A DNA stretch of 51,869 bases, from NCBI GenBank assembly GCA_903904005.1, contig CAIVAR010000112.1:1-51869 (forward strand), in the 5' to 3' direction. Within the stretch, counting starts at the first letter, position 1, and each line of letters opens with the position of its first letter. Below the pieces are notes generated by a model that made no database searches, was not told the origin of the DNA, and saw only the letters and a program-made list of their open reading frames with translations. Source of the DNA: an uncultured Anaeromyxobacter sp. (lineage in GTDB: Bacteria; Myxococcota; Myxococcia; Myxococcales; Anaeromyxobacteraceae). Positions 1 to 51,869 of the stretch are shown here, in pieces. The translations under genes were made by a program, and so were the position numbers.

Positions 1-759
1 ACGCCGCTCGTGGAGCGGATGCGGGCGCTGCTCGGGACGCTCCGGGACGCCTACCGCTACCCGGTGGACGTGGAGTTCACCGGGAACTTCCTCGCCGACG
101 GCGAGCTCCGGCTCAACCTGGTCCAGTGCCGGCCGCTCCAAGTTCGCGAGGGGGGCGCCATCGTGTCTCCCCCGACGTCGCTGCCCGAGGAGCGGGTGCT
201 GCTCCGGTCGCGCGGGCCCGTGGTGGGGCCGAGCGCGCACACCCCCATCGACCGGATCGTCTACGTCGACCCGGACGCGTACGTGCAGCTCGGCACCGGC
301 GACCGGCACGAGGTGGCGCGGGTCATCGGGCGGCTCATGCGGCTCGAGCCGGACGTGGACCGCAAGGTGATGCTGCTCGGCCCGGGGCGCTGGGGGACGA
401 CGACGGTCGCCCTCGGCGTGCCGGTGAACTTCGCCGAGATCCAGCGGGTCTCGGTGCTCTGCGAGATCATGCGCATCGGCAACGTCGTGCCCGACGTCTC
501 GCTCGGTTCCCATTTCTTCAACGACCTGGTCGAGGAGTCGATGCTCTACGTCGCCCTCTACCCCGCCCACCCTGGCCACCTGCTCGACGAGGCGCGCCTG
601 CGCGCGTTGGAGAACCGCCTGGCCGGGCTGCTGCCCGACGACGCCCGGATGGCGGAGGTGGTGCGGGTCATCGATTTCCCCAGTCCGGACGGCCGCTTGC
701 TGTGGCTGAACTGCGACTGCGTCCGGCAGGAAGCCGTCGGGTACCTCGAGGGGCAATGA
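1..759 (+). CDS. PEP/pyruvate-binding domain protein, C-terminal part (5' truncated)
   Basis: The reading frame is open from base 1, so the true start lies upstream; the GTG at 10 is probably internal. The first 45 residues, ending in LNLVQCRPLQV, match the end of the ATP-grasp PEP/pyruvate-binding domain of PEP synthase and pyruvate phosphate dikinase, where a QxRP motif closes the fold. The remaining ~200 residues (GPGRWGTTTVALGVPVNFAEI, SLGSHFFNDLVEESMLY) form a C-terminal domain that I do not recognise as the phosphohistidine swivel or PEP-utilising barrel. It is therefore probably not a classical PEP synthase. It ends in TGA 86 bases before etfB and is likely a separate transcription unit. 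Confidence 0.7.
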   Translation, partial: TPLVERMRALLGTLRDAYRYPVDVEFTGNFLADGELRLNLVQCRPLQVREGGAIVSPPTSLPEERVLLRSRGPVVGPSAHTPIDRIVYVDPDAYVQLGTGDRHEVARVIGRLMRLEPDVDRKVMLLGPGRWGTTTVALGVPVNFAEIQRVSVLCEIMRIGNVVPDVSLGSHFFNDLVEESMLYVALYPAHPGHLLDEARLRALENRLAGLLPDDARMAEVVRVIDFPSPDGRLLWLNCDCVRQEAVGYLEGQ

Positions 760-776
760 CGTCCTGAGTCGAAGGT

Positions 777-836
777 TGTTGCAACATCCGGACGGAGCAG
801 GCTAGATCTGGCGTCCCCGGTTGATTCTAGAGTCAA
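777..836 (+). promoter_or_regulatory. Candidate control region of the etfBA operon with two palindromes
   Basis: A perfect 10-base palindrome, TGTTGCAACA (777-786), overlaps a possible -35 (TTGCAA, 779-784). This is followed 18 bases later by a weak -10-like TAGATC (803-808). A second near-palindrome, TTGATTCTAGAGTCAA (821-836, 14 of 16 symmetric positions), overlaps the start of the AAGGAG ribosome site (835-840). The arrangement fits an operator-controlled promoter, but no regulator can be named. Confidence 0.4.
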
Positions 837-845
837 GGAGTACCC

Positions 846-1649
846 ATGCCCCTCAAGATCCTGGTCACGGCGAAGCGCGTCGAGGACCCCGAGTCGAAGA
901 TCAAGGTGAAGCCCGACGGCACCGGCATCGTCACCGACGGCGTCAATTACAAGATGAACCCCTTCGACGAGATCGCCGTCGAGGAGGGGCTGCGGCTCAA
1001 GGAGAAGCACGGCGGCGAGGTCATCGTCGCGAGCATCGGCACCGACAGGTCGATGACCGAGATCCGCGCCGCGCTGGCCATGGGCGCCGACCGGGGCATC
1101 CTCGTGAAGCACGACGGCCCGCTCGACCCGGTGGTGGTCTCCGCCATCCTCGACAAGGTGCTCGAGAAGGAGAAGCCGGACGTCGTCCTCCTCGGCAAGC
1201 AGTCGATCGACGACGACCAGAACCAGGTCGGCCAGTACCTCGCCGAGCGGCGCGGGCTCGGCCAGGCCACCTTCGCCTCCAAGGTCGAGAGCCTGGAGAG
1301 CGAGGCAGAGCAGAAGAAGCAGCCCGGGATCGTCCTCTCCGCCGACGGCAAGTCGGTGCGGGTGGTGCGGGAGGTCGATGGCGGCCTCGTCACCGTCGAC
1401 GTGAACCTCCCCGCGGTCGTCACCTGCGACCTTCGGCTCAACAAGCCCCGCTTCGCCTCGCTGCCCGGGATCATGAAGGCGAAGAAGAAGCCGGTGGAGG
1501 AGATCGCCGCCGCCACGCTGGGCGCCGACCTGGCCCCCAAGGTGGTCGTGAAGAAGCTCTCCGAGCCCCCCAAGCGGCAGGGCGGCTTCAAGGTTGCCGA
1601 CGTCGCCGAGCTCTACGCCAAGCTGAAGGGCGAGGCCAAGGTCTTCTAG
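846..1649 (+). CDS. etfB: Electron transfer flavoprotein subunit beta
   Basis: Beta subunit of the cytoplasmic ETF heterodimer, which takes electrons from acyl-CoA dehydrogenases and passes them to ETF:quinone oxidoreductase. The 267-residue length is normal. The N-terminus (MPLKILVTAKRVEDPESKIKV) and the DLRLNKPRFASLPGIMKAKKKP segment near residues 196-217 are hallmarks of housekeeping group I ETF beta; the latter contains the recognition loop with its protruding Leu that docks dehydrogenases. I see no bifurcating-type features. AAGGAG 5 bases before ATG supports the start. etfA follows after 9 bases, so the two are co-transcribed. Confidence 0.96.
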   Translation: MPLKILVTAKRVEDPESKIKVKPDGTGIVTDGVNYKMNPFDEIAVEEGLRLKEKHGGEVIVASIGTDRSMTEIRAALAMGADRGILVKHDGPLDPVVVSAILDKVLEKEKPDVVLLGKQSIDDDQNQVGQYLAERRGLGQATFASKVESLESEAEQKKQPGIVLSADGKSVRVVREVDGGLVTVDVNLPAVVTCDLRLNKPRFASLPGIMKAKKKPVEEIAAATLGADLAPKVVVKKLSEPPKRQGGFKVADVAELYAKLKGEAKVF

Positions 1650-1658
1650 GAGAACGCC

Positions 1659-2624
1659 ATGGGAAACGTCCTCATCGTCGCGGAGCAGTCGGGCGGTCAC
1701 CTCAAGAAGGCCTCCCTCCACGCCATCGCCGCCGGCCAGGCCATCGCCGCGCGGACCGGCGGCAAGGTCCACGTCGCCGTGCTCGGCAAGGGCATCGGCG
1801 CGGTGGCCACCGAGCTCGCCTCCTTCGGCGTCACCGTGCACGCCGCCGACGCGGCGGGGCTGGAGCACTACCTGGCCGAGACCTTCACGCCGGTGGTGGT
1901 CGAGCTGGCCAAGGGCTTGGGCGCCACCTTCGTGGGCGCCGCCGCCACCGCCTTCGGCAAGGACCTCGTGCCCCGCGTGGCCGCGCGCCTCGGCGCCGCC
2001 ACCGCCACCGAGGTGCTGGGCTTCGGCGGCTCCGGCGCCGCGGTCACCTTCCTGCGCCCGATGTGGGCCGGGAACGTGCTCGCCGAGGTGGACCTGGCCA
2101 CGCCGGTCAAGGCCTTCACCATCCGTCCCACCGAGTTCCCGGTCGCCCCGAAGGGCGCCGGCGGCGAGGTGAAGGCGGCGGCCGTGGCCGACCCCGGCCC
2201 GCTCCCCACCCGCTTCGTCGAGTTCAAGGAAGTGAAGAGCGCGCGCCCCGAGCTCACCGAGGCCCGCATCGTCGTCTCCGGCGGCCGCGGCACCAAGGGC
2301 GACTTCAAGGAGCTGGAGGGGCTCGCCGACGACCTGGGCGCCGCCGTGGGCGCCACGCGCGCCGCGGTGGACGCCGGCTGGGTGCAGAACGACCTGCAGG
2401 TCGGGCAGACCGGCAAGGTGGTCGCGCCCGAGCTCTACGTCGCCGCCGGGATCTCCGGCGCCATCCAGCACCTGGCCGGCATGAAGGGCTCGAAGGTCAT
2501 CGTGGCCATCAACAAGGACCCCGAGGCCCCCATCTTCCAGCTGGCCGACTACGGACTCGTCGCCGACCTCTTCAAGGCCGTCCCCGAGCTGCGCGAGAAG
2601 ATCAGGGCCGGCAAGGGCTCGTGA
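1659..2624 (+). CDS. etfA: Electron transfer flavoprotein subunit alpha
   Basis: FAD-binding alpha subunit of ETF, 321 residues. The C-terminal FAD domain is clear: [23 protein letters not shown] followed by [21 protein letters not shown], the conserved flavin and AMP-contact signatures. The N-terminal domain begins [13 protein letters not shown], typical of group I subunits. An AGGAG site precedes the ATG. The stop codon overlaps the GTG start of the downstream MBL-fold gene by four bases (GTGA, 2621-2624), suggesting translational coupling. With the thiolase at 17587 it implies fatty-acid or branched-chain beta-oxidation. Confidence 0.96.
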
Positions 2625-3622
2625 TCGACGCGGCGGACCTCGCCGACCTGGGGATCCACCGGATCTCCATGCCGATCCCGTTCCTGGAGGCGGGCGGGCC
2701 GGTCAACGCCTACGCCATCGAGGACCGGGACGGGGGGCTGCTCCTCTTCGACTCGGGCCTGGGATCGCCGCAATCGTCCGCGGCCATGGCGGAAGGGCTC
2801 GCCCGCATCGGCCGCTCGCCCCGCGACATCCACCGCATCGTCGTCTCGCACGGCCACATCGACCACTACGGCGGGGCGGCCGGTCTCCTCGAGCAGGCCG
2901 GGCACGACGTGCCGGTCCACGCCCACCCGCGCGACATCCCCAAGATGGCCGAGGGCTTCCCGCGCTGGATGGACCAGGTCGGGCTCTACGGCGCCTTCTT
3001 CCTGCGGCTCGGCGTGCCGCTCGACGTGATGGAGGAGGCCTGGCGCCAGGTGCGGGAGGGATTCACGAAGGCGCGGCGCCTGCCCCGGGTGGAGCCGATC
3101 GACCTCGCCGAGCCGCTGCGGATGCGCCACGCCACCTTCGAGGTGATGCACATGCCGGGGCACACCCCCGGGCTGCTCTGCCTCTACGACCGCGAGCACC
3201 GGCTCTTCGTCTCGGACGACCACCTGCTCGAGCACGTCTCGCCGAATCCGCTCATCGAGCTCGGCCCCGACGGGCAGGAGGACTGGCGGCCGCTCGTCGC
3301 CTACCTGGAGTCGGTGATGCGCCTCCACGCTCTCGACGTGGACGCCATCCTCCCGGGCCACGCCACGCCCTTCGGCGACCACCGGGCCGTCATCGACCGG
3401 CTGCTCGTCTTCTACGACAAGCGGCAGCAGCGCATCCGCGAGGAGCTCCGGAAGGGGCCGCTCACCGGCTGGGAGGTGACGAGGCACCTCTTCCCGCGCG
3501 CGCCGGCCTCGGCCATGTTCCTCACCGTCTCGGAGACCCTCGCCAACCTCGAGGTCCTCGAGGAACGGGGCGAGGTGGCGCGGGATGCGGACCCCGATCA
3601 CCTCCGCTTCCATCTGCGGTAA
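2621..3622 (+). CDS. MBL-fold metallohydrolase
   Basis: 333-residue member of the metallo-beta-lactamase superfamily. The metal-binding motif HGHIDHYGG (HxHxDH) and the downstream HMPGHTPG, followed by VSDDHLLEHVSPNP, supply the usual dinuclear zinc ligands. The C-terminal ~70 residues (REELRKGPLTGWEVTRHLFP) resemble the winged-helix extension of glyoxalase II/LACTB2-like hydrolases. The GTG start overlaps the etfA stop. Substrate is unknown; a thioester or CoA-ester hydrolase role beside ETF genes is plausible but inferred. It is followed after 9 bases by the terC-type gene. Confidence 0.88.
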   Translation: MIDAADLADLGIHRISMPIPFLEAGGPVNAYAIEDRDGGLLLFDSGLGSPQSSAAMAEGLARIGRSPRDIHRIVVSHGHIDHYGGAAGLLEQAGHDVPVHAHPRDIPKMAEGFPRWMDQVGLYGAFFLRLGVPLDVMEEAWRQVREGFTKARRLPRVEPIDLAEPLRMRHATFEVMHMPGHTPGLLCLYDREHRLFVSDDHLLEHVSPNPLIELGPDGQEDWRPLVAYLESVMRLHALDVDAILPGHATPFGDHRAVIDRLLVFYDKRQQRIREELRKGPLTGWEVTRHLFPRAPASAMFLTVSETLANLEVLEERGEVARDADPDHLRFHLR

Positions 3623-3631
3623 GACACCGGG

Positions 3632-4426
3632 ATGTTCGCGATCTGGACCCATCCCGAGACCTGGATCTCGCTCGCCACGCTGGCGGCGATGGAGATCGTC
3701 CTCGGCGTCGACAACATCGTCTTCCTCACCATCCTGGCCGGAAAGCTGCCCGTGGCGCAGCAGCCGCTGGCCCGACGGCTCGGCCTGGGCGCGGCACTCG
3801 GTACCCGGCTCGCCCTGCTCCTCGCCATCACCTGGCTCATGGGGCTCACCGCCGACCTCTTCACGGTCGTGGGAAGGGGATTCTCCGGCCGCGATCTCAT
3901 CCTGGGGCTGGGCGGGCTCTTCCTCATCGGCAAGGCCACCTTCGAGATCCACGACAAGCTGGAGGCCGGCCAGGAGCAGCACGGCGCGGGCGGGGGCAAG
4001 GCCTCCTTCGGCTGGACCATCCTCCAGATCGCGCTGCTCGACATCGTCTTCTCGCTCGACTCGGTGATCACCGCGGTGGGCATGGCCCAGCACATCCAGG
4101 TGATGGTGGCGGCGATGGTGATCGCGGTGGGCGTGATGCTCGTCTTCGCCGGTCCCATCGGGAAGTTCGTCGAGGATCACCCCACGGTGAAGATGCTGGC
4201 CCTCTCCTTCCTCATCCTCATCGGCGTGATGCTGGTGGCCGAGGCCCTGGACCAGCACATCCCGCGCGGCTACGTCTACTTCGCCATGGCCTTCTCGCTC
4301 GGGGTGGAGATGCTGAACCTGCGCCTGCGAAGGCCCGCGCCCGAGCCGGTGCACCTGCACCACCGGTACGAGCACGACGCCCAGGCGAAGCGCACGGTGA
4401 AGGAGCAGCTCGAGTTCGACATCTGA
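3632..4426 (+). CDS. TerC/YkoY-family integral membrane protein
   Basis: 264-residue polytopic inner-membrane protein of the TerC family. Signature acidic residues lie inside helices: EIVLGVDNIVFLTILAG near the N-terminus and LLDIVFSLDSVITAVGMAQ in the middle, as in family members implicated in Mn2+ export or metalation of exported proteins. At least seven hydrophobic segments are visible. It starts 9 bases after the MBL gene and is probably the last gene of the etfBA operon. I looked for a yybP-ykoY manganese riboswitch upstream and found none; there is no room for one. Confidence 0.9.
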   Translation: MFAIWTHPETWISLATLAAMEIVLGVDNIVFLTILAGKLPVAQQPLARRLGLGAALGTRLALLLAITWLMGLTADLFTVVGRGFSGRDLILGLGGLFLIGKATFEIHDKLEAGQEQHGAGGGKASFGWTILQIALLDIVFSLDSVITAVGMAQHIQVMVAAMVIAVGVMLVFAGPIGKFVEDHPTVKMLALSFLILIGVMLVAEALDQHIPRGYVYFAMAFSLGVEMLNLRLRRPAPEPVHLHHRYEHDAQAKRTVKEQLEFDI

Positions 4427-4436
4427 CCCGTCGCCG

Positions 4437-6338
4437 TCAGGCCAGCCGGGACAGGCGGCGCGTCGATCCCGGCACATCGACCCCCATGGCGGCGGCGGTG
4501 ACCAGGAAGGCGACGAGCCCGGCGACGAGGGAGCCCGGGCCCGGGGCCGAGAGCCGGACTGTGGGCGAGGGGCCGAGCGCGGTCAGCGCCGCGCCGGCCA
4601 CCGTCGACGCGACCGCCATCCACTGGTAGAGGCGCAGCCCCAGGACGACCGGGGTCTGCGGCTCGCCGCGCCAGGCCTCCTCCACGAAGCGCCCCACCCC
4701 GCCGAGGAGCAGGTAGAGGCCGGCCACCAGGTGGGCCGGGGCCTGCAGCAGCGCGAGCCGCAGGAGCACCGCGCCCACGAGGACGTTCCAGAGGATGGAG
4801 TAGAGCGCCGTGGGGTGCACCGGGACGCCCCCCAGGCCGGCCTTCACAACTCGTGAAAGAGGCGTGACGTGGCGGATCCCCACCCACGCCGCCGCCGGCG
4901 CGCCGTGGCAGCAGCCCTGCACGAGGCAGCGCAGGCGCCCGACCCCCTGCACCACCGGGGCCGCCAGCGCCGTCGCCGCCAGTGCCGTCCAGCGGTCGAA
5001 TCCGAAGGCGGGTGCGAGGAGCACGCCGAGGACCGCGCCGAGCACGCCGCCGTAGTAGCCGAACGGCCGCGACAGGCCGCGACCCTCGATCACCTGGGCC
5101 CATGCGCCCGCGCCGACCACCGCGAGCCCCCAGATGATGGCGGCGAGCGGCGCGCCGCCCGGGCCGAGCACCGCGCCGATGACGACCACCCCGGCTCCGG
5201 CGCCGAGGCCGACCCAGAGCCCGTGGTTGATCACCCGGAACGGCCCCACCCGCCAGTCGCGCCAGGAGTTGGCGACCCGCTCCGCTCCGCGGCGGAGGAG
5301 ATCCCAGAGGGCGCGGCCCCGCCGCAGCGCGGCCACGACGAGGAGCCCCGCCAGCACGTCGGCGACCGAATGGGCCCCGACGAGCACGCAGGAGACCGCC
5401 ACGCCCCACGCCCAGGCGCGCCACAGGCGGGAGCGGGCCGAGAGGGCGTCGGCGGCCAGGAAGGCGAGCACCACGTGGTAGGAGGGGAAGGCGCAGGCCG
5501 GCGTGTCGAGCGCCCGCTCCAGCGCGATGAGCGTCCCGAGCGCGCCGGAGGGCTCGAACGGACGCGGCGGGGAGACGAGGGGCAACAGCAGGAAGGCCGG
5601 GAAGACGATCGCCATCGACGTCAGCGCGCGCATCGCGAACGTCCGGAGCGCGTCGCGGGACGGCGACGCGAGGAAGGCGGCGACGACGACCGGGTAGGCG
5701 CTCGCGTAGACCGGCTCGGCCCAGGCGACGACCGGCCAGCCCCGCTCGAAGGGGAGGAGGGTCGAGACCGCGTCCCGGGCCGGCCCGATCGCCGCGCAGC
5801 CCTCGTAGAGGAGGAGCCAGGGGCCCAGGACGAGGAGCAGTGCACCCGTGCGCTCGCCCCAGGTGGGCGGGGCGTTCCCGGGCGACGGCAGGGACAGCCA
5901 GGGACGAGCGAGCCGCCCGAAGCGCCGGAGCATGTCGGGGCGCTCGTGGCCGAGGACCAGGGCAGCCGACCCGAGCGCGACCGAGGGTGCGACGAGCCAG
6001 AGGCCGGCCGCCGAGCCCGTCGCCACCGCGACGCCGGCCACGGCGATGGCGAAGCCGACGTAGATCGGGTGCCCCACCACCGCGTAGGCGCCACCGGTGA
6101 CGAGGCGGGGCGGAGGGAAGGCGTTCATCGGCAACCCCCCGCCCCGGCGCCAGAGGTCGAGCATGGCCGCGACCACCAGGGCCAGGCCCGAGGCCGCGGC
6201 GATCCATCCCGGGACCGGTGCGTGGAGGGAGGGGAGGCCGACGTCCGGCGCCGCGCCCCGGGCCCACAGCACGAGCAGCACGGGCAGCGCGACCGCGAAG
6301 AGCAGGCCGTAGAGGACGGGTCCGGGTCTCAGGGCCAC
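4437..6338 (-). CDS. Triple-fusion membrane protein: ICMT-like, PAP2 phosphatase and Lgt-like domains
   Basis: 633-residue multi-spanning protein carrying three lipid-acting modules. Residues 1-150 resemble isoprenylcysteine/phospholipid methyltransferases (YAVVGHPIYVGF near 83-94, then GHERPDMLRRFG). Residues about 160-350 are a PAP2-type phosphatase: PSYH at 285-288 and GAHSVAD with His323 and Asp327. Residues about 400-600 are like prolipoprotein diacylglyceryl transferase: GRLRCLVQGCCHG near 467, HPTALY near 507 and GRFVEEAWR near 550. The GTG start overlaps the upstream gene's stop by 10 bases, implying coupling. It ends 10 bases from terC, converging with it. It is unlikely to be the housekeeping lgt; a specialised lipid-remodelling enzyme is inferred. 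Confidence 0.8.
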   Translation of the reverse strand: MALRPGPVLYGLLFAVALPVLLVLWARGAAPDVGLPSLHAPVPGWIAAASGLALVVAAMLDLWRRGGGLPMNAFPPPRLVTGGAYAVVGHPIYVGFAIAVAGVAVATGSAAGLWLVAPSVALGSAALVLGHERPDMLRRFGRLARPWLSLPSPGNAPPTWGERTGALLLVLGPWLLLYEGCAAIGPARDAVSTLLPFERGWPVVAWAEPVYASAYPVVVAAFLASPSRDALRTFAMRALTSMAIVFPAFLLLPLVSPPRPFEPSGALGTLIALERALDTPACAFPSYHVVLAFLAADALSARSRLWRAWAWGVAVSCVLVGAHSVADVLAGLLVVAALRRGRALWDLLRRGAERVANSWRDWRVGPFRVINHGLWVGLGAGAGVVVIGAVLGPGGAPLAAIIWGLAVVGAGAWAQVIEGRGLSRPFGYYGGVLGAVLGVLLAPAFGFDRWTALAATALAAPVVQGVGRLRCLVQGCCHGAPAAAWVGIRHVTPLSRVVKAGLGGVPVHPTALYSILWNVLVGAVLLRLALLQAPAHLVAGLYLLLGGVGRFVEEAWRGEPQTPVVLGLRLYQWMAVASTVAGAALTALGPSPTVRLSAPGPGSLVAGLVAFLVTAAAMGVDVPGSTRRLSRLA

Positions 6339-7093
6339 CGCACCACCTCGTGGATTGCGAGCCCCTCCATCCCTGCCACCTCCCCGCGCGCGAGCCACTT
6401 GGTCTCCGAGAGTCCGAGGCCGACGCGGGGCAGGGCCCGGCGGAGGGCGCCGGGGAGGGTGCGGGAGAGCGGGGCGTCGCGGAGCGTGGCGAGAGGCGCG
6501 AGCGGGTGGGCGAAGCCGTCGACCGAGACCTGGCCGTCGTCCACGCCGTCGAGCGAGGCTGGCCGACCGTCGCGCAATGCCAGCCGGAGCGGCGAGGCCC
6601 CCTTCCACTCGATCCAGGTGAGCCCTCCCGCGGGGGAGAGGAGGCGGCCCCAGCGGAGCTCGCGGATGGGGAGCTCCCAGGGCGGCAGCGTGATCCGGAT
6701 CCGCTCCGCGTAGCCCAGCCCGCGCAGGGTCTCGCCGCCGACCCGGATCTCCGCGTCCCCACGAGGGACGCGGCACTCCCAGTCCACCGTGCCCCCGCCC
6801 GCACCGTGCAGCCGGGCCTCGTGGGGCGGATCGATGGCGTCGATGCGGGCGCTCACGTCGAGCGCCGTGCTGCCGAACCGGACCCGCGTACCCTCCACCC
6901 GGGGAGGACGGCCGCCGAGGACGGTCCACCTGGAGCCGAGGCCGGAGGCCCCCAGCAGGAGCACCCCCTCGACGCGCAGGGTGACCTTCAGGATTCGCAG
7001 TCGCGCCGCATAGACGATCGCACAGCGTCCGTCCGGGGTCGCCACGTCGAGGTACCACTTGGAGAGCTCCACCGACGGGGACGGGGAGGGCAC
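6329..7093 (-). CDS. AttH/CrtC-like (hydroxyneurosporene synthase-type fold) protein
   Basis: 254-residue soluble protein without a clear signal peptide. The N-terminus (VELSKWYLDVATPDGRCAIVYAA), a central GGGTVDWECRVPRG and the LGYAERIRITLPPWELPIRELRWGRLLSPAGGLTWIEWKG stretch recall the double lipocalin-like fold of AttH and carotenoid 1,2-hydratases, where a GxGYxxxxWG motif is typical. The Asp/His catalytic pair of CrtC is not evident, so no activity is claimed. GTG start chosen at 7093; GTG at 7072 is an alternative, and no strong ribosome site is visible. It is coupled to the downstream triple-fusion lipid protein, suggesting a shared lipid or isoprenoid substrate. Confidence 0.6.
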   Translation of the reverse strand: MPSPSPSVELSKWYLDVATPDGRCAIVYAARLRILKVTLRVEGVLLLGASGLGSRWTVLGGRPPRVEGTRVRFGSTALDVSARIDAIDPPHEARLHGAGGGTVDWECRVPRGDAEIRVGGETLRGLGYAERIRITLPPWELPIRELRWGRLLSPAGGLTWIEWKGASPLRLALRDGRPASLDGVDDGQVSVDGFAHPLAPLATLRDAPLSRTLPGALRRALPRVGLGLSETKWLARGEVAGMEGLAIHEVVRWP

Positions 7094-7187
7094 AGCGGGA
7101 GTTTACCTCGTCAGCCCACGCTTACGCCCCGCCAGGTCGGTGCCGCGAACCTCGACGCACCACAATGGACCGGTCGGAGGTGGCGAC

Positions 7188-7460
7188 ATGCCGCGATACG
7201 TGATCGAGAGGGAGATTCCGGGAGCAGGGAAGCTCACGCCCGTGGAACTGAAGGGCATCTCCCAGAAGTCGTGCACCGTCCTGGGCCAGATGGGGCCGAA
7301 GATCCAGTGGGTCCAGAGCTACGTCGTCGACGACAAGGTCTACTGCGTCTACATCGCGCCCGACGAGGCCACGGTGAGGAAGCACGCCCAGATGGGCGGC
7401 TTTCCGGCCAACCGGGTCTCCGAGGTTCGCGCGATCATCGACCCGACCACTTCGGAGTAG
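7188..7460 (+). CDS. DUF4242 family protein
   Basis: 90-residue ferredoxin-like alpha/beta protein. MPRYVIEREIPGAGKLTP, WVQSYVVDDKVYCVYIAPD and GGFPANRVSEVRAIIDPTT are the conserved blocks of the DUF4242 (SCO4226-like, nickel-binding in the structurally characterised member) family. GGAGG at 7177-7181 before the ATG fixes this start; upstream in-frame codons are not part of the family. Function in this organism is unknown. It is monocistronic, divergent from the AttH-like gene and convergent with the oligopeptidase gene 19 bases away. Confidence 0.85.
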   Translation: MPRYVIEREIPGAGKLTPVELKGISQKSCTVLGQMGPKIQWVQSYVVDDKVYCVYIAPDEATVRKHAQMGGFPANRVSEVRAIIDPTTSE

Positions 7461-7479
7461 GAGTCCCGCGCGGCGGCCG

Positions 7480-9624
7480 TCACCGCCCGGTGGCCCAGAG
7501 CGTGAAGGCATAGGCGTCGGCGCCCTGCTCGATCGCCTCCTTCACCTGGTCCGCGCCGCCATGGCCGGCGTTCCGCTCGATCCGCAGCAGCACCGGCCCG
7601 CCGGTGGTCGCCCACTGGAGCGCCGCGCCGAATTTCCGGGCGTGCAGCGGATCGACCCGGTCGTCGGAGTCGGCCGAGAGCAGCAGCGTGTGCGGGTAGC
7701 GCGTCCCCTTCTTCACGTGGTGGTAGGGAGAGTAGGCGCGCAGCGCCGGGAAGAGGGCGGGATCGTCGGCCGACCCGTACTCGGAGATCCAGGTCTTCCC
7801 CGAGCCGTGCAGGTGGTAGCGGACCATGTCGAGGAGCGGCACCGTGCAGATCACCGCGCCGAAGAGGTCGGGGCGCTGGACCATCGCCGCGCCCACGAGC
7901 AGCCCGCCGTTCGAGCCCCCGGAGATGACGAGCCGCTCCGGGCGGGTGTATCCGTTCGCCACGAGCCAGTCGGCGGCGGCGATGAAGTCGTCGAAGACGT
8001 TCTGCTTCTTCGCGAGCATGCCCTCCTCGTGCCAGCGCTCCCCGTACTCGTTCCCTCCGCGCAGGTTGGGGACCGCGAGGATCCCGCCGCGCTCCAGCCA
8101 GGCGAAGCGGGAGCCGCTGAAGTAGGGGAGCATCGGTTGCTGGAATCCGCCGTACCCGGTGAGGATCAGCCGCGCCGAACCGTCGAGCTTCTGGTCGCGC
8201 CGGCGAACCACGAACATCGACACCTTCGTCCCGTCCTTCGACGGGTAGAAGACCTGCTCGACCAGGTAGGGGGACGTGTCGGCCGGGACGCGGGTCCGGT
8301 ACCAGAGGTCGGTCGCCCCGGTGGCGACCCGGAGCGTGCGGATCTCCAGGGGGTGGGTGAACGACTCGAACCCGAGGAAGGCCTCCGGATCGAGCGGATC
8401 GCCGGAGAGGCCCGCCACCGATCCCGGCGCGGGCAAGGCGACCTCGATGGCTCCCCCGCCGTCGAGATCCCGGATCTCGAGCCGGCTCGTGGCGCTCCGC
8501 ATGTACCGGAGGACGAGCCGGCCGCCCAGGACGTCGGCGCCCTCCAGCGCAGCATTGGGGCGCTCGGCGACGACCGTGGTCCAGCCCGCGGGGTCCGGCG
8601 CGGCCGGATCCACCGAGACGACCTTCCACATGGAGGCGCCCTCGTTGGTCAGGACGTAGAACCGGCCATTCCACGAGGTGGGCCGGAACAGCGCCTTGCG
8701 CCCCGTGACGAGCGGGATCCAGGGACCGTCCTTGCGGGCGTCGCGGAAGTAGACGTCGTTGGAGGTCCAGCCGAAGTCGAGCGAGGCGAACAGGTGGTGG
8801 CCGTCCCGCGACACCGACAGCGTGAGCGAGATGCTCGGATTCCCGGTGGCTGGATGGACGAGCGCGTCCCCCGAGGACGGGGTCCCCAGCCGATGGAACC
8901 GTCCCTCGATGCGTCCCGGCCGGTCCGCCTCCGGGATCCTCGGATCGGTCGGGTAGAGCGAGTAGTAGAAGCCCTTCGAGTCGGGGGTCCACGACGGGTA
9001 AGCCTCCCGGCCCCCTTCGATCCGGTCCACCGCCGAGCGTTCGCCGCGGTCGACGTCGAGCAGCTCCAGGACCGCCTCGTCCGAATTGTTCTGCTTCACC
9101 TGGAAGGCCAGCGTCCTTCCGTCCCAGGAGGGCGACCACGCGCCCAGCGAGGCGCTCCCGTCCTTCGACCAGCCGTTGGGATCGAGGAGGACCTTCTCCG
9201 GACCGGCCCCCTCCCTCCAGTAGAGGACCGCCTTCTCCTGCGCCGCACCGCGGCGCTCGTAGAAGAGGCGACCGCCCCGTTTCACCGGGAGCCCCGTCAT
9301 GGCCTCGACCCGCGCCAGTTCCTCGATCCGTCTCGCCAGCGCACCCCGCTCCGGAAGGCTCGCCAGGAAGTCGCGGGAGAGCCGGTCCTCGGCGGTCACC
9401 CAGGCCTGGGTTCGGGGGGACTTCGCGTCCTCCAGCCAGCGGTAGGGATCGGGGACGGGGACGCCGTGGATCACGTCCACGACCGCCTCGCGCGGTGCGG
9501 CGGGGTATTCGAGGGGAGTCTTCATCGAGGACCCGGGCGCCGGGGCGCCCCCGGAGGTGGTGGCGCAGGCGGAGAGGAGGGCGAGGGCCGCGACGACGGC
9601 GGGCTTCCAGGTCGTTCGGGCCAT
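7480..9624 (-). CDS. Prolyl oligopeptidase (S9A), lipoprotein
   Basis: 714-residue serine peptidase cleaving after proline in short peptides. The N-terminus MARTTWKPAVVAALALLSAC is a lipoprotein signal with lipobox LSAC, so the enzyme is anchored in the cell envelope. An N-terminal beta-propeller (PYRWLEDAKSPRTQAWV onward) is followed by the alpha/beta hydrolase domain with GGSNGG (Ser571), the DDRVDP Asp motif and NAGHGG (His688). Length matches the family. A TAGGCT hexamer 8 bases before the ATG and absence of a ribosome site suggest a leaderless message. Confidence 0.94.
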   Translation of the reverse strand: MARTTWKPAVVAALALLSACATTSGGAPAPGSSMKTPLEYPAAPREAVVDVIHGVPVPDPYRWLEDAKSPRTQAWVTAEDRLSRDFLASLPERGALARRIEELARVEAMTGLPVKRGGRLFYERRGAAQEKAVLYWREGAGPEKVLLDPNGWSKDGSASLGAWSPSWDGRTLAFQVKQNNSDEAVLELLDVDRGERSAVDRIEGGREAYPSWTPDSKGFYYSLYPTDPRIPEADRPGRIEGRFHRLGTPSSGDALVHPATGNPSISLTLSVSRDGHHLFASLDFGWTSNDVYFRDARKDGPWIPLVTGRKALFRPTSWNGRFYVLTNEGASMWKVVSVDPAAPDPAGWTTVVAERPNAALEGADVLGGRLVLRYMRSATSRLEIRDLDGGGAIEVALPAPGSVAGLSGDPLDPEAFLGFESFTHPLEIRTLRVATGATDLWYRTRVPADTSPYLVEQVFYPSKDGTKVSMFVVRRRDQKLDGSARLILTGYGGFQQPMLPYFSGSRFAWLERGGILAVPNLRGGNEYGERWHEEGMLAKKQNVFDDFIAAADWLVANGYTRPERLVISGGSNGGLLVGAAMVQRPDLFGAVICTVPLLDMVRYHLHGSGKTWISEYGSADDPALFPALRAYSPYHHVKKGTRYPHTLLLSADSDDRVDPLHARKFGAALQWATTGGPVLLRIERNAGHGGADQVKEAIEQGADAYAFTLWATGR

Positions 9625-9632
9625 GGAGCCGG

Positions 9633-9665
9633 AGCCTAGTCCGGCTTCGGCCCCTCTGCTACAAC
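9633..9665. promoter_or_regulatory. Compact divergent promoter region between oligopeptidase and EamA genes
   Basis: Only 50 bases separate the two starts. On the minus strand TAGGCT (9633-9638) lies 8 bases before the oligopeptidase ATG. On the plus strand an extended -10 motif, TGCTACAAC (9657-9665), lies 9 bases before the EamA GTG. Neither gene has a Shine-Dalgarno sequence, so both transcripts may begin at or next to the start codon. -35 elements are not convincing. Confidence 0.45.
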
Positions 9666-9674
9666 CGCGCCGCC

Positions 9675-10580
9675 GTGGCCGACCTCGCACTCCTCGCGCT
9701 CACCCTCGTCTGGGGGACGACCTTCACCCTCGTGAAGCGGGTCCTCGACGCCGGGACGAGCCCGGGGGTCTTCCTGTCGCTCCGCTTCGGGCTCGCCACG
9801 GCGGTCCTCCTCGCCATCTGGCTCGTCCGCCGCCGGCGCTTCACCTCCGGTCTCCTCCGGGACGGCGGCCTGCTCGGGCTCGCCATGTTCGGAGGCTTCG
9901 CGCTCCAGACCATCGGGCTGCGCTTCACGACCCCGTCCCGCTCCGGGTTCATCACCGGCCTCGCCGTGGTGGTCGTCCCGCTCATCGCGAAGTTCCTGCA
10001 GGGGCGGCGTGTCGGGGGACCGGCCTGGGGCGGCGTCACGCTCGCGGTGGTGGGGCTCGCCATGCTCACGCGCCCCTTCGGCGGGGATGCCACCGCGGTG
10101 GTCCGGCTCGGCGACCTCCTGACCCTGGGCTGCGCGTTCGCCTACGCCTTCCAGATCGTCTGGACGAGCGAGTTCTCCCCGCGCCACGACCTGGTCTCCC
10201 TGACCTTCGTCCAGGTCGGCGTGACCTTCCTGGGGAGCCTCCTGCTGCTGGCCGTCGAGCCGATCCGGATCGCGCCGTCCGCGGAGCTCGCCGGCACCGT
10301 GGCCTTCACAGGCCTGGCCATGACGGTGGGCGCCTTCTTCGTGATGAACTGGGCCCAGCGCCACACCACCGCGGTCCGCGCGGCCATCATCTACGCGCTC
10401 GAGCCTCCCGCCGCGGCGGTCTTCTCCCACCTCGTGACCGGCGAGGTGCTGCCCGGCCTGGGCATCGCCGGTGGGGCCCTCATCCTGCTCGGGATCGTGG
10501 TCGCCGAGGTGGGCGGGGCGCTGCAGGCGAGGCGGGCCGGGGTGTCCGGGCGGGATCGGTCAGTCGACCAGGTCCCATGA
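9675..10580 (+). CDS. EamA/DMT-superfamily transporter
   Basis: 301-residue inner-membrane protein with ten hydrophobic segments in two EamA repeats. Repeat 1 starts ADLALLALTLVWGTTFTLVKRVL; repeat 2 begins near LGDLLTLGCAFAYAFQIVWTSEF. The LEPPAAAVFSHLVTGEVL segment near the end of repeat 2 is the family signature. Substrate cannot be read from sequence; exporters of amino acids or metabolites are common in the family. The GTG start follows an extended -10 motif directly. The 3' end overlaps the convergent DUF2442 gene by 21 bases. Confidence 0.9.
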   Translation: MADLALLALTLVWGTTFTLVKRVLDAGTSPGVFLSLRFGLATAVLLAIWLVRRRRFTSGLLRDGGLLGLAMFGGFALQTIGLRFTTPSRSGFITGLAVVVVPLIAKFLQGRRVGGPAWGGVTLAVVGLAMLTRPFGGDATAVVRLGDLLTLGCAFAYAFQIVWTSEFSPRHDLVSLTFVQVGVTFLGSLLLLAVEPIRIAPSAELAGTVAFTGLAMTVGAFFVMNWAQRHTTAVRAAIIYALEPPAAAVFSHLVTGEVLPGLGIAGGALILLGIVVAEVGGALQARRAGVSGRDRSVDQVP

Positions 10581-10826
10581 CGCTGGACGAAGTCCGTAGC
10601 GGAGCACCTGGGTGTCGATGTCGGCGCCGTTCGGCCAGGAGATGACACCCCCCTCGGGGTCCACGAAGGCCGTCCGGAAGCAGGCGGGATCGTCGCGCAT
10701 CGGCTGGAAGATCGGGCCGCGGACGTAAGGGTCGAGATCGATGTGCCTCGCCACGCCATCACTGAACGTGAATTCCACCTCGAACCCATCGAGGAAGCGG
10801 ATCTGGGTCACCCGGACGAGGTCCAT
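10560..10826 (-). CDS. DUF2442 family small protein
   Basis: 88-residue protein: MDLVRVTQIRFLDGFEVEFTFSDGVARHIDLDPYVRGPIFQPMRDDPACFRTAFVDPE matches the DUF2442 pattern, including the closing WPNGADI region. DUF2442 genes commonly sit beside DUF4160 genes as suspected toxin-antitoxin-like pairs. Here the position expected for the partner holds only a 25-codon fragment ending 10 bases upstream. AAGG before the ATG supports the start. Convergent 3' overlap with the EamA gene. Confidence 0.85.
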   Translation of the reverse strand: MDLVRVTQIRFLDGFEVEFTFSDGVARHIDLDPYVRGPIFQPMRDDPACFRTAFVDPEGGVISWPNGADIDTQVLRYGLRPASWDLVD

Positions 10827-10836
10827 CCTTCGATCC

Positions 10837-10914
10837 TTAGTCCAGGGGCGGAATCGGATCCAGGGGCATGCGAGCTCGCGCCTGCTCCCGGTAGAACTGG
10901 CTGATGGTGGGCAC
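10837..10914 (-). pseudogene. Probable DUF4160 remnant (N- and C-terminal ends joined)
   Basis: A 25-codon frame begins GTG with residues VPTISQFY, like the MPTISxFxG start of DUF4160 proteins. It continues directly with REQARARMPLDPIPPLD, like the carboxy end of that family (WxxAxxGxPLxxIxPL). The roughly 50-residue core (HxPPHFHxxY) is missing, so an in-frame internal deletion is the simplest reading. It ends in TAA just before DUF2442, the usual partner. Similarity is from memory of the family consensus. Confidence 0.5.
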
Positions 10915-11027
10915 GCACCCGCCGGGGAGCAGGACGCGGGCCAGCGCCCCGCGGCGAAGTTCGGCGGGTTCCCCGGCAACGGGGTCCGCCCCCCGGCCCG
11001 TTCGTCCGGGCCGCCGACAGCCCCGCC

Positions 11028-11036
11028 TGTTACACC
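11028..11036 (+). promoter_or_regulatory. Extended -10 motif before the MBL exonuclease gene
   Basis: TGTTACACC fits TGn plus a -10-like TACACC and lies 6 bases before the GTG start at 11043, with no ribosome site between. This places transcription initiation at about the start codon. Confidence 0.45.
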
Positions 11037-11042
11037 ATCCCC

Positions 11043-12032
11043 GTGAGGCGCTCCCCCATCGAGCTCGTCGCCGGTGAGCTCCGGGTCCGCGGGACCGGGC
11101 TCTACCTCGACGCCCGCCGCAAGCGCCCCTGCGGCTTCGTCTCCCACGCCCACGCCGACCACCTGGGGCGCCACGAGCGGACCATCGCCACCCGGGCCAC
11201 CGCGGCGCTCGCCCGCCACCGGCTGGGCGACCGGAAGGGGAGCGAGGTGCTCCCGGCCGACTACCGCGCCCCGTTCGGCCTGGGCGAGCTCACCCTCGAG
11301 CTCTTCTCCGCGGGGCACGTGCTCGGCTCGGCCCAGATCCGCATCACGCTCGCCGGGGGGCTCACCGTGGGTTACACGGGCGACCTGTGCACCGAGCCCA
11401 CCCGGACCGCCGAGCCCGCCGAGGTGATGCCCTGCGACGTCCTCCTCATGGAGTCGACCTTCGGCCTCCCGAAGTACGTCTTCCCGCCCAAGGAGGAGGT
11501 GCTGGCGGCGGTGCGTCGCTTCGTCGACGACACGCTGGCCGACGGCGCCACCCCGGTCCTGCTCGCCTACTCCCTCGGCAAGGCCCAGGAGGTGCTGAAG
11601 CACTTCGGGGAACTCGGCTACCCGTGCCGCGCCCATGCCAACATCCACGCCGTGAACCAGGTCTACGAGGCGCAGGGCGTCCCGCTGCCCAACGTCCGGC
11701 TGCTCGGCCCCGAGGGGGCCCTGCCGGGCGAGCTGGTGGTGGTGCCGCCGCAGCTGGCCCGCTCGGCGCCGATCTCCCGGATCCGCCCCCGCCGCACCGC
11801 GGTGCTGACCGGCTGGGCGCTCGACGGGCCCCGCTGGTACGGGAACGTCGACGCCTCCTTCCCCCTCTCCGACCACGCCGACTTCCCGTCGCTCCTGCGC
11901 TACGCCAGGGCCACCGGGGCCTCCCGGGTCTTCACCATGCACGGTCACGCCGAGCCGTTCGCCAAGGAGCTGCGGCGCGAGGGGATCCGCGCCGACGCGC
12001 TCGAGGAGTCCCCCCAGATGGAGCTGTGGTGA
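11043..12032 (+). CDS. MBL-fold/beta-CASP exonuclease (ligase-associated or mRNA 3'-processing-like)
   Basis: 329-residue metallo-beta-lactamase nuclease. VSHAHADHLGRH supplies the HxHxDH motif, YTGDLCTEPTRT the Asp motif, and LLMESTFG, ALLAYSLGKAQEVL and the PLSDHADF/TMHGHAEPF segments match the beta-CASP region of proteins annotated as ligase-associated DNA exonuclease or mRNA 3'-end processing factor. No ATP-dependent ligase gene is adjacent here, so RNA versus DNA substrate is undecided. The GTG start follows an extended -10. Its TGA overlaps the GTG of the pseudouridine synthase gene (GTGA, 12029-12032). Confidence 0.86.
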   Translation: MRRSPIELVAGELRVRGTGLYLDARRKRPCGFVSHAHADHLGRHERTIATRATAALARHRLGDRKGSEVLPADYRAPFGLGELTLELFSAGHVLGSAQIRITLAGGLTVGYTGDLCTEPTRTAEPAEVMPCDVLLMESTFGLPKYVFPPKEEVLAAVRRFVDDTLADGATPVLLAYSLGKAQEVLKHFGELGYPCRAHANIHAVNQVYEAQGVPLPNVRLLGPEGALPGELVVVPPQLARSAPISRIRPRRTAVLTGWALDGPRWYGNVDASFPLSDHADFPSLLRYARATGASRVFTMHGHAEPFAKELRREGIRADALEESPQMELW

Positions 12033-13045
12033 TCGAGCTCACGGTCAGCGAGGACGCCGCCGGACAGCGTCTCGACAAGTACGTCCGCCGCGCGCTGCGC
12101 GACGTCCCGCTCTCGCACGTCTACAAGATGTTCCGGACGAAGAAGATCCGCGTGAACGGCCTGCGCGGGAAGCCCGAGCAGATCCTCGCGGGCGGAGACA
12201 AGATCGCCATCCGCGGCGACGAGGAACGGCTGCTCGTGCCGGCCGGGGGAGCCGCTGGGGGCGCGTCCGGCGGGGCGCGCACCACCCGCCGCACCTTCGG
12301 CATCCTCCACGAGGACGAGCACCTGCTCGTGGTGGACAAGCCGGCGGGGCTGGCCGCCCACCCGGGCAGCGGGATCGAGGGGGCGACGCTCGTCGACGAG
12401 GTGCGGGCCCACCTGCGCGTCCCCGCCGACCTGCCGCCGGGGGAGTTCAAGCCCAGCCCGGCCCACCGGCTCGACCGGGAGACGAGCGGCGTGGTGCTGG
12501 TGGCGAAGACCCGCAGGGCCATGGTCCGGCTCGGCGAGATGTTCACCCAAGGTGACGAAGTCCGGAAGGCCTACCTGGCGCTCGCCAAGGGGAAGTTCGC
12601 CAAGAGCGCCGGCACCATCGACCTGCCGCTCTCCGAGCACGAGCAGACCTCCCGCTCCAAGGACCGACGCGGCGTGAACTTCCAGGAGGCGCTCACCCGC
12701 TGGCAGGTGATCTCGGCCAACCACGACGCCTCGCTGCTCCGGGTCGCCATCGAGACGGGGCGAACCCACCAGATCCGGCGCCACCTCCAGGCGGTGGGCC
12801 ACCCGGTGGCCGGCGACAAGCGCCACGGCGACTTCCCCTTCAACCGCGAGGCCAAGGCCCGGTGGGGTCTCAAGCGGATGTTCCTCCACGCCTTCCGGCT
12901 GGAGGTCCCGCACCCGGTGACCGGGGCGCCGCTCCGGTTCGAGGCGCCGCTCCCCCCCGACCTCCTCCTCGTGCTGGGGCGGGCCAACCTGGAGCCCCCC
13001 CCGGGAGCGGCCCGATCCGCCCCGCCCGCCCCGAAGCGGAATTGA
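12029..13045 (+). CDS. RluA-family pseudouridine synthase with S4 domain
   Basis: 338-residue enzyme converting uridine to pseudouridine in rRNA or tRNA. Residues 1-70 (AGQRLDKYVRRALRDVPLSHVYKMFRTKKIRVNG) are an S4 RNA-binding domain; the catalytic domain carries HRLDRETSGVVLVAKT with the active Asp, preceded by VVDKPAGLAAHPG. GRTHQIRRHLQAVGHPVAGDKRHGD closes the active site. A Gly/Ala-rich linker (residues ~74-88) separates the domains. The organisation is RluC/RluD-like, but the exact target site cannot be assigned. Coupled to the upstream nuclease. Confidence 0.93.
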   Translation: MIELTVSEDAAGQRLDKYVRRALRDVPLSHVYKMFRTKKIRVNGLRGKPEQILAGGDKIAIRGDEERLLVPAGGAAGGASGGARTTRRTFGILHEDEHLLVVDKPAGLAAHPGSGIEGATLVDEVRAHLRVPADLPPGEFKPSPAHRLDRETSGVVLVAKTRRAMVRLGEMFTQGDEVRKAYLALAKGKFAKSAGTIDLPLSEHEQTSRSKDRRGVNFQEALTRWQVISANHDASLLRVAIETGRTHQIRRHLQAVGHPVAGDKRHGDFPFNREAKARWGLKRMFLHAFRLEVPHPVTGAPLRFEAPLPPDLLLVLGRANLEPPPGAARSAPPAPKRN

Positions 13046-13070
13046 TCCGCGGGCGTCGGCTGCCTACAGT
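13042..13070 (+). promoter_or_regulatory. Sigma70-like promoter of the PBP1A gene
   Basis: TTGATC (13042-13047), a 17-base spacer and TACAGT (13065-13070) form a recognisable -35/-10 pair. The -35 overlaps the stop codon of the upstream pseudouridine synthase gene. The -10 ends 8 bases before the ATG at 13079 and there is no Shine-Dalgarno, predicting a leaderless mRNA. Confidence 0.6.
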
Positions 13071-13078
13071 CCCCCCGG

Positions 13079-15625
13079 ATGGCCGACAAGCCCACCCCGC
13101 CCGAGAGGCTGGTGCTCGACGGGGTGACCCCGCGGCGCCCCGCGTGGCGCATCGCGCTCCGCTGGACGTTCTTCACCCTGCTCGTGCTCGGCAACGCCGC
13201 GCTGGTGGCGGCGGTGGCCGGCTACTTCTGGCTCTCCCGCGACCTGCCCTCGGTGGAGACGCTCTCCGCCTACCGGCCGCCCGTGGTCTCGGAGATCGTG
13301 AGCGCCGACGGCCAGCTGGTGGGCGAGCTCTTCGAGGAGCGGCGGCGGGTGGTCCCGTACGACCGGATCCCCCGCCACGTGGTGCAGGCCTTCCTCGCCG
13401 CCGAGGACAAGAACTTCTTCCAGCACCACGGCGTCGACTGGATGGGGACGCTGCGGGCCGGTGTGAACACCTACCTCCTCCGGAAGAAGATCCAGGGCGG
13501 CTCCACCATCACCCAGCAGACCGCCAAGGCGCTGCTCGTCTCCTCCGAGGGCTTCGCCGAGGGGACGCGGAAGAACCTCCGGCGCAAGGCGCGCGAGGCC
13601 ATCCTGGCGGCCCGGCTGGAGCGGGCCTTCGGCAAGGAGGAGCTGCTCTGGCTCTACCTGAACGGCGTCTACCTCGGCCACCACAGCTACGGGATCGAGT
13701 CGGCCTCGGAGAACTACTTCCGCAAGTCCGTCGGGGAGCTCACCGTCGCCGAGGCGGCGCTGCTCGCCGGGCTGCCCCAGGCGCCCAGCCGCTACTCGCC
13801 GGTGCTCCACCCGGAGGCGGCGCGCAAGCGGCGCAGCTACGTCCTGCGCCGGATGCGCGAGGACGGCGCCATCACCGAGGACGAGCGGCGGGCCGCCGAC
13901 GATTCCCCGGTCCGGGTCCACGCCATCGACGACCCGTTCCGCGAGGTGGCGCCGTTCTACGCCGAGGCGGTGCGGCGCCGCGCCGTCGACCGGCACGGGA
14001 GCAGCCGCGTCCTGCGCGACGGACTGCGCTTCGAGGCGGCCATGGACCTCGACGAGCAGCGGGCCGCCCAGAAGGCCATGCTGAAGGGGCTGCTCGACGT
14101 CGACCGGCGCCAGGGCTACTGGGGACCGGTGGCCCGCGTCCAGGGGCCGGAGCAGGAGGCCCTGCGTGCGCGGCTCGCCCGGGCCTGGCCGGCCGGCTCG
14201 CTCGGCGTGGGCGACTTCGCGGTGGGGATCGTCTCGGCGGTGAACGACACCGCCGGGCAGGTCCGGGTCGAGGTGGGGGACGCGCAGGGGATCCTGCCCA
14301 TCTCCGGGATGCGCTGGGCCCGGCCCCCCAACCCCCAGGTTCACTGGGAGTATGCCATGATCCAGCGCCCCTCCACGGCCCTCAAGGCCGGGGACGTGGT
14401 GGTGGTGCGCCGCGTCGATCGGGAGGAGCTCGTCGCGCTGGAGCGGCAGACGAAGACCGGGAAGCCCGCCGAGGTTCCCGACGCCCCGCTGCTGCTGGCG
14501 CTCGAGCAGGAGCCGCGCCTCCAGGGGGCGCTCGTGGCGCTCGACCCCGGCACCGGCTACGTCGAGGCCATGGTGGGGGGCTACGACTTCGAGGCCTCCG
14601 AGTTCAACCGCGCCTTCCAGGCCTGCCGCCAGCCCGGCAGCGCCTTCAAGCCCATCCTGTACTCCGCCGCCATCGAGAAGCTCGGCTTCACCCCGTCCAC
14701 CCTCCTCACCGACGCGCCGGTGGTCTTCCGCGACTCCGAGCGCTCCTGGAAGCCCCAGAACTTCGGCGAGGACTTCAAGGGGGAGGTGCCGCTCCGCTCG
14801 GCGGTGATCTCGTCGATGAACATCCCCGCCGTGAAGACGGCCGAGCTCCTGGCCCGGAAGCTCGGTCCCGCCTTCCTGGGGGAGTGGGCCGCGTCGCTCG
14901 GCATCACCTCCCCGGTGAAGGCCGAGCTGGGCAGCGCGCTCGGAAGCTCCTGCGCCACCCTCTTCGACCTCGTCGACGTCTACGCGGTGCTCGAGCGGCA
15001 GGGGGTGAAGCGCACGCCGATCCTGGTGAAGCGGGTGCTCGACCGGGACGGGCGGCTGCTCGAGGACCGCGTCGCGCCCACCGACGCGTGGGCGCCCCTC
15101 GCCGAGCGGCTGGCCGGCGGCTACGCCGAGGTGAGGGAGGAGCGGCCGCGGGTCGTCGACCAGCGCGCCGCCTTCGTGCTCCAGCACCTGATGCAGGAGG
15201 TGGCCACGGTGGGGACCGGCGCCCAGGCGGCCAAGCTGGGAAAGCCGGTGGCCGGGAAGACCGGCACCACCAACGACTCCTTCGACACCTGGTTCCTGGG
15301 GTACACCGCCGACCGGGTGGCCGGGGTCTGGCTCGGGTTCGACCGCAACGAGCAGCCGCTGGGGCGAGCCGAGACCGGCGGCCGCGCCGCGCTCCCCATC
15401 TGGCTCGCCTACATGCAGGCGGCGCTGCGCGACCGGCCCCAGCCCGACTTCCCGATCCCCGAGGGCATCGTCTTCGTCCGCATCGACCCGAAGACCGGCG
15501 TGGCGGTGGAGCCCTTCGAGCCGGGCGTGCTCGAGCCCTACCTGGAGGGGACGGCCCCGGCGCCGAGGCCGCCGGGCGAGGCGGGCTCGACCCGGGTCGA
15601 CGTGCACGACCTGTTCTCGGAGTAG
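13079..15625 (+). CDS. mrcA: Penicillin-binding protein 1A (bifunctional transglycosylase/transpeptidase)
   Basis: 848-residue class A PBP that polymerises and cross-links peptidoglycan in the periplasm. A cytoplasmic N-terminus and one signal-anchor helix (residues ~30-48) precede the GT51 domain with AAEDKNFFQHHGVDW (catalytic Glu109) and GGSTITQQTAKALL. An intervening OB-like domain (residues ~350-470) is characteristic of PBP1A. The transpeptidase domain has GSAFK (nucleophile Ser521, Lys524), SMN (579-581) and KTGTTN (Lys727). Length is normal. A leaderless-type promoter precedes it and a GC hairpin follows. Confidence 0.95.
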   Translation: MADKPTPPERLVLDGVTPRRPAWRIALRWTFFTLLVLGNAALVAAVAGYFWLSRDLPSVETLSAYRPPVVSEIVSADGQLVGELFEERRRVVPYDRIPRHVVQAFLAAEDKNFFQHHGVDWMGTLRAGVNTYLLRKKIQGGSTITQQTAKALLVSSEGFAEGTRKNLRRKAREAILAARLERAFGKEELLWLYLNGVYLGHHSYGIESASENYFRKSVGELTVAEAALLAGLPQAPSRYSPVLHPEAARKRRSYVLRRMREDGAITEDERRAADDSPVRVHAIDDPFREVAPFYAEAVRRRAVDRHGSSRVLRDGLRFEAAMDLDEQRAAQKAMLKGLLDVDRRQGYWGPVARVQGPEQEALRARLARAWPAGSLGVGDFAVGIVSAVNDTAGQVRVEVGDAQGILPISGMRWARPPNPQVHWEYAMIQRPSTALKAGDVVVVRRVDREELVALERQTKTGKPAEVPDAPLLLALEQEPRLQGALVALDPGTGYVEAMVGGYDFEASEFNRAFQACRQPGSAFKPILYSAAIEKLGFTPSTLLTDAPVVFRDSERSWKPQNFGEDFKGEVPLRSAVISSMNIPAVKTAELLARKLGPAFLGEWAASLGITSPVKAELGSALGSSCATLFDLVDVYAVLERQGVKRTPILVKRVLDRDGRLLEDRVAPTDAWAPLAERLAGGYAEVREERPRVVDQRAAFVLQHLMQEVATVGTGAQAAKLGKPVAGKTGTTNDSFDTWFLGYTADRVAGVWLGFDRNEQPLGRAETGGRAALPIWLAYMQAALRDRPQPDFPIPEGIVFVRIDPKTGVAVEPFEPGVLEPYLEGTAPAPRPPGEAGSTRVDVHDLFSE

Positions 15626-15637
15626 CGGTCAGCCGCG

Positions 15638-15656
15638 CCTGCGCATGGCCCGCAGG
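15638..15656 (+). terminator. GC-rich hairpin after the PBP1A gene
   Basis: CCTGCG (15638-15643) pairs with CGCAGG (15651-15656) across a 7-base loop, 13 bases after the stop codon. There is no T tract, so it may be a weak intrinsic or pausing site. Confidence 0.35.
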
Positions 15657-15712
15657 TTCGCCTGCGCCTGTGCGTTGGAAACGCCGTCCCAGCGAGCCAG
15701 AAGGGCATGCCG

Positions 15713-15721
15713 TGTTATAAC
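15713..15721 (+). promoter_or_regulatory. Extended -10 promoter of the tat operon
   Basis: TGTTATAAC is a near-perfect extended -10 (TGn plus TATAAC), 11 bases before the tatB ATG. No ribosome site lies between them, so the transcript should have a leader of only a few bases. Confidence 0.6.
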
Positions 15722-15732
15722 CACCGGGTCCC

Positions 15733-16113
15733 ATGTTCGGCCTCGGCTTCGGCGAAATCGTCATCATCCTCGTGCTCGCGCTCGTGCTCCTCGGGCCGCA
15801 GAAGCTGCCCGAGGTCGCCAAGCAGCTGGGCAAGGGCTTCCGCGACTTCAAGCGGGCCACCGACGACCTGAAGGGGCAGTTCGAGCGGGAGCTCTACGCC
15901 GACGAGTCGAAGGCGCATCGCCCCCGCATCGCCCCGCCGACCGCCGCGGCCCCGGTCGCCGCCGCCGCTCCCCAGCCGGTGCCCCCGGCCAGCATCGACA
16001 ACGTGCCGGGGCTCGACGCTGCGCTCGCCGAGCCGGCCTCCCCGGTCGTGGCGTCTCCTGCGCCGGCCCCGGCGGCCGTTCCGGAGCCCGCCGGGCCGGT
16101 TCCGCCGGCATGA
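15733..16113 (+). CDS. tatB: Sec-independent translocase subunit TatB (TatA/B family)
   Basis: 126-residue TatA/B-family protein. One N-terminal membrane helix (MFGLGFGEIVIILVLALVLLG) is followed by the hinge PQKLPEV and an amphipathic helix (AKQLGKGFRDFKRATDDLKGQF), then a Pro/Ala-rich tail. Length, the GPQKLP hinge and direct coupling to tatC favour TatB over TatA; no second small Tat subunit is nearby, so a bifunctional TatA/B cannot be excluded. Its stop overlaps the tatC start (ATGA, 16110-16113). Confidence 0.9.
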   Translation: MFGLGFGEIVIILVLALVLLGPQKLPEVAKQLGKGFRDFKRATDDLKGQFERELYADESKAHRPRIAPPTAAAPVAAAAPQPVPPASIDNVPGLDAALAEPASPVVASPAPAPAAVPEPAGPVPPA

Positions 16114-16913
16114 GCGACCCGGCCGAGACCCCCCCGGCCGAGGGGAGCGATCCGCCTCCGCCGGAGGCCGAGGTCCGGGCCTCCTTCTTCGATCACCTCA
16201 CCGAGCTGCGCATCCGGCTGGTCCGGGCGCTCCTCGGGATCGCCGTGGGCGTGGCCGTGGCCGGCTGGTTCTCCGAGCGGCTCTTCCGCTACGTGATGCA
16301 GCCGGTCCTCGACTCGCTCCCGGAGGGGCAGCGGGCCCTCAACTACACGAGCTACCTCGAGCCCTTCCTCGTCTACCTGAAGGTCGCGATCTACGGTGGC
16401 GCCTTCCTCGCCGCACCCTGGGTGCTCTTCCAGCTCTGGCTCTTCATCGCCCCCGGGCTCTACAAGCGGGAGAAGAAGCTCGTCATCCCGTTCGTCGCCA
16501 TCGGGACGCTGCTCTTCTACTGCGGCATCGCCTTCACCTACTTCGCGGTGATGCCTTTCGCCTTCCCGGCGCTCGCTTCCATCGCCGGCCCCGACATGAA
16601 GCCCCTCCTCACCATGCGGGAGCAGCTGACGCTGGTGCTCGCCATGATGCTGGGCTTCGGGCTGGTCTTCGAGATCCCGGTGATCATCGCCTTCCTGGCC
16701 ATGATCGGGATGGTCACCCCGGAATTCCTGGCCAAGTACCGGCGCCACGCCTGGATCGTGAACGTGATCCTGGCCGCCCTCATCACGCCCACCGGCGACC
16801 CGTTCAACCTGTTCCTCATGGCCGCGCCGATGATCGTCTTCTACGAGGTGGGCATCCTGGCAGCCCGCGTCGTCGGGAAGAAGAAGGCGGTCGAGCCCGC
16901 CACCGCGTCGTGA
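16110..16913 (+). CDS. tatC: Sec-independent translocase subunit TatC
   Basis: 267-residue receptor subunit that binds twin-arginine signal peptides. After an acidic Pro-rich N-terminus come FFDHLTELRIRLVRALLG (the conserved HLxELRxR cytoplasmic segment), six membrane helices, YKREKKLVIPFV, and the FEIPVIIAFLAMIGMVTPEFLAKYRRHAWIVN signature. The C-terminus is GKKKAVEPATAS. Its TGA overlaps the GTG of the next gene by four bases. Confidence 0.95.
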   Translation: MSDPAETPPAEGSDPPPPEAEVRASFFDHLTELRIRLVRALLGIAVGVAVAGWFSERLFRYVMQPVLDSLPEGQRALNYTSYLEPFLVYLKVAIYGGAFLAAPWVLFQLWLFIAPGLYKREKKLVIPFVAIGTLLFYCGIAFTYFAVMPFAFPALASIAGPDMKPLLTMREQLTLVLAMMLGFGLVFEIPVIIAFLAMIGMVTPEFLAKYRRHAWIVNVILAALITPTGDPFNLFLMAAPMIVFYEVGILAARVVGKKKAVEPATAS

Positions 16914-17572
16914 CCGTCCTCCTCGCCCTCGCGGGCTTCTACGCCGCGATGATGCTCCTGCGCTACGGCCGGCGGGGGCTGCTCGCCGTCGCCCCGGGGC
17001 TGGTCCGCTCGCGCTCCGGGCCGGACGGGCCTCCCCCGACCGAGGTGCAGGGCACGGCCGCCGCGGCGCTCCTGCCGCTCGGGTTCCGGCGCCTGGGGAG
17101 CCGGGTGGAGGAGGGGCCGCTCCGCGGGCTCGAGCTGCGCTCCGAGAGCTTCGCCGACGCGGAGCAGGCGGTTTTCGCCGACGTCTTCGAGATCGCCCCC
17201 CGGCCGGGCGACGTGGCCCGCGTGCAGTTCCTCACCACCTTCGCCGACGGCGCCGCGGCCCTCACGGCGAACCACCCGCGGGGCGCCAGGTCGGGGAGCA
17301 ACGGCGAGGTGACCGGCCTCCCCGGCGCCGCGCTCGACCAGGTGCTCGCCATCCACCGGCGTGCCGTGGCCCGCCTCGCCGCCGCCCACGGACCCGCCCT
17401 GCCGGCGCGGGACCTCGCCGGCCGCGACGGCGCGGCCCGTGCCTGGTATCGGGGGATCGGCGGGGCCGAGCTCCGGCGTCTCTTCGTGGTCTACCTCTTG
17501 AACTCGCTCGTCGCCGCCGCCATCCTGGCCTACTGCATGGCCTCGCTCGTCCGATCGCGCACCGCTCCCTGA
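16910..17572 (+). CDS. Hypothetical two-helix membrane protein in the tat operon
   Basis: 220 residues, family not recognised. A hydrophobic N-terminal helix (VLLALAGFYAAMMLL) and a C-terminal helix (LFVVYLLNSLVAAAILAYCMASLV) enclose a ~170-residue soluble domain rich in Ala and Arg (PLGFRRLGSRVEEGPLRGLELRSESFADAEQAVFADVFEI). The GTG start overlaps the tatC stop, so it is probably translated with tatC, and the thiolase gene follows 14 bases later. No catalytic motif is visible. Confidence 0.7.
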   Translation: MTVLLALAGFYAAMMLLRYGRRGLLAVAPGLVRSRSGPDGPPPTEVQGTAAAALLPLGFRRLGSRVEEGPLRGLELRSESFADAEQAVFADVFEIAPRPGDVARVQFLTTFADGAAALTANHPRGARSGSNGEVTGLPGAALDQVLAIHRRAVARLAAAHGPALPARDLAGRDGAARAWYRGIGGAELRRLFVVYLLNSLVAAAILAYCMASLVRSRTAP

Positions 17573-17586
17573 CCCCGGAGATCCGC

Positions 17587-18783
17587 ATGCGTCCCGCCTT
17601 CCCGCAGGAGATCGTCTTCGTCGCCGGCCGCCGGACCCCCTTCGGGACCTTCGGGGGCACGCTCAAGGACCTCGGCGCGACCGACCTGGCCGTCCACGCC
17701 GCCGCGGCGGCCCTCCGCGACGTCGGCCTCCCCGCGTCGGCCATCGGCCACGTCGTGGTGGGCAACGTGCTGCAGACCTCCTCCGACGCCATCTACCTGG
17801 CGCGCCACGTCGGGCTCCGGGTCGGCGTTCCCGTCGAGACCCCCGCACTCATCGTGAATCGCCTGTGCGGCTCCGGCTTCGAGGCGGTGATCCAGGGCGC
17901 GCTCCAGATCGCGACCGGGCAGGCCGAGGCGGTGCTGGTGGGCGGGACGGAGTCGATGAGCCAGGCGCCCTACGTGCTGCGGGGCGGGCGCTTCGGCGTC
18001 CCGCTGGGGAAGACCCCCGCCATCGAGGACTCGCTCTGGACGGCGCTCACCGACACCCAGGCGAGGATGCCGATGGCGCTCACCGCCGAGAAGCTCGCCG
18101 AGCAGTACCGGATCACCCAGGACGAGGTGGACGAGTTCAGCGCCCTCTCCCAGCGGCGCATGGCCGAGGCCCAGGCCGCCGGCCGGTTCCGCGACGAGAT
18201 CGCGCCGGTGGAGATCGAGACCCGGAAGGGGAAGGTGACCTTCGAGCGGGACGAGCACCCCCGCCCCGACACCACCGTGGAGGGGCTGCGCCGGCTGCCC
18301 AAGATCTTCAAGAAGGACGGCGTCATCCACGCCGGGGCCGCGAGCGGCGTGGCCGACGGCGCCGCCATGCTCGTCCTGACGAGCCGGGAGGAGGCGGACC
18401 GACGGGGATTGAAGCCGCTGGCGCGTCTCGTCAACTGGGGGGTCGCAGGGGTGGACCCCTCGGTCATGGGCATCGGGCCGGTCCCGGCCTTCCGGAACGC
18501 CATGGCGCGGGCCGGGGCGAAGCTCGCGGACTTCGACCTCTTCGAGGTGAACGAGGCCTTCGCGCCCCAGTACCTGGCGGTGGAGAAGGAGCTCGGCCTG
18601 CCCCGGGATCGGACCAACGTGGACGGGGGGGCCATCGCCGTCGGACACCCCCTGGCGGCGAGCGGTGCCCGCCTCACCCTGCACACCATCCTGGCCCTCC
18701 GCCAGCGCGGCGGACGCTTCGGCATGGCCGGGGCCTGCATCGGCGGTGGACAGGGTATCGCGGTCGTCGTCGAGGCGCTGTAG
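17587..18783 (+). CDS. Acetyl-CoA acetyltransferase (thiolase)
   Basis: 398-residue thiolase catalysing reversible condensation of acetyl-CoA or thiolytic cleavage of 3-ketoacyl-CoA. All catalytic blocks are present: NRLCGSGFEAV (acyl-carrying Cys near residue 93), VNEAFAPQ, GGAIAVGHPLAASGAR (His) and MAGACIGGGQG (second Cys). GGAG six bases before the ATG fixes the start. Sequence alone does not separate the biosynthetic from the degradative form. It fits functionally with the ETF genes in this window but sits in the tat operon. Confidence 0.93.
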   Translation: MRPAFPQEIVFVAGRRTPFGTFGGTLKDLGATDLAVHAAAAALRDVGLPASAIGHVVVGNVLQTSSDAIYLARHVGLRVGVPVETPALIVNRLCGSGFEAVIQGALQIATGQAEAVLVGGTESMSQAPYVLRGGRFGVPLGKTPAIEDSLWTALTDTQARMPMALTAEKLAEQYRITQDEVDEFSALSQRRMAEAQAAGRFRDEIAPVEIETRKGKVTFERDEHPRPDTTVEGLRRLPKIFKKDGVIHAGAASGVADGAAMLVLTSREEADRRGLKPLARLVNWGVAGVDPSVMGIGPVPAFRNAMARAGAKLADFDLFEVNEAFAPQYLAVEKELGLPRDRTNVDGGAIAVGHPLAASGARLTLHTILALRQRGGRFGMAGACIGGGQGIAVVVEAL

Positions 18784-18804
18784 GCTCAAGGCGAGGTGGC
18801 GACC

Positions 18805-18999
18805 ATGGAGAAGTTCACGGGGTGCAAGGTCTTCTCGGCGACGCTGGCGCGCGACCGGGACGCCATGAGCGACACCATCAACAACTGGCTGGCCAAGCAC
18901 CCGGAGCTGGAGATCGTCGACAAGACGGTCACGCTCTCGTCGGACAAGCAGTTCCACTGCCTCACGATCATCCTCTTCTTCCGGCCGCGGGGCACGTAG
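18805..18999 (+). CDS. Small Cse60-like protein
   Basis: 64-residue protein beginning MEKFTGCKVFSATLARDRDAMSDTINNWL and ending in a hydrophobic beta strand (CLTIILFFRP). The KVFSAT..D...L...IN.WL pattern and length recall the Bacillus Cse60 family of small sporulation-associated proteins; this is a tentative resemblance. GAGG 8 bases before ATG 18805 favours it over the in-frame GTG at 18796. It lies 21 bases after the thiolase and 2 bases before the rhomboid-like gene, within one transcription unit. Confidence 0.65.
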   Translation: MEKFTGCKVFSATLARDRDAMSDTINNWLAKHPELEIVDKTVTLSSDKQFHCLTIILFFRPRGT

Positions 19000-19001
19000 G
19001 G

Positions 19002-19727
19002 GTGGCTCCCCGCGGTGCAGGAAGCCCGCTCTCCTTCGGGGGGCGAGTCCCCGCGGCGGTGGGCGGGCTCATCGTGGCTACGGTGGTCACGAGCCTCGCC
19101 GCGGCGGTGGGCGGACGCAACGACCTTCCCCTCCACCAGCTCCTGCTCCTCGACACCGGCGCGGTCTGGCGCGGCCAGGTATGGCGGCTCGTCACCTGGG
19201 TCCTCGTCGAGACCGATCCGCTGAACCTGCTCTTCGGGGGGCTCGTCCTCTACTGGTTCGGCCGCGATCTCGTCGACGCCTGGGGCGAGCGCCGCTTCCT
19301 CGTCACCTACTTCGCGGTCCCGGCCGTGGCCGCCCTCCTGGCCTCCCTGCTCTCGGTCGTCCTTCCGGTGCTCGACGCCTACCGCCTCCCGGGTTTCTGG
19401 GTGGCGCTCGACGCCGTCGTCGTCTCCTGGGGACTCCTCCACCCGTTCCGGCAGATCCTGCTCTTCTTCGCGGTGCCGGTTTCCGGCCAGGCGCTCGTCT
19501 GGGTGACCGTGGGCGGCACGCTGCTCTTCGGCCTCTTCAACGGCATCACCGGATTCGTCCCCCACCTCCTCGCCGAGGGGGTGGCCTGGCTTCACGTGAG
19601 CGGGAAGGGGCCCGGCCAGTGGCTGCGCCGGATCCGCCTGCCACGGCGCCGGCGCAAGGGGCGGTTCGAGGTGATCCACGTCGACCGGGATCCCGACCGG
19701 CAGCAGGACCGACGCTGGCTCAACTAG
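19002..19727 (+). CDS. Rhomboid-like membrane protein lacking the catalytic serine
   Basis: 241-residue, about six-helix protein with a rhomboid layout: WRLVTWVLVETDPLNLLFGGLVLYWFGRDL resembles the L1/TM2 region where active rhomboids carry HxxxN. In the position of the GxSG serine motif the sequence reads VALDAVVVSWG (Asp137), so no nucleophile is present. His188 (FVPHLLAEG) sits about where the catalytic His would be. It is therefore probably a pseudoprotease of the derlin/iRhom type. The C-terminus is strongly basic, then charged. GTG start chosen because the frame opens right after the preceding stop. Confidence 0.7.
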   Translation: MAPRGAGSPLSFGGRVPAAVGGLIVATVVTSLAAAVGGRNDLPLHQLLLLDTGAVWRGQVWRLVTWVLVETDPLNLLFGGLVLYWFGRDLVDAWGERRFLVTYFAVPAVAALLASLLSVVLPVLDAYRLPGFWVALDAVVVSWGLLHPFRQILLFFAVPVSGQALVWVTVGGTLLFGLFNGITGFVPHLLAEGVAWLHVSGKGPGQWLRRIRLPRRRRKGRFEVIHVDRDPDRQQDRRWLN

Positions 19728-19739
19728 GCGCCTGGACCG

Positions 19740-19755
19740 GCGCCGTGGCCGGCGC
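19740..19755. terminator. Hairpin between convergent genes
   Basis: GCGCCG (19740-19745) and CGGCGC (19750-19755) form a 6-bp stem with TGGC loop, between the rhomboid-like stop and the stop of the convergent gene. No T tract; could act in both directions. Confidence 0.35.
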
Positions 19756-20600
19756 TACGCGACGGTGATCTGCCGGGCCGCCGCGCGGTACACCCAGACC
19801 CGCGCGGTGTTGGTCCGCGTGTCGAGCGGCAGGACGAAGAAGCCGGACGAGTCCGGGGAGTAGTCGGGCGAGAGTCCGGAGATCTGGCGGCCGTCCCCGA
19901 AGGTCACGCGGACCCGCGTCCCGGCGGCCGTGGGCGGCCGCTCGCCCGCGGGCAGCATGAAGAAGACCGCCTTCACGTGCTCGGCCAGGACGCGCGCCAC
20001 CGCGCCATTCGGCTGCATGAGGGGGAGCTCCCGGTCGGCGAGGTCGGCGTTGGCGATGGAGCCCCGCAGGACCTGCCCATCCACGGTGTGGAGCACGACG
20101 CGGTGGTCGCCCGACACGAAGGACGGGGACGGGGCGAAGGGATCCGGTACCGGGTCCTCGAACGGCTCCTCCTCCGCGGGAGGGGGTGGTGCCGGATGGG
20201 GAAGGGGAGGCGGCAGCGGTGGCGCGAGCGACTCGGCGTTCGCCGGGGGCGGGGTCGCGAGCAGCGCGTCGAGCGAGACGACGTCGTCGTCCGGGCCCTC
20301 CTCGTCCACCCAGGAGACCGTGGCCGTGACGACGGGTGAAGCCGGCTCGTCGATGATCTCCTCGACGTCCTCGGCGCCGACCTCGGGGATGACCTCGTCC
20401 ACGACGACGGCGGCGTAGGCCGGGTCGGGCGGCGGGATGGCCGGTTCGGACGCCAACAGCTCCGGCAGGGAGTCGGGCGGCTGCTCGACCGGCCCCTGCT
20501 CCCAGAGCACGCCGGTCGGCTCCTCGGGCGTGCGCCCGGCGGTCCCCGGGCTTTCCTCGGGGTCGGGGAACTTCCCCGTCGCTTCCTGGCTGTCGGTCAT
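19755..20600 (-). CDS. Two-part protein: acidic Pro/Glu-rich region plus conserved C-terminal domain
   Basis: 281 residues. The first ~160 are low-complexity, Pro/Glu/Asp-rich and probably disordered (runs such as PPLPPPLPHPAPPPPAEEEPFEDP). The last ~110 form a folded beta-rich domain (HRVVLHTVDGQVLRGSIANADL, KAVFFMLPAG, RVRVTFGDGRQISGLSPDYSP, GFFVLPLDTRTNTARVWVY) that I associate with uncharacterised myxobacterial proteins often linked to PilZ-type regulators. The domain name is not asserted. A good promoter lies upstream and ATG 20600 is chosen as the first start after it. Cytoplasmic; role unknown. Confidence 0.7.
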   Translation of the reverse strand: MTDSQEATGKFPDPEESPGTAGRTPEEPTGVLWEQGPVEQPPDSLPELLASEPAIPPPDPAYAAVVVDEVIPEVGAEDVEEIIDEPASPVVTATVSWVDEEGPDDDVVSLDALLATPPPANAESLAPPLPPPLPHPAPPPPAEEEPFEDPVPDPFAPSPSFVSGDHRVVLHTVDGQVLRGSIANADLADRELPLMQPNGAVARVLAEHVKAVFFMLPAGERPPTAAGTRVRVTFGDGRQISGLSPDYSPDSSGFFVLPLDTRTNTARVWVYRAAARQITVA

Positions 20601-20627
20601 GGGCGTGGGAACTGCTCCAACCCTTCG

Positions 20628-20655
20628 ATGATACCGCCGGAGCGCCACCCGTCAA
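20628..20655 (-). promoter_or_regulatory. Sigma70-type promoter for the acidic Pro-rich protein
   Basis: Reading the minus strand, TTGACG (20655-20650) is followed after 16 bases by TATCAT (20633-20628), five of six consensus bases in each box. Transcription should start near 20621, giving a leader of about 20 bases with GGAG before ATG 20600. Confidence 0.7.
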
Positions 20656-20678
20656 AAAGGGACGGACTTGATCGGCGG

Positions 20679-20702
20679 CCCACGTGGGGACATGTATGTC
20701 CC
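20679..20702 (+). promoter_or_regulatory. Nested palindromes immediately upstream of the YgiQ-type gene
   Basis: CCCACGTGGG (20679-20688) is a perfect 10-base palindrome. It overlaps GGGACAT-GT-ATGTCCC (20687-20702), a perfect 7-bp inverted repeat abutting the chosen GTG start. This resembles a repressor-binding site or a leader hairpin; the binding protein is unknown. Confidence 0.4.
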
Positions 20703-22568
20703 GTGGAAGCTCCCCCCAGGTTCCTGCCCATGTTCCCCGAGGAGGTCTCCGCCCGGGGCTGGGATGCGATCGACGTCCTCCTCGTCACGGGGGACGCCTA
20801 CGTCGACCACCCCGCTTTCGGGGCCTCGGTCATCGGAAGGGTCCTCGAGTCGAGGGGATTCCGCGTGGGAATCGTCGCCCAGCCGCGCTGGGACGTGCCC
20901 GACGACCTGGCCCGCCTGGGGCGTCCCCGCCTCTTCGTGGGGATCACCGCCGGCGCCATGGACTCCCTCGTCAACCATTACACGGCCCACAAGCGCCCCC
21001 GCTCCGACGACGCCTACACGCCCGGTGGCGAGGCGGGACGGCGTCCCGATCGGGCCGTGACGGTCTACGCGCGCCTGGCCCGGGAGGCCTTCGGCCCGGC
21101 GACGCCGGTCGTGATCGGGGGGGTGGAGGCCTCGCTCCGGCGCATCGCCCACTACGACTACTGGGACGACCGGGTCCGCCCCTCGGTCCTCTTCGAGAGC
21201 GGCGCCGACCTGCTCGTGTACGGCCAGGGGGAGAAGCCCATCGTCGAGATCGCCCGGCGGCTGGCCTCCGGCGAGGACGTCTGCGGCCTCGTCGACGTTC
21301 CGGGGACGGCGGTGGCGGTGGCCGACCTCGCGCTGGCCGGCCTCGAGGGGCGGGCCCGCAAGACGCTCGTCCTCCCGGCCTTCGAGGAGGTGGCGCGGGA
21401 CAAGCGCACCTTCGCGCTCTTCTCGCGGCTCTACCACCTCGAGCACAACCACGAGAACGCGCGGGTGATGGTGCAGCGCCACGGCCGCGGCGCCGCCATG
21501 CGCCACGTGGTGGTGAACGAACCGATGGCGCCGCCCACCACCCCGGAGCTCGACGCGGTCCACGAGCTGCCCTTCGCCCGCGACGCCCACCCCGCCTACG
21601 GCGGCGCCCACATCCCGGCCCTCGAGCAGATCCGCTGGAGCGTCTCCATCCTGCGCGGCTGCGCGGCCGGGTGCGCCTTCTGCTGCATCACCGAGCACCA
21701 GGGGCGCGACGTCTCGTCGCGCAGCCACGGGAGCGTGATCCGGGAGATCGAGACGCTCACGAAGGATCCCAAGTTCCGGGGAACCATCACCGACATCGGC
21801 GGGGCCACCGCCAACATGTGGCAGATGGGCTGCACGAGCGCCGAGGCCCATGCGGTGTGCAAGCGGGCGTCCTGCGTCTACCCCACGGTCTGCCAGTTCT
21901 TCGCGGTGGACCACGGGCCGCTCGTCCAGCTCTACCGGGCTGCACGCTCGGTGAAGGGCGTGAAGCACGCCTTCGTGGGCTCCGGGCTCCGCTACGATCT
22001 CGCCCACCACGACCAGAAGAACGGGCAGGCCTACCTGGAGGAGCTCATCGGCCACCACGTCTCGGGGCAGCTGAAGGTGGCCCCCGAGCACGTCTGCGAC
22101 GAGGTGCTCGCGGTGATGAAGAAGCCGGGCGCCGGGGAGTTCGAGCAGTTCCGCGCCGAGTTCGACCGCTACTCGAAGAAGGCCGGCAAGGAGCAGTACC
22201 TCGTCCCCTACTTCATCTCCTCCCACCCCGGCGCCACCACCGAGCACGCCGTCCAGCTCATGGAGTACCTCCAGAAGAACCGCTGGAAGCCGCAGCAGGT
22301 GCAGGACTTCATGCCCACGCCCATGACCCTCGCCTCCGACATCCAGTGGTCGGGCTTCCACCCCATGAGCGGGAAGCCGGTCCACGTGGTGCGGGACATG
22401 AAGGAGAAGCGCACCCAGAAGGCGCTCATCCGCTGGGGGGATCCGAAGAACCGCCCCCTCATCGAGGAGGCGCTGCGCCGCACCGGGAGGCTCCGGCCCG
22501 GGCAACGTCTCGGTCCGGGGATGCGCCCGGCCCGTCGCTGGACCGTGCGCCCGCCCGGCCGATCCTGA
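20703..22568 (+). CDS. YgiQ-family radical SAM protein
   Basis: 621 residues. The cluster motif is CAAGCAFC (Cys320, 324, 327; CX3CX2C) in SILRGCAAGCAFCCITEHQGRDVSSRS. The N-terminus reads FLPMFPEEVSARGWDAIDVLLVTGDAYVDHPAFG, and GVEASLRRIAHYDYWDD follows, both near-identical to E. coli YgiQ. The region after the cluster (IGGATANMWQMGC, VAPEHVCDEVLAVMKKPG, QVQDFMPTPMTLASDIQWSG) is also family-typical. The reaction of YgiQ is not established. GTG 20703 retains the FLPM block; ATG 20730 or 20628 are alternatives. Confidence 0.9.
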   Translation: MEAPPRFLPMFPEEVSARGWDAIDVLLVTGDAYVDHPAFGASVIGRVLESRGFRVGIVAQPRWDVPDDLARLGRPRLFVGITAGAMDSLVNHYTAHKRPRSDDAYTPGGEAGRRPDRAVTVYARLAREAFGPATPVVIGGVEASLRRIAHYDYWDDRVRPSVLFESGADLLVYGQGEKPIVEIARRLASGEDVCGLVDVPGTAVAVADLALAGLEGRARKTLVLPAFEEVARDKRTFALFSRLYHLEHNHENARVMVQRHGRGAAMRHVVVNEPMAPPTTPELDAVHELPFARDAHPAYGGAHIPALEQIRWSVSILRGCAAGCAFCCITEHQGRDVSSRSHGSVIREIETLTKDPKFRGTITDIGGATANMWQMGCTSAEAHAVCKRASCVYPTVCQFFAVDHGPLVQLYRAARSVKGVKHAFVGSGLRYDLAHHDQKNGQAYLEELIGHHVSGQLKVAPEHVCDEVLAVMKKPGAGEFEQFRAEFDRYSKKAGKEQYLVPYFISSHPGATTEHAVQLMEYLQKNRWKPQQVQDFMPTPMTLASDIQWSGFHPMSGKPVHVVRDMKEKRTQKALIRWGDPKNRPLIEEALRRTGRLRPGQRLGPGMRPARRWTVRPPGRS

Positions 22569-22579
22569 GGTCGCTCAGG
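22564..22579. terminator. Bidirectional hairpin containing both convergent stop codons
   Basis: CCTGAG (22564-22569) pairs perfectly with CTCAGG (22574-22579) around GTCG. The TGA of the YgiQ-type gene and the TGA of the convergent prolyl isomerase gene both lie inside the stem. No T tract; a weak shared terminator or mRNA-end-protecting hairpin is inferred. Confidence 0.4.
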
Positions 22580-23540
22580 GAGGCGCGGCGAACTCGATCT
22601 TGGCCCGGTCGCGCAGGGCTTCCACCTCGGCTCGGGCCGCCTTCCTGCGCTTCTCCCCGACGAGGTAGGTCCGGATCTCCTCGCGGACCTTGGCTTCCGG
22701 CGTGACCTCGCGGCCCCGCCGCTCGTCGACCCGCACCACGTGGAAGCCGTAGACGGTCTCGAACACGGGGGAGATCCTGCCCAGGGGGAGCGGGAAGGCG
22801 GCGGCATCGAACTCCGGCACCATGATCCCGGGCGCCACCCAGCCGAGGTCTCCGCCCTTGGCCGCCGTGCTCGCGTCCTTCGAACGCTCGCGGGCCAGCT
22901 TCTCGAAGTCGGCCCCGCCGAGCAGGGCGGCGCGGATCTGCTCCGCGTCCCGCCGCGCGTGGGCCCGGACGTCGGCCGGGGTGGAACCGTCGGCGGGGAT
23001 CAGGATGTGGCGCGCGTGGATCTCCTCCGGGGTCCGGAAACGCGCCGGGTTCGCCACGTACCAGTCGTGCACCTCCGCGTCCGACACGGAGAGCCCCTTC
23101 CAGACCTTGCGCTCGAGGAGGTTCTGGATCGAGACCTGATGCCGGACGTGATCGGGGTAGGTGGCCTCGGTGAGGCCAACCCGCTCGATCCGCCTCGCGA
23201 ACTCGTCGGGCGTGCGCGCGTCGGCGCGGGCCCGGGCCACCGCCGCATCGACCTGGTCCTTCGTGGCGGCGAGCTTCAGGCGCACCGCCTCCTGCCAGAG
23301 CAGCTCCTCGTCTACGAGCTGCTCGAGCGCCTCGCGCCGGTACTTGCCGCGGGCATCGGGTGCGAGGCTCGCCCGGGGATCCCTCCCCTTGCGGGCGATG
23401 TATTCGAGGGTGAACCGGTCGGCCCGCTCGCTGGAGATCCCCACGCCGTTCACGCGGACCGCGTCGCCGGCGTGCTGGGCCCCGGCGGGCAAGGAGGCGG
23501 CGAGCAGCAGGAGCAGCAGGCATCCCCGGACCATGCCCAT
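22575..23540 (-). CDS. Periplasmic parvulin-type peptidyl-prolyl isomerase (PpiC/SurA-like)
   Basis: 321 residues, last gene of the multicopper oxidase operon. A signal peptide (MVRGCLLLLLLAASLPAGAQ) is followed by a SurA-like N-terminal helical domain (VNGVGISSERADRFTLEYI... LVDEELLWQEAVRLKL). A parvulin domain spans residues ~175-280 (IHARHILIPADG, GGADFEKLARERSKD, GGDLGWVAPGIMVPEFDAAAF, VFETVYGFHVVRVDERR), with the usual His and Phe/Met pocket residues. It would assist folding of exported proteins, plausibly the giant oxidase. ATG 23540 chosen; GTG 23549 and ATG 23534 are alternatives. It starts 23 bases after the preceding stop. Confidence 0.9.
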   Translation of the reverse strand: MGMVRGCLLLLLLAASLPAGAQHAGDAVRVNGVGISSERADRFTLEYIARKGRDPRASLAPDARGKYRREALEQLVDEELLWQEAVRLKLAATKDQVDAAVARARADARTPDEFARRIERVGLTEATYPDHVRHQVSIQNLLERKVWKGLSVSDAEVHDWYVANPARFRTPEEIHARHILIPADGSTPADVRAHARRDAEQIRAALLGGADFEKLARERSKDASTAAKGGDLGWVAPGIMVPEFDAAAFPLPLGRISPVFETVYGFHVVRVDERRGREVTPEAKVREEIRTYLVGEKRRKAARAEVEALRDRAKIEFAAPP

Positions 23541-23563
23541 CGATACCACGGCCGCGCCCGCAG

Positions 23564-25141
23564 CTACTCGAGCGGGATCCAGCCGCCCACCGGGATGAAG
23601 GTCTTCCCGGCCGGGTCCACGCGGACGACGTGGGCGCCCATCGCGCCGATCCGCCGGTCCGGGCCGAAGGTGACGGGAGGGGAGAGGCCGGTCTCGAAGG
23701 CGTGCAGCGCCTCCAGGTTCTGCACGAGCCTGTCGCGGCTGAGGGCGCGCCCGGAGCGCTTCAGCCCCTCCACGAGCACCAGCGCGTCGACCACCGCGGA
23801 GGCCTGGGAGGCGCGCGACCCCTCGGTGGTCCCGGCCAGCTTGCGGAGGCGGGCGAGTTCCCGGGAACCGGCCTCCGACTCGTCGGCCGGCGAGCCCGGG
23901 AAGGCGAGGAAGACCCTTCCGGCGTATCGAGCCGCCACCTGGGTGGCGGCCCTGCCGGCGAGCGTCCCCGAGGCGAGGAGCGCGGGCGTGCGCCCTGCCG
24001 CGGAGAGCTCGCGCGCCAGCCCCTCGAGCGCGCCGTCGCCGGCCAGGAGGAGGATCGTGTCGAAGCCCCCCTTCGCGATCCGGGTGAGCGCCGCCTTCGA
24101 CTCCCCGTCAAGCGCGAGTAGATCGGGGGGCGGACCCCCGCGCCGCCGGAATTCCTCGGCAGCGGCCCGCGCTGCCTCGGCGTAGGGAGCTTCCGGCGCG
24201 TGGACGATCGCGAGCCGCCGGCCTCCCTTCCCCGGTCCGCCGGGCGCGAACGCGGCAAGTGCCCGGGCCTGCTCCCGAAGACCTCCGGAGGGATGGAAGA
24301 TCCAGGGCGCGGCGACGTCGTCGTTCCGGGCGAAGAGGCTGAAGGGGCCCACCATGGGCACCCGCGCCGCCCCCACGAGCGCCGCCACCTGGGGCTCCGC
24401 CGCGGGGAAGAGGCCGGAGACCAGCGCGAAGACCCGCCCGTCCCGGAGGAGCTCGCTGGCGGCGTCGACGCCGTCGGCCCGGTCGGAGTCGTATCCGGCC
24501 ACCACCAGTTCCACCTTGCGGCCGTGGACGCCCCCGCGCCGGTTGAGCGCGTCGAACCACCCCTCGAGCACCGCGCGCATGGGGAGCCCCACGTCGGCGA
24601 GGGCGCCGGAGGTCGGCAGGACGGTCCCGATCCGGAGGGTCTCCGCGGCGATGCCGGGGTCGAGGTCCTCCTCCAGCCGGCGGAGGTAGGCGGCGAGGCT
24701 CCCCAGGTCCTCGTCGGTCATCGCGTAGCGAGGCATGGAGACGTCGAGCGCATTGCCGGCCGGATCCACCCCCTCGCGCAGTGCCCGGGCCAGGCTCCCG
24801 TCGGTGAAGGGTGGGTGCTTTCGACCGCCCGCGTGGGTGTGTCCATAGGGCTTCGCGAGCTCCGACCAGACGATGGCAGGTGGACGCACCCCGCCCTCGG
24901 GGCGCCCCGTGCCGTCGGCGCCGTGGCAGCTGCTGCAGGGAGCCACCGACCCGGGCAGCGTGGAGCCGTCCCGACCCAGCTTCACGACGATCTCGCCGCC
25001 GGAAGGGCTCTCCCCGGAGACGTAGATGCGCTTCCCGGCCTGCTCGCGGGGACCGAGGTCGAGCGCCGCAGCGTGCCCCGCGGCCAGGGCCAGCGCGGCG
25101 AGCATCGCCAGCGCGGCGCCCCCGCTCCGGCCCGCGGTCAC
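23564..25141 (-). CDS. Cytochrome c fused to a LivJ-type periplasmic binding protein
   Basis: 525 residues in two domains after a signal peptide (GGAALAMLAALALAAGHAAA). Residues ~30-155 are a class I-like cytochrome c with heme motif CSSCH (Cys69-His73) and possible axial Met in SMPRYAMTDEDLGSLAAYLRRL (Met136 or Met141). Residues ~160-525 are a type I periplasmic binding fold (LRIGTVLPTSGALADVGLPMRAVLEGWFDALNRRGGVHGRKVELVV), as in branched-chain amino-acid receptors. No ABC permease or ATPase is nearby, so a sensing or electron-transfer role is inferred rather than uptake. The GTG start overlaps the upstream stop (GTGA, 25138-25141). Confidence 0.87.
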   Translation of the reverse strand: MTAGRSGGAALAMLAALALAAGHAAALDLGPREQAGKRIYVSGESPSGGEIVVKLGRDGSTLPGSVAPCSSCHGADGTGRPEGGVRPPAIVWSELAKPYGHTHAGGRKHPPFTDGSLARALREGVDPAGNALDVSMPRYAMTDEDLGSLAAYLRRLEEDLDPGIAAETLRIGTVLPTSGALADVGLPMRAVLEGWFDALNRRGGVHGRKVELVVAGYDSDRADGVDAASELLRDGRVFALVSGLFPAAEPQVAALVGAARVPMVGPFSLFARNDDVAAPWIFHPSGGLREQARALAAFAPGGPGKGGRRLAIVHAPEAPYAEAARAAAEEFRRRGGPPPDLLALDGESKAALTRIAKGGFDTILLLAGDGALEGLARELSAAGRTPALLASGTLAGRAATQVAARYAGRVFLAFPGSPADESEAGSRELARLRKLAGTTEGSRASQASAVVDALVLVEGLKRSGRALSRDRLVQNLEALHAFETGLSPPVTFGPDRRIGAMGAHVVRVDPAGKTFIPVGGWIPLE

Positions 25142-25953
25142 CGGCGGATCCCGAAGGTGCGCGAGGCCGTCTTCACGTCCCCGGGAACCTCGGTGGTGGC
25201 GATGATCCGGTTGAGCACGTCGTCGACGCACTCGAGGACCCGACGCTCGAGGTCCGTCCGCGAGCGGTAGGTGATGCCGGAGACGTCGACCCGCACCTCG
25301 TACTCCACCGAACCCACCGCGCCGACGCGGGAGAGGCAGTCGCGCGCCTCCGACGACCGGAGGAACTCCTGCTCCACGGGGCCGAGCACGCCGTCCCCCG
25401 GGGCAGCCGTGGGCGCGGCGAGGAGGACGTAGCCCATCGGGTCGGCGCCGTCCGGGTCGAGGAAGACGCCGTCGGCGATGGCCCGGACGCCGGGGTCCGC
25501 CGCCAGCGCGGACAGGCTCGCGGGCGCAGGGGGGGGAGGCTCGACGAGGCAGAGCGAGGCGCGGCAGGCGACGCGAAAGGCAGCCGGTCTTCCCGGCCAG
25601 AGGGCACGGAGCACGGGCTCGAGCCGGGCGCGGGAGGCGGGAGTCTCCCCTGTTCCTGCGGCGAAGGCGCTTCGCATGGCCTCGAAGCGGGCCCGCCGCT
25701 CCTGGTGCTCGGCGAGGCGACGGGCCTCGTCGGGGTCGGCGACCTCGGTGGGCATGGGCTCGCGGGGCGGGCCGGTGGGGGCGACGGTGAGGGGCGCGGG
25801 GGCGGGCCCGGACGTGGAGCCGTCCCCGCGGAGCAGGAACCAGGCCGCCAGGGCAACGAGGAGGGCCGCTCCGGCGAGGAGCAACCACCGGTCGCGCCGG
25901 GGTGGAGGTGGCTCAGCGAGCCGCGGTCGGCCCGGTGACGCCCGTCGTCCCAC
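25138..25953 (-). CDS. Membrane-anchored protein of the oxidase operon, function unknown
   Basis: 271 residues if GTG 25953 is used. A basic N-terminus and one membrane helix (RWLLLAGAALLVALAAWFLL) precede a Pro-rich linker and a ~180-residue extracytoplasmic domain containing FRVACRASLCLVEPP and DCLSRVGAVGSVEYEVRVDVSGITYRSRTDLERRVLECVDDVLNRI. Four cysteines (two closely spaced, two more distal) could form disulfides. I do not recognise the family. The start is uncertain: this one overlaps the SCO1 gene by 41 bases. Coupled by GTGA to the cytochrome c fusion gene. Confidence 0.65.
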   Translation of the reverse strand: MGRRASPGRPRLAEPPPPRRDRWLLLAGAALLVALAAWFLLRGDGSTSGPAPAPLTVAPTGPPREPMPTEVADPDEARRLAEHQERRARFEAMRSAFAAGTGETPASRARLEPVLRALWPGRPAAFRVACRASLCLVEPPPPAPASLSALAADPGVRAIADGVFLDPDGADPMGYVLLAAPTAAPGDGVLGPVEQEFLRSSEARDCLSRVGAVGSVEYEVRVDVSGITYRSRTDLERRVLECVDDVLNRIIATTEVPGDVKTASRTFGIRR

Positions 25954-26548
25954 GCTTCCCGTCCTCGTCCGCCAGCTCGCGCAGCTGCTCCGCCACCATG
26001 GCGGGCGACGCATCCGGCCGGATCTTGATCCAGTGCCCGCGCCGCACGTTGGCGGCGAGGAAGCCCGTCCCGTGGTCGCCCGGGCTCTCGGCGACCTCTC
26101 CCAGGCGCCCCCGGACCCGATCGACGTCCTCCTTCTTCCCGGTGAGCCAGGTCCAGCCCGGAAAGCGCGCCTCCTGCTTGTCGGCGAAGCGGCGGAGCTC
26201 CTGCGGCGTGTCGAACTCCGGGTCGACGCTGATGGAGACGAAGCGGACGTCCCGCCCGAACCGGTCGCCCAGCGCGCGCCGGACGGCGTTCATGCGCCGG
26301 GTGAGGAGCGGGCAGGCATCGGTGCAGCGGGTGAAGATGAAGTTCACCACCACCACGTTTCCCTCCAGGACGTCGGAGTAGAAGCGGACCGCGCGGCCGT
26401 CCTGGTCGTAGAGGATGGAGTCGGTGAAGTAGGCGCGGGCCTTCTCCGCGCGCGGCCCCTTCGGTGCCGCCGGGACGGGCGGTTCGGCCCCCGTAGCCGG
26501 GAGAGCCAGCGCCAGGGCGAGGGCGAGGGCGAGGACCCGGAGGCTCAC
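25913..26548 (-). CDS. SCO1/SenC/PrrC-family copper chaperone (second copy)
   Basis: 211-residue thioredoxin-fold protein with a signal peptide (LRVLALALALALALPATGA). The copper site is intact: NFIFTRCTDACP gives CxxxC, and the distal His is in ESPGDHGTGFLAAN. The VRFVSISVDPEFDTPQELRRFADKQ block is family-typical. It would deliver Cu to, or reduce, a periplasmic copper protein; the only obvious client in the operon is the giant multicopper oxidase. GTG start one base after the stop of the first SCO1 gene. Confidence 0.9.
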   Translation of the reverse strand: MSLRVLALALALALALPATGAEPPVPAAPKGPRAEKARAYFTDSILYDQDGRAVRFYSDVLEGNVVVVNFIFTRCTDACPLLTRRMNAVRRALGDRFGRDVRFVSISVDPEFDTPQELRRFADKQEARFPGWTWLTGKKEDVDRVRGRLGEVAESPGDHGTGFLAANVRRGHWIKIRPDASPAMVAEQLRELADEDGKRGTTGVTGPTAAR

Positions 26549-26549
26549 G

Positions 26550-27191
26550 TCAGCGCCCCTTCGCCGTCGCGGCGACCGGTCCGGCGGGCGTCGCCTTCGC
26601 GTAGCTGTCGACCTGCGCCACGATGTCCGCCTGCGCGGGGAAGCCGTTCAGGCGGGTCCACGCGCCCTTCCCGTCTCCCACCAGCACCATGGGCGGGTGG
26701 TCGGCGAAGTTCGGCGTGTAGGCCCCCATGCCGCGCAGGACCTGCTCCACCGCGCCCCGGCCGCCGGTGAGCCAGGTCCAGCCCGGCCCCGAATGGTGGC
26801 GGGTGGCGTAGGCCTTGAGCCGCGCCGGCGTGTCGCGTCCGGGATCGACCGAGATGGAGACGAGCGAGACCTCGCGGCCGGCACGGTCGCCGAGCCGGTC
26901 CTGCACGCGCGCCAGGATGGTCGAGATCATCGGGCACACCGTGGTGCAGGTGGTGAAGATGAAGCTCACCACCACCGGCTTACCCGACAGGAGGAGCGAG
27001 CGGACGCGCACGGCCGCCCCGTCCTGGTTCACCAGTTCGACGTCGGGAACCTCGACGCGGGCCGAGGAATCGGGCGGCGGCGCCTCGGCGGCTCCGGGGT
27101 CGTGACAGGGCGGGGCGTCGTCGGCGCGAGCCGGTCCGGACAGCGCGAGGAGCACGAGCGATGCGAGGACGGGGGAGGGGAGTCGGGTCAT
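26550..27191 (-). CDS. SCO1/SenC/PrrC-family copper chaperone (first copy)
   Basis: 213 residues with signal peptide (SPVLASLVLLALSGPARA). SFIFTTCTTVCPMIS carries CxxxC and the third copper ligand is likely the His in PNFADHPPMVLVGDGKGAW. LVSISVDPGRDTPARLKAYA matches the family. A further Cys-His pair (PPCHDPG) sits just after the signal peptide and is not part of the canonical site. It differs substantially from the adjacent SCO1 copy, so the pair is not a recent duplication. It begins 18 bases after the propeller gene. Confidence 0.9.
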   Translation of the reverse strand: MTRLPSPVLASLVLLALSGPARADDAPPCHDPGAAEAPPPDSSARVEVPDVELVNQDGAAVRVRSLLLSGKPVVVSFIFTTCTTVCPMISTILARVQDRLGDRAGREVSLVSISVDPGRDTPARLKAYATRHHSGPGWTWLTGGRGAVEQVLRGMGAYTPNFADHPPMVLVGDGKGAWTRLNGFPAQADIVAQVDSYAKATPAGPVAATAKGR

Positions 27192-27209
27192 GTGTTTCTC
27201 TTGGGCTGG

Positions 27210-29198
27210 CTAGGGCGGCCCGGCCGGCTGGGATGCCTGGGTGCGGGGCCCCTCGACGAGGATGCCACGGAACGGGAGGTCGTTGGGCTTCACCCTCTCC
27301 GAGGGGATGGAGAGGAAGAGGTAGTGGATACCGGACTGACCCGGCACGATCCGGGCCTCGTAGACGCCGTCTCCCACCTCCACGGCCAAGACCTCGCCAC
27401 GTGGCCCGCCCGGCGAGGCGTGCAGCAGGACCCGCACGTCCTTGAGCCCCGTGCGAGGGGCGCGGGTGCGGGTGTCGAGCAGCCGGAACCGGATCGGGAC
27501 CACCATGCCCTGGGGCACCCGCAGCGGCAGGTCGAGGTACTCGGCCATGAGCCCGTGGCCGCCCCGGTGGAGCGAGGGGTTCTCAAGGGCCTCGGCGGCG
27601 AAGCAGTGGAGGATGCGCGGGTTGTCGAGGAGGAAGGCGACGTCGTACTTGCCCGCCACCGGGATCCGGACCTTCCCGGTGTACACCCCGGGCTCGACCT
27701 CCTTGAGGCTGCGATCGACGACCGTCACCGCCCGGGCCGCATGGCCGTACCCGCCGAAGCTGCCCATCGGGGCGTTCATCCCCTCCATGTAGAAGTAGGT
27801 GTTGGAGTCGGCCGGGTTGACGACGAAGACTGCAGCCTCGGTGGCGGCCTGCGCGACGGAGTCGGCGGCGGAGAGGTCACCCGCCGCCTGGGGAGCCCCG
27901 TTGCCGGCCGCGAAGCCCTGCACGATGGGTTTCCGGTCGGTCCCCAGCGACAGCAGGTTCACCATCTTGACCTGCTCCGAGTCGAGGAGCCGGACGTAGG
28001 CGAAGGCCCGGGTGAAGCTCACCTGGTAGGGCTGCCCGTCCACCGGGATCGTGTGGGCGAGCCGGTTCTCGGCGGCATCGAGGACGAAGACCGTGCGCGC
28101 GGCCGGGTTCACGGCGAAACCCCAGCGGCCGTCCTGGGTGAAGCGGACCGGGCCGAGCCCGGGCTTCGTCTCGATGCGTGCGGTGATCGCGAGCCGGGCT
28201 GGATCGATCACCGTGATCACCCCGCTCTTGCCGTCGGCGACGTAGACCGACCGGGACAGGGAGGACCAGGCCACCGCGATGGGCATCGGGCCGGTGGCGA
28301 TCTCCTTCACCCGGGTGAGCGACCGCGCGTCGATCGCGGTGACCGTGCCCGAGTCGCGGTTGGTGACGAAGGCGACCTGATCGCCGGCCAGGGCGATCTC
28401 GTGGTGGCCCGCCCCGGTGGGGATGGATGCCACGACCGTCATGCTCTCGGTGTCGATGACCGTGACGCCCCCCTTCCCGGCCGCCCGTGCGTCGTCGCCG
28501 ACCCAGAGCCGGCGGCCATCGGGCTGCAGGGCGAGCCGCATGGGCTCGGCGCCGGCCGCGATCCCGCCCGTCACCTTGAAGGTCTCGGCGTCCACCACGG
28601 CGACCTCGCCGGCCTTCGGCAGGGAGAGGTAGATCCGCTTCTGGTCGGCGCTCTTCGTCCAGTCGGCGGCCGGGCGCTTCAGCACGACGGTGGTGAAGAG
28701 GCTGGTGTTCCCGGTCATGCTGACGACCGGGTCGATGACCGAGATGCTGCCATCCTGGTTCAGCACGAGCAGGTAGTAGCTGTTCAGGTCCACCATGGGC
28801 CGGATGCCCACGCTGCCCTGGAGGTACAGGGCCACCTTGTCCTTGCAGGCGCGCTGCTCGCCACCCTTTCCGGCGGCCGTGCCGGACATGTCCATCCACG
28901 CGGCCGGCTTGAGCCCGGGCACCGGCCGTCCGCTCGCCACGTCGGTCATCCGGAACCGAACGTCGGCGTACTCTCCCTCGACGAGCGGCCCCTTCCCGTC
29001 GGTGCCCGACGGCTGGACGGAGAAGTCGACGACGACGCCGTCGCGAACGACCCGTCCCGCGCCCCCCGGCTCGGCGGCGGAAGCGCCCCCGGCGCCCCCG
29101 GTGGCGACGAGCGTCGCCAGCGAGAGCGCCAGCACCGGGTACCGCCGACCGGCGGCGGGACGTCCGGAGGGGGAGCGCGAGGAGGGCATCATCGTCAC
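27210..29198 (-). CDS. YVTN beta-propeller (cytochrome d1-like) protein flanked by YtkA/FixH-like domains
   Basis: About 662 residues, exported (signal RRYPVLALSLATLVATGGAGGASA). The N-terminal domain (VVVDFSVQPSGT... EGEYADVRFRMTDVASGRPVPGL) and a C-terminal domain (QGMVVPIRFRLLDTRTRAPRTGLKDVRVLLHASPGG... GVYEARIVPGQSGIHYLFLSIP) look like two copies of a YtkA/FixH-type fold. Between them is a seven-bladed-type propeller with repeats such as GVTVIDTESMTVVASIPTGAG and SVYVADGKSGVITVIDPARLAITARIETK. No CxxCH motif; heme d1 binding is not demonstrated. The GTG overlaps the oxidase stop (GTGA); ATG 29192 is an alternative start. Confidence 0.82.
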   Translation of the reverse strand: MTMMPSSRSPSGRPAAGRRYPVLALSLATLVATGGAGGASAAEPGGAGRVVRDGVVVDFSVQPSGTDGKGPLVEGEYADVRFRMTDVASGRPVPGLKPAAWMDMSGTAAGKGGEQRACKDKVALYLQGSVGIRPMVDLNSYYLLVLNQDGSISVIDPVVSMTGNTSLFTTVVLKRPAADWTKSADQKRIYLSLPKAGEVAVVDAETFKVTGGIAAGAEPMRLALQPDGRRLWVGDDARAAGKGGVTVIDTESMTVVASIPTGAGHHEIALAGDQVAFVTNRDSGTVTAIDARSLTRVKEIATGPMPIAVAWSSLSRSVYVADGKSGVITVIDPARLAITARIETKPGLGPVRFTQDGRWGFAVNPAARTVFVLDAAENRLAHTIPVDGQPYQVSFTRAFAYVRLLDSEQVKMVNLLSLGTDRKPIVQGFAAGNGAPQAAGDLSAADSVAQAATEAAVFVVNPADSNTYFYMEGMNAPMGSFGGYGHAARAVTVVDRSLKEVEPGVYTGKVRIPVAGKYDVAFLLDNPRILHCFAAEALENPSLHRGGHGLMAEYLDLPLRVPQGMVVPIRFRLLDTRTRAPRTGLKDVRVLLHASPGGPRGEVLAVEVGDGVYEARIVPGQSGIHYLFLSIPSERVKPNDLPFRGILVEGPRTQASQPAGPP

Positions 29199-32100
29199 CG
29201 CACCCGCAGCAGGGACCAGAGACCGGAGGTGGTCCCGAATCCCGCACGGTCCATCAGGAGGTAGTCGCCGGGGATGCCATTGGCGCCACCCGCGCTGGGG
29301 AGCACGATGTCCCAGTGCGAGCCCGGCATCATGAGGTCCTGGGCGCCGGTGTAGTCGCCGATGGGGTTCCAGCCGATGGCGCGGGAGGACACTTCCCCGG
29401 CCAGGGTCGGGAAGTAACCGGTGGCCTTGCACTTGCCCGCGAGGCCGTCCTTGGCGGATCCCGGGCAGACGTACGGGGCCCGCTGCCAGATGTGGCCGTG
29501 GAGCGTGAAGGTCGAGGCCCGGGGGGAGCCCGTCGGAAGGAGCAGGTGCATCCGTACCGGCGCACCCGCGCTCGCGGTGAAGATCGGGGCCACCGGGTCG
29601 CTGCCTCCCGTCAGCTGGTTGGAGAAGGCCAGGTCGGCGCGCGCCACCTCGGAGAACGGGGTTCCGACGCCCTCTCCGGCGGCGCCCCCCACCAGCGGGG
29701 CGTTGGGACGGAGCCCGAAGCGGAACCAGAGCGGCTCGGCCCGGTAGTTGATGGCCATGTGGCCGGAGTCCTCGGCGTCCTCGGCGATGTTGCCCTCGGC
29801 GGCGATCATCTCGACGGGCGTGCCGTCCCGGTAGCGAAGCCCGAGCCCCTTCTGGATGACGTTGACGAAGTCGCGGGTCGGCAGCGGGGTACCCGGGTTG
29901 AGGGTCGCGCTCACGCGGGTGGCCCGGGGCGTCGCCGCCGCGCTGGCGGTCTGGTGGTCGCGGACGGTGTCGGTCTCGGCCCAGGTGGTGCCGGCCGGCT
30001 CGATCACCAGCGCGCCCACGAGCCCCTTCGGCCCCTGCTTGATGACGTCGGCCGGGGAGAGGTTGGCGCCGCCGAACTCGACCGGGGTGGCCACCGCGGT
30101 GTACGCGCCGCCGGCGGCGGGGACGAGGCTGATGTCCCCCGCGTACCACCGGTAGAACTGGGTCTGGCCCGGGCCGGCGATGAGCCCGGAGGCGTTGCTG
30201 GCCACGCCGGTGGCCCCGATGGCCATGCCGTCGTCGATGTTGACGTCGTAGGCCACCAGCGCCGGGTGGAGCCCGACGTAGCTCGACGGGCGGATCAGGT
30301 TGTTGTTGAAGGTCGTGGTTCCGGCCGGGTCGGCCTGGTCGCGGGGAACGATGCCGGGGAGGTGCTTGTAGGTGGCGAGGTCGGGGACCGCGGCCGGGAG
30401 GCGGTTGCGCACCTTGACGCCCAGGCACTCGCCGGCGGCGGCGCGCAGGACGATGGGCTCCACGGCGGCGCCCGGCTTGAGCATCACCGGGCAGGCGGGG
30501 AGCGTGGGGTCGAGCTTCTTCTTGGCGTCGAGGCAGGCCTTGGCGGTGGGATTGCGGGCCACCAGGTCGGCGGTCCGCACCCAGAGCATCGCGGTCGGGT
30601 CGTGGAGCGGCCCGGACCGCCCGTTCTCGAGCGTGGTGGAGCGGGGGTTGTAGACGAGGGTGCCGCCGTTGGGGTTCAGCGCCGAGCTCCCGGCGGCGTT
30701 CTTCCCGCCCACGTTCATCCGCTCGGAGCCGTCGGTCGGGACGATGGTGACCCCCTCGACGTTGGGGAGCACGTCGTTGGCGAGAACGGCGGTGAGGTCG
30801 TAGCTGCGCAGCACGGCCGTGGTCGGGCAGATCCCGGTGAAGCTGGCGGCGTTGGTGAGCTTGAAGGGAAGGGTGGCCCCGTTGGGGAGCTGCTTGAGGG
30901 TGGGCTGCGCCGTCCCGTAGTTCCGGAAGAGGCCCCACACGCCGCTCCAGTACCCGTCCATGCTGGGGTTGAGCGAGTAGAGGTGGTCGGCGCGGACGCC
31001 GCCGTTCAGCACCGGGATGGTGGGCGAGGCGAAGGTGAACTGCTCGGAGATGCCGGCGTGCTGGGAGTTGCGCCAGCCCGAGTTGGGCGCGAACCCGTAT
31101 CCCGAGCCGCCCTGGAGCCACTTCATGCCGTTGATGGAGGCGCTGTGCGACTCCTCGTGGCCGCCGGCCTGCATCTTGATGCGGACCGGGTCGCCGAAGT
31201 AGGCGCGGAGCAGCGGGGTGAACGGGTCGCCGGCGGTGACGCCCCCGGCGTTGAGGGCGGGCGGGAACTGGGTCCCGTTGATGGCGCCGGCGGCACCCGG
31301 GGTGGGCTGGACGTTGAGGCGGGCGATCTTGCGGTCGGTGCGGCTCTGCAGCGCGAAGGCCAGGTCGCCGCCGAGGCCGTCGGCCTGCGAGCCGCGCTTG
31401 CCGTCGGGGCCGAGCTTGGCGGGGTCGTATACCCGGAAGCCGACCGGCTCGTTGCGGTAGTTCACCACGAGGAAACCCGGGTCGTCGGCGGAGATGCCCT
31501 CCGGGCAGGGGCGCGGCAGGCCGCTCGGGCAGACCGAGGGGAAGGTGAGGAGGTCGGGGAAGGGGGTGGAGTGCATCTTCTTCACCGACGGGTTCACGGC
31601 GCGCCGGAAGCTGTTCGCGTCAGGAGCAGCACCCAGGCCGCCCCACTGGTCGCGGCCGACGTACACGCCGGGCTCGTAGGCGTGCTGGAAGTCGGAGTAC
31701 TCGAAGTAGAACTCGCGGTAGCTGTCGGGGCCGGCCAGGATGGCCGCCTGCCAGCTGGTGGGCCCGCCGTCGGGGCGCGTGTAGAACGGCACGCCGGTCT
31801 CGTTGTGCACCCAGGTGGAGCCGGGCGGCTCGGTGAGCACGGTCGCGTAGAGCCCCACCTGCTGGTGGGTGGAGGGGCCGTAGTGGTCGTGGGTGAAGAT
31901 GATGCCCAGGCCGCGGTGCTGGCCGTCCACGTTGACGACCGGGTCGGAGAACCAGCGCTGAAGCGTGGTCCGGGCCCCCGTCCAGTCGAGCCCTCCGGGG
32001 CTGGCGGCCGGGAAGAAGGGGTGCTTGGCCGCCGCGAGCGGCGTGTTGGGCGGCCGGTTCGCGCTGTCGGTGGGGTTTCCGGCGCCGGACGGGTTGAAGG

Positions 32101-35100
32101 CGTTGATGGCGTGGATGCGCTCGCGGACCGCGTCGGGCGACAGCGTGCCGTCCTCGTAGTTCCAGCCGTTGGCCGAGCCGTCGGTGGTGGTGAGGTCCCA
32201 CTTGGGCAGGTGGATGTGCTGGCCGATGATGTCGGTGGTGGTGCGGACCTGGTAGTCGTCGAGCTCGTAGATCGCGGGCACCAGGTTGGTGTGCTGGTAC
32301 ATCACGCAGTCGAAGGTGTTCATGCGCAGCACCATCGGTTCCGGGGCGCGCTTCTTCTGGATGGTGGGAACCGCGTCCTCCCAGAGCGTGAGGATGCGCT
32401 CCTGGGGGAAGTGGTAGCCGAGCTTGTTCAGGACGACGTCGAACTGGATGTTGGCGCCCTTGTAGACGCGCGGCGTGTCGGCGTTGAAGGGCGAGGACCC
32501 GGTGATGCCGGTGCCACCCAGGCCGTCGAAGAACTGGCCGGTGACGCCGGCGGAGAGGAGGCGCCCCCGGTCGTCGACGCACGGATCGTGGAAGGGCGCG
32601 CCCGGGACCGGCCGCCCCGACCCGTTGGTCACGAAGGCGCCGGCGGTGGTGGAGCCGTCGAGGAGGACGGTGGTGCTGGCGTGCTCGCGGCGGGCATGGA
32701 AAGCCATGGCCGCCTTCTCGAGATCGGTTCCGTCCTCCGGGAACCAGACCGGGGCGGCCAGGTGGACCTCCTTGGTCATGTCGAGGTGCGACTGCTTGCT
32801 CACCGAGCACGCGCCCCGCGTGGCGCCGGTGGGGCAACCCGAGGCGGCGTAGCCGTCGAGCGCGTGGCGCGGGAGGCCGCCGTCCCAGCCGCCGGCCGAG
32901 CCAGCCATGTCGAGCGGAGGGGTAGGCATGCGCTGCCCGACGATGCTCTCGACCCCGGCGATCCAGAACGGGAAGCCCGGGTTCCGGATGCCCTTCGGGT
33001 TGAGCGTGGCGTGGACGTTGGCGGGGTCGGTGCAGGCGGCGGCCGGATCACCCGAGTCGCAGGTGGTGGCGTTGCGCGGGCGTGCCACCTTGGCGTTGCT
33101 CCCCACCGTGATGCCCTTCGAGACCTTGGGGACCACCGTGACCTTGCCGGGCATCACCGCCATCGGCCGGCCCGGCAGGGGGACCACGGCGGGGATGGGC
33201 GTGCCGGCGACGATCTCGCCGTCGGGGAGCGCGCGGGCGCGCCCGCCGGCGGGGTCCACCGCGGGCGTCCCGTCCCGCAGGCCGAAGGGGGTGGCGTGGA
33301 AGCCCCCCGCCGACACGTCGAGCGGGGTCCCGGTCTCGAGGACGTCGTGGATGCGCCACAGCTCCCACATGCCCTGGGCGAAGTGGGGATAGAAGTGGCA
33401 GTGGAAGATGGCGTCGCCCGCGCTCTTGTTGCGGTTCCCCGAGCCGCCGAAGTTGATCTCGTAGGTGTAGCCGCCGCCCGGGCCGATGCCCTGGGCGTCG
33501 AGGTAGTTCGAGTTGTCGTCGTTGGGGTTGAAGAGCCACTGGTGGTTGTGGAGGTGGAAGATGTGGTGTTCCTTGCCGGTGTGCACGTTCCGGAACTTCA
33601 CGAAGTCGCTGATGTAGCTGTGGTGCACGTTCGACGGGTCGTCCGGGTAGTAGGCGCGCGTGGCCTTGGGCCCCATCGCCGTGGCCGGGCAGTTGGCGCC
33701 CGACGGGGCGCAGGCCTCGAGCCCGAAGTTGGCGGGGATGTCCACGAGCATGGCCGGGTCGCCGACCGCCGACGAGGTGAGGAAGAACTCCTCGTACACG
33801 CAGTCCAGGCAGTCGTGCATGGGGCCCACGCCGAGCCGGTTGGCGATGACCTCGGAGCCGACGCCACCCGAGCCGTAGTTCACCTGGAAGACGTCGCCGA
33901 CGGCGTGCAGGGTGTGCGCCAGCGGGTTGGCCACGCCATTCACGGTGGGCGCATACCAGAGCGGGAAGGCATTGGAGACCGCCATCTCGTCGTGGAAGAC
34001 CACCGTGTACTCGCGGAACGGCTCGAGCCGGGTGGGGATGCTCGGGTTCACCTTGCCCACGCTCTCGAGCGGGTAGGTCGAGGGGTCGAACTTCCCGGAG
34101 GGGCCCCCGCCGGTGATGACCGCGTTCAGGTCGGAGTGGACGAGCTCCGCGCCCTTCAGCATGTTGAGCACCGGAAGCCCGGCCTTGCCCTCCCGGGCCC
34201 AGACGTTCGGGACGGCGACGGAGAGGAGCGCCCCGTTCGCGTCGACGGCCTGCACCGTCGCGCCGGCCGGCCAGGCCTGCGCGAGGGCGAGCGGGACGGT
34301 GACGGGGAGCCCCGTCGCGTCGGTGAACTGCAGGGCGGTGCCGGCCGGCCAGGAGGCCGGGGGCACGACGCCGGGGTCGAGGAGGAGGGTGGCCGGGTCG
34401 GCCGCGCCGAGGGTGTAATGGAAGGTCGCGCCCGGCAGCGTCACGTACCCGTCGGCGGGGAAGGGGGCGGTCCTCTGGGCGGCGTCCTGGGAGATGCCGA
34501 TGCCGGTCGAGGCCGGCGTGACGTCCGCCGCGGTCACGGCGGAGGGGGTCCCGGTCCCGGACAGCGTGAATCCGGACGGGGAGGCGGGGTCGATGGCGTA
34601 GGAGAAGGTCTCGGCGGCCAGCGTCGTCGACGCGGCCGGCGGGACGAGTCGTGCCCGGCCGGTGGCCGGGAAGGCGGCGGCGAGCGTGGTCGGATCCTGG
34701 CCAACCGGGACGAAAGTGGCCCCGGCGGCGGCGGCGGCGGTGGTGGCCGCGCCCGGCACGCCCGTTCCCGGAGCGGCCGGATAGGTAGCCTCGTAGTCCA
34801 GCACGGGCTGGCCATCGGCCGTCCGGCCGGTGGAGGCGAGGCGCATCTCCTCCTCCGTGACCTGGCTGCGGTAGAACCGCGCACCCGCGGGCTCCACGTT
34901 GATGACGGCGAACATCCCGTTGGCGCTGTTGCCCGCCGACCCGTCGCTTCCGAAGGTGGCGCCGAAGCTGGTGACGAGGAACGTGCCCTCCTTCTCGGCG
35001 AAGAAGGTGTACCGGGCGGAGCCGCCCGGGGCGACGAGGCTGGAACCGTTGGCGCCCACCGCGGAGGCGTCGTCGCCGATCCCGGTCACGAGCTGCATGC

Positions 35101-35614
35101 CCTGGGCGTGGAAACCCGCCATGCGGCTCGTCACCTGGTCGTTGACGGGAGGAAGCGCGAAGCCGGCCGGGGGGTTGGTGGTGTTGGCGGCCGGGGCGAG
35201 CAGGTTGGCGAAGCTCACCTGCAGGCAGTCGCCGGCGGCGACGCGGAGGACGAGCGGGCGCGGCCGCTTGTCGGGACGAAGCGCGACCTTTCCCGCCAGG
35301 GCGGCGCCGCCCGCGGCGAGCGGACGGCCCGGCGTGCAGGACACGGCGCCGGTGACCGGATCGGGGCGGCAGGAGAGCTCCACCACGTCCCGGCGCAGTG
35401 CGTACATGATGCCGTTCACGTTCTGGGCGCCGAGCCGGTTGTACATGAGCGGCTGGTCGAACACGATGACGTCGGCGGTGAGGGTACGGGCGCAGGCGAC
35501 GGCGCCCCGCGCCGGGAGGGGCGCAGCCAGCGCGAGTCCGGCCACGACCGTTACCATGAGTGAAATAGGCCCGACGACCACACGCCCACCGGACTTCCGC
35601 TCGACTGGCTTCAT
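29195..35614 (-). CDS. Giant multicopper oxidase (MofA/MnxG/OmpB-like), candidate metal oxidase
   Basis: 2139-residue exported protein, about four times a laccase. GGAGG six bases before ATG 35614 fixes the start; a signal peptide (PISLMVTVVAGLALAAPLPARGAVA) follows. Copper motifs: HHIFHLHNH (His683-691; HxxHxH at 684-689) with HCHFYPHFAQGM (738-749), the type 1 Cys739 and axial Met749; HIH (1133-1135) with HDHYGPSTH (1242-1250); HEESH (1486-1490); and HGH (2039-2041) with His2100. The type 1 site lies ahead of the other HxH pairs, a permuted order compared with laccases. Residues ~310-480 are an Ala/Thr/Pro-rich insertion with two similar beta-modules. It leads a seven-gene operon with copper chaperones. 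Mn or Fe oxidation is inferred, not shown. Confidence 0.88.
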   Translation of the reverse strand: MKPVERKSGGRVVVGPISLMVTVVAGLALAAPLPARGAVACARTLTADVIVFDQPLMYNRLGAQNVNGIMYALRRDVVELSCRPDPVTGAVSCTPGRPLAAGGAALAGKVALRPDKRPRPLVLRVAAGDCLQVSFANLLAPAANTTNPPAGFALPPVNDQVTSRMAGFHAQGMQLVTGIGDDASAVGANGSSLVAPGGSARYTFFAEKEGTFLVTSFGATFGSDGSAGNSANGMFAVINVEPAGARFYRSQVTEEEMRLASTGRTADGQPVLDYEATYPAAPGTGVPGAATTAAAAAGATFVPVGQDPTTLAAAFPATGRARLVPPAASTTLAAETFSYAIDPASPSGFTLSGTGTPSAVTAADVTPASTGIGISQDAAQRTAPFPADGYVTLPGATFHYTLGAADPATLLLDPGVVPPASWPAGTALQFTDATGLPVTVPLALAQAWPAGATVQAVDANGALLSVAVPNVWAREGKAGLPVLNMLKGAELVHSDLNAVITGGGPSGKFDPSTYPLESVGKVNPSIPTRLEPFREYTVVFHDEMAVSNAFPLWYAPTVNGVANPLAHTLHAVGDVFQVNYGSGGVGSEVIANRLGVGPMHDCLDCVYEEFFLTSSAVGDPAMLVDIPANFGLEACAPSGANCPATAMGPKATRAYYPDDPSNVHHSYISDFVKFRNVHTGKEHHIFHLHNHQWLFNPNDDNSNYLDAQGIGPGGGYTYEINFGGSGNRNKSAGDAIFHCHFYPHFAQGMWELWRIHDVLETGTPLDVSAGGFHATPFGLRDGTPAVDPAGGRARALPDGEIVAGTPIPAVVPLPGRPMAVMPGKVTVVPKVSKGITVGSNAKVARPRNATTCDSGDPAAACTDPANVHATLNPKGIRNPGFPFWIAGVESIVGQRMPTPPLDMAGSAGGWDGGLPRHALDGYAASGCPTGATRGACSVSKQSHLDMTKEVHLAAPVWFPEDGTDLEKAAMAFHARREHASTTVLLDGSTTAGAFVTNGSGRPVPGAPFHDPCVDDRGRLLSAGVTGQFFDGLGGTGITGSSPFNADTPRVYKGANIQFDVVLNKLGYHFPQERILTLWEDAVPTIQKKRAPEPMVLRMNTFDCVMYQHTNLVPAIYELDDYQVRTTTDIIGQHIHLPKWDLTTTDGSANGWNYEDGTLSPDAVRERIHAINAFNPSGAGNPTDSANRPPNTPLAAAKHPFFPAASPGGLDWTGARTTLQRWFSDPVVNVDGQHRGLGIIFTHDHYGPSTHQQVGLYATVLTEPPGSTWVHNETGVPFYTRPDGGPTSWQAAILAGPDSYREFYFEYSDFQHAYEPGVYVGRDQWGGLGAAPDANSFRRAVNPSVKKMHSTPFPDLLTFPSVCPSGLPRPCPEGISADDPGFLVVNYRNEPVGFRVYDPAKLGPDGKRGSQADGLGGDLAFALQSRTDRKIARLNVQPTPGAAGAINGTQFPPALNAGGVTAGDPFTPLLRAYFGDPVRIKMQAGGHEESHSASINGMKWLQGGSGYGFAPNSGWRNSQHAGISEQFTFASPTIPVLNGGVRADHLYSLNPSMDGYWSGVWGLFRNYGTAQPTLKQLPNGATLPFKLTNAASFTGICPTTAVLRSYDLTAVLANDVLPNVEGVTIVPTDGSERMNVGGKNAAGSSALNPNGGTLVYNPRSTTLENGRSGPLHDPTAMLWVRTADLVARNPTAKACLDAKKKLDPTLPACPVMLKPGAAVEPIVLRAAAGECLGVKVRNRLPAAVPDLATYKHLPGIVPRDQADPAGTTTFNNNLIRPSSYVGLHPALVAYDVNIDDGMAIGATGVASNASGLIAGPGQTQFYRWYAGDISLVPAAGGAYTAVATPVEFGGANLSPADVIKQGPKGLVGALVIEPAGTTWAETDTVRDHQTASAAATPRATRVSATLNPGTPLPTRDFVNVIQKGLGLRYRDGTPVEMIAAEGNIAEDAEDSGHMAINYRAEPLWFRFGLRPNAPLVGGAAGEGVGTPFSEVARADLAFSNQLTGGSDPVAPIFTASAGAPVRMHLLLPTGSPRASTFTLHGHIWQRAPYVCPGSAKDGLAGKCKATGYFPTLAGEVSSRAIGWNPIGDYTGAQDLMMPGSHWDIVLPSAGGANGIPGDYLLMDRAGFGTTSGLWSLLRVR

Positions 35615-35628
35615 GCGCCCTCCGCAAT

Positions 35629-35644
35629 GCGGCCTCTCGGCCGC
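35629..35644 (-). promoter_or_regulatory. GNRA-capped leader hairpin beside the oxidase ribosome site
   Basis: In the mRNA (minus strand) GCGGCC-GAGA-GGCCGC forms a perfect 6-bp stem with a GAGA tetraloop, ending five bases before the GGAGGG ribosome site (35618-35623). It could stabilise the leader or modulate initiation. Confidence 0.5.
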
Positions 35645-35697
35645 GTTCCCCTCGTCGCCCGCCCCCTCCGAGTTCCCACCTTGGAGGGTGACGAGAT

Positions 35698-35716
35698 GTG
35701 GACAGGACCAGTCCAC
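35698..35716 (-). promoter_or_regulatory. Inverted repeat in the oxidase leader
   Basis: GTGGAC (35698-35703) and GTCCAC (35711-35716) form a perfect 6-bp inverted repeat with a 7-base centre, about 85 bases before the oxidase start. It could be an operator or an RNA hairpin. Confidence 0.35.
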
Positions 35717-36082
35717 GAACTTCCCCGCAGGTGGATACACGCGACCGGGGGGAGCGAGGCGTCCCGTCATCCGGGGACACGAATGCCGGCTAAACATCCA
35801 GAACGACGTAAGTAAACGGATCTCGGATCAACGGCCTTCGGGACGGTTTCCCGGGGTCTCGGCCAAGGGGGCGCCGATCCTCTGGAAAAATGAGTTGATT
35901 CAAATCATCAAAAGTTTTCCCCCGAAGCGCTCATTCGCCGTGCGGCACGTCCAGCTTGGGAGGCCCGGCCAGAAGTCCCTGATGGGTCGGATAGCGGTGT
36001 GCCATCTTCAGGGGACGCCGGCGAGGTGCCGCGCCGCCGCGGGCGCCGTCGCGTTAGCCTCCGACGAGGAGACCGCCCCACG

Positions 36083-37312
36083 ATGCGAACCCCGAAGCCC
36101 GCCATCCTCCTCGTCACCGCCCTCCTCGCCGGCTGCGGTTCCTTCGCGCCGGAGCCGCACGACGGCGCCCCCTTCCGCAACCGCATGGAGACGAGGGAGG
36201 ACGCCGATTTCCGCGTCTCCACCGCCGCCCTCTCGGGGGAGGAGTCCCGCCGGTTCCTCGGCGTCGACCTCGAGACGAAGGGCGTCCGGCCGATCTGGGT
36301 GGAGATCGAGAACCGGTCCGACCGGAGCGCCTGGTACTTCCCGATCGGGACCGACCCGGCCTACTTCGCGCCCTACGAGGTGGCCTACATGTTCCAGAGG
36401 TGGTGGCGGTGGGACCGGAACCACGCCATCGCCGAGCACCTGCTCCAGGGCGCGATGCCGCTCGAGGTTCCTGCCTGGGGAACGGCGCGCGGATTCGTCT
36501 ACACCCACGACGGCCAGGGGACCGGCTACGTCCGGATCCAGATCCTGGACGACGACAAGGTCCGCGAGTTCCGCTTCGTCTCCCAGGTGCCCGGCGAGCG
36601 ATGGGACTTCCAGAAGGTCAAGTTCGACGCCCTTTACCCGAAGTCACAGGTCCGGGACCTCGACTTCCCTTCCCTCCTCACCGAGCTGGAGAAGCTCCCC
36701 TGCTGTGCGGCGGACGAGAAGGGCAGGCCGCTCGCCGACCCGCTCAACCTGGTCATCGTCGGAGCCCGGCGGGAGGTCGCCTTCCCCCTCGTGCAGCGGG
36801 GGTGGAACCTCACCGAGCCCTTCGACGCGCAATCGGCCTGGAAGAGCGTGAAGGCGTTCCTCCTCGGCTCGGCCTACCGGACCTCGCCGGTGAGCCCGCT
36901 CTACCTCTTCGGCCGTCCCCAGGACGCCGCGCTGCAGAAGCCCAGGAACGACATCGATCGGCGCAACCACCTCCGGGTCTGGCTCGCCCCCTTCACGCTG
37001 CAGGGGAGGCCGGTCTGGGTGGGGCAGGTGAGCCGGGACATCGGCGTCCGCTTCACCATCCACTCCTGGTACCTGACCACGCACAAGATCGATCCCGACA
37101 TCGACGAGGACCGCGACTACCTCCTGCAGGACCTGGTCATGACCGGCTACCTCTCCAAGGTGGCCTTCGTGCCCGGGGTGGGGGCGGCCCCGCGGGACGC
37201 GCCGCGCCACAACCTCACCGGGGATCCCTATTTCACGGATGGTCAACGTCTCCTCCTGATCATGGACTCGAAGCCGCGGAACATCGACGAGATCCAGCTG
37301 CTGATCCGCTGA
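36083..37312 (+). CDS. Lipoprotein with LssY C-terminal-like domain
   Basis: 409 residues beginning MRTPKPAILLVTALLAGCGS, a lipoprotein signal with lipobox LAGC. The C-terminal half (LYLFGRPQDAALQKPRNDIDRRNHLRVWLAPFTLQGRPVWVGQVSRDIGVRF... HKIDPDIDEDRDYLLQDLVMTGYLSKVAFVPG) matches the LssY C-terminal domain pattern known from Legionella LssY and PAP2-linked proteins; here it stands alone without the membrane phosphatase. Function unknown. GGAG (36067-36070) precedes the ATG at a long spacing of 12 bases. It is divergent from the giant oxidase operon and may share its regulatory region. Confidence 0.75.
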   Translation: MRTPKPAILLVTALLAGCGSFAPEPHDGAPFRNRMETREDADFRVSTAALSGEESRRFLGVDLETKGVRPIWVEIENRSDRSAWYFPIGTDPAYFAPYEVAYMFQRWWRWDRNHAIAEHLLQGAMPLEVPAWGTARGFVYTHDGQGTGYVRIQILDDDKVREFRFVSQVPGERWDFQKVKFDALYPKSQVRDLDFPSLLTELEKLPCCAADEKGRPLADPLNLVIVGARREVAFPLVQRGWNLTEPFDAQSAWKSVKAFLLGSAYRTSPVSPLYLFGRPQDAALQKPRNDIDRRNHLRVWLAPFTLQGRPVWVGQVSRDIGVRFTIHSWYLTTHKIDPDIDEDRDYLLQDLVMTGYLSKVAFVPGVGAAPRDAPRHNLTGDPYFTDGQRLLLIMDSKPRNIDEIQLLIR

Positions 37313-37363
37313 CCGCACGCCCGCCTTCCCCGCGGGGCGCCCCTGGGCTAGCTTGTGCGCCCC

Positions 37364-38755
37364 ATGGCCCAGGACACCGACGCCGGCGCGGCCGCGCGCG
37401 CCCGGCACGAGCGGCTCGCCGCCGCCGACCACCGCCACCTCTGGCACCCCTTCACCCAGATGCAGGAGTGGCTGGAGGAGGACCCCGTCGTCATCGAATC
37501 GGGGGACGGCGTCCACCTCGTCGACACGCTGGGACGGCGCTACCTCGACGGCGTGTCGTCGCTGTGGTGCAACGTGCACGGCCACCGGGTGCCGGAGATC
37601 GACCGGGCCATCACGGATCAGCTGGGCCGGATCGCCCACACCACGCTGCTCGGCCTCGCCTCCACCGCCTCCATCGAATGCGCCGAGGCCCTCGTCGCCG
37701 TCGCACCGGAGGGGCTCACCCGCGTCTTCTTCTCCGACGCCGGGGCCACCGCCGCCGAGATCGCCATCAAGATGGCCTACCAGCACTTCCAGCTGCGCGG
37801 CGACCCCGAGCGCAAGGAGTTCGTGGCCATCCGCGGCGGCTACCACGGCGACACCATCGGCTCGGTCTCGGTGGGCGGGATCGACCTCTTCCACCGGATC
37901 TTCAAGCCGCTCCTCTTTCCGGTGCGCCACGCGCCCCAGCCCTACTGCTACCGTTGCCCGCTCGGGAAGGCCTGGCCGGACTGCGCGATGGCCTGCGCCG
38001 ACGAGGTGGAGCGGGTCTTCGAGGCCCACGCCGGGAAGGTGGCGGCGCTGGTGATCGAGCCGCTCGTGCAGGGGGCCGACGGGATGATCGTCCAGCCCCC
38101 GGGCTACCTGCGCCGGATGCGGGAGATCTGCGACCGGCACGGGGCGCTCCTCGTGTGCGACGAGGTGGCCACCGGCTTCGGCCGCACCGGGACGATGTTC
38201 GCGGTGGAGCAGGAGGGGGTCCGGCCCGACATCCTCACCGTCGCGAAGGGGCTCACCGGCGGCTACCTGCCGCTCGCGGCCACGCTGACCACCGAGCAGG
38301 TCTTCGAGTCGTTCCTGGGCCCGTTCGCCTCCCGGCGCACCTTCTTCCACGGACACACCTACACCGGCAATCCGCTCGCCTGCGCCGCTGCGGTGGCGAG
38401 CCTTCGCCTCTTCCGGGACCGCGACGTCCTGGCCGGGCTCGCCGGGAAGGGCGAGGCGCTCGCCCGGGCGCTCGCGCCGCTCCACGCCCATCCGCACGTG
38501 GGGGAGATCCGCCGCCGCGGGCTCATGGTGGGCATCGAGCTGGTGCGCGACCGGGCGACCCGGGAGGAGTACGCCTTCGAGCTCCGGGCCGGCCACCAGG
38601 TCACCCTCGAGGCCCGAAGCCGCGGGGCCATCCTCCGGCCGCTCGGCAACGTGGTCGTGCTCATGCCCCCGCTGGCCATGACGGCCGGGCAGCTCGCCGA
38701 GCTCGGGCGCATCACCCGCGAGTCGATCGACGCGGCGGTGGCGCGCCTCCCGTGA
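37364..38755 (+). CDS. bioA: Adenosylmethionine-8-amino-7-oxononanoate aminotransferase
   Basis: 463-residue PLP-dependent class III aminotransferase making 7,8-diaminopelargonate in biotin synthesis, with SAM as amino donor. LWHPFTQMQEWLEEDPVVIESGDG is the BioA N-terminal signature; GAT and YHGDTIGSVSVGG bind PLP phosphate; LLVCDEVATGFGRTGTMFA holds the Asp, and LTVAKGLTGGYLPLAATL the Schiff-base Lys. ATG follows TAGCTT by 9 bases with no ribosome site, suggesting a leaderless transcript. Its stop overlaps the bioD GTG (38752-38755). The other bio genes are not in the window. Confidence 0.95.
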   Translation: MAQDTDAGAAARARHERLAAADHRHLWHPFTQMQEWLEEDPVVIESGDGVHLVDTLGRRYLDGVSSLWCNVHGHRVPEIDRAITDQLGRIAHTTLLGLASTASIECAEALVAVAPEGLTRVFFSDAGATAAEIAIKMAYQHFQLRGDPERKEFVAIRGGYHGDTIGSVSVGGIDLFHRIFKPLLFPVRHAPQPYCYRCPLGKAWPDCAMACADEVERVFEAHAGKVAALVIEPLVQGADGMIVQPPGYLRRMREICDRHGALLVCDEVATGFGRTGTMFAVEQEGVRPDILTVAKGLTGGYLPLAATLTTEQVFESFLGPFASRRTFFHGHTYTGNPLACAAAVASLRLFRDRDVLAGLAGKGEALARALAPLHAHPHVGEIRRRGLMVGIELVRDRATREEYAFELRAGHQVTLEARSRGAILRPLGNVVVLMPPLAMTAGQLAELGRITRESIDAAVARLP

Positions 38756-39423
38756 GAGGGCTCTTCGTCACCGGGACCGACACCGGCGTCGGCAAGACCG
38801 AGGTGGCCGCGGCGATCGTCGTGGGCTCACGGGCGCGCGGCCTCGACGTCGGCGCCATGAAGGCGGCCCAGTCGGGCGTCGAGGCGGGGGTCCCGACCGA
38901 CGCCGACCGGCTGCGCGAGGCGGCCGGAGGAGGAGATCCGGCCGAGCTCGTCTGCCCCTACACGCTCGCGGCCCCGCTCGCGCCCGCCGTGGCTGCGCGC
39001 CTCGCCGGCGTGGAGATCCGGCTCGATCGCATGCTCGCCTGCGCGGCAGAGCTCCTGCGCCGACACGCCACCCTCGTCGTGGAGGGGGCGGGCGGCCTGC
39101 TCGTGCCGCTCGCGGAGGGGCACACCTGCGCCGACCTGGCGGTGGCCCTGGGGTTCCCGGTGCTGGTCGTCGCCCGCGCCGGTCTCGGCACCGTGAACCA
39201 CACGGCCCTCACCTGCGAGGCGCTGCGGGCGCGCGGTCTCGCCGTGGCCGGCGTGGTGCTGAACCGCGTCGTCGCGGCCGCCGATCCCTCCGAGCCGCAC
39301 AATGCCGCGGAGATCGAGCGGCTCACCGGGGTGCGGGTGCTCGTCACGCTTCCGCACGAGCCCGATCCCCGGGTGCGCGCCCGCCTGTTCCCGGATCGGC
39401 TCGTCCCCGCTGTCCAGTTTTGA
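38752..39423 (+). CDS. bioD: Dethiobiotin synthetase
   Basis: 223-residue ATP-dependent carboxylase that closes the ureido ring of dethiobiotin. The P-loop GTDTGVGKTEVAAA lies at residues 6-19, KAAQSGVEAG carries the substrate-binding Lys, and VVEGAGGLLVPL is the conserved acidic switch region. ARAGLGTVNHTALTCEALRARGL is typical. The GTG start overlaps the bioA stop, ensuring coupled synthesis of consecutive enzymes. Confidence 0.95.
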   Translation: MRGLFVTGTDTGVGKTEVAAAIVVGSRARGLDVGAMKAAQSGVEAGVPTDADRLREAAGGGDPAELVCPYTLAAPLAPAVAARLAGVEIRLDRMLACAAELLRRHATLVVEGAGGLLVPLAEGHTCADLAVALGFPVLVVARAGLGTVNHTALTCEALRARGLAVAGVVLNRVVAAADPSEPHNAAEIERLTGVRVLVTLPHEPDPRVRARLFPDRLVPAVQF

Positions 39424-39477
39424 GCCCCGGGGGAAGGAAAGTGGATCGTCTCCGCGATCGATCCTAGAGATCGGTCC

Positions 39478-39750
39478 GTGGAAAACGTCGTCGATCTCAC
39501 CCTCACCGCCGAAGCCCGGCGCTCGCTCCACCGCGTGCTCGATCAGCGGGGGATCGGGTTCTTCCTGAAGCGTCGCCGGCGCGAGCCGGCCCGCCTCGAT
39601 CCCCGCCGGATCGCCTGGGTGGTGGAGGCCGCCTCCCGCCGGACCCGCCGTCCGTCCTGCGACCCCGATGCGCTGGCCCGAACCCGCCGCGTGCTGCGCC
39701 GCGAGCTCATCCGGAAGCTGGCCGAGTCGCTCGTCGAGGCGGGTTTGTAG
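39478..39750 (+). CDS. Small basic protein, family unknown
   Basis: 90 residues, about one quarter Arg/Lys (FFLKRRRREPARLDPRRIAWVVEAASRRTRRPS), starting MENVVDLTLTAEARRSLHRVLDQRGIG and ending in a helix (LRRELIRKLAESLVEAGL). No signal or membrane segment. A TAGAGA hexamer (39465-39470) lies 7 bases before the GTG and there is no ribosome site, as for other genes here. It may bind nucleic acid, judged by charge only. It ends three bases before the convergent DUF1844 gene. Confidence 0.6.
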   Translation: MENVVDLTLTAEARRSLHRVLDQRGIGFFLKRRRREPARLDPRRIAWVVEAASRRTRRPSCDPDALARTRRVLRRELIRKLAESLVEAGL

Positions 39751-39753
39751 CCG

Positions 39754-40038
39754 CTAGCCCGGCCGCGGGCCGCCGCCGCGGCTCTTCTCGACGAACTTGA
39801 GCCGCAGGTCGGCGAGGAGGTCGCGCAGGAAGCGCGACTCCTCCGGGGTCAGGTTCCCCTGGGTCTTCTCCTCGAGCATGGCGAGGAGGTCGATGGTCTG
39901 GCGCGCCATCGAGAGGTTCTCCTTCGCCTCCGCGGTCTCGGGGTGGTGGATCTCGCCGAGGTGCACCAGCGCGGAGGAGCCGAGCGACAGGACGAAGGTT
40001 CCGAAGTCCACGGGGCCGGGGTTCGGGGCGTCGGTCAT
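39754..40038 (-). CDS. DUF1844 family protein
   Basis: 94-residue helical protein: VDFGTFVLSLGSSALVHLGEIHHPETAEAKENLSMARQTIDLLAMLEEKTQGNLTPEESRFLRDLLADLRLKFVE matches DUF1844 throughout. Function unknown. It starts 9 bases after the HtrA stop and is probably the third gene of that operon. Confidence 0.88.
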   Translation of the reverse strand: MTDAPNPGPVDFGTFVLSLGSSALVHLGEIHHPETAEAKENLSMARQTIDLLAMLEEKTQGNLTPEESRFLRDLLADLRLKFVEKSRGGGPRPG

Positions 40039-40047
40039 GGCGCCATC

Positions 40048-41424
40048 CTAGTCCACAACGAAGGTGACGCGCTCGGCGGCGAAGCCGCGCTGGACGAGCA
40101 GGACGAGCTGGCCGGCGCGCCGTGCCTGGCCCGCCGCCTTCCGCCAGTCCGCCAGCGAGCCGATCTCGAGGGAGTTCACCTCGCGGATCCAGTCGCCGGC
40201 CTGCAGCCCGGTCTCGGCGGCGGGGCTGCCGCGCCGCACCGACTTCACGACCACCACCGAGCCGCCGCGGACCTTCTCCTCGCCCAGGGTGAGTCCGGTT
40301 CGCTGCAGGACCTGCTGCTCGGCCCGCTCCGGCGAGAGCTCCACGGTGCGGAGCGCCACCTGGACCCGCTCCTTGCCGCGCAGGAGGCCGAGCCGGACGG
40401 TCCCGCCCACCGGCACGTCGCGGACGCGGAAGCGGTACTCGGCGGCGCTCTCCACCGCGGCGTCGCCCACCGACTCGACCACGTCGCCCTTCCGGACGCC
40501 GGCGGCCGTGGCCGGCGATCCCGCCTCGACCCCGCTCACCTGCACGCGCATCCGGTCGCCGCCGATCCGATCCGACTTGACCGGTTCGTCCCGGACGGCG
40601 ATGCCGGTGAAGCCCTCCCGGACCTCGCCGTGGCGGATCAGGTCCTCGGCGACGCGGAGCGCACGGTCGATGGGGATGGCGAAGCCGATGCCGGCGCTGC
40701 GGTCGCCGAGGATGGCGGTGTTCACCCCGATGAGCTGCCCCTGGATGTTCACCAACGGTCCGCCCGAGTTCCCGGGGTTGATGGAGGCGTCGGTCTGCAC
40801 CATGTCGAAGAGCTGGCGGCGCGGGTCGCCGACCTTCCGGTGGAGCGCGGAGACCACGCCGGTGGTGACCGTGTGGGCGAGCCCGAAGGGGTTGCCGATG
40901 GCGATCACCGTCTCGCCGATCATGAGGTCGTCGGAACGGCCGGCGGCGAGGAAGGGGAGCCTCTCCTGGGTGTCCACCCGCAGGACCGCCAGGTCGGAGG
41001 CGGGGTCGGTGCCGACGACGCGGGCCGGCAGCTCGCGTCCGTCGAGCAGCTGCACCCGGAAGCGGGCGCCGCGCTCCACCACGTGGGCGTTGGTGAGGAT
41101 GAACCCGTCGGGCGAGACGACGACGCCGCTGCCCAGCGAGGTGACCGCGTAGCCGCTGCGGAAGCGGGGCTTGCCGAAGAACTCCTCGTAGAGGAGCTGC
41201 CCCATGTCGGCGCCCGGGGTGGGCACGCGGACCCGGACGAGCTCCTCGGCCGACACGTTCACCACCGCGCCCCGCGACTTCTCGGCGGCGACGACGACGG
41301 GGGTTCGGCGCTCGGATGGGGGACGAGGCTCGGCGCGCGGGAGCGTGGACGAGGCCTCTGCCGGGACTGCCCGGGGGAGGAGGAGGAGCGCGAGGGCGCC
41401 GCACAGGGCCGCGCCGGCTCGCAC
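40048..41424 (-). CDS. HtrA/DegP-type periplasmic serine protease with two PDZ domains
   Basis: 458 residues. A signal peptide (AALCGALALLLLPRAVPAEA) precedes the trypsin-like domain with catalytic His114 (LTNAHVVERG), Asp144 (DPASDLAVL) and Ser220 (NPGNSGGPL). PDZ1 covers ~270-350 (RMRVQVSGVEAGSPATAAGVRKGDVVESVGD) and PDZ2 ~380-458 (SVVVVKSVRRGSPAAETGLQAGDWIREVNSLEI). It degrades or refolds damaged envelope proteins. The GTG shares one base with the stop of the upstream small gene (TAGTG), so translation is coupled. Confidence 0.93.
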   Translation of the reverse strand: MRAGAALCGALALLLLPRAVPAEASSTLPRAEPRPPSERRTPVVVAAEKSRGAVVNVSAEELVRVRVPTPGADMGQLLYEEFFGKPRFRSGYAVTSLGSGVVVSPDGFILTNAHVVERGARFRVQLLDGRELPARVVGTDPASDLAVLRVDTQERLPFLAAGRSDDLMIGETVIAIGNPFGLAHTVTTGVVSALHRKVGDPRRQLFDMVQTDASINPGNSGGPLVNIQGQLIGVNTAILGDRSAGIGFAIPIDRALRVAEDLIRHGEVREGFTGIAVRDEPVKSDRIGGDRMRVQVSGVEAGSPATAAGVRKGDVVESVGDAAVESAAEYRFRVRDVPVGGTVRLGLLRGKERVQVALRTVELSPERAEQQVLQRTGLTLGEEKVRGGSVVVVKSVRRGSPAAETGLQAGDWIREVNSLEIGSLADWRKAAGQARRAGQLVLLVQRGFAAERVTFVVD

Positions 41425-41600
41425 TAGTCCTCGTCCGTCTCGACGTGCTCGACCTCCGACTCGACCGGAACGGCCTGGTCGGCGACGTCGGGGAGGGCCT
41501 TCAGATATTTCTCGAAGTCCTTCTCGTCGAGGATGCCCTTGCGGACGTAGCGACGAGCGACGCGCTTGTCGATGATCTTGTTGTCGAACGTGTCGGGCAT
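41424..41600 (-). CDS. Small acidic-tailed protein upstream of the HtrA gene
   Basis: 58 residues: a basic N-terminal half (MPDTFDNKIIDKRVARRYVRKGILDEKDFEKYLKALPD) and an acidic tail (ESEVEHVETDED). AGAAGGA before ATG 41600 decides the start. No signal peptide. I recall similar short proteins in myxobacteria but no assigned family. It is the first gene after a strong promoter and its stop overlaps the protease start, so it may also act as a leader cistron. Confidence 0.7.
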   Translation of the reverse strand: MPDTFDNKIIDKRVARRYVRKGILDEKDFEKYLKALPDVADQAVPVESEVEHVETDED

Positions 41601-41637
41601 GGATCCTTCTTCTAGGGCGATCTGCTGGGGAGGCGGG

Positions 41638-41666
41638 AAAATAGGCCCGGCTTGCCGGCGCGTCAA
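41638..41666 (-). promoter_or_regulatory. Promoter of the small acidic protein-HtrA-DUF1844 operon, with operator-like spacer
   Basis: On the minus strand TTGACG (41666-41661), 17 bases and TATTTT (41643-41638) form a good -35/-10 pair. The spacer holds a perfect inverted repeat CCGGC-TT-GCCGG (41647-41658 on the plus strand), placed where a repressor or MerR-like activator could bind. Confidence 0.65.
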
Positions 41667-41689
41667 GCGACGTGCAAATGTGCCCCGTC

Positions 41690-42346
41690 ATGGAGGATTT
41701 CACCAGTCCGCACGGATCGCGGATCGCCCGCCTGCGCGGGCTCTACGCCATCGTCGGCGACGAGGACCCGATCGGGCGTGCGCGGCTCGCGGTGGCGGGC
41801 GGCGCCGGCGTCGTCCAGGTCCGGATGAAGTCCTCGCCGGCCGGCGCGGTGCTCGAGGCGGCCCGGGAGATCGTGGCGCTCGTGAGGGGGAGGGCGCTCG
41901 TCATCGTGAACGACCGGGCCGATCTCGCGGTCCTGGCCGGCGCCGACGGGGTCCACGTGGGGGACGAGGACCTCCCCGCCGCCGAGGCCCGCCGCATCGT
42001 GGGGCCTGCGCTGCTCGTGGGCAGGAGCACCCGCACCCTCGACGAGGCGCGTGCCGCCATCGCCTCCGGCGCCGATCACGTGGGCTTCGGCCCCATGTTC
42101 TCGACCCGCTCGAAGGAGATCGCCGCCGCGCCCCGCGGCCTGCCGGCACTCCACGAGCTGGCCGGTGCCCTGGGCGCTCCGGTGGTGGCCATCGGGGGCA
42201 TCACCCTGGGAAACGTCGCCGAGGTGGCGGCGGCAGGCGCGGCCGCAGCGGCGATCATCGAGGATCTACTCTCCCGCGGCGACGTGGCCGGGCGGGCGGC
42301 GCTGCTCTCCGCACGCTTCGCCGAGGGCGCGGGAGGCCGGGCATGA
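41690..42346 (+). CDS. thiE: Thiamine-phosphate synthase
   Basis: 218-residue TIM-barrel enzyme joining hydroxymethylpyrimidine pyrophosphate and thiazole phosphate. RGLYAIVGDE at the N-terminus, VVQVRMKSSPAGAVLE, LVIVNDRADLAVLAGADGVHVGDEDLP (Asp ligands for Mg-PPi), HVGFGPMFSTRSK and VAIGGITLGNVAEVAAAG are the family blocks. ATG 41690 gives the normal N-terminus; GTG 41672 and ATG 41678 are alternatives. No TPP riboswitch is visible in the 90-base gap upstream. ATGA overlap with the next gene. Confidence 0.92.
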   Translation: MEDFTSPHGSRIARLRGLYAIVGDEDPIGRARLAVAGGAGVVQVRMKSSPAGAVLEAAREIVALVRGRALVIVNDRADLAVLAGADGVHVGDEDLPAAEARRIVGPALLVGRSTRTLDEARAAIASGADHVGFGPMFSTRSKEIAAAPRGLPALHELAGALGAPVVAIGGITLGNVAEVAAAGAAAAAIIEDLLSRGDVAGRAALLSARFAEGAGGRA

Positions 42347-43047
42347 GCCGCCCCCGCATCGCCATCCCCCTCGACGTGAACCTCTCCGGCCGGTACGAGC
42401 AGCCCCGCGCCTACGCCGCCGCGGTGGCGCGGGCGGGTGGGCTCCCGCTGCCGATCCCCTTCGGGGAGCCGTCGCTCGCCGGGGAATATCTGGAGGCCTG
42501 CGACGGGCTCCTCGTCGCCGGCGGCGACTTCGACATCCCGCCCGAGCGCTACGGGGAGGTGCGCCGCCCCGGATGCGGTCCCTCCCGGCCCGGGCGCACG
42601 GCGTTCGAGGAGGCCATGATCGAAGGCGCGCTCGCCGCCGGGATGCCGGTGCTCGGCGTCTGCGGCGGGATGCAACTGCTCGCCGTCGTGAAGGGCGGCA
42701 CGCTCCACCAGGACTTGCCCGACGACCTCGGGGTCTCGCACGAGCAGCCACCCCCGAAGGACGTCCCGAGCCATGCCGTCGAGGTGGCGCCGGGGAGCCT
42801 GCTCGAGCGGCTCGCCGCCCCCGGAACACTAATGGTGAACAGCACCCACCACCAGGCGGTGCGCCTCCCGGGCGCGGGCGTGGCCGTGACCGGACGGGCG
42901 CCCGACGGCGTGGTCGAGGCGATCGAGCTTTCCGGGCACCCCTTCGCGCTGGGTGTGCAATGGCACCCGGAGGTTCTGGCGGCGAGCGATCCCCGCCACC
43001 TCGCCATCCTCTCCGGCCTGGTCCGGGCCGCGGCGGAGCGCCGGTGA
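42343..43047 (+). CDS. Class I glutamine amidotransferase-like hydrolase (peptidase C26, PuuD-like)
   Basis: 234 residues. RIAIPLDVNLSGRYEQPRAYAAAVARAGGLPLPIPF and CDGLLVAGGDFDIPPERYGE match gamma-glutamyl-GABA hydrolase-type proteins; the triad is Cys107 (LGVCGGMQLL) with His208 and Glu210 (VQWHPEV). The family hydrolyses gamma-glutamyl amides. The gene is coupled on both sides, by ATGA to thiE and GTGA to thiD, so a role in thiamine synthesis or salvage is suggested by position only. Confidence 0.87.
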   Translation: MSRPRIAIPLDVNLSGRYEQPRAYAAAVARAGGLPLPIPFGEPSLAGEYLEACDGLLVAGGDFDIPPERYGEVRRPGCGPSRPGRTAFEEAMIEGALAAGMPVLGVCGGMQLLAVVKGGTLHQDLPDDLGVSHEQPPPKDVPSHAVEVAPGSLLERLAAPGTLMVNSTHHQAVRLPGAGVAVTGRAPDGVVEAIELSGHPFALGVQWHPEVLAASDPRHLAILSGLVRAAAERR

Positions 43048-43802
43048 AGATCTCCGTCCACCCGCCGCGGGTGCTGGTCTGCGCCGGGCTCGACCCGAGC
43101 GGCGGGGCCGGGCTCGTGGCCGACCTCGAGGCGCTCGCCGCCGCGGGGGCCCGCGGCTGGGCGGTGGCGACCGCGCTCACCGCGCAGGGGCCCCGGGGGG
43201 CAAGGGCGTCGGTTCCGACGGCGCCGGACCTGCTCCTCGCCCAGGTGGATGCGCTGCTCGACGGCGGCGGGGAGATTCCACGGGCGGTGAAGACGGGGAT
43301 GCTGGGGAGCGCGGCCAACGCGTCGGCGCTGGCGGAGCGTCTCTCCGAGCGCCCGCTCGCGCGGGTGCCGCTCGTCGTCGACCCGGTGCTCTTCGCCTCC
43401 TCCGGCCTCTCGCTGCTCGACGCCGGGGACGCCCGCGCGGCGCTCGATGCGCTCCTCGCGCGGGCCACGCTCGCCACCCCCAACTGGCCCGAGCTCGAGG
43501 CGCTCGCCGGCCGCCCCCTCGGAACGGAGGAGGAGGCGGTCCGCGCCGCCCGGGAGCTGCCGTCCCGGGCCGTGCTCGTGAAGGGCGGGCACCGGGAGGG
43601 GGAGCCGGTCGACCTGCTCGTGCGCGGTCGCACCATGGTTCGCATCCGCGGGCGGCGCCGTCCCGGGACCGCCCGGGGCACCGGCTGCCGGCTGGCCTCG
43701 GCGGCGGCGGGCTTCCTCGCCCGCGGGTTCCCGCTCGAGGAGGCGGTCCGCCGCGCCAAGCGGGTGGTGGAGCGGTACCTGGACCGGGCCCTGCGCGGCT
43801 GA
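43044..43802 (+). CDS. thiD: Hydroxymethylpyrimidine/phosphomethylpyrimidine kinase
   Basis: 252-residue ribokinase-fold kinase phosphorylating HMP and HMP-P for thiamine synthesis. VLVCAGLDPSGGAGLVADLEALAAAGARGWAVATALTAQ is the ThiD N-terminus; VPLVVDPVLFASSGLSLL, TPNWPELEALAG and the anion-hole/catalytic region GTARGTGCRLASAAAGFLARG (ThiD consensus GTGCTLSSA) follow. Arg replaces the usual Thr after GTGC, a minor deviation. GTG start overlaps the upstream amidotransferase stop. Confidence 0.92.
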   Translation: MKISVHPPRVLVCAGLDPSGGAGLVADLEALAAAGARGWAVATALTAQGPRGARASVPTAPDLLLAQVDALLDGGGEIPRAVKTGMLGSAANASALAERLSERPLARVPLVVDPVLFASSGLSLLDAGDARAALDALLARATLATPNWPELEALAGRPLGTEEEAVRAARELPSRAVLVKGGHREGEPVDLLVRGRTMVRIRGRRRPGTARGTGCRLASAAAGFLARGFPLEEAVRRAKRVVERYLDRALRG

Positions 43803-43805
43803 CCC

Positions 43806-44057
43806 CTACCGCGCGTCCTCGTCCCAGTACCGCCGCAGCCACGCCCCGGCCCGCCGCATCCCGGCGCGCTCGAGCAAGGACGGCGTCCAGGCGAGCACGA
43901 GGGAGGAGAGCCCGAGCACGCCGAGCCCGGTGAAGGCCGCGACCGCCAGCGCCCGCCACGGTCCGAGCACGACCTGGAAGTGCAGCGTCAGCGCGATCAC
44001 CCAGAGGATCGCCGGCCCGAACCCGACCAGCGCGACCACGACCCGCCGAGCCGGCAC
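43806..44057 (-). CDS. Small two-helix membrane protein downstream of dnaB
   Basis: 83 residues with two hydrophobic helices (VVVALVGFGPAILWVIALTLHF and ALAVAAFTGLGVLGLSSLVLAW) and a basic C-terminal tail (RRAGAWLRRYWDEDAR). Family not recognised. The GTG start immediately follows the dnaB TAG with no gap, so translation is probably by termination-reinitiation. It converges on thiD three bases away. Confidence 0.6.
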   Translation of the reverse strand: MPARRVVVALVGFGPAILWVIALTLHFQVVLGPWRALAVAAFTGLGVLGLSSLVLAWTPSLLERAGMRRAGAWLRRYWDEDAR

Positions 44058-45437
44058 CTACCCTCCGTCGCGCTTCTTCTCGGCGAAGAAGGTGTGCTTG
44101 CGGAAGAAGACGAGGGACATGAGCCCGGTGGGCCCCTGGCGGTGCTTGGCCAGGATGAGCTCGATGTCCTGCACGTCGGAGTTGATGGCGTCCTGGCCAC
44201 CCTCGGCCTCCGGCTCGGGGCGGTGCAGGAACATCACCACGTCGGCGTCCTGCTCGATGGCGCCCGACTCGCGCAGGTCGGCGAGCATGGGGCGCTCCCC
44301 CTTGCGCTTCTCCACCGCGCGGTTGAGCTGCGAGAGGGCCACCACCGGGACTTGAAGCTCCTTGGCGAGCGCCTTGAGCGACCGGCTGATGGTGGCGATC
44401 TCCTGCTCGCGCGACTGGCTGGCCCGGTCGGACGGCGCGTGCATGAGCTGCAGGTAGTCGACCACCACGAGGTCGAGGCCGCTCTCGCGCTTGAGCTTCC
44501 GGCACTTGGAGCGGAGCTCGACCGGCGAGAGCATGAAGCTGTCGTCGAACCAGATGGGCGCGCCCATGAGCTTCTCGCCCTGGACCATGATGCGGTCCCA
44601 GTCGTGCTGGGCGAGCTTGCCCTTGGAGACCCGTTCGCTGTCGAGCTTGGCCTCGGAGGAGAGGAGGCGCAGCGCCAGCTGGTCGGAGGGCATCTCCAGC
44701 GAGAAGAAGACGACCTTCTTCTCCCCCTTGGTGGCCGCGTGGGCGGCGATGTTGAGGGCGAGCGCGGTCTTTCCCACCGACGGGCGCGCGGCCAGGATGC
44801 AGAGCGTGCCGGGCTGCAGCCCGAGGGTCTGGTCGTCGAGCCAGGGGAGCCCGGTGGGCACGCCGGTGACGTGGGAGAGCCCGGCCTTGGCCCGGGCGTG
44901 GATGGCCTCGAGCCGGTCGAGGGCGGCGCCCATCGCCTCGGCGAAGGGCTTCATGGTCTCGAGCGTGTTGCCCTGGGCCGCGCCGAAGACGTCCTGCTGC
45001 GCCTGCTCGAGGAAGTCGCGCACCCGCGGGCCGGCCTCGTAGCCCCGCTCCACCACCCGCTGGGCGGTGAGCATCATGCGGCGCAGCCGCGCCAGCTCGT
45101 TCACCGCCTCGGCGTAGTGGGTGGCGTTGGACGACGAGCCGACCGAGGCGGCGAGCCCGAAGACGAGCTCCCTCGGGACCTGCGCGCCGAGGAGCCCCTT
45201 CGCGTCGAGCCGCTGCTGCACCAGCACCGGGTCGATCTTGCGCGACTCCTTGGCCAGCTCCTCGAAGGCGGAGAAGACGTGCTGGTGGGCCAGCGCGTAG
45301 AAGTCCTCCGACTTGAGGATGGGCGCGACCTGATCGAAGGCGGTCTCGTCGAGGAGCACCGCTCCCAGGACCGCCTGCTCCGCCTCGAGGTTGTGTGGAA
45401 GATCGCGAACGCCGCGCAGTGCCAGTGGCTCGCCCAT
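44058..45437 (-). CDS. dnaB: Replicative DNA helicase DnaB
   Basis: 459-residue hexameric helicase that unwinds DNA at the replication fork. The N-terminal primase-interaction domain begins LPHNLEAEQAVLGAVLLDE. The RecA-like domain has Walker A ARPSVGKTALALN, KVVFFSLEMPSDQLALRLL, Walker B LDLVVVDYLQLM, and the DLRESGAIEQDADVVMFLHRPE and ELILAKHRQGPTG (Arg finger) motifs. No intein is present. Length is normal. A promoter and a set of DnaA-box-like repeats lie upstream. Confidence 0.96.
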   Translation of the reverse strand: MGEPLALRGVRDLPHNLEAEQAVLGAVLLDETAFDQVAPILKSEDFYALAHQHVFSAFEELAKESRKIDPVLVQQRLDAKGLLGAQVPRELVFGLAASVGSSSNATHYAEAVNELARLRRMMLTAQRVVERGYEAGPRVRDFLEQAQQDVFGAAQGNTLETMKPFAEAMGAALDRLEAIHARAKAGLSHVTGVPTGLPWLDDQTLGLQPGTLCILAARPSVGKTALALNIAAHAATKGEKKVVFFSLEMPSDQLALRLLSSEAKLDSERVSKGKLAQHDWDRIMVQGEKLMGAPIWFDDSFMLSPVELRSKCRKLKRESGLDLVVVDYLQLMHAPSDRASQSREQEIATISRSLKALAKELQVPVVALSQLNRAVEKRKGERPMLADLRESGAIEQDADVVMFLHRPEPEAEGGQDAINSDVQDIELILAKHRQGPTGLMSLVFFRKHTFFAEKKRDGG

Positions 45438-45448
45438 GAACGGCGCGG

Positions 45449-45477
45449 ATGCTAGCAGGCGGGTCCGACGGGGTCAC
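45449..45477 (-). promoter_or_regulatory. Promoter of dnaB
   Basis: On the minus strand GTGACC (45477-45472), a 17-base spacer and TAGCAT (45454-45449) form a -35/-10 pair ending 11 bases before the ATG at 45437. No Shine-Dalgarno lies between, so the message should be nearly leaderless. Confidence 0.5.
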
Positions 45478-45488
45478 CGTAGGGGACC

Positions 45489-45552
45489 GGTGGAAAAGGC
45501 CGAATTTCCTGGTGGAAAACCTGCGCTTCCGGTGTGGATGGAATGTGGGGAA
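45489..45552 (-). repeat. Helically phased DnaA-box-like repeats upstream of dnaB
   Basis: On the plus strand, GGTGGAAAA occurs at 45489-45497 and 45511-45519, TGTGGATGG at 45533-45541 and TGTGGGGAA at 45544-45552. Start positions are spaced 22, 22 and 11 bases, whole helical turns. Each matches the reverse DnaA box TGTGGATAA at 7 of 9 positions and all point the same way. They lie just upstream of the dnaB -35. Binding by DnaA is inferred. Confidence 0.5.
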
Positions 45553-45578
45553 GGGGAGGGCCCTCGGGGCGTACCCGG

Positions 45579-46865
45579 TCAGGGCAGGTAACTCGTCCCC
45601 ACCGCACGTTCCACCTGGAAGACGGCGGTCCAGAAGCTCTGGAGCGTGCCGAGGTACTCGACCTCGTTCCGGATCCGGGATCGCTGCGTGTCGAGGTAGT
45701 CGAGGAGGCTCGCCACCCCCTGCGCGTACTCCTCGCCCACCACGTCCCGGACGTCGCGGGAGAGCGCGAGCAGCTCCTGCTCGGCGCGGCGTGCCTGCCG
45801 CCTCGTCGCCTGGAAGGCGGCGAACGCGGTCCCGACGTCTGCGGCCACCTGTACCTCCACCTTCCGGAGGTTGGCCTCCGCGGTGGTCACCCCGGCGTCG
45901 GCGGCGCCGATCTGCCCCTGCTGCTGGTCGAGCAAGGGCAGCGGGAGGGAGAGGCCGAACGACGCGGTGGGCGGTGTGAACCACCCGCCGGGCGCCCCTT
46001 GCTGCGCGTACTGGGCCTGGAGCTGGAACTGCGGGAAGACCCGCCTGCGCGCCAGCTCGGCCGAGGCGCGCGCCGCCTCGACCTGCGCCCGGGCCGCAGC
46101 CAGATCGGGGCGCCGTTGCCGGGCCTCGGCGAGCAGCGCCGGGAGCGTCGCCACGCCGAGCGAGGGCGGTGGCTCGGCCGACTCCGTCGGGCCCGTCACC
46201 ACGGTGAAGGTGGGGGCAGCGTCGTCCATCCCGAGGAGCTGCGCGAGGAGCAGCCGCGCCTCCTCGTGCCCGAACTCCGTCTGGTCGATGGCCTGCTCGA
46301 CCTGGAGCAGGAGGAGGGAGAGACGGGAGAGGTCGTTCGCCGAGATCTCGCCCGCCGCCTGCCGCTTCCGTCCCAGGTCCACCGCGGCGCGGGCGCGAAC
46401 CGCCTCGCGCCGTCCGAAGCCCAGCCCGCGCCAGGCCACCGAGGTGGCCACGAACTGCCGCTTCACCTCGAACTCGAGGTTGCGCAGCGCGTCCAGCCGG
46501 CTCGCCTCGGCCGCCCGGATGCCCTGGGCGGCGGCGTCGCCGGCGAGCCCGCGCTGGCCGGTGACGAGGAAGGCCACCGCACCCTGGTCGCCGAGCGTCG
46601 CCACGTAGGTGGGGAGGTTGCACCCGGGGTCCCCGCACTGGGCCGACCACCCCGCCATGAAGGAGGCCGCCGGGTTGGGAAGCGCCGACGCGATGCGCGC
46701 CTGGGCGCGGGCCGCGGCCACGCCGGCGTCGGCGAGGGCCACGTCCGGGGAACGGTCGCGTGCGATGCGAACCGCGTCGGCGAAGGTGAGCGCGGCGGGG
46801 ACCTCCGGGGGGGGCGCCGGTACCGCCTCGCCGAGCGCGAGGGCCAGGAGCAGTGCCGGGATCAC
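45579..46865 (-). CDS. TolC-family outer membrane efflux protein
   Basis: 428 residues with a short signal peptide (IPALLLALALGEAVPAPP). Two OEP repeats are visible: ALTFADAVRIARDRSPDVALADAGVAAARAQARIASALPNPAASF, and PALLAEARQRRPDLAAARAQVEAARASAELARRRVFPQFQLQAQY. The long helical stretches are heptad-rich. It would form a trimeric outer-membrane channel. No membrane-fusion or inner-membrane pump gene is adjacent. It starts 4 bases after the metH stop, so it is co-transcribed with metH, an unexpected pairing. Confidence 0.88.
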   Translation of the reverse strand: MIPALLLALALGEAVPAPPPEVPAALTFADAVRIARDRSPDVALADAGVAAARAQARIASALPNPAASFMAGWSAQCGDPGCNLPTYVATLGDQGAVAFLVTGQRGLAGDAAAQGIRAAEASRLDALRNLEFEVKRQFVATSVAWRGLGFGRREAVRARAAVDLGRKRQAAGEISANDLSRLSLLLLQVEQAIDQTEFGHEEARLLLAQLLGMDDAAPTFTVVTGPTESAEPPPSLGVATLPALLAEARQRRPDLAAARAQVEAARASAELARRRVFPQFQLQAQYAQQGAPGGWFTPPTASFGLSLPLPLLDQQQGQIGAADAGVTTAEANLRKVEVQVAADVGTAFAAFQATRRQARRAEQELLALSRDVRDVVGEEYAQGVASLLDYLDTQRSRIRNEVEYLGTLQSFWTAVFQVERAVGTSYLP

Positions 46866-46869
46866 GGGA

Positions 46870-49800
46870 TCACGCCACCGGCACCGCGCCCTTCACGGTG
46901 TAGTAGACCGCCCCCGGGTGGTGCAGGACCACGGCGGACGTGGACTGCTCCGGCACCATCTGGTCGGCGCTGGTGAGGGAGACCCCGATGTTCCGCTCGG
47001 GGTCGAGGAGCTTCCAGAGCTTCCGCTGGTCGGTGAGCTCCGGCCAGGCCGGGTACCCGGGCGAGTAGCGCTTGCCCTGGTCGGCCGCCATGCCGAGCTC
47101 GGCGCGCACCCGCGCATGCCAGAAGTCGGCGAGGGCCTCGGCGGTCTCCACCGCAAGGCCGTGGAGGAAGAGGGCCCGGGCGTAGTCCCCCTTCTCCTGC
47201 ATTGCCTCGGCGACCTTCGACGCCTGGTCGCCCACGGTCACCACCTGGAAGGCCACCACGTCTCCGCCCCGTTCGGTGCGGAAGTAGTCGGCGAGGCAGA
47301 GGTTCCGCTCGTCGGGCTGGCGGGGGAAGGAGAGCCGCACCAGCTCCTCGCGCCGGTGCTCGGGGTCGAGGATCACGAGCTCGTTGCCGTCGGCGTGGCA
47401 GGGGAAGTAGCCGTAGACCACCTTCGGGGTGAGCCAGCCCTTCGACTGGACCTCGGCCTTCAGCTCCTCGAGCTTCGGCCCGAACTCCTCCCGGATCATC
47501 CGCTCGTACTCCTCCCCCTTCGCCCGCACGCCCCACTGCAGCTTGAAGAGCTCGGGGAGGTCGAGGTGCGGCCAGAGGTCGGGGAGCGGGATCGCGCCCG
47601 ACGGGACGACCCGCGTTCCCCAGAAGGGCGGGGCGGGTGGCCGCTCGACGGGGACGACGTTGCTCCGCGGCGCCGGCGCCTGCGGCGCAGCCTCTGCCAC
47701 CGGCGCATTGCGGGCCTGCAGCGCCTTCTCCACGGTCTTCCGGCGCAGGGCCTCCCGCCGCGCCGGGTCGACGAGCTCCTGGATCAGCTCCAGCCCCTCG
47801 AAGGCGTCCTTCGCGTAGAAGACCCCGCCGGCGTAGGGGACGCCGTCGGGCAGGAGGTTCGTGCGCAGGCCGAAGCGGCGGTTGATGGCGGCGCCGCCGA
47901 TGAGCACCGGGAACGAGAGGTTCCGGCGCGCCAGCTCCTCCACGCAGTAGGGCATCTGCTTCGAGGTGGAGACGAGCAGCGCCGAGAGACCGATGGCGTC
48001 GGCGCCGGTCTCGACGGCCTTCTCGATGATGGTGGCCACCGGCACCTGCTTGCCCAGGTCGTGCACGGTGAAGCCGTTGTTCGCGAGGATGGTCTTCACC
48101 AGGTTCTTGCCGATGTCGTGCACGTCGCCGTAGACGGTGGCGAGCACGACCGTGCCCTTGGTCGACCCCTCGACCCGGTCGAGGAACTTCTCGAGATAGG
48201 AGACGGCCCGCTTCATCACCTCGGCCGACTGGAGCACGAAGGGGAGGATGAGCTCGCCCGCGCCGAAGCGGTCCCCCACGTCCTTCATGGCCGGCAGGAG
48301 CACGTCGTTCAGCACGACGACCGGGGCGTGGCGGGTGAGCGCCTCGTCGATGAGCGCCTCGATGCCCTCCGGCTTGCGGTGCAGGATCTGGAGGTGGAGG
48401 CGCCGCTCGGCCGGCTGCCCCTCGCCGAGCACCTCGGCGGTGGCCGCCGCCTGCGGGGCCTTCCCCTCGAAGTGGGCGATGAGCCGGGCCAGCGCGTCCT
48501 CGCGCCGGTCGAGGATCAGGTCCTCGGCGAGCGCCCGCTCCGCCGCGTCGACGAGCGGGTAGGGGCGCAGGTCCTTGGGGTTCACGATGGCGAGGTCGAG
48601 TCCGGCCTGCACCGCGTGGAAGAGGAAGACCGAGTTCACCACCTCGCGCGCCGCCTTGGCGAGGCCGAAGCTCACGTTGGAGACGCCCAGCGTGGTGAAG
48701 ACCCCGGGGTTCTCCGACTTGATGCGCCGGATGCCCTCGAGCGTCTCGACCGCGCTCCGGCGGTACTCGGCGCCGCCGGTGGCCAGCGTGAAGGTGAGGG
48801 CGTCGAAGACCAGCTGGTCGGGCTCGAGCCCGTACTCCCGGGCCACCGCCACCGTGCGCCGGGCGATCTCGGCCTTTCGGTCGGCGGTCTGGGCCATTCC
48901 CTTCTCGTCGATGGTCATGCAGACCACCGCGGCCCCGAAGCGCTTCACGAGCGGGAGCACCTTGCGGACCCGCTCGCCCCCCTTCTCGAGGTTGACCGAG
49001 TTCACGATGCAGCGCCCCGGATAGACCTTGAGGGCGCTCTCGATCACGTCGGCCTCGGTCGAGTCGATCATGAGCGGGGCGTCGACGCTCTGGGCGAGCA
49101 GGCGGCAGAGGGTGCGCATCTGCGCCGCCTCGTCCTCGCGCTCGTTCAGCGCGGTGCAAACGTCGAGCACGTGCGCGCCGCCCTCCACCTGGCCGCGGGC
49201 GATCTCGATCAGGCCGGCGTAATCGTCGGCGAGAAGGAGCTCCTTCACCTTGCGGCTGCCCTGGGAGTTCACCCGCTCCCCCACGATGAGCGGGCGCGGC
49301 TCCAGGTCGAGCGGGACCGACTTCATGGCCGAGGAGAGCTCGGGGAGCGGCCGGGGGCGGCGGCGGCGCGGGGCGGAGAGTGCGCGGATCCGCTCCGCGA
49401 CCCTTCGCATGTGCTCCGGCGTGGTCCCGCAGCAGCCGCCCACCAGGTCGACGCCCAGGTCGGCGACGAAGGCGGCCAGCGCCTCGGCCAGCCCCTCGGG
49501 CGAGAGCTTGTAGACGGCCTTCCCGTTCACGTTCTCCGGGAGGCCGGCGTTGGGCATCACCGAGACGAAATGGGAGGACTTCTGGCAGAGGGTGCGGACG
49601 CTCTCCCGCATCTCCGCCGGACCCGTCGAGCAGTTGATCCCCACCGCGTCGAGGGGCAGACGCTCCAGGGTGGCCACCACCGCCGAGACGTCGGTGCCGA
49701 GCAGCATGCGCCCCGATGCGTCGATGAGCGTGGGTTGCGCCATGAGGAAGACGTCCCGGGCCGCCTCGCGCCGCGCGGCGTCGGCGCCGAGCACCGCGGC

Positions 49801-50310
49801 CCGGAGCTCCAGGATGTCCTGCTGGGTCTCGATGAGGATGGCGTCGGCGCCGCCGTCGATGAGGGCGCGCGCCTGCTCGAAGAAGATCTTCTCGAGCGCG
49901 TCGCCGGTGATGGAGGAGAGGGCCGGGTCGGACGAGGACGGCAGCATCCCGGTGGGGCCCATGGAGCCGGCCACGAAGCGGGGCTGCCCCGGCGAGGCGT
50001 GCCGGTCGGCGGCGCGGCGGGCCAGGATGGCGGCCCGGAAGTTCACCTCGTAGGTGCGGTGGCCGAGCCCGTACTCGTCGAGCTTGAGGCGGGACGACCC
50101 GAAGGTGTTGGTCTCCACCACGTCGCAGCCGGCCGCGAAGTAGCGGGCGTGGATGGCCTCGACCAGGTCGGGGCGGGTCAGCGTGAGGAGGTCGTTCGCC
50201 CCTTCCTGGCCCCCGAAGTCGGAGGCCTTGAGGTCGAACCCCTGGATCTGGGTCCCCATGGCCCCGTCGAAGACGAGGACGCGCTTCTCGACGGCTTCCC
50301 GGAACGTCAC
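46870..50310 (-). CDS. metH: Cobalamin-dependent methionine synthase
   Basis: 1146-residue four-module enzyme transferring methyl from methyl-tetrahydrofolate to homocysteine. Homocysteine domain: VFDGAMGTQIQ, ETNTFGSS, GINCSTGP and GGCCGTTPEHM (Zn cysteines, near residue 290). Pterin domain: LIVGERVNSQGSRKVKELL. Cobalamin domain: VYGDVHDIGKNLV with axial His731. C-terminal reactivation domain: RYSPGYPAWPELTDQRKLWKLL. GTG 50310 with GGAG nine bases upstream is chosen; in-frame codons further upstream are not family-like. No cobalamin, SAM or SAH riboswitch was recognised in the leader. Confidence 0.95.
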   Translation of the reverse strand: MTFREAVEKRVLVFDGAMGTQIQGFDLKASDFGGQEGANDLLTLTRPDLVEAIHARYFAAGCDVVETNTFGSSRLKLDEYGLGHRTYEVNFRAAILARRAADRHASPGQPRFVAGSMGPTGMLPSSSDPALSSITGDALEKIFFEQARALIDGGADAILIETQQDILELRAAVLGADAARREAARDVFLMAQPTLIDASGRMLLGTDVSAVVATLERLPLDAVGINCSTGPAEMRESVRTLCQKSSHFVSVMPNAGLPENVNGKAVYKLSPEGLAEALAAFVADLGVDLVGGCCGTTPEHMRRVAERIRALSAPRRRRPRPLPELSSAMKSVPLDLEPRPLIVGERVNSQGSRKVKELLLADDYAGLIEIARGQVEGGAHVLDVCTALNEREDEAAQMRTLCRLLAQSVDAPLMIDSTEADVIESALKVYPGRCIVNSVNLEKGGERVRKVLPLVKRFGAAVVCMTIDEKGMAQTADRKAEIARRTVAVAREYGLEPDQLVFDALTFTLATGGAEYRRSAVETLEGIRRIKSENPGVFTTLGVSNVSFGLAKAAREVVNSVFLFHAVQAGLDLAIVNPKDLRPYPLVDAAERALAEDLILDRREDALARLIAHFEGKAPQAAATAEVLGEGQPAERRLHLQILHRKPEGIEALIDEALTRHAPVVVLNDVLLPAMKDVGDRFGAGELILPFVLQSAEVMKRAVSYLEKFLDRVEGSTKGTVVLATVYGDVHDIGKNLVKTILANNGFTVHDLGKQVPVATIIEKAVETGADAIGLSALLVSTSKQMPYCVEELARRNLSFPVLIGGAAINRRFGLRTNLLPDGVPYAGGVFYAKDAFEGLELIQELVDPARREALRRKTVEKALQARNAPVAEAAPQAPAPRSNVVPVERPPAPPFWGTRVVPSGAIPLPDLWPHLDLPELFKLQWGVRAKGEEYERMIREEFGPKLEELKAEVQSKGWLTPKVVYGYFPCHADGNELVILDPEHRREELVRLSFPRQPDERNLCLADYFRTERGGDVVAFQVVTVGDQASKVAEAMQEKGDYARALFLHGLAVETAEALADFWHARVRAELGMAADQGKRYSPGYPAWPELTDQRKLWKLLDPERNIGVSLTSADQMVPEQSTSAVVLHHPGAVYYTVKGAVPVA

Positions 50311-50358
50311 GTGGAGGGCTCCATCCGCTTGAACGGAAAGGCGATACCTAAGGCGTTT

Positions 50359-50379
50359 CGCCCCTCCGGGCAAGGGGCG
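50359..50379 (-). promoter_or_regulatory. Strong hairpin in the metH upstream region
   Basis: CGCCCCT (50359-50365) pairs with AGGGGCG (50373-50379), a perfect 7-bp stem with a 7-base loop, about 50 bases before the metH start and 33 before the divergent start. No T tract. It may be a leader structure or an operator. Confidence 0.4.
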
Positions 50380-50397
50380 AGCGGGGCGTCTCCCATG

Positions 50398-50403
50398 TAA
50401 GAT
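50398..50403 (+). promoter_or_regulatory. -10-like element of the glycosyltransferase gene
   Basis: TAAGAT lies 8 bases before the ATG at 50412 and there is no ribosome site between them. No clear -35 is visible. It fits the leaderless pattern seen at other genes in the window. Confidence 0.4.
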
Positions 50404-50411
50404 GCGCGGCC

Positions 50412-51869
50412 ATGCAGGGTTCACGCTCGGGGATGAGGACGGTCTGGGCCATCGCGCTCGGCGCGGCGGCGTTCCGGTTGCTCCTCTTCCTCGGCCTCGA
50501 TCTCTACGCGGACGAGGCCTACTACTGGATGTGGTCGCTCCGCCCGGCCACGGGTTACTTCGATCACCCGCCCATGGTCGCCTGGCTCATCCGGGCCGGG
50601 ACCACGCTTCTGCCCGGCGAGCTCGGCGTGCGGATCCTCTTCCTCGCCTGTGGCGCGCTGGCGGTGGTGTTCGCCGCGCTCATCGGACGGGAGCTCTCCG
50701 ACGACCCCCGGGTCCCGGCGGTCGCCGCGATCCTGGCGGCAACCTCCCCCATCCTCTTGCTCACCGGCGGACTGGCGCTCCCCGACGCCCCGGTGGAGGC
50801 GGCCTACGCGGCGGGCACCTGGCTCGTGGCCCGGGCCAGGGGGAAGGGCTGGCTCCCCGCGGGCGTGGTGGTGGGGCTCGCGCTCCTCTCCAAGTACTCC
50901 GCCGCCCTGCTCGCCCCCGCCCTCCTCCTGCTCGTGCTCCTCGACCGGGACCTGCGTCGCGAGCTGGCCTCGCCCTGGCCCTGGCTGGGGGGGGCGGTGG
51001 CCATCCTGGTCTTCCTGCCCAACCTGCTCTGGAACGCCTCCCACGACTGGGTGACCATCGTCATGCAGCTGCGCCACGGGACTGCCAGCGGGGCGAGCCT
51101 TCGGTCCTTCTTCGAGTACCTGGGCGGTCTTCTCGGCGGCGCGGGGCTGGTGGCGCTGCCGCTCGGCACGTGGCGGCTCCTTCGCGGGCGCGACTCCTTC
51201 TCGATCCGGGTCGCCGTGGCCACCCTCGCGCCCGTCCTCGTCACCTTCCTCTCGGCGACGCGAGGGCCGGTGGAGGCCAACTGGGCGGCGCTCGCCTACC
51301 CGGGGCTGTGCGGGGCCGGGGCGGCGATGCTGGTCCGGCTGCGCCCGGCCTGGTCGCAGGGGCTGCTCGCCACCACCGTCGGTCTGGGGATGATCTTCGC
51401 GGTGGGCTTCGGCCTCGAGGTCCGCAACCCGACCCTCATCCCTCCGGACAGCGAGGTGATGAAGCGGTTCCGCGGTTGGGGCGAGTATGGCGCCAAGGCG
51501 CGCCTCGCCGCGGGGCTCGCCTGCGGCGCGGTCGGCGACCCGCCGGGCTGCCGGCCCGAGAACCCGTTCGTCTACCCGGTGAGCTACCAGGAGGCGGCCG
51601 AGCTCGCCTACTACGCCGGCTGGACCCGTTTCGGACCGGCGGCCGAGCGCCCCTCCCAGCTCGACCTGTGGAACGACGAGCCCCGTCCGGGTGACGCCTT
51701 CCTCACCTTGACCGTGATTCCCGAGGAAAAGCGGCTCTTCGTGGCCAAGGGGCCCGGGCCGGCCGCGTCGTCCGAGGTGCTCCTCAAGCACAGGGTGCTC
51801 CACGGACTCGAGGTGCAGGCCTGGACGGACTGGCAGGGGGCTCTACAAAGGCGCGTTACCGACCTAGGC
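50412..51869 (+). CDS. GT39/ArnT-like membrane glycosyltransferase (3' truncated)
   Basis: 486 codons are open to the window end with no stop, so the C-terminus is missing. After a first helix (VWAIALGAAAFRLLLFLGL), LYADEAYYWMWSLRPATGYFDHPPMVAWLIRAGT is the first periplasmic loop of PMT_2/ArnT-type polyprenyl-phosphate glycosyltransferases, with the acidic pair (DE) near the catalytic site. About nine further hydrophobic segments follow, including ARGPVEANWAALAYPGL, typical of the family. It would transfer a sugar from a lipid carrier to lipid A, protein or polysaccharide; the acceptor is unknown. Divergent from metH. Confidence 0.88.
   Translation, partial: MQGSRSGMRTVWAIALGAAAFRLLLFLGLDLYADEAYYWMWSLRPATGYFDHPPMVAWLIRAGTTLLPGELGVRILFLACGALAVVFAALIGRELSDDPRVPAVAAILAATSPILLLTGGLALPDAPVEAAYAAGTWLVARARGKGWLPAGVVVGLALLSKYSAALLAPALLLLVLLDRDLRRELASPWPWLGGAVAILVFLPNLLWNASHDWVTIVMQLRHGTASGASLRSFFEYLGGLLGGAGLVALPLGTWRLLRGRDSFSIRVAVATLAPVLVTFLSATRGPVEANWAALAYPGLCGAGAAMLVRLRPAWSQGLLATTVGLGMIFAVGFGLEVRNPTLIPPDSEVMKRFRGWGEYGAKARLAAGLACGAVGDPPGCRPENPFVYPVSYQEAAELAYYAGWTRFGPAAERPSQLDLWNDEPRPGDAFLTLTVIPEEKRLFVAKGPGPAASSEVLLKHRVLHGLEVQAWTDWQGALQRRVTDLG

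Follow-up and report, generated by a model that had tools for sequence, protein, structure and literature searches.

A phased, conserved array of DnaA-box-like sites upstream of dnaB in the Anaeromyxobacteraceae

Results

Features of the dnaB upstream region

The window (the whole stretch of 51,869 nucleotides analysed, from an uncultured Anaeromyxobacter sp.) carries a dnaB gene, with a TolC-like gene as its upstream neighbour on the same strand and a gap of 141 bp between the two. One full-length dnaB orthologue is present in nearly every relative, and dnaB was detected in 38 of the 41 genomes searched. The features of the locus, in order of window coordinates, are as follows.

44058-45437, minus strand: dnaB, replicative DNA helicase, 459 amino acids (Pfam DnaB_C and DnaB N-terminal domain), the putatively controlled gene
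45449-45454, minus strand: predicted -10 element TAGCAT, preceded by TG (TGCTAGCAT); conserved as CTGCTA or CTGGTA in most family dnaB upstream regions
45472-45477, minus strand: -35-like element GTGACC (GTGATC in relatives), 17 bp from the -10 element, in a GGTGATCCCGTCGGA block conserved in the host's genus and part of Anaeromyxobacter
45478-45486, minus strand: degenerate grid position TCCCCTACG, abutting the -35-like element; a clear TATCCACGG or CATCCACGG box in several relatives (lattice table)
45489-45497, minus strand: DnaA-box-like site 1, TTTTCCACC (plus strand GGTGGAAAA), the most conserved box in the family
45500-45508, minus strand: degenerate grid position GAAATTCGG; TTTCCGAC in many relatives (lattice table)
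45511-45519, minus strand: DnaA-box-like site 2, TTTTCCACC (plus strand GGTGGAAAA)
45533-45541, minus strand: DnaA-box-like site 3, CCATCCACA (plus strand TGTGGATGG)
45544-45552, minus strand: DnaA-box-like site 4, TTCCCCACA (plus strand TGTGGGGAA), the weakest of the four
45579-46865, minus strand: TolC-like outer membrane efflux gene, upstream neighbour of dnaB

The four sites and their rarity

A preliminary description of this DNA had reported four 9-mers with a GTGG core, in one orientation upstream of dnaB and spaced 22, 22 and 11 bases apart, each agreeing with TGTGGATAA at seven of nine bases. All of this was confirmed, with starts at 45489, 45511, 45533 and 45544. Read on the dnaB coding strand the sites are TTCCCCACA, CCATCCACA, TTTTCCACC and TTTTCCACC, with a TCCAC core in three and CCCAC in one; position 9 of the boxes is often C rather than A. 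As 9-bp sites resembling TTATCCACA, none exceeds seven matches, and because the whole window lacks any site with one mismatch or fewer from TGTGGATAA, the four were regarded as weak boxes. Sites 3 and 4 are separated by 2 bp, the geometry of a double box, and a TCCAC box stands at the site 4 position in two relatives, G001 and G002 (lattice table).

The dnaB cluster is the sole phased set of at least three GTGG-core sites on either strand of the 51.9-kb window. Among 60 dinucleotide shuffles, searched on both strands, none contained three phased sites and none contained four in any phase. The pattern TCCAC-N17-TCCAC-N17-TCCAC matched once in the 4.56-Mb host genome, at the dnaB array, and three times in 24 family genomes (host included), always at dnaB and always in the host's genus, with no control matches; an off-phase control pattern with the second gap shifted (12-bp step) matched no dnaB locus. 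Every box is weak alone, as chance similarity in G+C-rich DNA would produce, but the shuffles, the uniqueness in the genome and the conservation described below exclude that explanation at the sequence level, and its probability is negligible.

Predicted promoter elements and the 11-bp grid

No promoter exceeded the threshold of a generic sigma-70 scan of the dnaB upstream region; the promoter was called from the conservation of the -10 and -35-like elements. Comparison with relatives made two extra degenerate positions of an 11-bp grid visible, at 45500 and 45478. Across the family, sites fall at about -25, -36, -58, -69, -80, -91 and -103 from the -10 region, and since degenerate boxes such as TTTCCGAC occupy the -47 place, the grid is nearly unbroken from the -35 element onwards. 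The boxes span about -35 to -110 from the inferred transcript start.

The inferred -35 and -10 elements put the predicted start some 5 bases ahead of the dnaB ATG, which may leave the mRNA with almost no leader. The same near-leaderless arrangement (about 5 bases ahead of the start codon; window 45437-45457) is implied in the host's genus and part of the family.

The position of the grid bears on the direction of any regulation. The array might bind DnaA and repress dnaB, or act dually, if high DnaA-ATP filled the grid as far as the -35 element and blocked RNA polymerase. The grid position at 45478-45486 abuts the -35 element and is a good box in several relatives, and E. coli nrdAB, for which activation at low and repression at high DnaA-ATP has been proposed, provides a precedent (PMC8203912). 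In the host genome, however, this position is degenerate and every strong box is upstream of the promoter. Repression or dual action was accordingly kept as a real but lesser possibility, and activation of dnaB by DnaA, favoured by the strong upstream boxes and the uncovered promoter, was considered moderately probable.

Conservation in the family

The comparison covered 21 family dnaB upstream regions from six genera, together with order-level outgroups; dnaB identity was 63-69% between genera and 91-99% within the host's genus. TCCAC sites lie upstream of the promoter region in 21 of 21 family regions, 85 on the coding strand against one reversed. Inter-site distances group around multiples of 11, values of 10 or 12 also occurring, and 16 of the 21 loci contain one or more pairs exactly 11 bp apart. 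With one genome per genus the mean cosine at period 11 was 0.65, a value reached by none of 20,000 random placements, and in a second set of six genomes it was 0.77, the family sequences being related and hence not independent samples. Of nine genomes of genus g4, seven have a three-fold 11-bp array at dnaB; such arrays occur at very few other locations in the family. Within the host's genus, 18 of 20 box-core columns are invariant, compared with 26 of 56 in the spacers and 1 of 15 further upstream.

The phased repeats are thus kept in orthologous dnaB upstream regions across six genera, at a fixed distance from the dnaB -10 element. Their same-orientation spacing (22, 22 and 11 here, and the grid family-wide) is of the cooperative type, with gaps of 2-3 bp or helical multiples. 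The array was absent from Myxococcaceae dnaB upstream regions, and those from other phyla showed nothing comparable apart from a hint at one locus (L038); it seems to be confined to the Anaeromyxobacteraceae.

The gene upstream of dnaB varies, being TolC-like in the host and G002, metH in G001 and others elsewhere, and the array is kept throughout. A second full-length dnaB paralogue in G005 (G005:C1:1875252-1876601; 64% identical) is without it. The array would therefore be a control element of dnaB and not part of the neighbouring gene.

DnaA and the presumed origin

The host genome encodes a full-length DnaA (L124, G000:C96) with an intact DNA-binding domain: domain IV aligns to E. coli domain IV (1J1V) and retains PRQ and the DHTTV base-contact motif, residues known to contact DNA. 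The usual DnaA domain IV loop is FGGRDHTTV. In all family DnaA proteins checked, the helix-turn-helix loop is FNKKDHTTV or a close variant (NKK for GGR).

In 15 family genomes the same TCCAC core occurs at 12.3 per kb in the dnaA-dnaN intergenic region and at 3.5 per kb in its flanks (3.6-fold). A near-invariant TTCTCCACA, TTTTCCACA, TTGTCCACA or TTATCCACA box adjoins dnaN, and reversed pairs and triples are spaced 11, 12, 22 or 23 bp apart, which mirrors the dnaB spacing. Box density, gene context and, in one relative (G011), a weak GC-skew minimum close to dnaA lead us to infer that this region is oriC. The presumed origin of the host genome carries the same boxes, and across the family a clearly different origin consensus, which would have counted against the preliminary description, was not found: the TTCTCCACA, TTTTCCACA or TTATCCACA boxes share the TCCAC core and the 11- and 22-23-bp spacings of dnaB, a comparison that is partly circular because the boxes of both regions were picked by that core. 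A matrix built from the oriC boxes of other genera only ranked the dnaB gap as the top-scoring cluster in the window.

The upstream array has the box density and phasing of an oriC and might itself be a replication origin, yet it has no evident A+T-rich unwinding stretch and dnaA-dnaN has its own box cluster; this is very improbable. The GC skew of G011 also weakly disfavours an origin at dnaB, as the weak cumulative minimum lies nearer dnaA and the skew is already rising at dnaB, at +95 kb.

Another DNA-binding protein might use the repeats, such as MraZ, an unknown activator or a plasmid-type iteron protein. Iterons often have a period near 22 bp, and MraZ sites have a GTGG-like core. The mraZ upstream regions of the same genomes, however, carry GTGGGAAAAAGTGGCAAA-type repeats with a 10-bp period, and the dnaB-type boxes and spacings recur at dnaA-dnaN, so that such a protein is an unlikely occupant. 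An MraZ operator as found at mraZ (GTGGGA or TGGGA repeats, 10-bp period) does not describe the 11-bp TCCAC grid at dnaB, and plasmid-type iterons were rejected, as the genes next to dnaB in the window include no apparent Rep gene.

Similar arrays elsewhere

Two double-box scans of the host genome gave 14 matches against 11 for the control and 10 against 3, many inside coding sequence. As these are not much above controls, no wider DnaA regulon is claimed.

In G011 a second full copy of the array and promoter, with a core identical to the dnaB pattern, lies at 3.08 Mb (G011:C1:3081881-3081990; L217 / L223), with a resolvase-like gene some 1 kb away. Behind the copy there is no long open reading frame, and the stretch terminates in a strong hairpin (fold z-score -2.6); the copy could serve as a DnaA decoy or as the promoter of a short RNA. 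Phage records searched with this second copy gave no match. In the same genome three phased TCCAC boxes stand just before an integrase-like gene, beside a possible tRNA end (L216, G011:C1:1224256). Two relatives also have three 11-bp-phased GTGGA boxes upstream of a gene encoding a small single-domain response regulator (L204, G022:C1:5571613; L205 and L212, G021:C19:4645 and C117:37401); this regulator has no close match in the host genome.

A copy away from dnaB with no long open reading frame directly behind it, like the presence of several boxes within about 80 bp, is what would be expected if the array served to titrate DnaA and its place beside dnaB were incidental. Titration would not need a grid fixed relative to the dnaB -10 element in six genera despite a changing neighbour, and it was judged improbable.

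Discussion

The intergenic region is likely a DnaA-responsive control region of dnaB, in which oriC-like cooperative sites end at the -35 element, and production of the helicase is probably tied to the replication initiator. The preliminary description had proposed a DnaA-box array controlling dnaB, and that reading was supported by both comparisons it had called for, with orthologous upstream regions and with the boxes at oriC.

We infer that DnaA binds the array in an ATP-dependent manner. Binding to several same-orientation TNNTCCAC-like boxes would be cooperative, and ATP-DnaA is the probable form, given that the boxes are weak and arrayed. On the 11-bp grid, in which each step is a 9-bp box and a 2-bp gap or a multiple of this, bound subunits would line up along a single helical face, as they do in the low-affinity arrays of oriC. 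The grid ends against the -35 element and leaves the promoter itself free, and DnaA at moderate levels might then contact RNA polymerase and activate dnaB, thereby coupling helicase supply to initiation capacity. More tentatively, the dnaB promoter of the Anaeromyxobacteraceae could be an oriC-like filament platform, at which the cooperative DnaA-ATP assembly responsible for opening oriC would also switch transcription of the helicase gene; dnaB expression would in that case be a direct readout of initiation competence.

The principle that DnaA controls dnaB is already known or supported in two other bacteria. In Caulobacter crescentus the DnaA regulon is reviewed as including dnaB, dnaQ, gcrA, ftsZ and podJ (Hottes et al. 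2005 as reviewed in PMC8203912), and the review describes DnaA-dependent expression of dnaB with predicted DnaA boxes. DnaA-type boxes lie upstream of dnaB in both organisms; the long same-orientation 11-bp grid is described here, from sequence evidence, for the Anaeromyxobacter locus. DnaA of Mycobacterium tuberculosis binds upstream of dnaB in an in vitro genomic pull-down (PMC7738170); the likeness is a DnaA site upstream of dnaB, here a predicted one, and the difference is that of another phylum.

The geometry of the array has its counterpart in E. coli. In vivo, DnaA of that species occupies chiefly box pairs with a gap of 2 or 3 bp, and lengthening a 3-bp gap by one base greatly reduces binding (PMC11317965); the geometry of these double boxes is repeated in the dnaB grid. 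Like the double boxes, the low-affinity arrays of E. coli oriC consist of same-orientation boxes with 2-bp gaps, and hence starts 11 bp apart, that need cooperation (Rozgaja et al. 2011 as cited in PMC4285127). Unlike the double boxes and the oriC arrays, the sites described here are situated at the dnaB promoter and comprise as many as six TCCAC cores plus additional degenerate grid positions. The promoter region of E. coli nrdAB, likewise a gene that supplies replication, also contains DnaA boxes (PMC8203912), but the gene is a different one and its three boxes are of mixed nucleotide specificity.

What is new is the family-wide phased array at dnaB. It points to a third, distant bacterial group, after Caulobacter and Mycobacterium, in which DnaA would control the gene for the replicative helicase. 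The array is compact, conserved and anchored to a promoter, and because that promoter lies outside the origin, cooperative assembly of DnaA on phased weak sites could be studied here by simple transcription assays.
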